64,000 nucleotides of DNA, taken from Syncephalis fuscata. Taxonomy: Eukaryota > Zoopagomycota > Zoopagomycetes > Zoopagales > Piptocephalidaceae. Shown here in pieces: positions 1 to 64,000 of this stretch. The stretch spans positions 248,001 to 312,000 of the forward strand of contig JAHLTZ010000027.1 of the NCBI GenBank assembly GCA_025786725.1, given 5' to 3'. The translations under genes were made by a program, and so were the position numbers. The notes beneath the pieces were generated by a model. The model had not been told where the DNA came from. It worked only from the letters and a program-made list of their open reading frames with translations, and ran no database searches. Positions within the stretch are counted from its first letter, which is position 1. Every line of letters starts with the position of its first letter.

Positions 1-496
1 CAATTGACAGCGATCGCATACTAGTTCATTGCAGCACTTCCCAACTCGAGGAGACACCGAATGGCATGGTAGATAGTAATCAGTGCTACATTCAAGTGAT
101 CTCTTTAAGCAAAGGCATCATTCTTGACTTCAACCATCCAGTAAAGTTCATGCAACATTCGATTTTAATTCCAGCATATAACTTGGCCGTATTCTATCCG
201 TGTGGCAAATCATCACTAGCTGTTATGTCATTATTGAATGGAGAAATTTTACGTGACATCTACTTGAAAAAACCACTCACGCGTCTTCTTTCCTTCAGCA
301 TCTTGTTGACACGAAAATTGTCAGTCATGATCATAACACTGGGCAGTACTGTATTATTGATGTTTTAACAGGTGATGTAGACATTTATAAATTCCCAGTA
401 TCAGAAATGCAACATTATAGATTTACATTTGGTCACATGCTATTGACGGATAATGATACAGCGCATATTGCAAGTTTTGTACCTGAATTGGATTAA
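1..496 (+). CDS. 3' end of an unidentified protein, possibly WD40/beta-propeller-like (partial)
   Basis: An open frame enters from the left edge and is open to about position 290. The protein-like sequence then continues in another frame to a stop at 494-496. The switch lies at or near a run of six A (266-271); one more A would join the frames, so I read a single coding region with a one-base deletion rather than two genes. The C-terminal part has alternating short hydrophobic strands and polar turns (for example CIIDVLTGDVDIYKFPVSE), as in beta-propeller blades, but I do not recognise a family. The 5' end lies outside the window. Downstream, AT-rich sequence with AATAAA-like motifs leads into the convergent 3' end of the MFS gene. 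Confidence 0.5.
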
Positions 497-782
497 ATTT
501 ATTACATAATTACAATAAAATATCATAATGATATTGGGTATATGGTATAAATCATATGAAATAAAGCATTGCCAATGAAATAATGAATGTAATAGAAAGA
601 AAACATTATAACATATTAATGATAGATGTAATTATAAAAAATAGCAATTCAATACATTTTTAGAGTAGAATAGCAACATTTGCATGTTAAAATATGTAAA
701 TAAATAAAACTACTATTAACTTTATTAATTCTTATTATTATGCTTTCATAAGTAGTATATAGTCTACAGCTTATTGATGCTA

Positions 783-2431
783 TTATTGCTGTTGTCGTTG
801 TCGTCGCTTTCGAAGTGACCACCCCAAACCGATAGCACACAGACAACTAACTATTGTAAAATAAAAAGTATCGCGATAGCAGTAATGGCCAATGCATCCA
901 CCAGGCTGTTCGGTACGTGCATCAAATAGAGCACCAAACATTAAATTAAATAGCTGTCCTCCTACGCCAGTTGCACACGACATCCATCCCCTATGCCATA
1001 AATAACCATGATTGGTATAAGCTATTTCTGCTATACTGCTCTAGTAACTTACCAGTTGCGTCCAAATGTAGATAGACCCCAGTATTCGCTAGTAATGGCG
1101 GTAAAAAGCGTAAAGAGTGCACCATAAGCACTGCCTATAACTAAAGTCACAACAAGCAGCCCCGATGGCGTTGATACAGTGAGTGCCATCAATTGCGCCA
1201 CCATCATTATAATACCCGTGGCTATAATAAATGACAATCGACGAATATTATAATTGCGCTTAGCGTAGTCTGATAATGCTCCAGCAATTAATCGTGCAGA
1301 AAAACTGGCTAAACTAATAAGTGCAACATGCATGCTAGCCGCTAGTTGTAGCTCTCGTTCAGATGGTGGCAGCTTGGCTGGACTGTCAAGCAGCAGTTGA
1401 CGTATTATACCACCAACATTTGTGATATACATAAGACCGGTGCCAGTTAGAATACCCATCATGGACCATAGCTGCCAAAAGTTTCTATCTTGAAATAATG
1501 CATGCATCGAAAGATCATCTGTATCAATAACATGGCAATTATCTGACGAAGAGAGTGCATTATACGCGCTTGACGCATTCAAAAGCAATGGTGCATCGCT
1601 GCTAGCTCGAGGACGATTAGGAAAATGCATACGTTCATGTGTGTCAATAATAGATACAGGCGTTAAAGGCGAATTAGGCGTAGAATGTCCACCACCGCTT
1701 CTTCAGCTTCAGCTATTGGCCCATAATCAAATGGCACTATCTTCAAATTCCATAAAGAAATTAGATTGATACCGCTGCACAGAATTGACAGCATCTTTAG
1801 AAAGCCTAACGTATCAGTTTCACCGCCTTTTTCAACACCATTCTCGATAGAAGAGGGCGCAACAAACCACCAACTATTAATAAACGATAACACGAGAGCA
1901 GATAGGCCAAAAAAACTAATGGGCAAACCAAGCATGCTACCTCGTAAATCGGGTGGAAAGTTACGCGCGGTCGTAGATAGTGCGGCCATACATGCCGATG
2001 ACGAACCAGCTCCAACGAAAATCAAGAAAAAGGCGGCCAGCCAATACGACGAACCAAAGATGCCGGCAAACATCGTTGCTAGACCGTGAAATCCGGCAAA
2101 CATAAATGTCGCAGCCAATAAGCAGCCACTATAGTAATAATCAATTGTTGTTAGCAGTAATAGCTAAAGGGTAAAGGAGGCCTTACAAACTAGCACCATA
2201 ATTGTCAACCAAACCTCCAAATAGCGGCGCACTTAGATAGGTGCCAATATCACCGGCTGAAGCAATAATATTGAGTTGCAAATGAGAGTAACCAAGCTGT
2301 TTGGCAATTGGCGGGCCAAACAGTGGAAAAGCATAGCGAGTACCAGCACTAAGATTACTTAGCATAGCACACACCAACGACACTAATCGCTGTGGCTTTT
2401 CAAAAAGAAAGCGCACAGTACGCGACATCAC
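783..2431 (-). CDS. Major facilitator superfamily transporter (nodulin-like / MCH1-like type)
   Basis: Predicted multi-pass membrane transporter of about 490 residues in three exons: 2187-2431, 1053-2128 and 783-990. The introns (2129-2186 and 991-1052) have GTAAG donors and TAG/AG acceptors. The N-terminal half has the first-helix and loop pattern of nodulin-like MFS proteins (a loop reading GYSHLQLNIIASAGDIGTY, then a PLFGGLVDNYG signature). The C-terminal half has a second set of helices after a hydrophilic loop. Around 1675-1695 the frame must shift by one base for the loop to continue, so exon 2 appears to lack one nucleotide. Substrate is unknown; fungal relatives include monocarboxylate-transporter-like proteins. 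The protein ends in a short basic, glutamine-rich tail. Confidence 0.8.
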
Positions 2432-2819
2432 TGAGGATTGAGTTGCTGTTTCTGTTAGTATGGTTAAACAATAAAGGAATAGTGATTGCTACAAAGGCAA
2501 CAAGCTAATATTGTGGCAGACTTTATAGATAACACAGGTGAATGTACAAAAGGCGCACATGCATAGAAGGAGTAAAGGGAACAGTGGCGATAAAGTGGAA
2601 TGTGATAGTTAACAAGCGAGAATAAGAGGCGGCACCTATATGTGCAAAAGAGTCGGGATGCAGATTTAGCGGATTGGACTGCCATTTTGTAATCGACGCC
2701 ATCTTTCACGCCGAGTGATTGGTACTAATCCAGCAAGTACTTCGACCGTGATACATTCTAGAATTAACCATCGGTTTAGTTAATTATAGATCAGTAACAT
2801 TTATAAAACAAAACAAATA
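2432..2819. other. Intergenic region between MFS transporter and PWWP-like gene
   Basis: About 390 bp separating the start of the MFS gene from the 3' end of the next minus-strand gene. A reading frame at 2464-2709 on the minus strand is open but resembles no protein I recognise and has no splice support. I treat the stretch as the MFS promoter and 5' leader plus the upstream gene's 3' UTR. Confidence 0.5.
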
Positions 2820-4109
2820 CTAACGTTTTTCCGGTCCCCATACGCGTAAATTGGCCTCGGATTCATAATAAGGATGATGTTGGACTTGCTGCTGCTGGCG
2901 ATGATGCTGGTGGTGGTGACGATGACGACGGCGGTGTTCTTGGGTACCAAGTTGGTGGCGATGGGTTAGCTTATCTTGTTTTAAATTAGCTTGAAAAAGC
3001 TCAGATTCACCAAGTAAATCGTAACAGCCAAGACAAAGCAGCGCCGGCACACGGTGGTCAGTTGTTGACTGACAATGAGTACAGGCACTCGATGATAGCT
3101 CGGCAGATAGCGGCGATGTCGTTAATAGTGATGCTGGTAATTGTCCATGAGCTTGATCGTACAATGCAGTTGTTTCGTTCAGTTGTTGTGCTGTATTAGA
3201 AGATGAAGTCGTTTTGGCCGGCAATAGGCCAAGTGTTGTCATCGCTGGTGTAGAAGCAGTGTGGCGTCTGGCCAATGGTACACCACCTACTTTAGAATGA
3301 TGAAAAGCAAATTAATACCAATACCCATTACTATAATGCCATTTGTAAGTTATTTATTGACTAAACTTACCTTGTAATGGCCGTGAATGGGTGGGTGGTG
3401 TTAATTTGCTATTCTTACTTGTAATACTCGATACTGAATGAGCCTATTCATTTAGTTTACCATTAATATTACATAATACCAAACAATAGATTAATTAATT
3501 AATTAATTTACTTACTTTACGGTGTTGTTGTCCATTGGCCTTCGCCGTACTACTTCCTTGACTGGGCCGTTTTGTTTCGGGCTCTCGCTTTACAGCACGT
3601 ATTGCATCTCCCTGAAATACCTTGCGTTCAGTGTCGCGTGCCCAGGTAAATGAGCGCGGCACAATACCCGTTTCCCAGTACAGTGTAGCAAGCTGTACTG
3701 CACGATCCCGCTTGAACTGATTTGAATGCGGTCCACGCAAGTATTCAGTATACGGTGATTTATCCGGCGAGAACGGTACAAGCTCACGTTCATGGACAAC
3801 CGAGCTAATTTGTTGATCGTTAGTATATATATATGCTAGCTGCTCAACTGCCATAACTTACAAGGAGCTATCCTCAAAATAACACACCAAATGCTCGTGT
3901 GCACCTGGCTCTTGTATGTCTGATGTCATTGTTTTGCGAAATACATCAATTTCACTCTCGGGAACCACCTAGATCGCCGAAGGATTAATAAGAATCGCCG
4001 TTATATTCATTGAATCTACCATTGCTGGCCACCAAAAGGGCGCCTCGGAATCATCAGGATCGACAAATACAATCCGACGCTTGGCATTAGAACGTCTAGG
4101 AGCCGCCAT
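2820..4109 (-). CDS. PWWP-like nuclear protein with C-terminal CxxC pair
   Basis: Five-intron model beginning at 4109. Exon 1 ends after a WWPA motif. A 51-nt in-frame intron with GTAGAT donor, CTTATTAAT branch-like site and CTAG acceptor removes an in-frame TAG and joins WWPA to a segment rich in V, E and D. A second intron then yields a strand reading HLVCYFEDSSFSVVHERELV. The order (WWPA, a beta-strand, a YFED/SF turn, an LVPFSP end) is that of a PWWP or Tudor-like chromatin-reader fold. After about 110 residues a low-complexity tail contains a CTHC-x13-CLGC pair that could bind zinc, and a His/Gln/Arg-rich stretch. A role in chromatin binding is inference from the fold; the exact family is not identified. 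Confidence 0.65.
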
Positions 4110-4236
4110 GATTAAGAAAAGTAGAAGAGACGAGAAGTGAATAGGTGTCGGTTTAAATTTGTAGAAATCACTTTGCTGTCAAGTTAAAAAGTAAGACTTG
4201 AGAAAAAGTTTATAAATTATTGTTGGTGTGTGTACT

Positions 4237-4255
4237 TGTGTGTGTGTGTGTGTGT
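4237..4255. repeat. (TG)n microsatellite
   Basis: A run of about nine TG dinucleotides in the short divergent intergenic region between the PWWP-like gene and the complex I subunit gene. Confidence 0.9.
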
Positions 4256-4332
4256 GATAGGAAAGAATAGTTAGGAGTCTCATTTTCACTCTGATCTAAT
4301 CTATTTTCTATACTCTTTTCAGTGCTATTAAC

Positions 4333-4758
4333 ATGAGCAATTACGTGCACGAACGATTCGAGAAAGTGCCAGGACTCGATGAAGTAGATCCAAAGGATTA
4401 TACTGGTAAGTAGAGGTCTAGCGATGTGATTATAGCTGTAAGGCAGTAGATACGTACAAATTAAGAATAAACAGTATAATTAAAGATCTTGTAACTAAAT
4501 GACTAACAGACCGCTATACGTTATAATAATAATAATTTATTAAATAATCTAGCGGTGAATAAGGCACGCGGCCAACATATTCGCGAGGAATGGGTAAAGA
4601 TGATGGAGGCACGTATTGTACGCGAAGAACTTGCAAAGTGCTATCGGACCGAAGGTGTCAATCACTATGAGCAGTGCCGCCATTTGGTCGACCTTTATGG
4701 CAAGCTACGCGATGAAAACCGAGTCAGAGGATTTCTAAAGTCTGAAGTGGAGCATTAA
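4333..4758 (+). CDS. NDUFB10: NADH:ubiquinone oxidoreductase subunit NDUFB10 (PDSW-like)
   Basis: Accessory subunit of mitochondrial complex I in the inner-membrane arm. There are two exons, 4333-4405 and 4553-4758, with a 147-nt intron (GTAAGT...CTAG), giving a 92-residue protein. The C-terminal two thirds is highly charged and matches the family core, in particular the stretch IVREELAKCYRTEGVNHYEQ with its two conserved cysteines, as expected for an intermembrane-space-facing subunit. The length fits the short fungal orthologues. It is divergently arranged with the PWWP-like gene across about 220 bp. No sign of damage. Confidence 0.85.
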
Positions 4759-5613
4759 ACCGTGCCAGATTGATAGTAGCGGCCATTTAAGGAACGGACT
4801 AGTCTAAATACCATGCTATCTCAAATCTACTACTATTATTACTACTTTTGCTGTAATTGATAGTAATTTAATAGTAATTGGTCTACAAATGAATTGGATC
4901 ATTTTTTCCAATAAACAAATTAACCAAATTACATTTTATTGAAACGATATGTTACTACAATTTAGATATATTAATAATAATGATACAAAAGAAGTAGGAT
5001 TAGCAACAAGACAATTCAACCATCAAGGACTGCATTGATAGAAGCAGCAGCAACAGCAGCATGCTGTAATATCACGCTGACATCAAGTGATGTGCAGTTG
5101 TCCCACGTCACTTGACAGGTATTACTATATTTGTATTGATGTACAGTATTCAATAAATAATTTCAATACATCTATTGCTTTGTTTTAATCCTGCCATTCT
5201 TTGTCACTGTCTATTTCTTCGCCTTTAATGCATGCAAGTAGCTGTTCAACTTGATTTGCAGCATTGTTATCGCCATTGTTAGTGCAATTTGAACAAAGCG
5301 GAACAACAAAAATCCGACAGAGGTTTAAAAGTACGCTTGGCTGATAAGGGTGTTCTTTTTATTTCTTCACTCCTTATTTACCGTTCTATTTACTTAATAG
5401 GCACGTATTGTAACATATTCTCTCACCGTCACAGATACGTCCCGCCTTAACCAACACGTTCCCCTAGCTTAACCAGTTGTTGTTTTCTCCTTGTATCTGT
5501 ATTCTTCTCGCACAGCTTTCGTTTCTACCTAGCCTTCTTTTCTATCTACTTCAAACCATTATTCTACTTCAAACCATTGCAACCACTGTATCTTTACTAT
5601 AGTATAATTTAAA
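4759..5613. other. Intergenic region, 3' UTR of NDUFB10 and promoter of PLC-like gene
   Basis: No gene is visible. The sequence is AT-rich with AATAAA-type motifs near 4910 and 5150. From about 5340 the plus strand becomes C/T-rich, ending just before the ATG at 5614, a composition common upstream of fungal start codons. Confidence 0.5.
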
Positions 5614-6811
5614 ATGGTAAATAGTCGGTCACCCTCGGCACAAAATGGACGGCTCTCACTGGTCCGTCTGCTAGTGAGTGTAAGTTTAGGTGTCGCTACA
5701 TTGGTTGCTGGTCTGGTACCGGCAACTTATGCCCAAACAACAGATAGTAGTGCTAGCAATGGCACAGGACAATTGTGTAATGGATACAAAGAACTATGTG
5801 ATCGACAGCTTAACAAGATTTCATTTGTAACAACCCATAATGCATTTGCTGTTGGTAATAATCCAGCTGCAAATCAAGACAACTCAATGGCACTGCAACT
5901 GTCTGATGGCGTACGCAGCTTTATGATTGACGCCCATCAACTGGATCCAAATGTTCCTACTGAAAATATTGAACTGTGCCACACTAGCTGTGCTCTTCTC
6001 GATGCTGGCCCGATGATTGACGGACTCAAAGTGTTTACCAAGTTTATGGATGAAAATCCTCGAGAATTTATTGTAATCTTTATTGAAAACTTTGACAATT
6101 TTAACGGTGCAGTGATGGCCAAGACGTTTGATGCCTCAGGTTTGACCAAATATGCCTATTACAAGAATGCAAGCGATCCTTGGCCTACACTTGGCAGTCT
6201 TATCGATCAAAACAAACGAGTAATGTTCTTATTTGATCGTTTGCAAAATCCAGTAGCTCCCTGGTAAGTAATAGCATTTATTACATTAACAAGAAATTAA
6301 TTGATTGTTGATCATTATCATCATAATGATTATTAGGCAAATGTTGGAATATGATGTTTGTTGGGAAACACCGTATGAAATTCCATATAAAAATCCTCAA
6401 TATACCTGTAACGTTGACCGGCCCAGTGTTAAACCAGCCAACAGTATGTATGTAATGAATCATTTTTTATTTACTACATTCTCGTTTGGTGGATCGGCTA
6501 TTCCCATTCCTAACATCGGGATTGCCCCAACTGTCAATGCCGCTCCATTAGTTGACCATGTTGGCATTTGTAAAACACAACAGAACAATGTTGTGCCAAA
6601 TTTCGTTGCTGTTGACTTTTACGAACAAGGTAGTGTATTTTCAGTTGTCGCTAGTCTCAATGGCCTTAACTACACCGGCAATGGCGGCACTAAGCAATCG
6701 GGTAACGGCAATGCTTCAGATGGAACACGCACCGCTACAACTACACTCTTTGGTACACTCAGCATGGGCATCGCAGCATGTGCAATGCTACATTTCTATT
6801 ATCTAATATGA
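5614..6811 (+). CDS. Secreted, probably GPI-anchored PLC-like phosphodiesterase (PI-PLC X-like TIM barrel)
   Basis: Two exons, 5614-6263 and 6337-6811, with a 73-nt intron, encoding about 375 residues. A signal peptide (hydrophobic core near residues 20-38, ending at an alanine-rich cleavage site before AQTTD) targets it to the secretory pathway. The body has the features of fungal PLC-like phosphodiesterases: FVTTHNAF (conserved HN of the catalytic barrel), a later FMIDAHQLD and a REFIVIFIENF beta-strand. The histidine at THN is present; a canonical second catalytic histidine is less obvious, with LCHTSC the best candidate. The C-terminus is Ser/Thr/Asn-rich and ends in a hydrophobic stretch, as in GPI-anchored wall or plasma-membrane proteins. 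Substrate is unknown; a cell-surface lipid or glycolipid phosphodiesterase is plausible. Confidence 0.8.
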
Positions 6812-8341
6812 TCAAATATCTAAATTATATTAAAACTTAACTCTTACGGATATATATATAACACTTTACTGGATAATAAAAGAAAATTATTATTATTTAA
6901 TTTATTAAAGTCTTAGTTATCACAAATACAAACAGTAGACTCTGATATAATTAAGCTAATAACTATACTAATCTATAATATGCTGTGTGTCAAGTAGCAT
7001 TATTAAACAATTTATTTTTTAGTAACAAGTTGTTAACAATTTATTGTAACTTGCTGATCAAATAGAACAAAAATAAAAATAGTTTTGAATAGAGGAAGGC
7101 TAGGCGAATATAGAATAAAATGAGAATTATTTAGGCGAATACAGAATATATGTGTACTGGATATATGCATACTGGATAATGAATCTACAATAATGAGTAT
7201 TTGATCACTGATGTCACTCACCACTCACCATCATGTTCAATAGATTGGGCGTTATTAAATATAGTCATTCGAGCACCAGCTCACATTATGATTTGCCAAT
7301 AGTTTGTTTAATATTAGCTTAATAGTTTTAATACAAGTGATACAATTAATTAATTAATATTATTGTTTAAATAGACTATCTGGCTGTATTTATGTTGGAT
7401 GCAACTAATTGGAATATGCTAATATCTGGAAAAGTAAAGACTGTTTTTTAATTACTAAAATAGATAATAGGTATGCCAGTATGTTGATGCAGAATCAACG
7501 ACTAAACAATGTGCTGGGCATAGGAAATCTTGCCAATTCAATGAAAAACGCTTTGTTGTTTATTATGCATCATCAATATGTTATTAAACATTATTCAATT
7601 TCAATAATGAAAAACAAATTTAATTCATTGCTTGTATAAAGAATGAGTACGTGAATCGATAACAAAGCAAACACTACGATAAACTAGACAAAGTAGAAGA
7701 AAGAGAGAGGGTATAAACAGTCTAGTCTAGCATGTGCATCGCTATGTACCAGAACGCTAACGCTAATAGAAACAGTTGACAGCGACGTCAACGACGACAA
7801 ACTATCGTCGATCAACGATGATAAGTAAAAGTCGGATCATTGCATCAAAGAGAAGCAATTGATGATAGTATCTATTGTACAATTCAGACGGAATACTATA
7901 CAATAGAGCTTTATCGATCAATAAAATGAGCAAACTTTCAATAGATAGATATGAATAAAGAAGGTCTTGTTCTATACTTGTTCGCTAGGAATAAGCGTAG
8001 TAGAAGAAAAAGAACAGAAACAACGGTAATTCAAAATAGTAATAGTGATAAAGAAACATAGATAATACAGTGAAAACGAGTGTTATCATGTCTATTATCT
8101 AGGTTAGTTTAAGAAAAAAGAAAGAAAGACAATAAAAATAATATGCACAAACCATCCATGGTATTATTAATAATACTATCATAAAAGTAATATTAGTAAT
8201 ATCATATAAATGATGGCAAGTAAAAAAAACACACAAGCACACACGAATAGACAAATAAACAACAAAAAAAGGTAAATAAATGGGAATGATGCAAATGCTA
8301 ATAGAATGTTAATGAAAACAATGACAATGTCATAGTAAGAA
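6812..8341. other. Gene-free region between convergent genes
   Basis: About 1.5 kb with no convincing gene. It contains a terminal-repeat relic (7160-7272, annotated separately). From about 7640 it holds a purine-rich stretch with many GAAA/AAAG tracts. Reading frames here (such as 7409-7639) are short and not protein-like. Confidence 0.5.
7160..7272. repeat. Solo copy of the terminal inverted repeat of the 57.4-58.2 kb element
   Basis: This segment is clearly similar, over about 110 bp, to the right terminal repeat at 58126-58242: both run from GCATACTGGA.AAT through ATGAGTATTTGAT, ATGTCACTCACCAC and ATTGG.GTTATTAAA to AGTCATT. No internal part of the element or second terminal repeat lies next to it, so it is a solo or truncated relic. 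Confidence 0.75.
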
Positions 8342-9745
8342 TTAAAAACGTTTAAAGAATGGATGTCGAAGTGCTTTTACAATAGTCATACGAGTTGAAT
8401 CATCCTTATCAAGTAGTTGACAAAGTAAATCCTTGGCTAAATAGTGTATAGATTAGCTATATGTAGCATAGTATTAAAAATAACAATATGCTTACCTTCA
8501 CATGAAATGTTGAGATGCTTAGGAAATACTAAACGCTGTCGATGTACAGGATAATCGGGATTAAACGGGAAATGACCAGTTAAACTATTATACGCAAGTT
8601 AGTCTATAGTTCAGTAGATATGACGTTCTATAATCTACTTACCAAGCATAAATCATGACGCCAAATGACCAGGCATCGGCCTTTCGATAATCGATTAGAC
8701 GGCTTGTTACAAAGGCTTCAACTTCTGGCGCCATGTAGCCAGGTGTGCCCATGATATCATGGCCAGTTTCATGGTTACAGAAGGCGGTAAATTCGAGATC
8801 CGTTAAACGTAATTCAATTTGACCATCATCACGACGTAGAACAAGTACATTATCGAGCTGCAAGAATAGTGCAGTGTAGTATCAGTATCCATAGAAGGGT
8901 AGACAAACAAATACCTACCTTGATATCGCGGTGAGCATAACCAAGTCGATGAGTGTGGGCGAGTCCTTTGGCCACTGGACGTAGCATACGTTTCAATTGC
9001 TTTTCACAAATCGGTTTATGATTATCGGCAGCAATATGATCGTATAACGATCCATCAGCCACATCCATAATGTAATAGATGCTACGTGGTGTTTCAAATA
9101 CTTCACGCATATGGAGAAATCCCTCCTACAGTAATAATAATAATAATAATGATAGTTATAAGCAAATTTGATAGCTTTATTAACACTTACCAAATGTGAT
9201 AGCTTGCGATCCATCCACATTTCATGTCGAAGGGCACGATTGTAGATTTGCTGTTGTGGTGTATATTGAAGGCATCCGCCAATGACGGAGAATGCTTTGC
9301 GGTAGCGCTTAAGAGCAATAAAGACATCTTGTTGCAAGTCGTATCCAAGTCGTACTCCGCCGTTACGTCCACTGCCCAGCACACTATTTAATATTAAATA
9401 GCGGTGGGTTAGACGACGGCCTTGCTTAACCAATGCACAGCGGAACTAATAAAGATATACTGGTTAGTAAAATGTCACAATAGTTATCTATTAATTTACC
9501 TCGGCTAATGTTTCGGAGTCTTCGCGAATCAGCTCAAGCATATCGCGTACATCAGAGTTACTGTGAGACGTGATATAATCAGCCAGTTGTGGTTTATCGG
9601 CGTAATTGGATTCATAAGTAGAACGAGCGGAGGAGCTGGACGACGACGACGACGAGGAAGCAGAGGACGACTTTGAACGGGAAAGTAGCTTTTTAGCCAT
9701 CGTTTCTTCCCATTGGACGGCACCAGTTGTGTTTATAGCGGGCAT
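8342..9745 (-). CDS. Serine/threonine protein kinase with a DLE motif in place of DFG
   Basis: Six exons (9500-9745, 9191-9445, 8919-9125, 8643-8857, 8496-8584, 8342-8436) with GT-AG introns of about 50-65 nt. The N-terminus (about 80 residues) is a Ser-rich linker with a run of consecutive serines. The kinase domain follows: glycine loop GSGRNGG, ATP-site lysine in ALKRY, catalytic loop HRDIKLDNVL, APE region GYMAPEVE, and a DAWSFGVMIYACLTG segment of subdomain IX. The magnesium-binding motif reads DLE, not DFG: the aspartate is kept but the FG pair is not, which is rare in active kinases. Upstream lies a gene-free region of 3.6 kb, suggesting complex regulation. The substrate pathway cannot be assigned. 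Confidence 0.85.
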
Positions 9746-12700
9746 ATTGCTTATTCCTCTATAATGCCGTTGGAAAACTAGCAATAGAATAGATGGAAAT
9801 TTGGTAATCAATAGATCGATCGATCGATCAAATCAATCAATGAACCAATGGAGAGTAAATGGATTGGTTAGTTAATTCCGTTATAACAGGCCAAATCAAT
9901 AATAACAGAATAAAAGCAATGACTACCAGCGTATCTCTAATTGCGTGCAAAATGTTGTTGTTGTTATTGCAAAATGGTGTAGTGTTTGTGTGTATGTGTG
10001 TGCGTGTATTTGAATACGGTATGTAGATAAACCGTAGCGCAAAATATATGAAAAAGAAGACCGTTAAAAATAAAAGGGGGACGCGTCGAATGGAGCTGAC
10101 CGGCAGTTATTTGCAGTGTCGCGGAGTGGCCGCGGTAACAGCATATGCAAGTCGCGCGTGGAACAGACAGGAACGTTAACCACTAAGAATCAAGCTGGCC
10201 ACCGAGTCCAATCATCAAATGAATAAGGCAAATAAAAAAGTCACAATTTTCTTTGTGTGTTTGTTGTAGTGGTGGCAATGGCCAGGCAATGGTTACTACT
10301 CTGTGGCTGCAGGTAACAATAACGAATGCACTGCCACGAGGGAAAGATAGTCCACGTGATAAACAGGCAAGTCAATCAAGTCGTAGAAAGAATAAATAAA
10401 GCAAATGTAATTAAGTAGTGTCTGTGCGAAGAATCTCCCTGTATCGATATCATTGACAAATGGAAAATAATAACCAAGGTGTAAAGGAAAGGAGACTTGG
10501 CCAATAATTCATTGGACAACGATAGGGACGGTCGATGTAAACGAAGTACAAATGGCTGCGAGGGTCCGTATGCACAAATACAGATCGGCAATAGCCAAAC
10601 AATAAATGGGTCGGGTAAGGTAGTAGATTAATGTTCAGCGTCAAGTTGAGGATTAATGTATAGACAACCACGATGGAGAATAGTAGTAAAAACAATATGG
10701 TAGAGCAAGAGCGGTTGCAACTGAATGTTGTAAACGTGGATAGGTTAAATGGCGAATATCAACATGTGAATACAAGATACAGTAATTGTTCAAAGGTGAT
10801 ACAGTAGAGATGGTCGATACATCAGGGTGTATGAATAGAGAAAACTGAAGAGATGGGAGCCTTTGACGAAACAAAAGTACCACCTTAGCAATTGTACTAA
10901 TAAAGCAAGCGAGCAGCAAGTAAACGAGCGAACAAGCGAATCATCGAAGGCAAGCGAGCGAACGAGCAATGAGTGGCTCGCCCCGCAAGCCCCTTTTTTT
11001 CACTTAGAATAGGCCGTCTTCCATCCTTTGTTGCATTCAAAAGTGGACCAATCGATGACATTTAAATTGATAGGAAGGATGTTGATAGGCCATCGACGAC
11101 TTGTTTTACTTGGCTGTCGACATCAGTATGACATCGTACACGTCACTGGTTTATTCGTTCGGCGACAAACGACGGGTGTATGACGGAGAGAGAGCACGAA
11201 AGGAGCAAATGCGCGCAAATATTGCTAGAATAGCTACTTACTAGACATGTTGGTATCACAATTAATTGATGAAATGAAAGCAACCAATGACGAATACGGT
11301 GACAATCAATTGAACGAACGAGAGGGCGAGAGCAAGTGTAATGCCAATAATCGAGACTAAATGAAGCAATAAACTGCCTTTGCGGATATCTGTGTAACCA
11401 GCACTACACCAAATATTACAAGTATTCAAAGGGAGAGAGCAAAGATAGATCGATAATCAACAGTCAAGTATATGAAGTGTCGAACCAGTCGTTAACTTCG
11501 GTAAAATAGAATGGGCACTAATCGGAGAATAGAAAAAAAGTTCGAATCTACTATGGTATCGGTAAAGGATGTTTGTAAATCAATAGTAGTAAGGGTAGTA
11601 ATTCAACGAATCAACGTTGGATAGGCAATGGTAACGAGGATGATAATAGAAATGTGCTGGTAGCTACAGTGTGGAAATGTTGCCACTTTATATAAATAAA
11701 TAACAGGTGTGGGGTGTTGTTATAGCTGGATTGCAGGTTGTTTACAAAGTCAAACAAAATGACGAAGGTAACAATGTGGAGTAGAGAAATACATGCGAGA
11801 ATACAATTAACAACACAAAGAAACAACGTGACCATGTTAGAGACATGCAGTTGCATAAACATAAGAAAACAGACCTTTTAGTTCAATAGAAACTATTAAC
11901 AACAATGTCAGGGACAATAGACAAAGAAAAAACGCATGCAAATGGTCTATGCGTATTGTTTAAGTGGCAAAGCAATGGGGCGCATGCAATTAAGTTGTTA
12001 TCAAATACCGTCTATTTTGTTACAAGTCTACACACTTAATACAGCATGTTGTCTTTAAATTTGCTATAGTGGTATTTTCACGTGGATCTCGTGTATAGAG
12101 AGATATGGTAGGGAAATAAGTAGATGGCATGCTTGATTGAAAGCACATGGCCAATCAATCCATAAGACAGTATTCAGTAAAAATAGCTCACGCGCATGAA
12201 TGTATTGCTAAACAGAAAGTTGTACAAGTACTACCACACTTGGTAGCCTGGCCTGTTCAATCATTCAACTGTAGCAACCCCCCTACGATGCAGATAACGA
12301 ACAACTGTCTATCGATTGTGATACATGTTGTCTCTGCCATGCCAGGAGAGTCTTGGTGCGCAATTGATAGGAGTTACTTACCCATACAAATAGGGATATT
12401 GGTTCTCCAAGCTGCGAAAATGTGGGGCAGTATCACTCCACACTATCGGCCGATATAGACAAATAAAGTGTGTATAATAAGAAATAAGTTAACAAAATAG
12501 CGTAAATAATAAAGCAAAGACAAGAATAATCGTATATACGGGTAACTGGTAGTAATTACGGAATAGTTACAGTAATTAATAAGGATTAGTTATAGAACGT
12601 AGCGTAAAATAGAGCAAAAAACATAAAGCGTAATAATATATAGCAAGGTAAAATCGGAGTTTACGGCGGAGTTGTAACGTAGACCAATTAAAATGGTGGA

Positions 12701-13005
12701 GCGGATAATAGTATTTGGATACACTAGGTCATAAACGCGCAATAACAATAGTCGTATACAGCGTTGATACTATTAGTGCTACGTCGTGAATTACAAGAAC
12801 AAAGAATGAGTTTCAAGGAATAAAGAGGGTGTGGATAAGGTTTTGAGAGGATTAAGTGGTGGTTGTGGAGTGGCAAATAAAGTGCGTATTGCGAAGAAAG
12901 AAGGAAAAAAAGATAAGCTAGGCGAGTGTTGCTGTGGATATTTGGAGAAAAGAAGAATAAAATGAAAAGTGAATAAGTGTGTGCAAATAGATAAGTGTAG
13001 ATAGA

Positions 13006-13036
<31 letters not shown>

Positions 13037-13371
13037 TGCTATTGGTACCTAGATATTGGCAAAGATCACTAAAATGCAGAAACTAGTAAATTATTACTGA
13101 CTATATAATATAAATAAATCACTGATATTATTGTTGAAATGAGCATCGTCAATGTAGCTGTATTAAATGTAATTAACTGTAATATGTTTATTTATTTTCT
13201 ATTAGAATTCAAGCATGCTTTACAGCTTCGTACGACCTTGATCAAACTTGTTGTGTTATTATAAGCATAATAAATCTATTTTTAAGTTGTCGCAGTATTT
13301 ATATCGCATAGTGATAACATATTAAAAGCATGCGTTTATTTTTACGTCTACAAAAGCTTTGTTGCATGCAA
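9746..13371. other. 3.6 kb gene-free region upstream of the kinase gene
   Basis: I see no gene on either strand. The plus strand is purine-rich (repeated GAGCGAAC, GAGAGAG, AATAAAG patterns), so the strand that would be transcribed toward the kinase is pyrimidine-rich, as in many fungal promoters and leaders. It includes a GATC tandem near 9815-9830 and a (TG)n run at 13008-13036. Long upstream regions in otherwise compact genomes often belong to regulatory genes, but no specific site is recognisable. Confidence 0.4.
13008..13036. repeat. (GT)n microsatellite
   Basis: About 14 uninterrupted GT dinucleotides within the gene-free region upstream of the kinase gene. Confidence 0.95.
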
Positions 13372-15237
13372 TCATTTAGCCAAAGGTATTGACGATACTA
13401 CCACTTTAGAGGAACGTTCATTTTCAGCGGCTATTGCTGATGCAGGCCATAGACTACGGCGTATCCAACGAGCACCGCCGGCATAAACTAACCAACAGTA
13501 CATGGTAATCATAGCAATATGTGGGGCAAAGCCGTTGGTTTGCCATACTGACCAACTTCCTGCAAAAGTTAGTATTTGGAAGGGTGCCACAATATAGTTG
13601 TTTATAGTCTGGGTAAGGAACCAGCCTAAAACATCATAGATGCGTTTACCGACGGATGGAACAGTTGCAGAATGGCCCGGTACTACAATGGGTCTAAATG
13701 TGCGACGCATTGCTAAATAATTGGCGCTATTAGTAAAATGGTCATTTAACTCGTGCTAAATAAACTTACTTCGAGCTGTAGTCGTTACAATAGCTCCTGA
13801 AGCAAATGTTACTAGTATAAAATGAATTAGCAAATAAATAAATAAGCTTATTCATCCATCCATTCACTTACAATAATAGCCAGGATAAAAGCCATGCCAG
13901 ATGGCTGAAATGATATAAGTGGCAAATGTGGCTACAAACGTGCTCTTTTGTCCTGGCTTGACTAGGCGCATATAAACGTAATGTCGAAGCCAGCGGTTAG
14001 TACCGATATTCCAGCTGTCCATCAATTCTCGTGAGCTTTCTGCTAGCTCGCAGTCTTTAATACGAACGTTCGAGACACGATTCCAGAGTATCTTGCCGTG
14101 AGCATCATAGCCGTTAAACGCTAGTCCAGTTAACACGCAAACACCTTCCGAAAGTTTCCATATAAAATAGTATTTAAATCGGGCCAATGCGCCTGCCATT
14201 TGCAAGTAAGACAGCCTATCGAATGGATATTAGCAACGATTTGTATTTATATCAAATTAACTTACTTGTATAACAAACTTGAATGCTGATAATCTTCCGT
14301 CAAGCAGTATTTGATTGAAAATAATGGATCACATCCTACCAATAATCCAACCGATATAATACTTTGGGCAAGACATTTAAATGATTCTAGCAATCCACTA
14401 GGACGATGGATTTTGCCTTTGGTCTATTGAATGTTTTGTTGATTAGTGAATTATTCAATGTGTATTTTTTGATAATCATTTACCTTAAACATTTCCATTG
14501 TACAGAAATTGCGATAGTCTGTAAACTATAAATATTTGTCATGAGTATTGTATAAAACTGTGTAATGGTAACTTCTTACTTCACAGGCGGGCCCTACTAA
14601 AAAGCTACCAAAGTAAAATATATAGCCCATATATTCCAGTAACGATGGCATTTCTGTGATGCGTTTCTCTTTCTGATGCTCGTTTAATTGCTACTAAATG
14701 TTAAAATACTATTAATATACGCCTATCATTTTCATTTACCTTCTCATCTTGTCGTCCATCTTGGACATTAAATGCAAACGATGTCAGTTTGATCACAAGA
14801 ATCATATGGGCAGCGCTAAAGTCGGCCTGGGAGTATGCACTATCATCGTCCATACGGCAGATATGTCTAGTTACCAAATTAATCTACAATCCATCTGGTT
14901 GACTATGCAAAACTTACGTATACGAAAGGTGTAGCATTGTCAATATCATGATAAGCTGTGGCATCATTTTATGCTTAATTGTACCAGCTAGGAAATACGT
15001 TGCCACGGCCGCTGTACTCAAATGTATTAGTCCTATCCAGCTAGATAGGATTTCAGCATGTAGCAATAGTGCCAGTACTATAGAAAACCAGTGCTTAAGG
15101 TTTGGTCGGTCATTAGGCAGGCGGTTGAAAAGAAAACCGGCAAAGTACGTTAGTATAACAGCTATACATAGCCGCAGAGAAGCAACAGGGAATTGCACTG
15201 CCTCAGCCAAACGTTCTAGTTTGACGGAAAGCGACAT
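13372..15237 (-). CDS. ALE1: Lysophospholipid acyltransferase, MBOAT family (Ale1/LPCAT-like)
   Basis: Multi-pass ER membrane enzyme that re-acylates lysophospholipids (Lands cycle). Nine exons starting at 15237; exon 1 ends at 14918 and later introns are 45-60 nt with GTAAGT or GTAAAT donors. Hallmarks are the membrane-rich N-terminus, SFAFNVQDGR, the LLEYMGYIFYFGSFLVGPACE segment, the asparagine active-site region DSWNIGTNRWLRHYVYMR, and the catalytic-histidine motif SAIWHGFYPGYY. All these match Ale1/MBOAT5-type acyltransferases rather than DGAT or Porcupine branches. The C-terminus is a short polar tail without a clear retrieval signal. The gene is intact and ends 3.6 kb from the start of the kinase gene. 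Confidence 0.9.
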
Positions 15238-16292
15238 AGCTAAGAGTCGTCACTACCGAGTTGTTGGTCTAAACGTAAGCCAAATAGTAAAAGAAAAAAA
15301 TGAAGACAATAGGCGAAGCGATACAGAGGCGATAAGTGGTATGGCCTTATTTTGTAGATTGGGGCAATGCCGGCATAAAAACGCCGATGCTCAAATTCTG
15401 TACTATAATTGCGTAGTATTTAATACTCAAAGCAGAGAAACAATTTTTGGAATAATAGACAGTCAATGAAGCCACGTTTTGTTTTAGATTTTGTGGCGGG
15501 ATATTTTATTTTCATAATTTTCTACGTAAAAACGCGATATCCGACATCGTTTTAAAACATTAAAACATTAAATATAAGACTAGAAGCTTAATTGCTTTTT
15601 ATTTATTAATTACACAGGTACAAGCTACCACTAAACAAGCGATATTATTAGTGTTATTCACTATTTTATTTTGCTTAGCTATTTGTAATTCACTTTCTGC
15701 TTGCTTCATATTTCTAGGAACATAGTAAATCTATTAGCGTCTTTTCATGCTCACCAAGTACTTGATGATATCAGTTGTCGACTATTACGGCTTAATATGG
15801 CCGTATTATTCTTTATTTAATATATATTAAATAAAAATGGTGGGGTTTTTTTGCCAAAATTACAGATAACTTTTGAGATTCAGCAATGAATAAAGAATTT
15901 GAAAACAACGATAATGCACGGTTATCACGTTTTGATGTGCCTATTTCCGGATAAATTATTCAATATAAATGATACACTCTAGCTAATATTATGTTGCTTC
16001 GTTTCTGTTTATGCTAAATGTTCAGCTATAAGTTAGCTAGCATAATATTGTTGCGTTCAGACTAAATTGAAAAATAATAAAAATCTATTGGATTCAAATA
16101 TGGGGAAATGATTACCCACGCAATTGATATAATTATTATGCATTATTTATTAAGACTGCTAGATTCATTTTTATTTGAATAATAATACTGTTATAGTTAC
16201 ATTAATGAATCTTAATAATTAAAGAAATATATTTGTGTAATACTGTTGTTGATATGTTTGTTTAATTAATATTTGATAATTTCTGAATAGAA
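15238..16292. other. Intergenic region, promoter of ALE1-like gene and AT-rich sequence
   Basis: About 1.05 kb upstream of the acyltransferase gene up to the edge of repeat copy A. Open frames between 15240 and 15470 are the antisense continuation of the acyltransferase region and are not protein-like. The rest is very AT-rich and shows no gene. Confidence 0.5.
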
Positions 16293-17882
16293 ATCAAACA
16301 TAAACACAATCGAATAACTTGATCAAATACAATCGAAATGAAGCCATATGTTTATTACTACAAACCCGCATGGCTGGATAGACACATTGACTGCAGTCCT
16401 GTTGGTAATACAATAGCACCATTGACTAGAGATGGATAAAGTGGCACATTGGCTAGAACTTATATAGAAGTAGACTAAATGGCAACTGTCAAATGATCTT
16501 GATTTCTGCCGATGGTAGTGTTTTGGGAGTATTGGTTATTCTATGTTTATATATGTCATATTAATTATGTTATAATACATAACTAAATAAATAAATATAC
16601 AATTATACTTACAAACTATTGATGCAATTTTAAATACAAAAAATGCTTGACATATGGTTAGTGTGTGGCTGAGTAATATACAATAATACTTGCAAATCCT
16701 TAATGCAAGTTATTAAACACGCACATGCAATATACAGCATATGTTTAGTACGTAGCTACTTGACTTTCAGTACTACTTATCCTCTATTAATACATGTCAT
16801 TAAGCACACACAGCGCATAACATTGCTGTAACAGCAATACTAGTGCATTAAACGTGTATTCTTCAACAGATGCACACGGCTATGGATAAACTAGCAGTAG
16901 TTTATAAACCATCAAATATACTAGTTAGTCTGCACACGCATTCAATTCGGCACTGGGACTTGGCTGCTAAAATAAACATGCTGTTTTTAGTGCCATGTTA
17001 TCAACTGCTGACACATGCCTATCGTTAGAAACTATTTACTGATATTAACTACTAGTTTCTACGTAATGGCCATTTTGATGATAAATAATTGAACTTGTGC
17101 ATTGACGCCATCGATGGTTTGCGCATAAAGTAATGCATACACATTGAGCTGCACTCACTAGGTCATCTCAATCAGATATAACCATTGCGTGTACTTTTTG
17201 CCATTGATGCTGTACATATCTGTTATTGTGTTGGCGCCAGTGTATAGCTGTTCCTTTACTATTGTAATATATATTGTGTATATTACACGTTGCTATACGT
17301 GCTGCTCACCAATAAAGTAATTACATATTATTGTTAGTGAACACTTTGTAAACTGAGCTTTATGCAGATAGATATTGCGCTAATGATTGCTGTATTAATG
17401 CTTATAAATAATGTTGCTGTGTGTTTATATGTATTGCAAACAATACATGTGCATTCTAGCCATCACTTGCTACTTGAATGATTACACTTTAAAATCGCTT
17501 GCTATATAAATCATATTTGCGATAGCCAATGTTGTGCAGTGCATTTACATTCAAATAAAATCATCAAGATATCTATACATTATGTCGATGCTTTACAATT
17601 GCAGCATGTTTATATAGACATAAACATTAGCAGAACAACACCAGAAGGCTTGTAAACTGATGCAGTCGACAAACAATATATCCAATTCTATTTAGCAACA
17701 AGTAGTTGAATTTGTTGCAATGCATGCAATAAAGCGATTAAAAGTTCTAATTCTTGAATGATTTGTAAGAGTGACTCTAAATGATGTTGTTTAACAATTC
17801 TGACTGATTTGATCCAATTTTAATCGAATCATTACTTTATTAATAAGGTTGTCGATAGCGTTGACAACAATAATTGCAATCT
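16293..17882 (-). pseudogene. Decayed micro-exon gene copy A (left arm of inverted repeat)
   Basis: Near-identical reverse complement of 22507-24174 (copy B). In minus orientation its 3' part aligns with the end of the intact micro-exon gene at 35.9-38.7 kb: one unit is preserved, with TTT between AG and GTAAGT (16613-16615), and the terminal-exon coding end (TCGGCAGAAATCAAGATC, then ATTTGA) is recognisable. Many donors are mutated (for example ATAAGT) and the acceptor before the terminal exon is lost, so I call it a relic. Compared with copy B it lacks about 80-90 bp, close to one repeat unit. It stops about 190 bp downstream of the epsilon-COP gene and lacks the membrane-ORF part that follows in copies B and D. 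Confidence 0.7.
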
Positions 17883-18072
17883 CTTTTAAATGTCATAGTG
17901 TCTAGTAATAAATAGATGAGTTAGTTTCAAACATAAAAATCAATGACTTGATAACTCATTTGTAAATAGTCAAATTAACTACGTTTTAAATCACTTTTTA
18001 TAAAGAAAAATACGGCCAGTCAATATAAAACCGTAGTATCCATCGTACTTTTCTACTAAAAAGCACACGTGT

Positions 18073-19274
18073 TTAAATAGCATAAGCTGCAGCTGCAGTA
18101 TCAAACAACGCACTCTTCTCCAATCTATTTTGAATCAATGGATGCATTGGATGGGATGCCTCCAAATCACTATTATTAATAAACAACTCGTTAATAAGAC
18201 AATCAGCAGATGTTATTAACTTACTCTAAGCGCGCCTCTGCATCCACTATATTACCAGTGAGGTAAAGAGATACTAAAGGTTGGCTAGCATTTCTGGGTT
18301 CTTTGCATCCTACAATTGTACTTCATTAGCAAGTGACGAATACGCTTATTGTTATAGTATACTTTACCGTAGACTGTGCCTCTAGCAGCAAACTTTCAGC
18401 CTCTGGATATCGCTGCATCATAAGATTACACGCTGCCTGTCCACATAGACTATTCGCAGAAATGGCTGCGTTGATACCGAATTCATCAAAAATATATGCC
18501 GTTGATTGACAGCGTTCACCACCCTATAAATAATAGTTTACAATTAGTTTTATATATACCAGTGTATCATGATATCCTTATCGTTTACGTACCACGCTTA
18601 GATTAGCCCATGCTTCGGCTAGTTGCAATGGCAAAGCATCATCGGACCATTCTTTAGCTGTTTCCAGTTCTTGTTGAGCAAGATCGGATCGACCCATCAT
18701 TAAATAGGCTTGAGTTCTTAGTGTTCCACTGTGTAACAAAAATCAATTAGACGCTATTCTCTAACGAAGCTTTGACGCCAATATCTTGTATCTATATCTT
18801 CTGGGTTACTTACCATTCAATATTACGCGAGTGTTTTGATAATGTTGCTACAGCATCTGTAGTCTTATGAGCAGCCAACAACAGCTGGCCTACCAGTGCT
18901 GTTGTAATACCATCAAGTGCTGGCTCACTGTCGGCAGTGTTGTCGCGTCCAGCCAATTCCAGTGCCTGCTCAGTTATCTTGGTGGCCGTATCTTCTCGCC
19001 CAGCACGCTGAGCTTGTATGTAACGCGCTAGCAATAATGCTGCATCCATAGCGCTTGCACCATCACTGCCCCCTGCCACGCGCTCTTTAAGTCCGTCAAC
19101 TGCTTCATCAGCTCGCTGAAGTGCCAATAGTGCACGGTAATAGATTGTGACAATTTCTTGTACTATAGCCGAACTTTCATCATCATTTAAATACGATTTT
19201 GCCTGGTCTGCTACTTCCTGGAAGCAGCCAAGATAGTAGAGATCGCGCAATTTTGTTAATGTATCAGCCGACAT
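18073..19274 (-). CDS. SEC28: Coatomer subunit epsilon (epsilon-COP)
   Basis: Subunit of the COPI coat for Golgi-to-ER and intra-Golgi transport; a TPR-like helical repeat protein that stabilises alpha-COP. Five exons, the first from 19274 (start chosen at MSADTLTKLRDL because family members begin just before the LRDLYYLG helix; an upstream in-frame ATG at 19340 is less likely). The sequence LRDLYYLGCFQEVADQAKSY is the diagnostic N-terminus, and the helical pairs continue to the conserved end HPMHPLIQNR. In exon 4, near 18275-18285, the frame breaks at AACCTTTAGTA; one additional T restores the expected ANL.VSLYLTGN segment. It is divergent from the GGTase-I gene across about 190 bp. Confidence 0.9.
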
Positions 19275-19467
19275 GATGGAGGAATAAGAAAGAATATAAC
19301 TAACAGAGAATTCACAAGTATTCAAATAAAATGATGACACGTCATGACAATTGTCGTTTTATTCTCTTCCATTCACTAACCAGTATTTACTAACTGTGCG
19401 GCTATTTAACAACAACAACAACAGTAGTAGTGACAATATCAATAGCAATAGCTTCAATCAATACAAC

Positions 19468-20950
19468 ATGACTGATACAGTGACTGAAGAGGGCTATTTG
19501 CCAAACATTGACCGACATATCAACTATTTCCTCTACTGTGTTAATTTTCTACCTCAGCCATATACTTCAGGCGATACAACACGGTAAAACCAATTGTAGA
19601 TAGAGCTGACCAGTATAATTAATAATCTATATATCCTAACCAGATTGACATTAATCTCATTTGGACTCTGTGCATTGGAGTATTTGAACGTACTTGAGTC
19701 GCGTATAAATTCAGAACGAAGACAGCTGTTTATTGACTGGATATACGATCAGCAGATTGCTCCATCAGGTGCCTAGAACAGCTAGTTCGAATATTAGAGT
19801 ACAAACACTAATAGTATGAAATAATTAGAGGATAAAGAAAAGCCATATGCTTATTGTGGATTCCGAGGTGGTCCATTTACTGGTCCATCAGGTGTAGGTA
19901 CACAACGGTAGCATTGTATATTTTATTAATAATACAAATATAGCCATATAATCGTGCCAATGTAGCAGCTACATTTGGAGCGTTGACTTCTTTACTTGCT
20001 TTGGGGGATGATTTATCTCGAGTCGATCGGGCAGCTATTGCCGGTGGATTACGTGAAATACAACTGGCTGATGGCCGGTAAGTACAGCTATTACATTGAC
20101 CTTCATTTATAACCTGTTAACCATTCATCATTTAGATTCGCACCTATGCCAGATGTAACCGAGGCAGATATGCGACTTACTTACTGTGCCGTAGCCATTT
20201 GCTACATCTTAAATGATTGGTCAGGTATAGATCGTGAACGTACATTAAACTATGTTTGGGCAAGTCAGGTAAGCAGCGGTCACTTTAATTAAAATAAAAC
20301 AATAATAAATATATAATTAGAATTATGATGGTGGATTTGCACAGGCACCCGGCGAAGAATCACATGGTAACTATTGTTAAATTGTTTGATATACGTAATA
20401 CGATATTAATCAGCAGCATTTATTATATTGTAGGTGGATTGACTTTTTGTGCAGTGGCTATTCTTTATTTGCTGGGTGAATTAGACACGGCTGATCCACG
20501 TTTACGATTAACAAAACGATGGGGACTGGCTCGTCTTTCTGCCGGCTACCAAGGCCGAGTCAACAAACCAACCGATACTTGCTATTCATTCTGGGTGGGC
20601 GCTACACTTAAGGTAAGCATATATCTATAAGCTAAATCGCTTTCTAATATGATCATTGTCAGTTATTGGATGTGTATGAAATGGCCGACCATCAAATGGA
20701 AGTTACTTTTCTTCATGCAACACAATCAAATTATGGTGGATTCTCCAAATGGGTCGACCAGCATCCAGGTATAGCTATTATTGTTGTCTAACATGCATCT
20801 AAACATTATTGCGTATTAGATCTACTGCATGCCTATCTCGGCCTAATAGGTCTTTCATTAGCCACCAACGGTGTGCCTACTAGTAAATTAAGCTGTGCTT
20901 TGGCCATACCACCTAGTGTGGTAGAAAGACTAACAGTTCTTCATAAATAA
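19468..20950 (+). CDS. CDC43: Protein geranylgeranyltransferase type I, beta subunit
   Basis: Catalytic, zinc-binding beta subunit that attaches geranylgeranyl to CaaL proteins such as Rho GTPases, acting with the shared alpha subunit in the cytosol. Eight or so exons with introns of 45-75 nt. Family features in order: a DRHINYFLYCVNFLP N-terminal helix, GGFRG-like repeat CGFRGGPFTGPSG, ALGDDLSRVDRAAI, then the QNYDGGFAQAPGEESHGGLT repeat and RVNKPTDTCYSFWVGATL, which supplies the zinc-binding Asp/Cys. The combination is GGTase-I rather than farnesyltransferase or RabGGTase beta. An in-frame ATG at 19351 would add 39 Asn/Ser-rich residues; I prefer 19468. The gene shares its upstream region with epsilon-COP. 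Confidence 0.88.
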
Positions 20951-21009
20951 ACATAAATTATATTTAATGATATAGCTTTTATTTACAACATTATTTTATT
21001 TTGTTTTTA

Positions 21010-22453
21010 TTACATAGTTGACGGTGGAACATTGCTATAAACAGCCTCATCTGTTGATGGGGTGGGTGGCGGAGTAGCACTAGTTGCTTGTTTAGAATCA
21101 CGTAAAACTTTAATACGTCGAATCCATATTAAATTCATTTTCTTGGCTATAGAAAACACTGGCCATCGGTGCGGCATCCAACGTGACTGGAGAACTAAAT
21201 CTTTATGTCGCTTCGGTACAGGCTTAGCCACATTCGACATAATTACATACTATTTCAAATTAAATTATAAGTTGGATTCAATCTAACAACACCATATTAC
21301 TACTAACCACAGGAAATAATAAAGCAAATATTCCAGAACTAACAAACTGTGGAAAGAAAAACGTGACTGCAGTGCAAGGAAATCCTATTTGAGAGCAATA
21401 AGATTACTGTTATCAAGTAGTACTAGTAAATTATTTACCAAAACCTGCGAAATACGCCCAGCGTGCTTCAAAATAATCCATACGTTGATCCATTGTCCAG
21501 CCTCGATTGATCCAGTCATATCTAATAAATTGGCTGTAGCATAAGCATGTATTATACAGCAAATAAACATTATTTTGTATTGCTTACTCAAAGCAGTAAA
21601 ATGCCGCAATCCAACATGTGTATAGAAATGAAGCCAATGGGCCGATAAGTGGTAGCGTGTACACTAACGATACAAATATAATGTAGTTGAAGAACAGCAA
21701 TGTACGATAGACTTCGTCGGTAATGCGATTAACCAGTCTACATAGAATAGTCAATAAGAGCAACAAAGCGCAATTTACTCACCTGTCAAATGATATTTGG
21801 GCACTAGCCGTTTTGCCTTCTCGTAAACAGTAGGCATGATCGGCCACCTTTTGATACCAAATAGAATTTAGAAAGAAACTAAGGCAGTAGATTGGATACA
21901 CCCATAATATCTATTTAAAATATAATGGCTATTAGCAGTGATAGCAGCTTATTGATAAACCATTATCTAGCATCTACCTGGTAGGCACATGTCAGTATCA
22001 TGTCTAGCCAGGATACAACCATTTCTAGACGGGGTTCTGCTTCTAACTGGTTATGAAAATCGGTTTCTTTTGAAATACGAGCCGACCACACAAACCAAGT
22101 AGTAAAGAAGGAAAGCGAGGGCCGTAACAGATGCTCGAACAAGTAGATACTGCCCAGAAATATCAATCCATTTAGTAGGAAACACTTGGCCGTCTGTACT
22201 TGCAACGTTTTAGATCTATATAGCCGGGCTAAGTAAAGCAATGCGTAGCTACACTCACTTACCCGCCAATAATGACAAAGCTTCGCGACCAATTGGAGGC
22301 GTCGCGTACACCGCACCACGCGTAGTATGCGTTGAGCGATAGGCTTTCTGTAAATGACAAGGGTAGTGTCGGATGAGTCTCGGGTTGTGTCGACGATTGC
22401 TGTTCCGTCGTGGTGCCGTCCGAGGTTGAAGCAGATAGTGGAGGTTCGGCCAT
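21010..22453 (-). CDS. EI24: EI24/PIG8 family ER membrane protein
   Basis: Multi-pass ER membrane protein of the EI24 (etoposide-induced 2.4) family, linked in animals to autophagy and ER-associated processes; the fungal role is less known. About seven exons from 22453 (exon 1 22263-22453, exon 2 high end at 22215). Recognition comes from transmembrane segments around ILWVYPIYCLSFFLNSIWYQ and LPLIGPLASFLYTCWIAAFY and especially the family signature YDWINRGWTMDQRMDYFEAR followed by WAYFAGFG. The C-terminus is basic then Pro/Thr-rich. It is intact. Repeat copy B begins only about 50 bp upstream of the start codon, so the gene's promoter has probably been replaced or compressed. Confidence 0.88.
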
Positions 22454-22506
22454 ATTAAACGTACAACGTAACGACTAACGACAAGTTATTGTTTAAAGGA
22501 ATTTAA

Positions 22507-24878
22507 AGATTGCAATTATTGTTGTCAATGCTATCGACAACCTTATTAATAAAGTAATGATTCGATTAAAATTGGATCAAATCAGTCAGAATTGTTAAAC
22601 AACATCATTTAGAGTCACTCTTACAAATCATTCAAGAATTAGAACTTTTAATCGCTTTATTGCATGCATTGCAACAAATTCAACTACTTGTTGCTAAATA
22701 GAATTGGATATATTGTTTGTCGACTGCATCAGTTTACAAGCCTTCTGGTGTTGTTCTGCTAATGTTTATGTCTATATAAACATGCTGCAATTGTAAAGCA
22801 TCGACATAATGTATAGATATCTTGATGATTTTATTTGAATGTAAATGCACTGCACAACATTGGCTATCGCAAATATGATTTATATAGCAAGCGATTTTAA
22901 AGTGTAATCATTCAAGTAGCAAGTGATGGCTAGAATGCACATGTATTGTTTGCAATACATATAAACACACAGCAACATTATTTATAAGCATTAATACAGC
23001 AATCATTAGCGCAATATCTATCTGCATAAAGCTCAGTTTACAAAGTGTTCACTAACAATAATATGTAATTACTTTATTGGTGAGCAGCACGTATAGCAAC
23101 GTGTAATATACACAATATATATTACAATAGTAAAGGAACAGCTATACACTGGCGCCAACACAATAACAGATATGTACAGCATCAATGGCAAAAAGTACAC
23201 GCAATGGTTATATCTGATTGAGATGACCTAGTGAGTGCAGCTCAATGTGTATGCATTACTTTATGCGCAAACCATCGATGGCGTCAATGCACAAGTTCAA
23301 TTATTTATCATCAAAATGGCCATTACGTAGAAACTAGTAGTTAATATCAGTAAATAGTTTCTAACGATAGGCATGTGTCAGCAGTTGATAACATGGCACT
23401 AAAAACAGCATGTTTATTTTAGCAGCCAAGTCCCAGTGCCGAATTGAATGCGTGTGCAGACTAACTAGTATATTTGATGGTTTATAAACTACTGCTAGTT
23501 TATCCATAGCCGTGTGCATCTGTTGAAGAATACACGTTTAATGCACTAGTATTGCTGTTACAGCAATGTTATGCGCTGTGTGCGCTTAATGACATGTATT
23601 AATAGAGGATAAGTAGTACTGAAAGTCAAGTAGCTACGTACTAAACATATGCTGTATATTGCATGTGCGTGTTTAATAACTTGCATTAAGGATTTGCAAG
23701 TATTATTGTATATTACTCAGCCACACACTAACCATATGTCAAGCATTTTTTGTATTTAAAATTGCATCAATAGTTTGTAAGTATAATTGTATATTATTTA
23801 GTTATGCATTAAACATAGGCTCTGTACACTGTGTATTCAATAACATGTTTGATAGGTTATAAGTATTATTATATAATGTGGCTTATAGGCTAACTATATG
23901 ACATGTGGCATATTTATAAACATAGAATAACCAATACTCCCAAAACACTACCATCGGCAGAAATCAAGATCATTTGACAGTTGCCATTTAGTCTACTTCT
24001 ATATAAGTTCTAGCCAATGTGCCACTTTATCCATCTCTAGTCAATGGTGCTATTGTATTACCAACAGGACTGCAGTCAATGTGTCTATCCAGCCATGCGG
24101 GTTTGTAGTAATAAACATATGGCTTCATTTCGATTGTATTTGATCAAGTTATTCGATTGTGTTTATGTTTGATTTTATTGAAACATTTGAGGCCGATCAT
24201 TATTGCTGTTGGCCATGCGTAGAAAATTTGATAAAATATTAATAAAGCCATTGATTGCAATTCCATATTGTTCCGCAATTGTTGCTGCTGTTACTACGTA
24301 CAGTGTGGTTTCTTTGCATCTAAACGATCACTTCTATCTGCCAAGCTTCTACTGTTGCATTTTGGGCATATTTGCAATGTAAGATACTCGTTTATGGTGA
24401 CAAGAAGGTAGGACGACTAGCGTTTCTGATGTTCATCATTGTCTTGAGCATTCTTGGTATCAACTTGGTAGGCGCATATTATTTGCCAATCATTGATGCA
24501 GCAAATCGGCCTCTACCATATGCAATAATGATAGGCTGAGTGTCTTTACCAGTAACATCATGTGGCAACAGTTGTAATCAGAATATACGGCATGCCGTTG
24601 AGGTTACTTGAACAGGTGTTAATGTAAAATAAGAAAAATAAAGACTAGAAATTGAATAATGTTATCTATTGCTGTTCAAATACGCATGCTATTTATATTG
24701 TTATAATTAACATTATTGTATAATGTATTACTGAATAGAGCAATAAAATAGCAATAAGAAAAGATGGTGAAATGAGTAAACAAAAAAAATGTGGGGGCAA
24801 AATACAGTAGCTTCTTAGCTTTGATGGACTTTATTATTTATTTATTTAAGTATAGTTGTATTATACTAACTAGCTTAT
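22507..24878 (+). pseudogene. Decayed micro-exon gene copy B plus downstream membrane ORF (right arm of inverted repeat)
   Basis: Positions 22507-24174 are the reverse complement of copy A. On this plus-strand copy the array-like region includes AG-TTT-GTAAGT at 23774-23776 and a neighbouring unit with ATAAGT instead of GTAAGT, then the terminal coding end near 23960-23990. From about 24175 to 24878 it continues into a second conserved part shared with 34528-35215 and 40495-41050. There an open frame (24215-24382) and an overlapping frame ending at 24537-24539 encode hydrophobic membrane-like segments (SILGINLVGAYYLPIIDAA). Frames are interrupted relative to the other copies. I regard the whole as a relic two-part repeat. 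Confidence 0.7.
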
Positions 24879-25143
24879 GGCTGGATATTCAATACATCTA
24901 CAAATCTTGTATATAAAAGCCATTTCTACTCAAGATACATCAATAAAACAACACTGCACTTATATTAGAATGTAACCGTGACAATAAACAAATAAATACC
25001 AATATATATACTTATTCATTAATTAAACTAAATTTACCATTATTATTATTATTATAGTAGCCATGAAATTATAGTTAAAATATTATTAATTGAGGCGAAC
25101 AAACAAACAAAAGACAATTGCTAAAGAAAGGAAAACCATACTA

Positions 25144-28100
25144 CTACTCGTCGACAACTTGCACAATCGTTGAAATACTCGAGCGTAGAGTGGAGCGCGA
25201 AGATGAACGAATACTATGTATACTACCACGTGGTGAATGGGCTAGTGCCTCGCTTGGTTTGGACGAAATAGTCGGATCGATGTCCTCGTCCACGCCAACA
25301 ATGGCCGATAAGTGAGGCAGATCGAGCCAGGCTGGAATGTATCGCTCAATAGTTGTGGCTGGCTTCACCTGGTGAAGAGCATCTTCGGCACGGTTTGCAT
25401 TCACTTCAAGGAATAGTTTACTTTCATCGGCAGCGCCGCCTTCATCGCAACGGCGCATCACTTCCTGCATGATATCCGTGCTAATTGGGTTCTCGTAGTC
25501 AGAAGTTGAATAGATGGTAATCAATTTCTTGACTTGAGCCTTATTTAGTAGGAAGCACACTTCAAACATAATTTCAATATCTTGTATTGAGTTCTTTTGT
25601 AATTGTAGCAATTTGGCCGCTTGCATTAGTCGCTCAAGATGGTCGGCACCTTGTTGGATCTCGTGTGACTTGCACCACTCTTCAATACGAGTAATATTAT
25701 ACTGAATTTGCATACCTGATAGCACAATACCAACAAAAATTAATAAATACTCGTGCTACCATACTAATTAATTACTTACCGCGCTTCCAGGTACCAAAGT
25801 TCTTACGCATCAATAAATGATTAAATGATACCATACCAATAGTATCGAGTACATCCAAAATAATCTTTTTACCAATTTCACGATCAAGATAATAAAAACC
25901 AATTGTCTTCCATAGCTTCACAAGGAAGGTCAACATACTATCGATGTTAAGCGTGGGCGATTGCTGACCCATCAGCTTGTTGAAGAAACCAGTATCGTTT
26001 GAAATAAATCCAGGTAACGATTGGCTTTCAACAACAGCAGGTACGGCCAGTTTATTTGCCCGAGTTCTCAAGTCCGATAACCATGCATCCATAATATGCA
26101 ACGATAACTGGCGCAAATCAGCCTTTGATTCGCCCATAACACGGACAACTTCAATGCCGCCGGCATCGGCACATTCGGCCATCTTCGCCTCAGTCTTGGC
26201 CAAAATCGAGAGCAATTCAAGGACGTTGGCCAGCCAGAACACACAGATGTAATCACCTTTAAATTTCTATTATTTGTCAATTATTAGTGAATTAATATAT
26301 ATATATAAATATATAAATAGTAGCGCTATCACTTACCACTGTCATTAATTGAATAGTTTGAGTGACATTAAATAGCAACTTCTTTAATTGTTCACTCAAT
26401 TGAAAGTTCCACATTTGTGTGATACATAATCCAATAACGTGAGCTGGGAACAATATTTCACGTGGAGCATAGCGACGATCCATATCCGGTAATGGAATAG
26501 CAATATTCTTAATAAGTTCATTAACAACTTCAGACATTAATGGATCGCCTTGAAGAATAGTGCGCAAATCCTATATTATTTATATTTAATTAGCCAAATA
26601 TTAACAAATTAACTGATATTAATACTTACGTCATTGCTTACATCGACCGGCGATGGTGACATAAGCATTGAAATACGTTTTGAGGTGGCATGGCCATTAC
26701 CGGCGTGTGAAGGCGGCATGTCATAAGCACTAAGTGTAGCACGTTTCTGACGTACATCATTGGCCATTGGCCAAGCATTTGAAGTACTGAATCGATTGTT
26801 ACGACGATCTGGTCGATTCATTTCGCCTTCTTCTTGCTGAATGACGGCCACTGGTGACTGGGCAGTCTTTGAAGCAAATATATTGCGTAGATCAACACCA
26901 GAAGTGCGCCTCATACTAGCACGTGATTCACGACGACTACCGCGTGCTTGGTGACGGGCCAATTCTTCGCGTAGTTTTGCCACTTCTTGTTGTTTGTTAA
27001 CAAGCTCTTCGGTTAGTTTCTGTGCATCAAGGTCCATAGCATTGATCTTTTCAGATAATGCTGCACACCGTTCGGCAAATGCTTCTTTCTCGCTAATCAA
27101 ATACTGCAATGCTTCTTTTTGCTCTTTAGCATCACTGATAATCTTTTCAGCTAAATGCCGATTCTTTGACTCGAGTCCTTTGCATTTGTCCTTCCATGAC
27201 TTCAAGCGACTTTCGAGTAAATTAACCGTTTCCCTATTGATATTAATATTAATACATTACGTATATTAATAAATAAATTATTATTAATAAATATCAACTT
27301 ACTTTAATGCCTCATTAGTCTTCTTTTGTGATTGCAAATCTTGCGTCAATGAAATAACCTTGTTTTCCAGCTTGTATGACACTTCTTTAAGATGATTCGC
27401 TGAACGTGACTCAGTACGCAACCGAACAAGTTCTCGACGAGCATAACGACGACGGATACATGATTGCATGAATATAACTGACTTGACCTTGCGCTTATAA
27501 TGATGTCGAGTAAGCCTATTTAATAATTAGTAATTATTTATTGTATTTCGTATTATGGCACCATATAATTTACTTACCATCCACGAACCAAACTTTGAAT
27601 AATAGTAGCGGCAATCTCTTGTTTATTATTAGCAAATTGACTACGAGCCAAATAACCACGAACATCTAATAATTACCATTATTATTATTATTATTATGGT
27701 GAATGAGGAATAGTACTTACGGGTTTGGGCGTAGATGACACTTGTAATGGCCAACTTGTATGATTTACGCTGGTTGTAGCCACGCCAGTATTTTTGAATA
27801 ATAATGGCTGCTGCTTCATTGCGAATACGCTCTTTTTCACGTAAACGTAAAATACGACGATATTTAACTTGGATGGTAACGGTGGCATGTCGTAGTGCTA
27901 GGAACTTGCGACGATGGATACGCGCCAAAAAGTTCTTTTTAATCATCGTAACGGCATTTATTATAGCATCGGTACGGGCTTTTTCCAATAACGCAATCTA
28001 ATTACAAAAATATCTATTAGATTTGTTACATTCATTTTCAATTACTATGCCTACCTGACCCGCTCGGAAGAATACTTTAGTTAGACCAATTTGGTACTTT

Positions 28101-30742
28101 TCAGGTGATTTAAGCGAATTATCTAAAATTGCTGCACAATAATCACGTGGAACTTTGGGTCGATTTGCCGATGCAATCAACATATAATACCTAATAGCAA
28201 CCTGTTTAGTTAATTAATACATATGTTTATGTAATTACTTACCGGCTAATGAATTCGGCCAAAGTACGTCGAGTTGGATAGCCACGTGAACTGATATGAA
28301 TGGTCTCTAAAACACCACAGGCCCGCAGTTGAGATAGTGTCATTTGTGGTTCAAATTTCCAGGCTACTTTGGCTTCATTTGGTTTAATACAACGGATATA
28401 GTGCACTTCAGTTGAGTTAATCGTTGACATTAATTCAATAAGCGATCCCTTGAATACTGAACCAAGTGTCGGTTTTTTGGGTGCATTTGCATTAAGACGA
28501 CCTTTGGGCGCAGGTGTGGCTGCCTCCTTTACTTCATTCATCTAGTCACACCCGTATTATTAATACATTACTATTGATATATGTATGTATATATATATGC
28601 CACTTACTGCTTGTCGGTGCTTTTGCACTTCATTAAAAAATTCAAATGTACTTGCTTCCAATACCTCCATAATCTCATCAGGCACATTATCACGATTCTT
28701 ATCAAGAAATCCCTCTGCCTCATAGGTTACATCATGTGCATAATGGCAGATGGTAAAGGCTGTTTGACCAAATCTTGGCTTCTTAAAGTACTTTTTGTTG
28801 GCTGGTGTATCCAATTGCTGATACAACTTATTAATAAAGTTTTCATCGGTACCAGATGGCATACGACTTTCTTCATCCAGTAGAGCTAGTACACCTAATT
28901 TGCCTTCAATCAGTGCGATACATGGCTGATTGTCTGTAAATTCAATAAATTGCCAGTCAATCTGTTCACGGACATATTCTTCCTGTTCCAGCTTGAATAC
29001 ATGTTGATTAAATTCTTGTTGCAACTTCTCATTGGCGTAGTTAATACAGAATTGTTCGAATGAGTTACGCTGAAAGTGTTCAAATCCATAAATATCAAGT
29101 ACACCGATAAAGCTATGACATAGACTCATGCTATCATCATTGCATAGCGTGGTGTTGACATTGGCTACAAGCCAGTCAAACAAGCTGGCATAGATGAATT
29201 TGGCAATAGAGTCTCGTACACTGACTGCTTGGGTTGGCGTCAATTTAGAAACAATCTTATCACTTCGCGTAACAATTTGTTTGTTGATGATCCATTTAGC
29301 TAGCATGTCGGAGTCCACGCCAAGTAATCGGGTTGCTGTGGCAAATGCCTCATCATCGTCGGATATAGAGGCATTAGTACGGCTTTGTGCGTTAATAACC
29401 ACATTGCCAAGATGTAGTAAACTGGCTAATATACGGAAAATATCCCATTGACGTTGTACGGACATGCCAATCGTCGAGAGGGCCTTTTGTGTTTCGACAA
29501 ACTCGTCAAAATCATTGACACCTTGAATTTCGCTGCAGTTGCCTTTTTTCAAGTAATTGAAGCTTGTACACTCATCAAGGCTAAGTTGGGCTCGTTCCGA
29601 GGGAGGTGCACCAGCACATAGCTAGTGTAATTACATTAAAACAATCAATAGATTAGCAAATTAGTTAAATAATATGTAATACACCATAGCGGCCGCTTCT
29701 TACCTGATAAAAGATATGGTAATTACGTTCCGAGTCCGGTTGGAAGATCAATCGCGAACGTTCAAGCAAATAGGTGCAAATAGTTGCACCAACAATACAA
29801 GATTGTTTATCAAAGTGAATCTGTATATATTTACCAAATCGACTACTGTTATCGTTACGTGTGGTTTTTGCATTACCAAACGATTCAAGAATTGGATTGG
29901 TGGCCATAATCTTTTCTTCGATTTCCGTGCCTCGGTCATCTCGTTTATTGGCATCGCTTATAGCTGCTTTATCGGTATTCTGAGTAGCCACAGTGGCAAA
30001 ATAGCGCATAATATACTTGGCGCTAACGGTTTTACCAGCACCACTTTCACCGGAAACAACAATAGTCTCATTGCGCTGCTCTTGAATCATATCACGAAAC
30101 GATTCTTCGGCAATGGCAAATAAATGCGGCTCTAGCTCACCTCGGCGTTTACCAGAATAGGCCGACATCAATTCAGGTGCATAGAGTTGAACACGTTGAA
30201 ATGGATTCATAGCAATCAGTACAATGCCGGAATAGGTGTATATATTATGCTGAGCATAACGGATACGCACATTATTCAACACTAATTATTTAATAATAGC
30301 AATAGTAATACAGTTAGCCATAATCTATCTATCTATATATATATATATTCTAAATATATAAACATTTAATAGAATAAACATACCAGCCGGTTCGTGTAAA
30401 TAACTAAGACTGGTCAAATCATCGGCACCATCAAGTACCTTTGGATTTCTTAATGGTGGCAATTCAGCACTTTCTGTACGGGCCAATTCAAATTTATGCG
30501 TCTTTGTCTATTATGACACCCATCAATGTGTTAACAGACCATTTACATAATAAACTTATTATTTTACTTACATCTTCACCACCAACAGAGCGGATGTCCA
30601 ATGTAACAAATTTATCATCCACTTCCTTACTTTCAATCTTGGCCAACTGCCAACCTTCCTCAGTATGAGGCACCCATACTTCAAGCCCCCGTACATACGG
30701 CTCTAAAGCATCGGATGATAGCATATTGATCGATATTGACAC
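25144..30742 (-). CDS. MYO2: Class V myosin heavy chain
   Basis: Actin-based motor for polarised transport of secretory vesicles and organelles. The roughly 13-exon gene encodes about 1,500 residues. In order: N-terminal SH3-like region ([15 protein letters not shown]), motor with P-loop GESGAGKT, switch [21 protein letters not shown], switch [22 protein letters not shown], actin-binding and converter parts ([27 protein letters not shown]), a lever arm with several IQ motifs ([14 protein letters not shown] and similar), a coiled coil (residues about 880-1080), a basic Ser/Arg-rich linker, and a C-terminal globular DIL domain that binds cargo adaptors. The tail ends in a Ser-rich segment. All catalytic motifs are intact and no frame break was found. 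The start at 30742 ([10 protein letters not shown]) is the first ATG in the exon. Confidence 0.95.
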
Positions 30743-32327
30743 TACTGTCCACTACTAATACTCGTAATGCCAAAGACTACACAAGATGAACACAACTCAA
30801 TGTGTATCTATATAGCAATAACTGATATAAATACACTAGCTGCTACCACTAGCGTTTAGTTGTCGCCAATAAGCAATATGATAAATAAGACGAAGATGAA
30901 GAAGATGAAAAGATGAAGATAAAGGTAACGCGATACTACTGCCCAGTCAGCCTACAAGATAACTGTAACTTGAAATCAACAAAAAGATACTGGGACAGTC
31001 GTGCAATCAATAATGGCGGCTATTAAACGATAAAGTAAGTAATAAGTAGATAAATAAATAAACAAATAAGTAAATAAAACGTATTAGATTAGTAGTCTAT
31101 AGTATGTAAAGCACTTACAATCAATGAAAGCTTATACGCAACAAAATTGCTTACAAGATGAAATGAAGATGCGAAATATAAAGAAATAGTAGCTACGATA
31201 AGTTATTTGGTGCAAGCAAGTAATGACCACGAGTGTGGTGACGATAATGTGAGTGCAGTGTAGTGATAGAAGGACCGTACAGCTAACAACAGTACAGAGA
31301 TGAGGGCGCGTCAAAGGAACTATTAATACGCCGTTAATATATGGTTATTATGGAAGGGAGGCAAGGATATGGTAGTTGTAGTAGTTACTCCTGCGTTGTT
31401 CTTTCTTCGTTACAATCAATTCACACTGTACAACAAGAACAAGAATAGCTGTTACGAATAACAATACTAACAATAGTAACAACGGAGAAAGGCAGTACAC
31501 AAGCAGCAAAGGGACAACAGTACGAACACAGTTCAGTGAGGAAAAGGCAAGCTTAAAAGAGGCGGAGATAGAATTGTTCAATCTCACCCATACAAAAATG
31601 TGATTATTTGGTCAAATGGTATATTATGGACGTGTTTGTTCATCAGTATAATGAATAGTGATTATTTAATAGACCGCACTCACACACACATATATCCATT
31701 TGAATCAAAACTATGCCTGATCTAAAGCGCGTAATTCAATACACATCTCTGACACAAAGGTGCCAGAATGTTATCTGACATTATTTACGTTGTATTTTTC
31801 TGTTTCATTCGTCTTTGTTCGCTTTACCACATCCATATTCATATTCATATTGCTATTCGTGTTATTGAGCCACTTTCTAATTTAATCATTTGCTTGCAGC
31901 TAGTACTACGTATATACTAGTTTACTATTACTTTAGTTGTTGTTTACATTGTTGCTTGAGTACTGTAAACTGTAACTATTGCGGTAAGTTATTGGTTTAT
32001 TTATTTAGTTATACCAAAAATACGGCCCTAACTATTATCGCCATTCTTATTTCTATATCAATCATTGGACTCACGTGGTCACACATAACCGTCAGTGATT
32101 TACATTAACCGCCAATTATTCACTTCATCAGTTGCTAAACACAGTAACAACAATAATAATAATAGTGGTAGTGGTAGTGGTAGTAGTAGCAATAACCAAC
32201 CATAACAGTATTAGCAATAACAGTAACAATATTACTAACTCTTTTCTTTCTCTCTCACTCTCTCATTCACTCTTATTTACTCTTTTATTGACTCATCTTT
32301 TGGTTTGTCAATGCAATAGTAGTCAAT
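30743..32327. other. Divergent intergenic region between MYO2 and DSK2
   Basis: About 1.6 kb between two divergent start codons. The half next to each gene is pyrimidine-rich on that gene's coding strand (for example CTTTCTCTCTCACTCTC near 32250-32280 before the ubiquilin start). A short GGTAGT tandem lies near 32165-32190. Frames at 31132-31587 on the minus strand are open but not protein-like. Confidence 0.5.
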
Positions 32328-34260
32328 ATGCAAGGTAAAGATAGCCACTTATCTTTACCGTCTTCGTCCTCGGACAGCACTGCTCCTACGACGATTGTTA
32401 CTATGGTGCAGACGGATGAACCACCCAGTAGTCCAGCGGTCAAAACGACATCTCAAATACCCTTACGCTTCCGTATGCCATCGGGAGACATAATACATCG
32501 TGGCATCGCTATTGCTAGCACCACAGTTGGACAGCTAAAGGCATTACTGGCTATCGAGACGATTCCTGCAAATCGAATGCGTTTGGTACGGGCTGGCCAG
32601 GCCCTTCAAGATGATACGCGCACCCTTGAAAGTTACAGTAAGTCGACTTAGCTATGCTTTTATTCTTGACTGGACCCATAACAAATATTATATTATTTGA
32701 AACAACAACCACAGACGTGTCCAAGAATGACACAATCTACGTTGTACGTGGTGCTCAGAATGAAACGCCAGCCATTACTCCAGAGGCACTTAGTCGTGTC
32801 GATAGCCAAGGTGACGAGTCGATGCCCGGCATGCCTGGTGATCCAATGAGCGGTCTGATGGAGGCACCGTTCATGAAGGTGGGTTGCATGTTGTCTATGC
32901 GCAGTGCTATGCACTAACCAACCAAACTGATACACAGGGCCTAATGTCGAATTCAAACTTCATGCGGGAAATGCTTATGAATCATCCGCAAATGAAAAAG
33001 TTAGCCGAAGAAAATGTTGAGGTGGCTCACATGTTACGTCATCCAGAATTATTTGAGGTAAGTGGACTAATTTAAATGTACACGTAATTATTTCTATTGA
33101 CACAAAATATCGATTTAGACCATGGTTGCGTCACAAAAACCACAGATTATGCGTGAAATGCTACGTAATAACGATCGGGCTATTTCAAATATTGAAGCAA
33201 TGCCTGGTGGTTTTAATCATTTGCAGCAAATGTATAAAGGTGTCCAAGAGCCGTTAATGGAGGCTGAACGACCAGTAAGTATAATGAATATTTGTAAGAA
33301 CAAATGCTAAATATAGTCAATTTGATCATTAGAAAAATGAATCTACTGATGCTATGAATCGAGCATTTGCCATGAGATTTAACATTACACCGACTACAAT
33401 ACAAGGTAAACTATAAATGATATATGATATTTAATTTGATGGACTATTAATAAACTATTAGATATAATAGATAAAGATCAGCCAAATAGTGCGGCACTGC
33501 CCAATCCATGGCAGGCACCTCAGGTGCCATTGATGCAAAGACCACGTACAATATCGACTCGCGATATTACAGCGCCATCATTTGCCTCTAGTAAGTGTAT
33601 ATAGGCCATCTAGATGATATACATATACTTAGTATGATTTGAAAGGTTTTAGACCGAGACTGACCACACAGCCAACTGAGCAACCACGTGCATCTCGTTT
33701 ACCACATCGTACTCAGCATCCATTTGCTCATTTTCGTCCAGCTCAGCATCATTTAGATTCAGATAGTAATGCCTCCAATCATCCATCAATGTCATTTTTG
33801 CAATCCATCTTGACATCCAGCAGGTAATTAATTTGATAGATGTATATAGCAGTATGACTTACTAAGCTGTTTTTAGAAATGTACCATCTCCCACACATGC
33901 AACACAGGAAACAATAACAGCAGCAGCAAGAGCACCAACAGCCGCGGTAACATCGTCGTCAACAACAATGGCCAGGCCATCAGGTTCAGTGGTGTCGTCG
34001 CCTGTGACAGTAACACAGCCATCGACACGGTACATAAAACAACTTGAAGAAATGCGACTCATGGGTTTTACTGATGATGAAAAAAACACAAGGTATTATA
34101 CTAAATAGATTATGAAAAGCAAAAAACTGATTATACAAATAATAACTATTATTATAGGGCACTTGCATTGACAGGAGGTGATATGAATGGAGCGATTGAA
34201 TGGTTAATTAATTATGGTAATAGCAGTGGAGAAAGCACTAATGCAAGCCGTAGCAAATAG
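32328..34260 (+). CDS. DSK2: Ubiquilin (Dsk2-like UBL-UBA shuttle protein)
   Basis: Ubiquitin receptor that carries ubiquitinated clients to the proteasome and chaperones membrane proteins in the cytosol. About nine exons with 45-65 nt introns. After a Ser/Thr-rich leader, a ubiquitin-like domain (LRFRMPSGDIIHRGIAIAST through RLVRAGQALQDDTRTLESYS) is followed by STI1 heat-shock-chaperonin motifs (GLMSNSNFMREMLMNHPQMK; NDRAISNIEAMPGGFNHLQQ), a low-complexity Thr/Ala/Ser linker, and a C-terminal UBA domain (YIKQLEEMRLMGFTDDEKN ... ALTGGDMNGAIEWLI). The order and motifs are diagnostic. The gene is intact. The start at 32328 (MQGKDSHL) is the first ATG before the UBL. Confidence 0.93.
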
Positions 34261-34527
34261 CGTTTAATCTCAAAACTCAATAAATGAATATCGCATATTT
34301 GAATTTTGTAACAACAAAAGATACGCACTATTATCCAGTAATTGTTTAAATATTTTGGTGTTTATTCTGTAAAGTTATTAACTAGTTAGTTTTAATATTA
34401 ATAATAATAGTACTAAAACCAATGGCTCAAAATAGACATTTATTTCTGCATAACATTAATTGTGCTAATTTAAATATATGTTAATGGTTATTTAAATAGT
34501 ATATTTGATGCTTAGTTGTAAGCTGTT
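34261..34527. other. 3' UTR and spacer after DSK2
   Basis: AT-rich stretch with AATAAA motifs near 34280 and no gene, ending at the edge of repeat part C. Confidence 0.5.
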
Positions 34528-35215
34528 ATAATGCAACTATACTTAAATAAATAAATAATAAAGTCCATCAAAGCTAAGAAGCTACTGTATTTTGCCCCCA
34601 CATTTTTTTGTTTATTTATTTCACCATCTTTTCTTATTGCTATCTTGTTGCTCTATTCAGTAATACATTATACAATAATGTTAATTATAACAATATAAAT
34701 AGCATGCGTATTTGAATATCAATAGATAACATTATTCAATTTCTAGTCTTTATTTTTCTTATTTTACATTAACACCTGTTCAAGTAACCTCAACGGCATG
34801 CCGTATATTCTGATTACAACTGTTGCCACATGATGTTACTGGTAAAGACACTCAGCCTATCATTATTGCATATGGTAGAGGCCGATTTGCTGCATCAATG
34901 ATTGGCAAATAATATGCGCCTACCAAGTTGATACCAAGAATGCTCAAGACAATGGCGAACATCAGAAACGCTAGTCGTCCTACCTTCTTGTCACCATAAA
35001 CGAGTATCTTACATTGCAAATATGCCCAAAATGCAACAGTAGAAGCTTGGCAGATAGAAGTGACCATTTAGATGCAAAGAAACCACACTGTACGTAGTAA
35101 CAACAACAACACTGCGGAACAATATGGAATCGCAATCAATGGCTTTATTAATATTTTATCAAATTTTCTACGCATGGCCAACAGCAATAATGATCGGCCT
35201 CAAATGTTTCAATGA
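34528..35215 (-). pseudogene. Repeat part C: membrane-protein-like ORF downstream of the micro-exon gene
   Basis: Similar over about 690 bp to 24175-24878 (opposite strand) and 40495-41050. A minus-strand frame from 35067 to 34852 encodes 71 residues with hydrophobic stretches (FLMFAIVLSILGINLVGAYY). A further frame upstream, starting MRRKFDKILIKPLIAIPY, ends at a TAA directly before that ATG. In copies B and D the upstream part is in a different frame and the second ATG is ACG, so none of the copies shows one uninterrupted gene. The part lies immediately 3' of the micro-exon gene here and of the decayed copies elsewhere, so the two parts travelled together. It may be a real small membrane gene with an intron I cannot place. 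Confidence 0.5.
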
Positions 35216-35662
35216 ACTCAAATGAACATTATAACTATGTTTGTTGTACATAACAGCATGACTTTGATTGAAACCAATTTTACTTTCAGGACTCAAAATA
35301 TAAAAGTCAAAGTAGAATTGGGAATTTTGAAAAAGCTAATTGCAATAAATGCAATAAATTTAATTCAAAACTTTGCCTATTTACATAATCTAGTTAATTG
35401 TGGCAATATCAACAGCAATGCCAGTTGTGTTTTATTTGTTAAAATTTTTAATAATATATTTATAATACAACTAAAAAATACAATACAAAAATATGTTATG
35501 TAAGGATTAGTATTAATAATATTGAATCAATAGTTAAACACTTTTATTAAACAAATGCAAACCAGTAATGAAATGCTATCAAAAAAGAAAAGAAATTATT
35601 ATTAAAAAGTGTTTAATTTGTGGTAAACGTCATTACAAAAAACAAGTGAGACAAATAAAAAT

Positions 35663-35683
35663 AAAAAAAAAAAAAAAAAAAAA
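35663..35683. repeat. Poly(A) tract
   Basis: About 21 consecutive A on the plus strand (poly-T on the strand of the micro-exon gene), downstream of its terminal exon. Confidence 0.9.
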
Positions 35684-35896
35684 TGAAAAGCAAATAAAAA
35701 TAAATGTAAATATAGCAATTTGATTATAGGCATAATTAAGATGAAACCATAGGTTTATTACTATAAGCTTACACAGTTGAATAGAAACAACTAGCTGCAA
35801 GCTTGTTAATAAAATAACGATTCCATTGATTAAAGACTGGATAAACCGGAGCATTGGCCAAAACTTGATATATAAATAGACTGGACGGCGTAGTTG

Positions 35897-38676
35897 TCAA
35901 ATGATCTTGCTTTTTACCGAATATATACCTAAAGTGTATTGGAATAGTGGTTTGATTGCACTACCAATGCTGATGTCTTGAAACCATCGATTATGCTGTA
36001 TTTACAAATAAATATATTATATGTTATATGGTTAATGTATAAACCATCAATATACAATGTTACTTACCGCCTAATATTATTATTAAGTTATTAATATACA
36101 CAATACATAATATATAATTAATGAATAGTCAATTAACATATAACACAACTTACATGCGCCTAATGTTAATTAGTTGATGAATATAGTTCGTCGTATATAA
36201 TTAGTGAGTATTCAGTTAATATACAATATAACTTACGACCTATTATATTAAATTATTGATACACACAATACATGGTATATACTTAGTTTATATTTAGTTA
36301 ATACACACTGCTACTTACTGCCTATTAATATTAAACAATTAGTACAATTAATAAATAGCATAGTTAGTATATAGTCAGTTAATACACAATATAACTTACA
36401 AGCTATTAATATTAAACAATTAGTACAATCAATAAATAGTAAAATTAATGTATAATCAGTTAATATACAACATAGCTTACTAGCTATTAATATTAAATAA
36501 TTGGTACAATTAATAAATAGCAGTCAATATATAGTCATTTAATATACAATATCACTTACACCCTATTAGTATCAAATAATTGGTACAATTAGTAAATAAC
36601 ATAATAAATATATAGTTAGTTAATATACAATACAACTTACAAGCTATTAATATTCAATAAACGGTGCAGTCAATAAATAGCATAGTCAATATATAGTTAG
36701 TTGATATACAATACTACTTACTATCTATTAATATTAAATAATCGGTACAATCAGTAAATAACATAATAAATATATAGTCAGTTAATATACAAGTCCACTT
36801 ACGACCTGTTAATATTAAATGAGCAGTATTATCAGTAAATAGCATAATTAATGTATATTAACTGAATATACAATATTACTTACACCCTATTAATATTAAA
36901 TAATTGGTATCATCAGTAAATAGCATAGTTAATATATAGTTAGTTAATATACAGTATCACTTACAGACTATTAATATTAAATAATTGATACAATCAGTAA
37001 ATAGTAAAATTAATGCAGTCAGTTAATATACAATACAACTTACAAGCTATTAATATTAAATAAACGGTGCAATCAGTAAATAGCATAATTAATGTATAAT
37101 CAGTTAATATACGATATAACTTACCAGCTATTAATATTAAATAATTGGTACAATTAATAAATAGCATAGTTAATGTATATTCACTTAATATACAATACAA
37201 CTTACACCCTATTAATATTAAATAATTGGTGCAATCAGTAAATAGCATAATTAATGTATAGTCAGTTAATATACAATACAACTTACACCCTATTGATATT
37301 AAATAAACGGTGCAATCAGTAAATAGCATAATTAATGTATAATCAGTTAATATACGATATAACTTACCATCTATTAATATTAACAGTTAGTACAATAAGT
37401 AAATAGCATAGTTAATGTATAGTCAGTTGATATACAATACAACTTACTTTCTATTAATGTTAAACAATTAGTACAATCAATCAATAGCATGGTTAATGTA
37501 TATTCACTTAATACACAATACAACTTACTTTCTATTAATGTTAAACAATTAGTACAATTAATAAATAGCATGGTTAATGTATATTCACTTAATACACAAT
37601 ACAACTTACTGCCTATTAATATTAAATAATTGGTACAATTAGTAAATAGCATAGTTAATGTAGTCAATATACAATGCTACTTACAATCTATTAATATTAA
37701 GTTGATACACACAGTATATGGATATAATTAGTGAGTAATTAGTTCATATACAATACAACTCACTCTCTATGGTATTAAGTTGTTGATGCATATAACACAT
37801 AATATATAATTAGTTAATACTCAATTAATATGCAATGTTACTTACCAACTATTCCATCAAGTTATTAATACACACAGTGCATGACACATAATTAATTTAT
37901 AAGTTAGCAATATACAATGCTACTTACGACCTATTAGTATGAAGTTATTGATACACACAACACATAATATGTAATTAGTCAATTTTCAATTAATATATAA
38001 TATAACTTACAAACTATTAGTATTGAGTTGTTGATATACGCGGTGCATGGTATAAAATTAGCGCATAGTTAGTTAAAATACAATACAACTTACCCCCTAT
38101 GGCATTAAGTTGTTGATACACACAATACATGCTATAATTAATTTATAAATCAGCAATATATAATATCACTTACGGCCTATTAATATTGAATTGTTAATAC
38201 ATATAATGTATAGCACGTGATTAGTAAGTAATCAATTAATATACAATACAACTTACATTCCTCTAATATTAATTCGTTGATGGATGTAGTACATGATACA
38301 TAGTTAGTGTATGTCCTATTGATATACAACGCAACCTACCAGCTATAAATATTTATTTGTTAATGAACACAATACATAGCATGTAATTAGTGAGTAATCA
38401 ATTGATATACAATACAACTTACATCCCCCTAATATCAAGTTGTTAACGCACACAGTGCATAGCATACAATTAGCGTGTAAATAATCAATATATAATATTA
38501 CTTGCCAGCTATTATAAACATTATTTAGCAATACTGTTAGTAAATATAATAATATGGCATATTTATTGTTATTACAACATACCACGACGAACTAAGGCTG
38601 GATTAGCATCCACAATGGCTGTAGTGGCTATCAAAGCCACAACAACGGTGCAAACGACGGCAATGGAAAGCTTCAT
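35897..38676 (-). CDS. Micro-exon gene: secreted six-cysteine peptide assembled from 31 exons of 3 or 6 nt
   Basis: Exon 1 (38583-38676) encodes a signal peptide (MKLSIAVVCTVVVALIATTA, then a VDA cleavage-like site) and ends one base into a codon at a GTATGT donor. Thirty-one micro-exons follow, 28 of 3 nt and three of 6 nt (38423, 38257, 36154), each lying between a minus-strand AG acceptor and a GTAAGT-type donor, spaced 75-86 nt. The terminal exon is 35897-35928, behind a longer 139-nt intron. In the phase fixed by exon 1 the joined micro-exons have no stop and give about 44 mature residues with six cysteines spaced C-x2-C-x3-C-x9-C-x5-C-x3-C, four tryptophan-region residues among them, ending ...SVKSKII then TGA. 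Donors vary naturally (GTAAGC, GTGAGT, GTAGGT, one GCAAGT). The splice model is read from sequence, not RNA. An effector or antimicrobial role is only inference from the small, secreted, cysteine-rich design. Confidence 0.78.
36068..38508 (-). repeat. Tandem array of ~81-83 bp intron-plus-micro-exon units
   Basis: Thirty-one degenerate units. On the minus strand each reads GTAAGT, then TGTATTGTATATTAA-like sequence, an AT-rich middle, TTAATATTAATAG and a variable triplet. Micro-exon starts (low coordinate) run 38506, 38423, 38340, 38257, 38174, 38094, 38011, 37928, 37846, 37764, 37685, 37610, 37529, 37448, 37368, 37287, 37206, 37125, 37044, 36965, 36884, 36803, 36722, 36641, 36560, 36481, 36400, 36319, 36237, 36154, 36068. 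There are two subtypes: the 5' dozen units (about 83 bp, GATACACACAATACAT-type centre on the plus strand) and the 3' units (about 81 bp, GGTACAATCAGTAAATAGCAT-type centre). Splice signals are conserved while the triplet between them is the most variable part. Confidence 0.92.
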
Positions 38677-38721
38677 GGTGATATTGATTTGTTAAAACAA
38701 ACAAATAAAAGAGATAGTAGA

Positions 38722-38822
38722 GTGTGGTTGGTATAAAGTGGAGAGTAGTGCGTGTATAGCAAGAAGTAGAGTGGGGTCAATATAGAGTGGAGAGTAGTGT
38801 GTGTTTAGTAAGAAGTAGAATG
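38722..38822. repeat. Duplicated ~50 bp block in the micro-exon gene promoter
   Basis: Two adjacent copies of a motif containing AGTGGAGAGTAGTG.GTGT.TAG.AAGAAGTAGA, at about 38722-38771 and 38772-38822, differing at several bases. It lies 45-145 bp upstream of the start codon. Confidence 0.8.
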
Positions 38823-38864
38823 TGATAATGATATTGCAGCTGGTTGTGTATTTTTTGTGGGCCA

Positions 38865-38870
38865 TTTATA
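38865..38870 (-). promoter_or_regulatory. Candidate TATA box of the micro-exon gene
   Basis: TATAAA on the minus strand about 190 bp upstream of the start codon of the signal-peptide exon. Position is plausible for a fungal promoter; there is no further support. Confidence 0.3.
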
Positions 38871-39002
38871 CTTATGGCTATGCTTAGATATTAGTATACA
38901 TTAGTATACAAGGCATACCATTGATGTGCAATATGAACCAATAAAGCAATCTAAATAATGGTTTGAAACGTGCGTGTACCAATAGATTTATGATGTGATA
39001 GA

Positions 39003-39095
39003 ATGCCCCCAGTCTTGATTTCAACCTGTCCAGTCTTAATTTTAACCTGTCCAGTCTTGGTTTCAACCTGCCAGGTCTTGATTTCAACCTACCCA
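39003..39095. repeat. Short tandem repeat (~25 bp unit, four to five copies)
   Basis: Imperfect copies of CCAGTCTTGATTTCAACCTG upstream of the micro-exon gene. The open minus-strand frame here (basic RLKPRLDRLK-like repeats) is explained by the repeat period and is not taken as a gene. Confidence 0.8.
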
Positions 39096-39535
39096 GCTTT
39101 GATTAGGTCTTTTTAGCATTTACACAAATGACGCGGCAATTCCAATGAGTAGTACATATGCGATAGAGAAATGTACATCATCCTGTATTCTTGTTAACGG
39201 TTTAACTATTTGGTGAATGCAAGATATTGTTTGGCTTTGTGAAAACGGTAATTATGTCTTTCCTGTTGCTCCCACCGAATGACTCGGTCCTCAATATTTG
39301 CATGCATGCAAAATAATGCATAACCTGTCCAGTCTTTACTTTAATTTGCTAGCAATTTACACGAATGCCACAATAATGGTAATAGTTCAGTACATATGTG
39401 ATAAAAATAGGCATATTAGCTTGTATTTTCTGTTACACGGTCTAACTATTTGGTAAAAACAAGTAAATTGTTTGGTTTTGTAAAGACGGTAGTGGTACTT
39501 TTGCTGCCATTTCTACCGATTCGGTTTTCAATATC
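39096..39535. repeat. Diverged ~210 bp direct duplication
   Basis: Two halves, about 39100-39300 and 39330-39535, share the ordered landmarks TTTACAC.AATG, AGTACATATG.GATA, GTATTCTTGTTA-like, CGGT.TAACTATTTGGT, TTGTTTGG.TTTGT and CAATAT.TG. They are clearly diverged copies of one segment in the upstream region of the micro-exon gene. Confidence 0.75.
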
Positions 39536-40494
39536 TGTTGCATACAGAATAGCACACAACACTGGTACAAAAACAAGCTTAACATATTAAACTGGTATTT
39601 TATACAGGTTTTTACTGCCATACATAAATCAGCTGTAATTTTTAAATTATAAAGTGTGCTGATTGGTACATGCATGCATTTCATTTGACACTATGCCCAT
39701 TGTTATGGGGTAGCAATTGTTTCGAATTCACAAATGCATCGCATTCAGGCATATCATGCTACACGTTGTGCAACTACTATCATTCAAATGGCGGCTAATC
39801 CAAGTTACCTGAAATCGACTATACAATAAGTACTGTCTGTAAGGTGATGCATCACGGCGGTTTGAGCAATAGAACATTCCAACAAGTCATTCTCGTCATC
39901 AGTTTTCAGCTGTAAACTAGATTGCATCGGCTAAACTACACGCCATACAATATTCAGACACTAGACCAAACACAATATAAAGCTTTAATTGAATATCAGC
40001 AATTTCGAGTGCATAATGTCAATGGATTGCGTATCAACCGGCAATCATCTAAGGCCTGTGCTGCCACATTTCTGACACCACTTCTGGCAAGTCAAGCAAG
40101 ATAGAATGTAGAAGAACAAGCCAAAGCAAAAACCAATGAAAAACAATTGACGGTTTAAAGGCTTACCGGTTTGACCTATGGCAAATCATTATAGTTGTGC
40201 TAAGTTGGACTGTGTTTATCAAAAAGTTGGCTGTTGCTGATGTGGTCAGAACAGCAGTAATGTTGGACCGAGATAACGCACAGAAAACAGAGAGTTGTAA
40301 ATAACACTGAATTAACAAGCTTAGCAATTAAGTAACTTATTATTGTTACTACAACTTATAATTCTGGTTGTTTGTACGGATAAATATTTACAATCACATC
40401 GTAGCTGCTTATACACTTATATTTATGCGACCACCAACTAAGCCAACTATTATAAGGCTTAATTTAATTATTTATCAGAGTAAACAGCTAATAT
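39536..40494. other. Spacer with a possible decayed coding relic
   Basis: No intact gene. Around 39733-40160 the plus strand is less AT-rich, with protein-like pieces in more than one frame (for example MHRIQAYHATRCATTIIQMA and LHRLNYTPYNIQTLDQTQYK), ending at 40104 and broken by stops. This could be a dead gene or transposon fragment of unknown family. The remainder is AT-rich. Confidence 0.35.
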
Positions 40495-41915
40495 TATACA
40501 ATAATGTTAATTATAACAATATAAATAGCATGCGTATTTGAAACAATAGATAACATTATTCAATTTCTAGTCTTTATTTTTCTTATTTTACATTAACACC
40601 TGTTCAAGTAACCTCAACGGCATGCCGTATATTCTGTTACAACTGTTGCCACATGATGTTACTGGTAAAGACACTCAGCCTATCATTATTGCATATGGTA
40701 GAGGCCGATTTGCTGCATCAATGATTGGCAAATAATATGCGCCTACCAAGTTGATACCAAGAATGCTCAAGACAATGGCGAACATCAGAAACGCTAGTCG
40801 TCCTACCTTCTTGTCACCATAAACGAGTATCTTACATTGCAAATATGCCCAAAATGCAACAGTAGAAGCTTGGCAGATAGAAGTGATCGTTTAGATGCAA
40901 AGAAACCACACTGTACGTAGTAACAGCAGCAACAATGCGGAACAATATGGAATTGCAATCAATGGCTTTATTAATATTTATCAAATTTTCTACGCATGGC
41001 CAACAGCAATAATGATCGGCCTCAAATGTTTCAATAAAATCAAACATAAACACAATCGAATAACTTGATCAAATACAATCGAAATGAAGCCATATGTTTA
41101 TTACTACAAACCCGCATGGCTGGATAGACACATTGACTGCAGTCCTGTTGGTAATACAATAGCACCATTGACTAGAGATGGATAAAGTGGCACATTGGCT
41201 AGAACTTATATAGAAGTAGACTAAATGGCAACTGTCAAATGATCTTGATTTCTGCCGATGGTAGTGTTTTGGGAGTATTGGTTATTCTATGTTTAATACA
41301 TAACTAAATAATATACAATTATACTTACAAACTATTGATGCAATTTTAAATACAAAAAATGCTTGACATATGGTTAGTGTGTGGCTGAGTAATATACAAT
41401 AATACTTGCAAATCCTTAATGCAAGTTATTAAACACGCACATGCAATATACAGCATATGTTTAGTACGTAGCTACTTGACTTTCAGTACTACTTATCCTC
41501 TATTAATACATGTCATTAAGCACACACAGCGCATAACATTGCTGTAACAGCAATACTAGTGCATTAAACGTGTATTCTTCAACAGATGCACACGGCTATG
41601 GATAAACTAGCAGTAGTTTATAAACCATCAAATATACTAGTTAGTCTGCACACGCATTCAATTCGGCACTGGGACTTGGCTGCTAAAATAAACATGCTGT
41701 TTTTAGTGCCATGTTATCAACTGCTGACACATGCCTATCGTTAGAAACTATTTACTGATATTAACTACTAGTTTCTACGTAATGGCCATTTTGATGATAA
41801 ATAATTGAACTTGTGCATTGACGCCATCGATGGTTTGCGCATAAAGTAATGCATACACATTGAGCTGCACTCACTAGGTCATCTCAATCAGATATAACCA
41901 TTGCGTGTACTGCTT
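40495..41915 (-). pseudogene. Decayed micro-exon gene copy D with membrane ORF
   Basis: Same order as copy B: remains of the array and terminal coding end (41200-41915), then the membrane-ORF part (40495-41055), all on the minus strand. AG-TTT-GTAAGT is preserved at 41329-41331. Between that unit and the terminal end copy D has an even larger internal deletion than copy A. The membrane part opens with the FDFIETFEADHYCCWPCVEN frame (41053-40832) but stops before the second hydrophobic segment. The copy ends about 240 bp from the 3' end of the NUP93 gene. Confidence 0.65.
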
Positions 41916-42154
41916 ACCATTGATAATTACGATAAGCATTATTCCATGTGCGCTATACTACGTATGTACATGTATATTTTATACAATAATTATACATTCT
42001 AGCTGTCATTTACTTCTATAATAATTATACTTTTACCATAACACTTTTTCTAACAATATATCAGTGTATAATTGCTCGCTAGTTTGTTTGTTCAATAATA
42101 TATATATATGTTTTATAATAACAATGAAAAGCAAACTGAGAAAATCCACAAGTT

Positions 42155-45100
42155 TTATTGACCCATTAAAACGTCGAGTTTGTTTAACTGTGCGTAAATA
42201 TCACTCGATGTACGAATTTGCATCATACCAGCAAATACCATAAGTGATCGAGCTTTACCACGTTGCTCCATCATTTTCTATTATAATTTTACAATTAGTA
42301 TTGGCATCTTATTCATATATGGCATGCTTACTTGTTGACGACCTTGATCGGTGTAGGGTGAATCACGTAGCTGTTTGTATACTTGGTAAACAGCGTCCAT
42401 TGTAGCTAGTAGCAGCTCTGGTAAATTACGAGCAATTGCATCATCAGCATACTTGAGTCGTTCGCAATAATAGATAACATTTGGTGTATCGGCTTGTAGC
42501 GGTACCAAGTTCAAACGTTCCATCAACTATTCGTTATTCATTATTAGCAAATATAATTATACGGTGGATGCACTATCAATTATTTACCTGCAACGCATCC
42601 TCGTAGCGTTCGTTGTTGCATTTGAGGAAAAAGTCATACAATTGTACGAGAATACCGAGGGTAATTCGGTGTTCTTCCGATACCTTTGTAATGATATGCG
42701 CAAATCGTTCGTAGTGTACACGAATATTTTGTGCTTGACTAACAAGTTCGTCGGCCGGTTCGTGTAGACCACGTCGGGCGCGCTGTCGATGTTCGACAAG
42801 TCGAAGACCCAACTGCTGGATAAGAATGTCGTAAACGTGGTCGTATTCCTCGGCAATGTTGTACAGTTTGACCGCATCGAGGAATTGACCATTGGTATCA
42901 CATGCTTCGGCTGCGTGAATGGTGACGGCATTGGTCAATTCCTTAACCGTATTAAAGTTAACCAATGACATATATTGTTGCATACAGCCCGGCTAATAAA
43001 ATTGTATAAATAAATAATAGTAATAATAATAAGGCACTTTTTAATAACTTACCGCAATTGTGCCATCACTTTGTGGTGTTCCTAATAACAGCTCGTAATC
43101 CTTGCTTTCAAGTAAAAGTTCTTTAAGCCATTGATGGCAGGTATGCACATAAATCTTGCCAGTATGCGTAGTTTCGCCAAAGAAACACATGAGACACAAG
43201 TACTGGAAGGCATCGCCAGCCGCATCTCGGAAACAGTGCGAATATTGGTAGATTAACTTGCCATAGTCAAGCGATGGCACATTTATGCCCTTGTTACTCT
43301 TTTGTAAACTCACTAATAATCAGTAAATACGGTATTAATACACTAGTGCCAAGTAATATTGCTGTATTATTTCTACTTACATAGTGGCTTCACATAGGCA
43401 GCCTTTGGATCAGCCACACGAATTACACCATAATAGGCCATAGCTATAGCAAAATGAACAGCTTCACAGTAATAGTCTTCAAGTCCATATAAATAGGAAA
43501 TGGCCTATTATAATAATAATAATAATAATTTAGCATACTATTAATCATTTATTGCAACTTACCCGTTCAAATTGTCCAGTTAGTAGTAGTACTTGCAAAT
43601 AGTGCAAAGAATTACTGCCCCGCTGATTGAAATGATCTGGTCCAAACTTGACCAATGTCTCCTGTAATTCAGTCAATGTGTACTGTTCGCTAGACAATCC
43701 CTGTGCCTCTTGTTCATTTGACAATAGCATAAACTATATTGATACCGTATTGTCAGTTCAAAACTATTATGTAATATTACCATATTTTTACCTGAAGCCA
43801 AATATAATCCTCGATGGTGTGTACAACTTCTTGGATAGTCTTTTTACGTAATTCACATCGACCCATAATCTTATACAAAGCAAATTTATATGGATCGGTT
43901 GTTTCACGGGCATGGCGTAGTCGTTGATTAAACTCGGCGTGTAGTCTATCTTGCTGTACCTTGGGTAATCTATCATTGTAATATTAGTAAATAATATTTA
44001 TTTATCTAAAAACAACTTACTGTCTTCCATTGTCAAGGTATGCAAATAGATATTCTTGGAACGTTGGCTCAATTGCATCAAATGATGACCGATTTGTAAG
44101 AACATAGTCGCGCACTTCAGCAAATTTACCACTACGGAATAATAAATAAACAGTAGCCCATAGCGCGTCCCCTTTCATCAACTAATATTTATGTCATTGA
44201 GTGACACATGAATACACTAAATATTTGCTTACCTCAATATTTGGATTGACCAATTCACTATTGCTCCATAATGTAATATTAAGGAATCCTCTTACAGTAT
44301 TGGCAGCCGATGGAACCCCGCCCAATTGTGCACGTTGAGGCTGCGTTTGAACTTGTTTAACCATATACTCGTAGAACCTATTATTTAGTTATGTATGCAT
44401 ACATCGATAGACTATCTACTAAACACTTACTGTGATTCCAAATGGTCCTGAGCACCTTGAATAAATTTACGATATAGTTCTGCCCGACCAGAGCCTTGTA
44501 TATCATTATATGCACGTAGATACTGGCCTTGAAGTAATGGTGCCCGTTTAAACTGTCCTCCTTGTGCATCCTTTTCTCCAATAACACTGGCTAATATACG
44601 CCATGCCTCAGTTACTTGCTGCCATTGCTAATAGTAGTAGTATAATTATTGTTACTATACTGGCTATTACACTGATTACATATACTCACCTGTTGGGTGC
44701 CTAGACCAACAACTGCCGTTTCCATAGCATTAATGACGGCAAATGTTTCCTTTGATAATCGACTCTGGTTCATATCTTTAACAACTTTGAGATAACGCGC
44801 CGTACGTAGATTGATAGCCGAGGTAGATCCACTGGCCGATGAATTAACCATACTAGCATATAGCATGGGTTCATCACTACGCGATCGTACTGACACGCCC
44901 ATTTCACTAGCACCCAAGCGAGTCTCTGGTCGGTAAAGATTCGTCTCTTGTGTCAATAAGGCCGTTTTATAGTCATTCCACTCATTTTGCATTACTGTTT
45001 CCATATGTTCTTCAAAAATGCTATGTGTATCAAGGGTGCTCACTTCTATCGCATCAATAATTGATTGTTCATGTTCATGTCGTAAAAATCCCTATTATTA

Positions 45101-45531
45101 TTATTATTAACAATGAATAAGTAAACAAATAAATGTCAATATTAATTAACTTACCTCAACATCCATGTCAGGTAGTATTTGTAATGATTCAAATGCCGCA
45201 TCCATCCGCGTATCTTGTACGCGTCCAGATAATTCATCGGCATCAACACCGCCTTTAGCAAGAAACAATTGGCTAAGAGAAAGAATCAGTTATAATGAAT
45301 AGTTATTTAGTAGACGCGTTGATAGTTATTAATGTGGCATACTTACGTTTTAGCCGTGTAGCCTTCATCTTTACCGCCAATACGGGCAAGTAAAAGACGC
45401 GAATGCGACTCGATCTGCTCGAGACCGCGTTCAATGTGTGGACGATGTGCTGAGATTACATTGCTATTCATGCGTCGAGAATTCTCAACTAGCTGAGTCA
45501 ATGATCCTAACGGATCAGCCTTTGAAGACAT
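42155..45531 (-). CDS. NIC96: Nucleoporin Nup93/Nic96
   Basis: Linker nucleoporin of the inner ring of the nuclear pore complex; an all-alpha solenoid whose N-terminal coiled coil anchors the Nup62/Nsp1 channel complex. About twelve exons from 45531 to the TAA at 42155-42157, encoding about 880 residues. Recognisable parts: N-terminal helices (LTQLVENSRRMNSNVISAHR), the mid-region QWQQVTEAWRILASVIGEKD, ALWATVYLLFRSGKFAEVRD, and the conserved C-terminal NTVKELTNAVTIHAAEACDT and YAQLNKLDVLMGQ. Family length is about 820-840 residues, so it is near full length. No frame break was found. It is divergent from the SEC4-like gene with 545 bp between the starts. Confidence 0.92.
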
Positions 45532-46075
45532 GGTACGCGTATTTCTTAACTAATGACAGCCAATAGAACTACGAAAGAGTCAAAAAAGAAGAAGAATAGA
45601 CGGCGTGTAGGTTGTTTGTTGTTTACACCATCAATGCACTTTATTCGGGCCAGATGTGTAAAAATAAACATACGTGAAATCAAATCGACTCGGTCCGAGT
45701 CTGGTTCTGACTTGCATCAATCGGGATCATGTGGCGTCACGGGAAGGGTGTGCTGCAGCAACAGAGCAACACACGGAACAGAGCAATAGAAAAGGAACAT
45801 AAGCGAATAAGCAAAGGAAATAAATTGTGAGATAAGTCAACGACTGTTTTGTCTCACAACATCCCCTGCCTTTCTACAACATTCTATTGTCATTATCAGT
45901 TGATAACAGTAGTTGTCGTTGAAGTAACAGTAATAGTAGTAGCGAGAGAGTAAAAGCACCACTTGTTTGCTTATTTCTCCTTAAGTAGCAGTTTGCCTTC
46001 TTTTTTACCGCTTTTTCTTCATTCTTTACTGTGTCTACGTGCGTTGTCTTTAGTGGCACTCTTCTCTCTTTGGCC
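45532..46075. other. Divergent promoter region of NIC96 and SEC4-like gene
   Basis: 545 bp between divergent start codons. The right half is C/T-rich on the plus strand, ending in TCTTCTCTCTTTGGCC just before the ATG at 46076. A plus-strand frame at 45553-45789 is open but not protein-like. Confidence 0.5.
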
Positions 46076-47055
46076 ATGAGTGACAGCAATAATAGTGGCT
46101 ATGACCATTTGTTTAAGTTTCTACTGATTGGTGACTCGGGTAAGTTACTGAGCTTTAAAAGCAGTGCCGCTCTGTATTTAAACCAACTATTCCGCTAGGT
46201 GTCGGGAAAAGTTGTTTATTACTACGTTTTACCGACGACTCGTTCACGCCCTCCTTTATAACTACGGTGGGCATTGATTTTAAAGTGCGTACTATTCAAT
46301 TGTACGGTAGACGCATTAAACTACAGGTAAGTTCATTATGCATATAAAAAGGGTCTATTAAAATGCCGTGTAACAGATTTGGGATACCGCTGGTCAAGAG
46401 CGATATCGTAATATTACTACAGGTAAAGATAACTAGCATTAGTATATATATATAATACAACTACTAACACATTCTAATTAGCTTATTATCGAAATGCTAT
46501 GGGTGTAATTATTGTATATGATATTACAGATAAGCAATCATTTCACAGTATCCTTTTTATTTATCAAAAATAGTATTTAGTAAAGAGCATATACTTGACT
46601 CTATTGGATAATAGATGTATCCGATTGGATTAAACAAGTTGATGAACATGCCAATGAAGCAGTCAATAAACTTATTGTAGGCAATAAATGCGATCAAGAA
46701 GCAAACCGAGTAAGTCAAGATGAACAGTCTAATGACTACAGTGTCTTACAACAAGTGTATATAGGTGGTTACTGTTGAACAAGGACAAGCATTAGCAGCT
46801 GAACATGGAGTCCAATTTATGGAAACAAGTGCCAAAGCAAACAACAACGTTGATGATGCATTCTACGCACTGGCAAAGTAAGTAGTTTATATAAATGTAT
46901 AAGGTGAACTAACACCATAACTTTATACGTCTAGATTGGTGAAAAAACGAGTTGTCGATGCAGAAGAGACACGTGCTGCTGCACGCGCCAATGACCATGT
47001 ATCGCTTAACCAGAACAAGAACACAGATGAAGGCAATCAATGGGGCTGTTGTTAA
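46076..47055 (+). CDS. SEC4: Rab-family small GTPase, Sec4/Rab8 type
   Basis: GTPase that marks exocytic vesicles and drives their tethering at the plasma membrane; in yeasts it recruits myosin V, which is also encoded in this window. Seven exons encode about 210 residues. Nucleotide-binding motifs are complete: GDSGVGKS, WDTAGQE, GNKCDQ and ETSAKA. The effector region [20 protein letters not shown] places it in the Sec4/Rab8/Rab10 group. The C-terminus ends in GCC, a CC-type prenylation site. One intron has a GTATCC donor and is needed to keep FHNVSDWIKQ in frame. The gene is intact. Confidence 0.92.
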
Positions 47056-47124
47056 TCGTTTATTTCTACTATAGCATTTCTACTATGATAATCGAATATA
47101 AGATGATGTTTATTGCAGTAGACA

Positions 47125-48188
47125 TTACACGGTATATTTATCCCATTGAATGTTGACATCTTCATCGGTTTCAATTCCCATTTCCTCCTATATTAAATAA
47201 TAAGTATAGTGATTAAGACAATAATTGTGTAAATAACTTGCCAAAAGAGCTTTTGGCTTTCCGGGATGATGTTCTGTAATAGCTAAGAAAATATCTTGAA
47301 ACTAGCGATAAATACGTAAATGAGTACGGTGTTATGGCAATGTTCTAAAAGTAAACTTGCCAACTTCTTACGGCCCTTCCATAAAGCACGATACTTTTCG
47401 TAATTTGTATCAATTTGTTTACGCTCTTTGGGATCTATTAATGTACCACCTTCACGTAGTTTAGCTAATTTCTGGGCCATTTGTTCATTCTAATAATGAT
47501 ACGGTGGAGTAAGAGCTATGTCAATGTTATTACAATGGTATGCTTACTGATGCTGTTAGTTCTTTAAAACGACGTTCAGCATCTTCAGTGGTGATAGCGC
47601 CGGTTAAACCTTGAAGAGCTATATAACCGATTAAAGTTATTATACATTGACATTGTATTCAATTACCGGTAGATTGTTGTTTTGTTTGTTGTGCTAATGT
47701 TGCTACTTCTTTTTTATACGTTTCAATTTGTCCATCCATAGCGTGTAATGCTTCGGGAGATGGTATTTCTTTATTGTTCTAATATATTAATAAAATCGAT
47801 TAATAATAATAATAATGGTAGTAATTTGCTGTATTAACTACTTACCTGTGATACAAAGTATATTTGTTGTTTGCCATAAGTTTTGCAAATAATCTGTCCT
47901 TGTTCTGCTAATTGAGTCAGAATCTTTTGAGCAGTAGTTTTAGATATTGCATTGTGTAGGTTGCTACTAATATCGCCTATATCATTACAGTGTTAATACT
48001 TGCAACTATCTGTATTTAATATAATCTACCTGCACTATAGGGACGGTTCATACGGCAAGATACGCTAATACTTGGTCTTCACCTAATAAGCAATAATACA
48101 TCTAAAGTTATAGACATTTATGTAATCTATAACACTATTGGTCACCTTCATTGGCCGGTTCCTCGGCACGCTTTCTTTTGGGTGGCAT
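47125..48188 (-). CDS. HOP2: Homologous-pairing protein 2 (Hop2/PSMC3IP, TBPIP family)
   Basis: Partner of Mnd1 that stimulates Dmc1/Rad51 strand exchange in meiotic recombination. About eight exons encode roughly 215 residues: an N-terminal winged-helix DNA-binding part (YL.RMNRPYSAGDISSNLHN, TTAQKILTQLAEQGQIICKT), a coiled coil (residues about 80-140), and the C-terminal KYRALWKGRKKLFQDIFLAI region. Two successive introns near the 3' end use GC-AG ends (donor GCAAGT). In the short second exon (around 48045-48060) one base appears to be missing before CGTATGAACCG. Presence of the gene implies a meiotic programme. Its start is about 250 bp from the divergent PRP38-like start. Confidence 0.87.
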
Positions 48189-48441
48189 GTTTACTATAAC
48201 TATGGTTGTTATACTAATATTGTTCAAATGAATTTAGAAGAACGCGTAAAATGAATTTGCTCGGTAAAAAAAAGTGTTAATATTTTTATAAGTACGCGTG
48301 TTACGCTCGATTGTGATTTAATTAATGAGTCAATCTGATTTAATCCAATAAATGCTATTCAATCGATTCATCTCTCTCTCTCTCTTTCTCTTGTATCGAC
48401 ACTCTTTCTTTCTTTTGTTCGTTCGTTCTTTTCTTTACATC

Positions 48442-49797
48442 ATGAGTGATAATTCATTTGAAACATGGGGCAATCCTGCGAATATGAACCTCAATGAGGT
48501 GCTATTTGTCAATATACAGTCATCTCCCTATTTCAAATCGTTATAGTAAGTAGAATATCTTGTGTGTAATACATAGATTGTATAGATCGTATAGATTAAG
48601 CGCTAATACTAATCAAAACTATGTCTATTAACTACATAGTCAAAAAAAGACTTATCATGAAGTTATCGATGAGATCTATAATAACGGTAGGTGATATTAT
48701 GGTAGTAATAGTACATATATATTAACTATAGCCGTAGTGGAAACATTAGGTGCGTGTCTATCTCTGGTCATGGCTATCCTTTGAATAGGCAGTCTAGTTT
48801 AGAGTGTGAGAATATTTGTAGCTCTAGAGCTGCAATATTGAACTAAATTACATTACTAATGAATTGCTTTTATGTATATCTATGCATTAAATCAATAGAG
48901 CCATTTATGAAAGGGACAACACCAAGTTCTGCGTTTTGTCTATTATACAAGTTATGGACGCTGCGTCTTACTGTGAAGCAGGTTAGCGGTATGCTTAATC
49001 ATACAGACTCACCGTAAGCTAGATAGGTGTATCTAATGAATATAGATATAGTAACACTGTTAACTAGTTATATCCGGGGCATTGGCTGTCTATATATTCG
49101 TTATATTGCTAAACCAAGTACTATGTGGGATTGGCTGGTTGATTATTTGGATGATGAAGAAGAATTGCAAGTTAAAAGCGGTAATCAAGCACAAACAATG
49201 TGGGTGGAGTTTACAGTTTATATTACAGTTAATTAATGCTATTATATTATGTATAGGACTATTGGTACTTTAAGTAGAAATCTATTGACCCAACAGAAAT
49301 GGTGTGGCACTATGTTACCACGTATTCCTGTACCTGTAGCACGTGATATTACTGAGAAATTGACAGCCTATGATGCTGAATATCACCCAGCAACTGAACA
49401 GAAAGGTAGTTCGTCTAATTATACGGCAGGACCAACACGTAAAGACAATTACGCAGCAAAAAAGAACTATAATACGTATGAAAATCGTGAAACGGATCGA
49501 CGACGACCAACACGTTCACGTTCTCCTAATTACCGTCAACAATCAGCTCAACATCGTCCATATTACGATAGAGATGGTGATAAAGATCGATCGTATCGTG
49601 ATACTAGAGATGAAGGCGATAGTCGCGACGAGTATCGTAAACGAAATGATTATAGTCATCGCGATACAAAATATCGGCCTCGAAATGAGGATTATCGATC
49701 CAATGATCGTTATCGTGACCGCGACAATTATCGTCGTGATTATCGTGAACGTAGTCCTACGCGTGGCCGTAACGATCATCGACAGAATCGTTATTAG
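48442..49797 (+). CDS. PRP38: Pre-mRNA splicing factor PRP38B-like with RS/RD-rich tail
   Basis: Spliceosome factor needed for B-complex activation. Seven or so exons. The PRP38 domain is clear: MNLNEVLFVNIQSSPYFKS, KKTYHEVIDEIY, a SSAFCLLYKLWTLRLTVKQV helix, NHTDSPYIRGIGCLYIRY, and the DWLVDYLDDEEELQVKSG and MTIGTLSRNLL segments, ending in the RIPVPV motif. The last exon adds about 130 residues rich in Arg, Asp, Tyr and Ser, typical of the PRPF38B branch. To keep SPYIRG continuous, the intron must use the GTAAGC donor just after the TCACC codons and the later TTAACTAG acceptor. The gene is intact. Confidence 0.88.
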
Positions 49798-50171
49798 ATT
49801 GAGGTATAGGATTGGTTAATAAAAGAGCTTTTTATTTAAGTTTGTTATAGTAATCTTTAATTAATTGAATGAAATGTATTTTATACAAAAAATATATTAA
49901 TATTGGAATGTTTTGATAGATAAACACATTTAAACGTCTTAACAATTTGTAAATAAGTATCAATCGTTGATTATTACGCAACTTGTAATAATGACGATTG
50001 TGATAGGTTCAAGTGGAAATGGAATAAATTATTTGCCATATTTGTTTAACGTCATTACCGGTTACGTTGTCGCCTATTTAATGACGATATTGCCATCTTT
50101 ATCCACCCATTTTGCGTCTTTGTGCTCATTACTCGTTGACTACTTAGCAAAACGTTAATACCAACTACAAT
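49798..50171. other. Intergenic spacer
   Basis: 374 bp between the PRP38-like stop and the nucleoside hydrolase start. It is AT-rich with AATAAA-like motifs near 49818; no gene is seen. Confidence 0.5.
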
Positions 50172-51510
50172 ATGCCTTCAGAGGTTATTATCGATACGGA
50201 TCCCGGTGTGGACGACGCTATGGCCATACTTTATGCCTTAAACTCGCCTGATCTTATTGTACGGGCTTTTGTAACAGTTCATGGCAATTCGTCAGTTAAA
50301 AGCTCAACGCGTAACCTTGCCACACTACTCGACGTTTTGCAACAACACCGCAGTGCTAGTGGTATTGGCAATGATGACTGGCATCGTCCGGTAGTAGCCG
50401 TTGGTAAGTTATACAGTCAGCGTATCTATGTAGCCACTAATTAGTCGTATTATGACTATTAGGCGCGGAGTCACCGCTTAAAGTACTTCGACATGATGCA
50501 GAATTTTTCCACGGTGCCGATGGATTAGGCGGTATCCATGATAGTCATCCACATTGGACGTGTGATTTGCCCTCATCTTCGAAAGAGCCTCATACTCTGT
50601 ATGATATTAGTGAGCGTGATGGACCCGAGGAGATTCTGCATCAACTTCGAACACAACCCGCCGATACCATTACACTTATTGGTATTGGTCCATTAACCAA
50701 CTTTGCGCTGGCTATTCAACGCGATGCAAAGACATTTGCACGAGCACGTCGGGTCATTTGTCTAGGTGGTGCACTACTCGTACCAGGCAATGTGATACCT
50801 ACAGCAGAGTTTAACTTTTGGGCTGATCCTCATGCGGCCGAAATTGTTTTACAGCAAACCTCGTTGGACAAGCCAACGATGAGCGTTTAGAAGTTGTCAT
50901 TCTGCCCACAGATGGTAAGTAGTAAAACAAATATTTGCTTATTATTAATTTACTATTATTATTACTATCATTACTATTATAGTATTTTGCAGTGCCAAGT
51001 TCCCTCGTACATTGCTCGATCATTGCTCGTCTAAATATGCTACAATTATTGGCCAGTTCTATGCGGCCATTTCACGTTATACTTATGAAGTGATGAAGAA
51101 GCGTGATATTGATTATTTGGAATAGTTGACGTTACAGCGATTCAATTGGCCATTGATTTGGCCAAACATCCTGAACAAACACTTGAAGCATGTGGTCAAT
51201 TTGGCTGGCAAATTAAGATTGAAGATATTCGAATGGAGACAGAGGGCCATTGGACGCGTGGTATGTGTGTATTGGACCGACGCCACGGAGATAGCCATGT
51301 TATCACTGCCGTGGAGGGATCTATGATAGCCGAAGCCGAAGCGATTATCAAAACGGCTAAAGAACCAACATCAGAAGATGCGCTACTGATCCACACTGGC
51401 TAGGTATGCCGGGTAAAACACGCGTTCATGCTTGCTACAAGATGGACGGTGATCGATGTGCTCAGGATGTAGTTTCACATGTTTTCGGACTTGCTTTACA
51501 CAGTTTGTAA
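50172..51510 (+). CDS. Inosine-uridine-type nucleoside hydrolase (three frame breaks)
   Basis: Hydrolyses the N-glycosidic bond of ribonucleosides in purine/pyrimidine salvage. The N-terminus has the calcium-binding signature EVIIDTDPGVDDAMAILYAL, followed by GADGLGG and TLIGIGPLTNFALAIQ, all diagnostic of the IunH fold. Two introns are visible (50405 to about 50461; 50915 to about 50980). The frame is broken near 50865, near 51120 and near 51400; in each case one added base restores a protein-like sequence (ANDERLEVVILP; FGIVDVTAIQLAID; WLGMPGKTRVHACY). The segment that usually carries an active-site histidine (HD) reads VD here, so activity may be altered. Three breaks could mean assembly errors or a young pseudogene; the otherwise intact protein favours error. 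Confidence 0.78.
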
Positions 51511-54500
51511 ACAATTAATAAATAGCACAATAAGTGTTTTCTTTGTTATCATTGAAGTAAATAGTTAGATAAATGTTAATTACTAAATACTATGCGTCAA
51601 TATTTACAAGTGGATACAAATTTCATTAATGGTTCATAATAATAAAGTTTAAAATACTCAGCATTATAGATTTATTATTCAGTATACATATATCATTATG
51701 TTGTATATCCAGACCACTATATATCAGTTTATTCTTTATATGTTCCAATACACTTCACTCATTCCACCCATTGCCTTGTATACACCATGACTTGATACAA
51801 CTATCCAAGCCTTTATTATTGTATATTCATTCTACTGTAGATCATTCTATCGTTTACTGATTACATAAGATTAATAAATATCATTTATTTATTGCCAGCT
51901 GTATCTGTTATAAATTGCAATTTATTGTGCTCACTTAGCCACGCAAACTATAATTTTACTAGCATTATTCATGCATTGTCCTTTTGCTCATTCATTCATG
52001 ACATTTCACGTTTTACTATAAAATTGCTTTTCATAATTAATTATATTATTCGTAAATTTCAAATTGATTCACTTTGTCATATACATACATTATACTTTAT
52101 CATCAATATCCATGCACTTTCTTTGACTATTAACTGAGTTTACCTCATTTTATTAGCTTACAGCCAAGTATACGATATAAATAGAAAATAAAGACAAAAA
52201 GCAGCGAGTCTACAACAACGGCTATATCAGATTGTGAAATAGTCAATGGTTTGCTAGTTAGTACAGTTTATGCACACCAATATCGTATCTATAATTACAA
52301 AATAGTAAACATTTGTCAATGTATGTTATTTAGTATTGGCAGCTAATTAACAAAGTTTAGTATTATTTAACTTTGTAATGATCATCATATTAGCTTGTTG
52401 ATAAATCTAAATAAACATCTAGCAAAATTCAACATAGCTTAAACGCAATCATAATAGAATGCAATGCTAAACAGTGTTTATTTGATATGTTGATGGCCTA
52501 AACTCCCACCCATCAGCGTCGGTCTATACGGTCTTCAGCTATCATAATCAAGATGTGCCGTGGCTGCTGTTTTACCATTGCTTATAACACAAACAATATC
52601 AGAAACTACTCAGTCAGGCGACATACATGACTAGATAAACAAAACGAACAACCAACAACGCTGAGCCCATACCCACGTCTAGGCCATCTACACACAAACA
52701 AGAAATCTAGAGTGCAATAACAGCAGTGCAATAGCACACTGTTGCGCTATTATACAGCCAACACAACCACATCGCCATTTTTACACAGTTAAAGATAACA
52801 ATTTAGATGGCACAAACAGTATAGCATCTTAAACCAAAGTTGTGCCAATTAAGGTGCTTTAACTGCCAAAACAACAATGCCATTATGACAACTGCTTAAC
52901 ATCACCTACAAGCAAGGAATAGTGATATGTATATACACACACCTGAGTGTACATACAAGCACCACCATACAATACACATAGTGGACTACAGCATAAATTA
53001 GGTTGCTTTAACACAGGGCTGCCGATCGGCGCACTGTGGTCGAGCCGGCTACTTCCCTCATTTAGACAAGTAAAGTATGCCGAGCAGTTGTATATTGTAT
53101 GGCTTCACAAGCAAGCAGTTACAGTGCGTCATATAAAGCTATGCATTCCACTAAACATTGTAAGTTACGAACATATGAAATAGTAGAATGCACCTGCCAA
53201 TTAGTTAAAGAACAAATGTAAAATCAAAAGGCGTAATTAAGATTACGTGTTTTAATGGGGAATGTGTTATGTAGGCAGATGTGTGTACGTTTAGCGCAGA
53301 AGCGAGCACTCAGCATTATCCAATGGATTGAATCCATTAAGCAGAGTGAAAAAAAGAAACAGAATAGGCCAGCTTAAAGAAAGGCGTGTTATGCAATGGT
53401 GTGTAACATAAATGCATATTCAGTAAGGGCGAATATCATTGCAAGGCAAAGAACTATTTGTTTAATTGGACAGTGCGATGATTCAGTAAAAATAAAAATG
53501 GTTGAATACGGATTATTGCGTTACCAATATACCAATCTAATGTAGATAAACAAATAATGGTGATTTACTTATCTATCGCGGTAATACAATTACGAAATAG
53601 TCTGAACTTGTTTCATTGCTTTCTTCGATGGATATGCACGTCAGTGCTAATAAAAAATGCAAGCTAGTGAAAAAAGGTGCACATAAAAATAGGCATATTA
53701 CCATTTCAAGATTGCAGTCTTGTTTAAATCATCATCAGTTGATGGAATATGTCTAAGCAAATTACAATTAAATAAGATATGCATGCTATTAATCAATGTT
53801 GAAATAACATCCGTTGAAATAAAAGGCTTTAAACTAAATTTTTAAATACCTTTGCTAAAAATGATCTACAAGTATGTACAGTAAGCTATACATTCAAGCC
53901 TTAGCTATAAAACAAACGTTTTTATAAAGCCAATTTATTTGGTATTCTCATGCATGTTACACGGTGTCATTAGCATCAATCATTAGCACTTGGCTACTTT
54001 CCTATACAACTTGCTATATTATAGTAACTACATACAGCTAACAAATATTATATGCTATTTGAATACGTAGTTATAATTTATTTATTTCAGTAGCATCCAT
54101 ATTGCCAGATATTTTTGCATAAACTTTATTAAAATATGCCCACTATTTGCGTATGAATGTCGGCCAAACTAACTCTCAAAATGCTTACTCTGTGCTACTA
54201 CGTGTGTGCACAGTGCATTTCCCAATCGGTAATGGCGGTTTCAGCAGCACATCGTTCAAGCTTGACAATCAGCTGTACTCATTGATTTGTTGTACAATTG
54301 CTAGCCAATTGGTCATGTACTGACATATGATTAATAAACAACCAAATGTTTAGAAACACATTCATAGCGCAATTAGCCATGTCGTAATGGTGCTGTTTCA
54401 AATGTACTATGACACATCGCCCATGCTTGTTAGCCTATTTATTAAATAAATATATGAGTCGTTCAATATAGTATTCGCGTAATGGACCTTTTCTAAAAGC

Positions 54501-54583
54501 TTTATATCATTATTTGATACGTGTGTTTTGATTTTATCTTGCAGTATTATAACATTTCTTAAATATCTAAGTTTATATACATC
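51511..54583. other. 3 kb gene-poor region
   Basis: No convincing gene. 51660-52140 resembles the interior of the 57.4-58.2 kb element (annotated separately). 52200-54500 is moderately AT-rich unique-looking sequence with scattered CACAAC and TGTGTG motifs; frames such as 52947-53183 are not protein-like. Composition resembles the decayed repeat copies, but I could not align it to them. Confidence 0.4.
51660..52140 (+). repeat. Diverged partial copy of the 57.4-58.2 kb element
   Basis: Shares with 57480-57670 the ordered stretches ATTCAGTATACATATAT, TTTATATGTTCCA.TACA.TTCAC and TCATTCCACCCATTG-like sequence. It contains a hydrophobic minor open frame at 51892-52137. It is degenerate and lacks the terminal repeats. 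Confidence 0.55.
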
Positions 54584-57226
54584 ATGGACAGCCCAAACAA
54601 TCCATTTAGCTGTATCAATGCTGCTTCGTCTATAAATAATTTTCCTTGTATCTCATTGCCTCCTCCCGCTTCGCCATTTGTAGCTGAACCTGTTACATAC
54701 TCTGCTACTGAAGATATTTCTTATGAATTATCTTCAGCGGTCCAAGTAACAAACACAGCCTATGTGCCCGCTCTTGCCTCGCCATTCGTTACGCCTAATA
54801 ACTCTGTAGGAAGCATATATGAAAAGCTTCCTACAGCATGGGCAACATTGAGCGAGGCAGAGCGGGCAGAGGTAGCGGGATGGATTGAAGTTGTTGATGA
54901 CAAAAATACAGGTAAGTAAATATATCATTAATAAGCAATTGACATAACCATCTATTTAAAGAACATCTTCTGAAACATGGAGAAATATTCAATGCTGGCC
55001 AAGTTATTTCCAGGTAAGTTATACAGCGTATAAAACTAGTACTTTACTATATAGTACTATATCATGATTTGTATTACATAACAAATATATACAAACCAAC
55101 AATAGCTGATTTAATTAAACATAATGCTAATGAACCATACCACACAACATTAATTAATACAATGATTTATTTGATTTAGCACAAGTGAAATTCAAAATAA
55201 TAAGCAAGCTAATTATTTCTCCATATTTATGGTAAGTAATATATGTCATTTTATTAGAATAGCAATAATAACTGCAATTACTATTTAGGAAAATAATGAG
55301 ATAACATTTAAAGTAAGTAACTGCTATAATAATCAATAGTAGTATTAAATATGTAATTAGAGTTTGATGAACGGAGAAATAATGGGTAAATAACAATTAT
55401 TATTAGCCATTACACAACACTGATAAAATGTTTAGTTAACGGCGCCAAAATCGAATCCGAAGCCACATGTGTGTTAAATAACAATAGCTTTATTCAGCTT
55501 TATAACCACAATGGTAAGCTCTATTAATTTATAAAAATCACTGCTAATCAGTTATTTTAGTATTTTATATTGTATATAAATTTGAAAAGCTGGAACTGAG
55601 AATTGGCGATCCAAGTCTCGATTTTGGCCTGGTAAGTTGGCAATATCTAAATATGATACTTTATAACAACCAACACAATTATAGGCCATTAACAATAAAT
55701 ATGCTGTGACAAGCCAGCTACTTGGACAGTAAGTGTGTATATCATTCAAACTGTATTATCTTTAACCTGAATGTAGTGGCACATACGGCGACGTGTTTTA
55801 TGGTGAAACACGCGACAACAAGACGCCCATTGCTGTCAAAATATGTGACAAAAAGAAGATTAAGGGAGCGACAGAGGATGACAGCGTGAATGAACTTGAA
55901 GAAGAAAATGCCATGGTTGCTGCTGCTCAGGGCCATCCAAATATTATCAAGCTAGTGAATACTCATCAAACAGAAGGGTATAACTACTTGATATTTGAGT
56001 ATGCAGCTGGCGGCGACCTGCTCAGCTATTGCAAATGCCATGGCCGGCTAGCTGAGCAGGAGGCCAAACACATATTCAAACAATTGTTAGAAGGAGTTAA
56101 GGTAAGCAGTAATTTTATTTAATAATGTTACTAACTTTGAATTAGCATCTTCATGCAAAAGATATTGTTCATCTTGGTAAGTTAAAATTAATATTATTTA
56201 TATAGCTAACAAAACTGCTATTACTATTATTTAGATATTAAGGTAATTAACTAAATGAATGTTTACATTCATTATTTCAATTCTAACCACACATTAGCCG
56301 GCAAATATTCTACTCAGAAAGCATGTCAAATATCCGTCCATTATAATTACGGATTTTGGTACAGCCCGTAAACTCAACTCAAAAAGCCTATGTTTGATAA
56401 TATACGTGGCAGCAATGGCTATATGGCACCAGATGTAATTCTTCGCTCCAATTTTAGAGGAGAAATAATTAAAAATGTAGTGCAAAACAATTCCAGCTTT
56501 AAGGATATATTGTATGGACCACAATTTCTTGAAAAAGGATATAAAAAAGAAGCGGACCTATGGAGCCTTGGTGCCACATTGTATTATATGCTTTCAAGTA
56601 AGTATTTGTAAATTTAGCAGCTTTGTTAATTTATTATTTTAATCAAGACAAACTTCCATACAAAGCTGATGATAGTAGTACAACTGAAGATTATATCATT
56701 AATATACTAAACAGTCCACTGAATTTTGGTGATAGCTGGGATGGAGTATCAGAAAAAGGTAAGTGTTTTATAAGATAATACTACATAAAAAACCAATTTT
56801 GATTTTTCTGTAGCACGCAATCTAATCTGCGGTCTTTTGGCTGTTGACCGCACATTGCGTTTAACGGCAAAACAAGCTTTGGAAAACGAATGGTTTACGG
56901 AATCACCAGAAAACCCCAGCGATTCAGAGTTGATTCAAGCGACATTAGAAGAAGAAGAAATAGTAGTAGTAGAAGCAGAGGCTGGCAAACAAGAAGTAGT
57001 AATAGAAGAAAAAGAACCGACCGAGAAGGAAGAAGAGATAATAACTAACAATGCTGAAGAGGAAGTATACAAAAATTCAACTGCATCAAACGCGGAAGAT
57101 GCAGTTCAAGAACACGCTGCTGTTCCTACAAATCAACACGGTATTAGACGGGCGCGTTCAACAAGTATGAGTAGCGACCAACGTCCAGTCAAGGTTTCCA
57201 AAAAATGTAGGTGTTTATTAAAATAA
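54584..57226 (+). CDS. FHA-domain serine/threonine kinase (Rad53/Chk2-like)
   Basis: Probable checkpoint-type kinase. About 14 exons, several very short (a 24-nt and an 8-nt exon, the latter at 56235-56242). An Ala/Pro/Ser-rich N-terminus precedes an FHA domain (GQVISRSTSEIQ ... MNGEIMVNGAKIESEA ... FIQLYNHN), then a kinase domain: GHGTYGDVFYG glycine loop, IAVKICDKKKIKG lysine, catalytic loop VHLDIKPANILL (HLD instead of HRD), ITDFGTARKL, GSNGYMAPDV and ADLWSLGATLYYMLS. FHA-then-kinase order is that of Chk2, Rad53 and Dun1. After subdomain XI an acidic Glu-rich tail and a basic end follow. One base is missing in the A run near 56375-56380 for the activation segment to stay in frame. No SQ/TQ cluster was noticed. 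Confidence 0.83.
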
Positions 57227-57395
57227 TTTGATACATATGCTAATGGAATAATTACAGACAACATTTTGTAACGATTTGTGTCATTCTATATTCATATATT
57301 AAATAAATATTGAAATTAGTACAACGCGATGCTTTTTATTTATATTATTTTTATGCTAATATTAAGTTATTTATTTATTATTAACATGATTTGGG

Positions 57396-58242
57396 ATTAA
57401 ATGACTATTTTTAATAACATCCAATTTATTGAACATGATGATGGGTGGCGAGTGACATTAATCATTAAATACTCATCGTTGTAGATTCATTATCCAATAT
57501 GCATATATTCAGTATACATATATAGTATATGCACTTATATCATTCCCATTCTATCCACACTATCATATATCATTTTACGATATACTAGATATGCTTTATT
57601 GTTTATATGTTCCATTACATTTCACTTATTCCACCATTGCATTATATGCACTATAACTTCAACATTGTTTTATGTACTTTCTTACCGTACACTTTTCATT
57701 TTATTTATTATTCCATACTCATATAGCCATGCTCTATCCAAAACCATTTTGATTTTTGATTTTGATTTATTATTAATAAATTCAACTAATGTCGGTCATT
57801 TGCTCATGCATTTATACTCAATAACTTTAACTGCCAATATCGTTCAATATTGCATATTCATTATAATGTTTATCATTTTATTATACATTGGTCATACGCT
57901 GTCTATAGCCGTTGTCGGTATGGTTTCAACTATTTTATTAATAAACATTGACATATTGCACTTAGTTTGTTCACTGAGTTATATTGGTAGAACAAATAAT
58001 ATGAATATGAACGAAGTTATGTTTTATTAAGATTATTTATAATAAACTAGATCATGTCAACTAGTCATGAATTTAATGTTAATCAAGCAAATTGACGGAT
58101 ATAAATAGTAATAACACATACTGTGATGATATATGCATACTGGACAATAGACCTACAATGATGAGTATTTGATGATTGATGTCACTCACCACCCATCATT
58201 ATGTTTAATAAATTGGATGTTATTAAAAATAGTCATTTGACC
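57396..58242 (+). mobile_element. Element with ~117 bp terminal inverted repeats enclosing a membrane ORF
   Basis: The left end (57396-57514) is the reverse complement of the right end (58126-58242), with only scattered differences, over AAATGACTATTTTTAATAAC and beyond. Between them lies one open frame (57599-58030). No transposase is present, so by architecture it is a MITE-like non-autonomous element; no clear target-site duplication is visible. A solo terminal repeat at 7160-7272 and an internal-region relic at 51660-52140 show that it is a family. Confidence 0.75.
57599..58030 (+). CDS. Hypothetical multi-pass membrane protein inside TIR element
   Basis: A 143-codon frame with no intron, bounded by the inverted repeats. 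The product is very rich in Ile, Leu, Phe, Tyr and Ser and has four or more predicted membrane-spanning stretches, for example ILFIIPYSYSHALS and YCIFIIMFIILLYIGH. I recognise no family. AT-rich sequence readily yields hydrophobic open frames, so it could be spurious; a weaker counterpart frame in the related copy at 51892-52137 gives slight support. Confidence 0.3.
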   Translation: MFICSITFHLFHHCIICTITSTLFYVLSYRTLFILFIIPYSYSHALSKTILIFDFDLLLINSTNVGHLLMHLYSITLTANIVQYCIFIIMFIILLYIGHTLSIAVVGMVSTILLINIDILHLVCSLSYIGRTNNMNMNEVMFY

Positions 58243-58419
58243 ACCAAACAAAAGATAAATGTGATGATGTGATGATTAAACAGAGATTACCACTTAATTC
58301 CATGATTAACAGAACAATTGTGAGGTTCACGTAAGCGAATATTATTAAATTTAATAATTTGCAAATGGCTATGGTTTTCATTAATGAATAATGATAATAA
58401 AGCTTTATTTATTTTTTGT

Positions 58420-58933
58420 TTACAATCGAGCTTTATCACCATCTACTAAGATACAAGGACCGCCATATATAATGTTGAGCTGTGCTTCAGTGGCATATTG
58501 AATACATTCCTCGTTTTCTGCACCAGGTTGTAGCCAAAGATACGGTATACCTAATTCCTTGGCTTGTTTCAATACGGTCAGCGTCACTCGCGGCGGCGTA
58601 ATAACCGAAACAGCCGTATGAGTAGGCTCGGAAAGTGTTGTTAGATTGGCCAAGCAAGCAAGACCTTCTATTTCTTGTTCATTCTATATTTACGACAGTT
58701 TAAAATAGTTTAATATAGTTGTACCGTAATACTTACTGGATTAATTGGTACTACTGGTAAGTTGCGTTCTTGGTACCTAGAATAATTTAGCGATTGAATG
58801 ACTGTAGCAATGAAGTAGTGCGCTTAATAGCTTACCAGCGTAGCACTTTGTTTCCAAACTTTTCACGTGCTATACTAGCACCTACAACAGCGAATTGCTT
58901 TTGAAGCATGAATTTCTTTAGAAGATGAGGCAT
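58420..58933 (-). CDS. CoA-binding domain protein (YccU-like)
   Basis: Small single-domain Rossmann-fold protein of about 130 residues in three exons starting at 58933 (MPHLLKKFMLQKQFAVVGAS). Features of the family are FAVVGAS at the first strand with the dinucleotide/CoA-binding turn, the NLPVVPINP strand, PTHTAVSVITPPRVTLTVLK, and a C-terminal LWLQPGAENEECI followed by VDGDKARL. Members bind CoA but their cellular job is unclear. Two introns, 45-60 nt, have GTAAGC and GTAAGT donors. The gene is intact and convergent with the TIR element. Confidence 0.85.
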
Positions 58934-59181
58934 AGTATAATAGTAGAGTAGAAATGGTAACAGTAATGGCAGCAGTAGTGGTGACAATCAGTTTATAAAC
59001 TGGTCACAGGAAACTATAAATCAATTATGATTATTTGTAATAAATAATAGTAGTAATAAATGTCATAATATTAATATTATTATATTCATCTAGTAGCTAT
59101 TGTTATTGCATGAAATACATGGCTCACCCGTTGACTTAAGGCGAGTCTTTTAAGTTTATTAAGATAATGTTAGTTATTTGT
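58934..59181. other. Short intergenic spacer
   Basis: About 250 bp between the CoA-binding protein start and the PEX22-like stop; AT-rich, no gene seen. Confidence 0.5.
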
Positions 59182-60102
59182 TTAGCGGCTTTGTTGGACT
59201 GATGGTCCAAAACTACACTCGGCCAAATGGCTGATCGTTTCAATAGGTGCGCCACGTCCCTGCCATAGATGGGGCATATCGATCTGTTCCTCATCGATTG
59301 ATCCTGCTGCTTGTCGTCGTGGTCGAACCCAGACGAGCCGACCAACAAACGTACGTACTAGGCGAATGGTTTCGAGATCTGCGTCGATATGAATTGCCGG
59401 TGTCAAATGCCGTACAATATGCGCTACTCCTTCAGACGTCTCGCAAAATACCACCTTGTGTTCATCGAGACATGCACCGCTTGATTGCTGATTCGTTTTA
59501 GCACTGGTATCCGTATTCTTAGCCGGCGCCAAAAGTCCAGCATCGCTTAGCATGCGCATCACTTCATCCTTTTCCTCAATCGTTGTTACCGGCATTATAA
59601 GATACAAATCATAATTGGCCGCATAATAGCGTAGCAAACTAACTGCATGCTGAAGAAATCCAAGCGTGGGTGTACTCGGATCTGGTGATGGATTCCAAAG
59701 AATAACCTACAATTTATCAAGTATTAGAGGATATTTGCGTGTCTTTAATTAACGGCAACATACATTACGTAAAGATATTGTCATGGCACGGCGGACGGCA
59801 TTTGCTGATTTACCTGACTGGTTCAAGTTATATTATAATATACAGGTTAATAAAACCGCTAAGCCAAGTCTTTCAACGATCTTGCTTACCCCGGAGCCGG
59901 CCGACAGGTTACCATTATTGGAACGGCGCCCATTACGCGCAACGTTTGGATCGTTATTGTTACTGTCACCTCCACCGCCAAACCATAGTCGACGGTATAA
60001 GTAGAATCCAATGGCTACAGCTGCTGTGGCCACAACCACGGTAGCTGCAATACCGCTATTATGTAAAGCAAGGCTTTGTGTTTGCTTTCGTCGGTTTGTC
60101 AT
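59182..60102 (-). CDS. PEX22: Peroxisome biogenesis factor Pex22-like
   Basis: Peroxisomal membrane anchor for the ubiquitin-conjugating enzyme Pex4, needed for recycling of the import receptor Pex5. Begins at 60102 with a basic stretch and one transmembrane helix (TVVVATAAVAIGFYLYRRLW), followed by an Asn/Gly/Ser-rich linker and a soluble Rossmann-like domain: TISLRNVILWNPSPDPSTPT, YYAANYDLYLIMPVTTIEEK, HKVVFCETSEGVAHIVRHL and IHIDADLETIRLVRTFVGR. The order matches Pex22. The first intron must be short (about 43 nt, GTTTTA donor) to connect the linker to KSANAVRRAM, so that junction is less certain; the second (GTATGT...GTAG) is clear. Confidence 0.8.
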
Positions 60103-61341
60103 GTTGCAGTTGTAATTACAAAAGCTCCACTATAATAATTAATGCTAATAATCAACAAACAAACGTGGAAATGATCAAGGTTACAGCGAACAATGAGCTG
60201 AACCCACAATTGTTTATAGTCTTCAAAGGTTCTTGTGTTTCTTTAGGTAGATAACTTCAGTGTGCTTACTTAAATAGACAAGTAGTGGAAAAAGACATAA
60301 TGGAAATTAAATCGTGCTTTGACTCCCACATTATAAGTCCCCAAAGTAGAATTTGTTCCAATCAAGTTGTATTATTATGCATAGCATAGATATATTACTT
60401 TCTATTAAAATAATGTTAATAAATTAATTTAAATAAGTAATGTAACATATAATTTAATTTCTTTGAAACATTTGAGGTCGAGCATTATTGTTGTGGCTAT
60501 GTGTAGAAAGATTGATCGAATATTAATAGAAGCCATATAATTACGATTCCATGTCATTCTGCATTTGTTGTTATTATATCTATGTACAGCATGGATTATT
60601 GCATCTGAATGGTCTGTTTTATTTTCTACTATTCTACTATTGCATTTTGGACATATTTGTGATGTAAGATCAAGATTAATATAATTATTATAAAAGTCGT
60701 TTATTAAACAGTCATTTCCTCTATAGCCAATCTGACTAAATAAATGACAATATATATATTAAAGCAATAATAAAAATAACTAATTAATTACATTATTATA
60801 CTGATAATTACACATGAATTGATTAATGTTGGATGTAATATTATACATGGAATAGTAATGAATGGGTGTTTAATTGTATTTAAAAGTGTTGAGGAGTGAA
60901 ATAGATAAATAAAAATGTGAGAGTCAAAGTACAGTAGCTTCAATTATTTATAAATAATAAATAAATTAATAATACTGAATGATATACATCATGCTATATC
61001 GTAGAAATGCTATTTAAATAACAATGAAATATTATTAGTGAAAAGATTAATGCTTTACTCAAATATAAATAATCATGCGTGTATTTATATTGAGCGCGCG
61101 TTGCACATATTTAAATATGAGAATATTCGATATTTTAAAAGCACGTTGCCAGTCGGACTTTCAGTCTAATTTGTGGTAGTACCATTTGCTACTATCTGAA
61201 TTCAGTCAGATGATCAGACATGGTTTTTTCTCTTATTGTTTAATAATATCGTCGTTTTTTGATTGCACGGACTTGCACTTTTGTGCGTTTGCCACTTTAT
61301 TTGTCACAGAACTATTTGTCTAAACAATAGAAAGGCTTAGT
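60103..61341. other. Intergenic region with a repeat relic
   Basis: About 1.2 kb between divergent PEX22-like and YRB30-like genes. 60461-60956 holds a diverged copy of the membrane-ORF repeat (annotated separately). The remainder is AT-rich promoter-like sequence. Confidence 0.5.
60461..60956 (+). repeat. Repeat relic E of the membrane-ORF part
   Basis: Resembles copy B around 24175-24380 and its end around 24790-24860: TTTGAAACATTTGAGG, ATTATTG.TGTGGC, TACTATTGCATTTTGG.CATATTTG, then TCAAAGTACAGTAGCTTC. It is strongly diverged with no usable frame. Confidence 0.6.
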
Positions 61342-63016
61342 ATGGATGAATTGTTTTCTAAGTTTACTGTTGACGCAATATCGTCAGTAGGCTGGGCTAT
61401 TCTTGGTGCTGCTAGCTGTATCACTGTGGTAAGTATATGCTTTTAGCTTATGTTTTTGTTAGTCTATTTTACTTAATAATGTTTATTTGTTATAGCAAAA
61501 AATCAACAATTATCTAAAACATGGCCAGCGACATTGTTCTCGAAGGTATCGTTATAATGATGCTACAGACGATTTATTGCTTTTACGGGATCGTTTTGAA
61601 ATTAAGTTAAAAATTGTTACACCTGCCATTGATTTGGTGGAGATTATTGCTGCTCGTGGCAATACAGCACTTGCATCTGTCCTTGAATTAACTACCGCAT
61701 TAAGGCGGGATATGGATCGATTTGCTATCCGATTAGACGCGGATATAGCCAAGTTGCATGCCGGAAGAAGAAGAAACGCAAATGCGAAAGAACACGCAGA
61801 GGCACAAGCAGTGTCGGCAACATGCTTAACGCAAGAACTTAAAGCACTATTTGCTCGTATCGAAGATACTGTGCCATTCCTTAATTTGGCACTGACTACT
61901 TCTGGTGCGAATTTGGGTACAAGTTTGCCTACAAGTGTATCGCCATCACGTTTAATGCAAGCTTCATCGGCATTGGCTGACTGTGCACGTCGTTTTAACA
62001 GCAAAAATGGGCTAAGTGAAGAATTAGTAGGATTTAAATTTAATTTGCAATTATATAGAGTGTTCCATGGCTCAATTCGGTCAAGATCGTGTAAAGATTG
62101 GACATGGGTCATGGAAATGGCTCGATGCACTGGACGTGTAGCACGCGTTCCAGGTGGAGAGGCTGCGGCTGCAGCTTCATCAGATCCGGATAATGTACTT
62201 GTCAGTACAAGTGACGGTCTTGAATTTGTCTACGATCTAGTGCTTGAAGAAGACTTTAACGACGGTCTTTATCACGAAGAAATTGCCGACAAAGAAGACG
62301 GTGTAGATGCAGGCGAAATACGTGGTCGTGAATGGCGTATTGCTGTTGAAGAAGTTGAGCGGCTTTATTACAGCTCTTCTGGACGTTTGTTAAATATCGA
62401 AGGGGCCAAACACCCAGTGCTTGTATTCAAGGTTGTACGTGGTGCTGGTCGATTAAGGTCGATTGAGCCTGTTCGTCCAAGTACACCGCCGCCACGTGGA
62501 TCGTCAGCCGATAATGCCGATGTCGATTGGTTTGCTATTGAGCTTTATCAAGAAGGCGATATGGTTGGCGATGTTTCCGACGAAGAGGATGAAGAGGAAG
62601 AGGACGCCATAGAGGACGAAGGCAGCGAAACCATATCGTTAACCGACAAATCTCAGTCTAATAATACAGATACCGCTTCTACTAATAACAAAAAGCAAAA
62701 TGATCCATCTCCTTTCTTGTTAGGCTCACCCGCCCCACTACCAATCGATGAAGCATCTAAGCCTACAGCAGCAGCCATGATTGGCACACTCAGTCTACTT
62801 GAATTTGTTGTTAGATTAAGTGCACTTGAAGTATGTTTACAACGATCGCATTTAGAAGCACCCGATGAAATGATCAATCTATTCCTTAAAGACGACCAAA
62901 TGTCAAAGGATAGTGTTGATATCGATGTGGCTGCGTCAAATGCCACATCTATCAACATTTTTACTGTTATTGCTATTGCTGTGTTTATTCTGATAATGTA
63001 CATTAAATTTAATTAA
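61342..63016 (+). CDS. YRB30: RanGTP-binding protein, Yrb30 family
   Basis: Fungal RanGTP-binding protein implicated in nuclear transport control. Two exons (61342-61428, 61496-63016) encode about 536 residues. The N-terminus has a hydrophobic segment (WAILGAASCITV) then the family core LLLRDRFEIKLKIVTPAIDL and VEIIAARGNTALASVLELTT, which is the most diagnostic part. The centre has beta-rich blocks (GREWRIAVEEVERLYYSSSG, HPVLVFKVVRGAGRLRS). An acidic Asp/Glu run follows near residue 355. The C-terminus ends in a hydrophobic helix (IFTVIAIAVFILIMYIKF), so the protein is probably tail-anchored, an addition not present in all family members. The gene is intact. Confidence 0.85.
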
Positions 63017-63232
63017 ATACAATCAATTACATTATCAGCACGTATTAATAAAATTCTTAAATATTAAATTGTTAACCAAATGATAATGTTGATATAGTCA
63101 CATTAATATAGCTGCCTAGCTAATAAAGCATATATTACAAGCTTATTGTTAGTATATTTACTTGGTTGTTATTTGCTAGGCATTAAATTTAAATAAACTT
63201 GATTATAACTATACTAGTTTAGTTACATATGT
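63017..63232. other. Spacer between convergent YRB30 and micro-exon gene
   Basis: About 215 bp of AT-rich sequence with AATAAA-type motifs suitable for 3' ends on both sides. Confidence 0.5.
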
Positions 63233-64000
63233 TTAAAATAAAATTGTTCGTTTATTGCTAAAAACTTTTATAGCTGAATAAGTACAACTGAGTGTAGACT
63301 TGTTGCAGACATAACAATCCCATTGAATAAAGAATGAATAAATCAAAATATTGATTGAAAATCGATATTTAAATAAACTAGTCGGCAATTGTTGGATGAT
63401 CTTGATTTTTACCAAAGATATACCTAAAATATATTAAACTGGTAGTCAGATTACGCTAAAATCCCCGTTTTTCTTATCAAATTATCCTTTTATATTTGTA
63501 GATACATACGATAAACGTTACATAGTTAATATTCAGGTTATCAATAACTTTTTTTACTTACAATCTGTTAATATCATAGTGCACACAGTAGACAGTATAT
63601 AGTTGGTTCATGTTTGATTAATATATAATTCCACTTACCCTCTATTAATAGCAAGTTATTAAGCACGCATAACACAAAGTATATATTTACCACATAGTCA
63701 ATTAGTATACAAAGCCATTTACTCCCTATTAGCGCAAACTATTAAACATATGCAGTGTATGATGTGTGTTTAAAGTATAGTTGATTAATCTACAATTTTA
63801 CTTACAAGCTAATAGTATTAATTTATTAGTAAACACACAATTCATATTATTTAATTAGTACGTAATTAATTGATTTATAGTATTACTTACGGTCGATTAA
63901 TATTAAGCTGTTGGAACAAACAGTACATACCATTTAATTAGTGCATAATTAACTGCTTTATAATATTGTTTACCAGCTATTGAGAATAAGTTATTGCTAC
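63233..64000 (-). CDS. Second micro-exon gene, 3' part (continues beyond the window)
   Basis: Same design as the gene at 35.9-38.7 kb. Micro-exons on the minus strand lie at 63974-63976, 63806-63808, 63723-63725, 63639-63641 and 63562-63564, each flanked by AG and GTAAGT, GTAAAT or GTAAAC, spaced about 77-85 nt. A 138-nt last intron (63424-63561) precedes the terminal exon, as in the first gene (139 nt). A unit at 63891-63893 has CG instead of the AG acceptor and would be skipped, which keeps the frame. In the homologous phase the terminal exon reads TCTTTGGTAAAAATCAAGATC but the stop seen in the first gene is replaced, so the frame stays open to 63233. Exon 1 and most units lie outside the window. 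Confidence 0.65.

Follow-up and report, generated by a model that had tools for sequence, protein, structure and literature searches.

Among the described genes assembled from many small exons, the micro-exon genes (MEGs) of schistosomes are characterized, in the available part of the source, by 10–20 short exons, mostly of 15 bp with a minimum of 6 bp (3 in the abstract), and by introns of 0.1–5 kb (PMC10526429). The bicycle genes of aphids average about 17 exons, almost all of which are of phase 2 in the terms of that paper, as far as its accessible text goes (PMC9168663). A single 3-nt exon can be spliced into a transcript, e.g. in Drosophila homothorax (PMC7392893, in part), and excerpts of a 2024 report present functional microexons as new for filamentous fungi (PMC11121469). 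Fungal genomes can also contain many near-identical introns, described, in the extracts available, as introner-like elements and introners (PMC4457414, PMC9860276). A search of open-licence papers found no description of genes with serial one-codon exons.

We analyzed a 64,000-nt stretch of DNA (the window) from Syncephalis fuscata of the Zoopagales (NCBI taxonomy); the organism is a fungus, as the initial annotation of the window had it. Syncephalis is described as mycoparasitic in the part of the source available (PMC10386755). Judging from its DNA, S. fuscata appears to carry dozens of secreted-peptide genes in which nearly each codon is located in its own 3-nt exon. The elements of the gene in the window are as follows.

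38677–38900, minus strand: upstream region, conserved in array and intronless copies of the family alike
38583–38676, minus strand: exon 1, 94 nt, start codon and predicted signal peptide MKLSIAVVCTVVVALIATTAIVDANPALVRR, phase 1
38509–38582, minus strand: intron 1, 74 nt, a type of its own, donor GTATGTT
36068–38508, minus strand: array of 31 microexons and 30 intervening introns, unit of about 81 bp
38508, 38428, 38342, 38262, 38176, 38096, 38013, 37930, 37848, 37766, minus strand: first bases of microexons 1–10
37687, 37612, 37531, 37450, 37370, 37289, 37208, 37127, 37046, 36967, minus strand: first bases of microexons 11–20
36886, 36805, 36724, 36643, 36562, 36483, 36402, 36321, 36239, 36159, 36070, minus strand: first bases of microexons 21–31
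38423–38428, minus strand: microexon 2, 6 nt
38257–38262, minus strand: microexon 4, 6 nt, directly preceding the first codon for cysteine in the mature part
36154–36159, minus strand: microexon 30, 6 nt
35996–36067, minus strand: last intron, 72 nt, 3′ end TACAG
35991–35995, minus strand: coding part of the terminal exon, CA (finishes the last codon, Ala) and the stop codon TAA at 35993–35991
35700–35990, minus strand: 3′UTR and downstream stretch, common to intronless paralogues (80.6–91.2% identity in the main matches)

After the 94-nt signal exon, which stops one base into the following codon, come 31 microexons (three of them, microexons 2, 4, and 30, of 6 nt and the other 28 of 3 nt) and a terminal exon with a near-immediate stop codon. 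The introns ahead of the microexons are 72–83 nt long and have GTAAGT-like or GC donors and TAG or CAG acceptors. The signal and terminal exons, which flank the array, join in frame, and the predicted spliced coding sequence of 201 nt encodes 66 amino acids, the signal and then AGGSEECRVCLENCKKNGWSAFWCHTWSTCSRACA, with six cysteines after the signal. Inspection by eye finds TATAAAT at 38870, upstream of the gene, and AATAAA at 35759–35754, within the 3′UTR/downstream stretch. The initial annotation had placed exon 1 at 38,583–38,676 with a GT donor (GTATGTT in the sequence), followed by 31 microexons (3 nt in 28 cases, 6 nt in three) between AG acceptors and GT or GC donors, and had read across them a stop-free frame with six cysteines; our gene model agrees with it in each of these points. 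The terminal exon is short, as had been described, but it starts at 35995 and its stop codon is at 35993–35991, so that it does not have the extent, ending at 35897, that it had been given. As the stop codon precedes 35897 by 94 nt, the earlier estimate of about 230 nt of coding sequence is too high.

The MEGs resemble the S. fuscata genes in having many tiny symmetric exons, mostly multiples of three, in series for a secreted product (here predicted from the signal sequence), and in being hard for automatic annotation, according to the available MEG text (PMC10526429). Unlike MEGs, the window gene has 31 microexons in a row, nearly all of 3 nt, and tandem introns of about 78 nt; in the arrays of the family, 376 of 384 introns measure 71–83 nt and 355 of the 384 exons 3 nt, in contrast to the long introns and mostly 15-bp exons of MEGs. 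The initial annotation had pointed to this difference, and the available text of PMC10526429 bears it out. With the aphid bicycle genes, as described in the accessible part of PMC9168663, the family shares numerous small internal exons with a common phase, a signal peptide, fast evolution, and a putative effector nature. It differs from them in belonging to a fungus and not an insect, and in the phase of its array introns, which is 1. The exons of bicycle genes are also longer than the 3-nt exons of the S. fuscata arrays. In homothorax, one 3-nt exon is part of an ordinary gene, whereas in S. fuscata such exons make up the whole mature peptide; introners are inserted in numerous genes throughout a genome, whereas the S. 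fuscata introns adjoin each other at a spacing of 3 nt and, to the extent observed, within a single family.

The pattern of the array is frequent in the 28.95-Mb genome, beyond what chance would produce. The paired pattern ATAGNNNGTAAGTN{50,80}ATAGNNNGTAAG has 2531 matches (1107+1424) and its reversed control has 0. The context AATAG-N{k}-GTAAGTNNTATTNTATA (begins GTAAGT), counted genome-wide over k=2 to 15, has 1064 matches for k=3, compared to 3 for k=2 and 0 for k=4; the range k=4–15 contributes 3 matches, every one of which is 6 nt. With TATTAG ahead of GTAAGT, a 6-nt spacing (TATTAG-N6-GTAAGT) is found 84 times (control 12), a count that takes in sites outside arrays as well, and a 5-nt spacing (TATTAG-N5-GTAAGT) 12 times (control 10), again regardless of array membership. 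The shared 5′ sequence of the introns has 1323 matches (control 6), 1064 of which directly follow AATAGNNN. The junction of exon 1 and intron 1, searched for with a pattern that asks for GTATGTTRCAAT, is present 75 times; in every case, 1 or 4 nt remain between CGTCGT and the donor, so that all 75 junctions are of phase 1. The window copy reads GTATGTTGTAAT at this junction, one base off the pattern, and is outside the 75 matches. Finally, 319 candidates for the signal exon were found genome-wide, 150 of them scored matches, a family size that alleles or duplicate contigs may inflate. Their open frames (79 at ≤45 amino acids, 13 between, and 58 at ≥68 amino acids) divide them roughly into array and contiguous kinds. 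The initial annotation had presented the locus as a single oddity; it belongs instead to a large family, and its description as a secreted peptide gene made of tiny exons fits the sequence tests that follow.

The loci that we fetched were chosen as best matches rather than at random; their 38 segments contain 40 signal exons, 23 of array copies and 17 of contiguous ones, and most arrays were read about 1.5 kb in. Microexons were chained by splice-site scores alone, blind to the reading frame, and exons longer than 15 nt were disallowed. The 23 array copies gave 384 chained microexons, of which 355 are 3 nt, 25 are 6 nt, and four are of other sizes (0, 2, 2, and 13 nt); as array units copy one another, these counts are not independent. 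The four odd-sized microexons fall in three copies: C1:475325, which has no working donor and is interrupted by an insertion, C24:26228, in which one acceptor is lost, and C246:35500, which contains a 2-nt exon. Chains of fewer than 15 microexons were obtained for six copies, and four of these were inspected: three are broken by an inserted element and one has a below-threshold site. The donor is exactly GTAAGT in 323 of the 384 units, and a loose YTRAY motif is found at −50 to −12 in 380 of 384 introns, a figure given without a control set.

The inserted element is present within array introns of C1:475325, C164, C267:483167, C158, and C201 (L015, L047, L053, L056, and L092), at a similar place shortly past the donor, and looked tRNA-derived by eye; ARAGORN found no tRNA in these five loci. 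The element is possibly removed along with the intron by splicing.

In the phase-1 frame, the 21 copies with at least eight microexons contain 66 cysteines and 0 stop codons, and the other two frames contain 8 and 42 stops. Permutation of the exon order introduced a stop in a mean of 12.0 of the 21 copies, with a minimum of six in 2000 runs. The spacing CxxCxxxC is found in nine of the 21 copies, compared to a permuted mean of 0.08 and maximum of 1; other cysteine spacings occur as well. The base composition of the microexons matches that of contiguous codon positions in phase 1 alone (L1 distance 0.40, versus 1.34 and 1.59 in the other phases). The stop counts and this fit led us to reject the alternative reading frames. 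Four arrays were followed to their ends, among which C1:575k alone has a cysteine-free mature part; the product of the C157 array, completed with a further stretch, has six cysteines.

Tandem Repeats Finder labels the array an 81-bp satellite, and the locus could in principle be a non-coding minisatellite that merely holds splice-like motifs. We give this reading practically no credence, given how the sequence performed when examined for frame, cysteines, stop codons, exon order, and homology, and given the in-frame joining of the flanking signal and terminal exons; a minisatellite that has no coding role was rejected on the frame, stop, cysteine, and exon-length evidence.

The homology evidence comes from the contiguous, intronless copies. 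The 3′UTR of the window gene, compared in pieces that start at the stop codon, is matched by 17 of 17 of them: the match reaches the stop codon in 14, begins a few bases later in two, and begins further down in the remaining copy, which has a longer frame. The region upstream of the ATG also matches in all 17 (in two over 52 nt only). The contiguous copies encode uninterrupted the six-cysteine framework that splicing would assemble in the arrays. Six cysteine columns after the signal are invariant in 13 contiguous and two fully spliced products, the 13 being drawn from 14 distinct contiguous products with the longer-frame product left out. These 15 sequences thus carry an invariant cysteine framework behind a signal peptide, as disulphide-rich secreted effectors do.

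At the DNA level, the spliced mature part matched contiguous mature DNA better than all 60 exon-order permutations in four of 17 copies (mean z 2.0), and in another count of four of 17, half or more of the 60 permutations did equally well. This modest similarity fits the family because its mature part changes fast: among 16 contiguous copies (120 pairs), mean identity is 50% for the mature part, 87% for the signal, 83% for the 3′UTR, and 80% for the upstream region. Conotoxin-like families have a conserved signal and UTR, a hypervariable mature part, and fixed cysteines. The S. fuscata family resembles such peptides in this pattern of conservation, not in gene architecture, and we claim no homology. 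Simple retroposed copies, inserted at other places, are not favored as the origin of the contiguous genes, as the homology extends through the 3′ flank as well as the region upstream.

Word-based searches of annotated proteins found matches in S. fuscata only and no insect protein, and brought up no relationship in sequence to MEGs or bicycle genes. The 11 public proteins found include P0001, a 100% match to the genome, and none of the 11 was recognized as a spliced array product, although not each was compared with its locus. In a diverged subfamily, C1:575k has one 15-nt exon and splices to RPNLIRRAVAPLAKR..., which resembles the public protein P0009 (KPNRIRRAVEPLAKR...), the gene of which, at C1:523550 (L095), is contiguous. 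Both P0009 and C1:575k lack cysteines in the mature part, as some family members do. P0009 and P0010 have the same signal peptide and very different mature parts (lysine/histidine-rich and glycine/proline/cysteine-containing, respectively), and the signal exon thus serves more than one peptide class. P0002 and P0004 are short public gene models that, by eye, seem to include a translated unit intron (KLYCILTDYALI in P0002). Pfam searches with 15 members gave five families, each in one member and with a best E-value of 0.0096, and homology could be hidden in such short, fast-changing peptides. The PDB sequence search gave matches at chance level only (best E-value 0.37), and the structure model of P0001 is of low confidence (pLDDT 68, pTM 0.34). 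On the sequence evidence, the peptide is probably a disulphide-bonded secreted effector in fungus–fungus interaction.

To compare rates of change, we used 15 pairs of close copies, in which columns were counted only where the identity of the surrounding intron was at least 85%. In seven gene-disjoint pairs, differences amount to 20 of 237 positions in microexons, 134 of 5413 in introns, 3 of 654 in splice sites, and 2 of 661 in the signal exon. The frequency of differences is thus about 3.4-fold higher in microexons than in introns (Fisher 5e-6), a contrast to which gene conversion of introns or alleles could add. Some near-identical pairs may represent alleles or duplicates in the assembly. 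Microexon divergence exceeds that of introns in 13 of the 15 pairs, and the other two pairs have no microexon change. Across 353 units, the variability of the three exon positions (0.69–0.74) is among the highest; nearby intron positions have a mean of 0.36 and a maximum of 0.71, and splice sites are near zero.

Several array copies are damaged or relics, and the array copies could all be decaying relics while the intronless copies do the work. This is very improbable: the 21 copies hold no stop codon, the frame is kept (1064 matches for k=3 versus 3 and 0 for k=2 and k=4), splice sites are near-fixed and the signal exon is conserved while the microexons change fast, and relaxed constraint alone would not make microexons outpace introns. 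We consider it highly likely that the window gene is functional, is spliced codon by codon, and belongs to a large family of small secreted, mostly cysteine-rich peptides that diversifies rapidly.

In the functional gene proposed here, the mature peptide would be written one codon per exon, with the signal exon ahead of it and a terminal exon, which carries the stop, behind it. Each unit of about 81 bp would consist of one spliceosomal intron of about 78 nt and one exon of 3 nt, sometimes 6 nt, with all introns in phase 1. Splicing, and its order, we infer: it would most likely proceed by intron definition, 5′ to 3′, during transcription. Each intron would be removed before the donor of the next microexon is used, such that this donor abuts an already joined exon, and the near-perfect GTAAGT may compensate for the absent exon context. 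The peptide would be freed after the signal and RR.

Alternatively, the arrays may be spliced loosely, with in-frame skipping giving rise to a cloud of single-residue variants whose variety is itself the function. With a length of 3 or 6 nt in 380 of the 384 exons, nearly any skip stays in frame, and the acceptor-less copy C24:26228 could presumably splice in frame one codon shorter. The six-cysteine framework, however, requires nearly all exons in order, donors are strong (exactly GTAAGT in the 323 units given above), and intronless copies yield a single product, all of which makes this reading unlikely compared to ordered splicing of every unit.

With ordered codon-by-codon splicing, duplication, loss, or exchange of a unit would add, remove, or swap one residue. 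As all units preserve the frame, none of these events would cause a frameshift, and the near-identical introns would supply the homology for recombination. In C1:534399, introns 20 and 24 and introns 21 and 25 are near-identical, which we read as a probable recent duplication of units. Introns 16 and 19 of the window gene score 77/78, yet the exons that follow them are GGT and CTT. We tentatively suggest, with doubt slightly outweighing conviction, that the 81-bp intron-plus-codon satellite is a device of peptide evolution, in which recombination between introns is combined with fast change of the 3-nt exons, and spliced cDNA sometimes returns to the genome as a contiguous gene. In-frame exon skipping perhaps also helps the satellite to write new peptides residue by residue.

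As to the origin of the arrays, copies of one intron may have invaded a contiguous peptide gene, in an introner-like gain, with unit duplication thereafter, rather than contiguous copies having arisen by cDNA-mediated intron loss; either course is compatible with a functional, codon-by-codon spliced family. Invasion is plausible, and we lean against it. Introns resemble each other within and between arrays, and the 1064 of 1323 that directly follow AATAGNNN speak for it. Contiguous and array copies, however, share both flanks, which recombination with a spliced cDNA could explain in one step, and a tree of the 40 copies mixes the two kinds. The best tree has at least six changes of architecture (4–7 over bootstraps), of which well-supported branches force only one, and it gives no direction of change.

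If transcripts confirm the gene models, no coding architecture known to us is more finely divided. The family would then be a natural test of how the spliceosome recognizes exons too short for exon definition, of the order and fidelity of splicing across consecutive short introns, and of how introns speed peptide evolution; one genome offers about 75 array-type first-exon junctions, more than 1000 3-nt exons, and contiguous twins as natural controls. The findings also suggest that entire families can escape annotation in the secretomes of early-diverging fungi, given that a spliced array product was recognized in none of the 11 public proteins.

The window contains ordinary genes by Pfam, including a myosin head (28560–29552, minus strand), a Ran-binding (61577–63016, plus strand), and a coatomer epsilon gene (18810–19340, minus strand). 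It also contains a decayed array relic at 63300–64000 (minus strand), continuing into L094, with microexon-like units and damaged splice sites; by eye, this relic has the family 3′UTR and, outside the window, a signal-like exon with a lost start codon and an early stop. Three more relics have few microexon-like units: 16400–16900 (minus strand), which at 16400–16600 adjoins an apparent family 3′UTR, 23700–23950 (plus strand), and 41250–41450 (minus strand). The first two of these three are in opposite orientation, about 7 kb apart.
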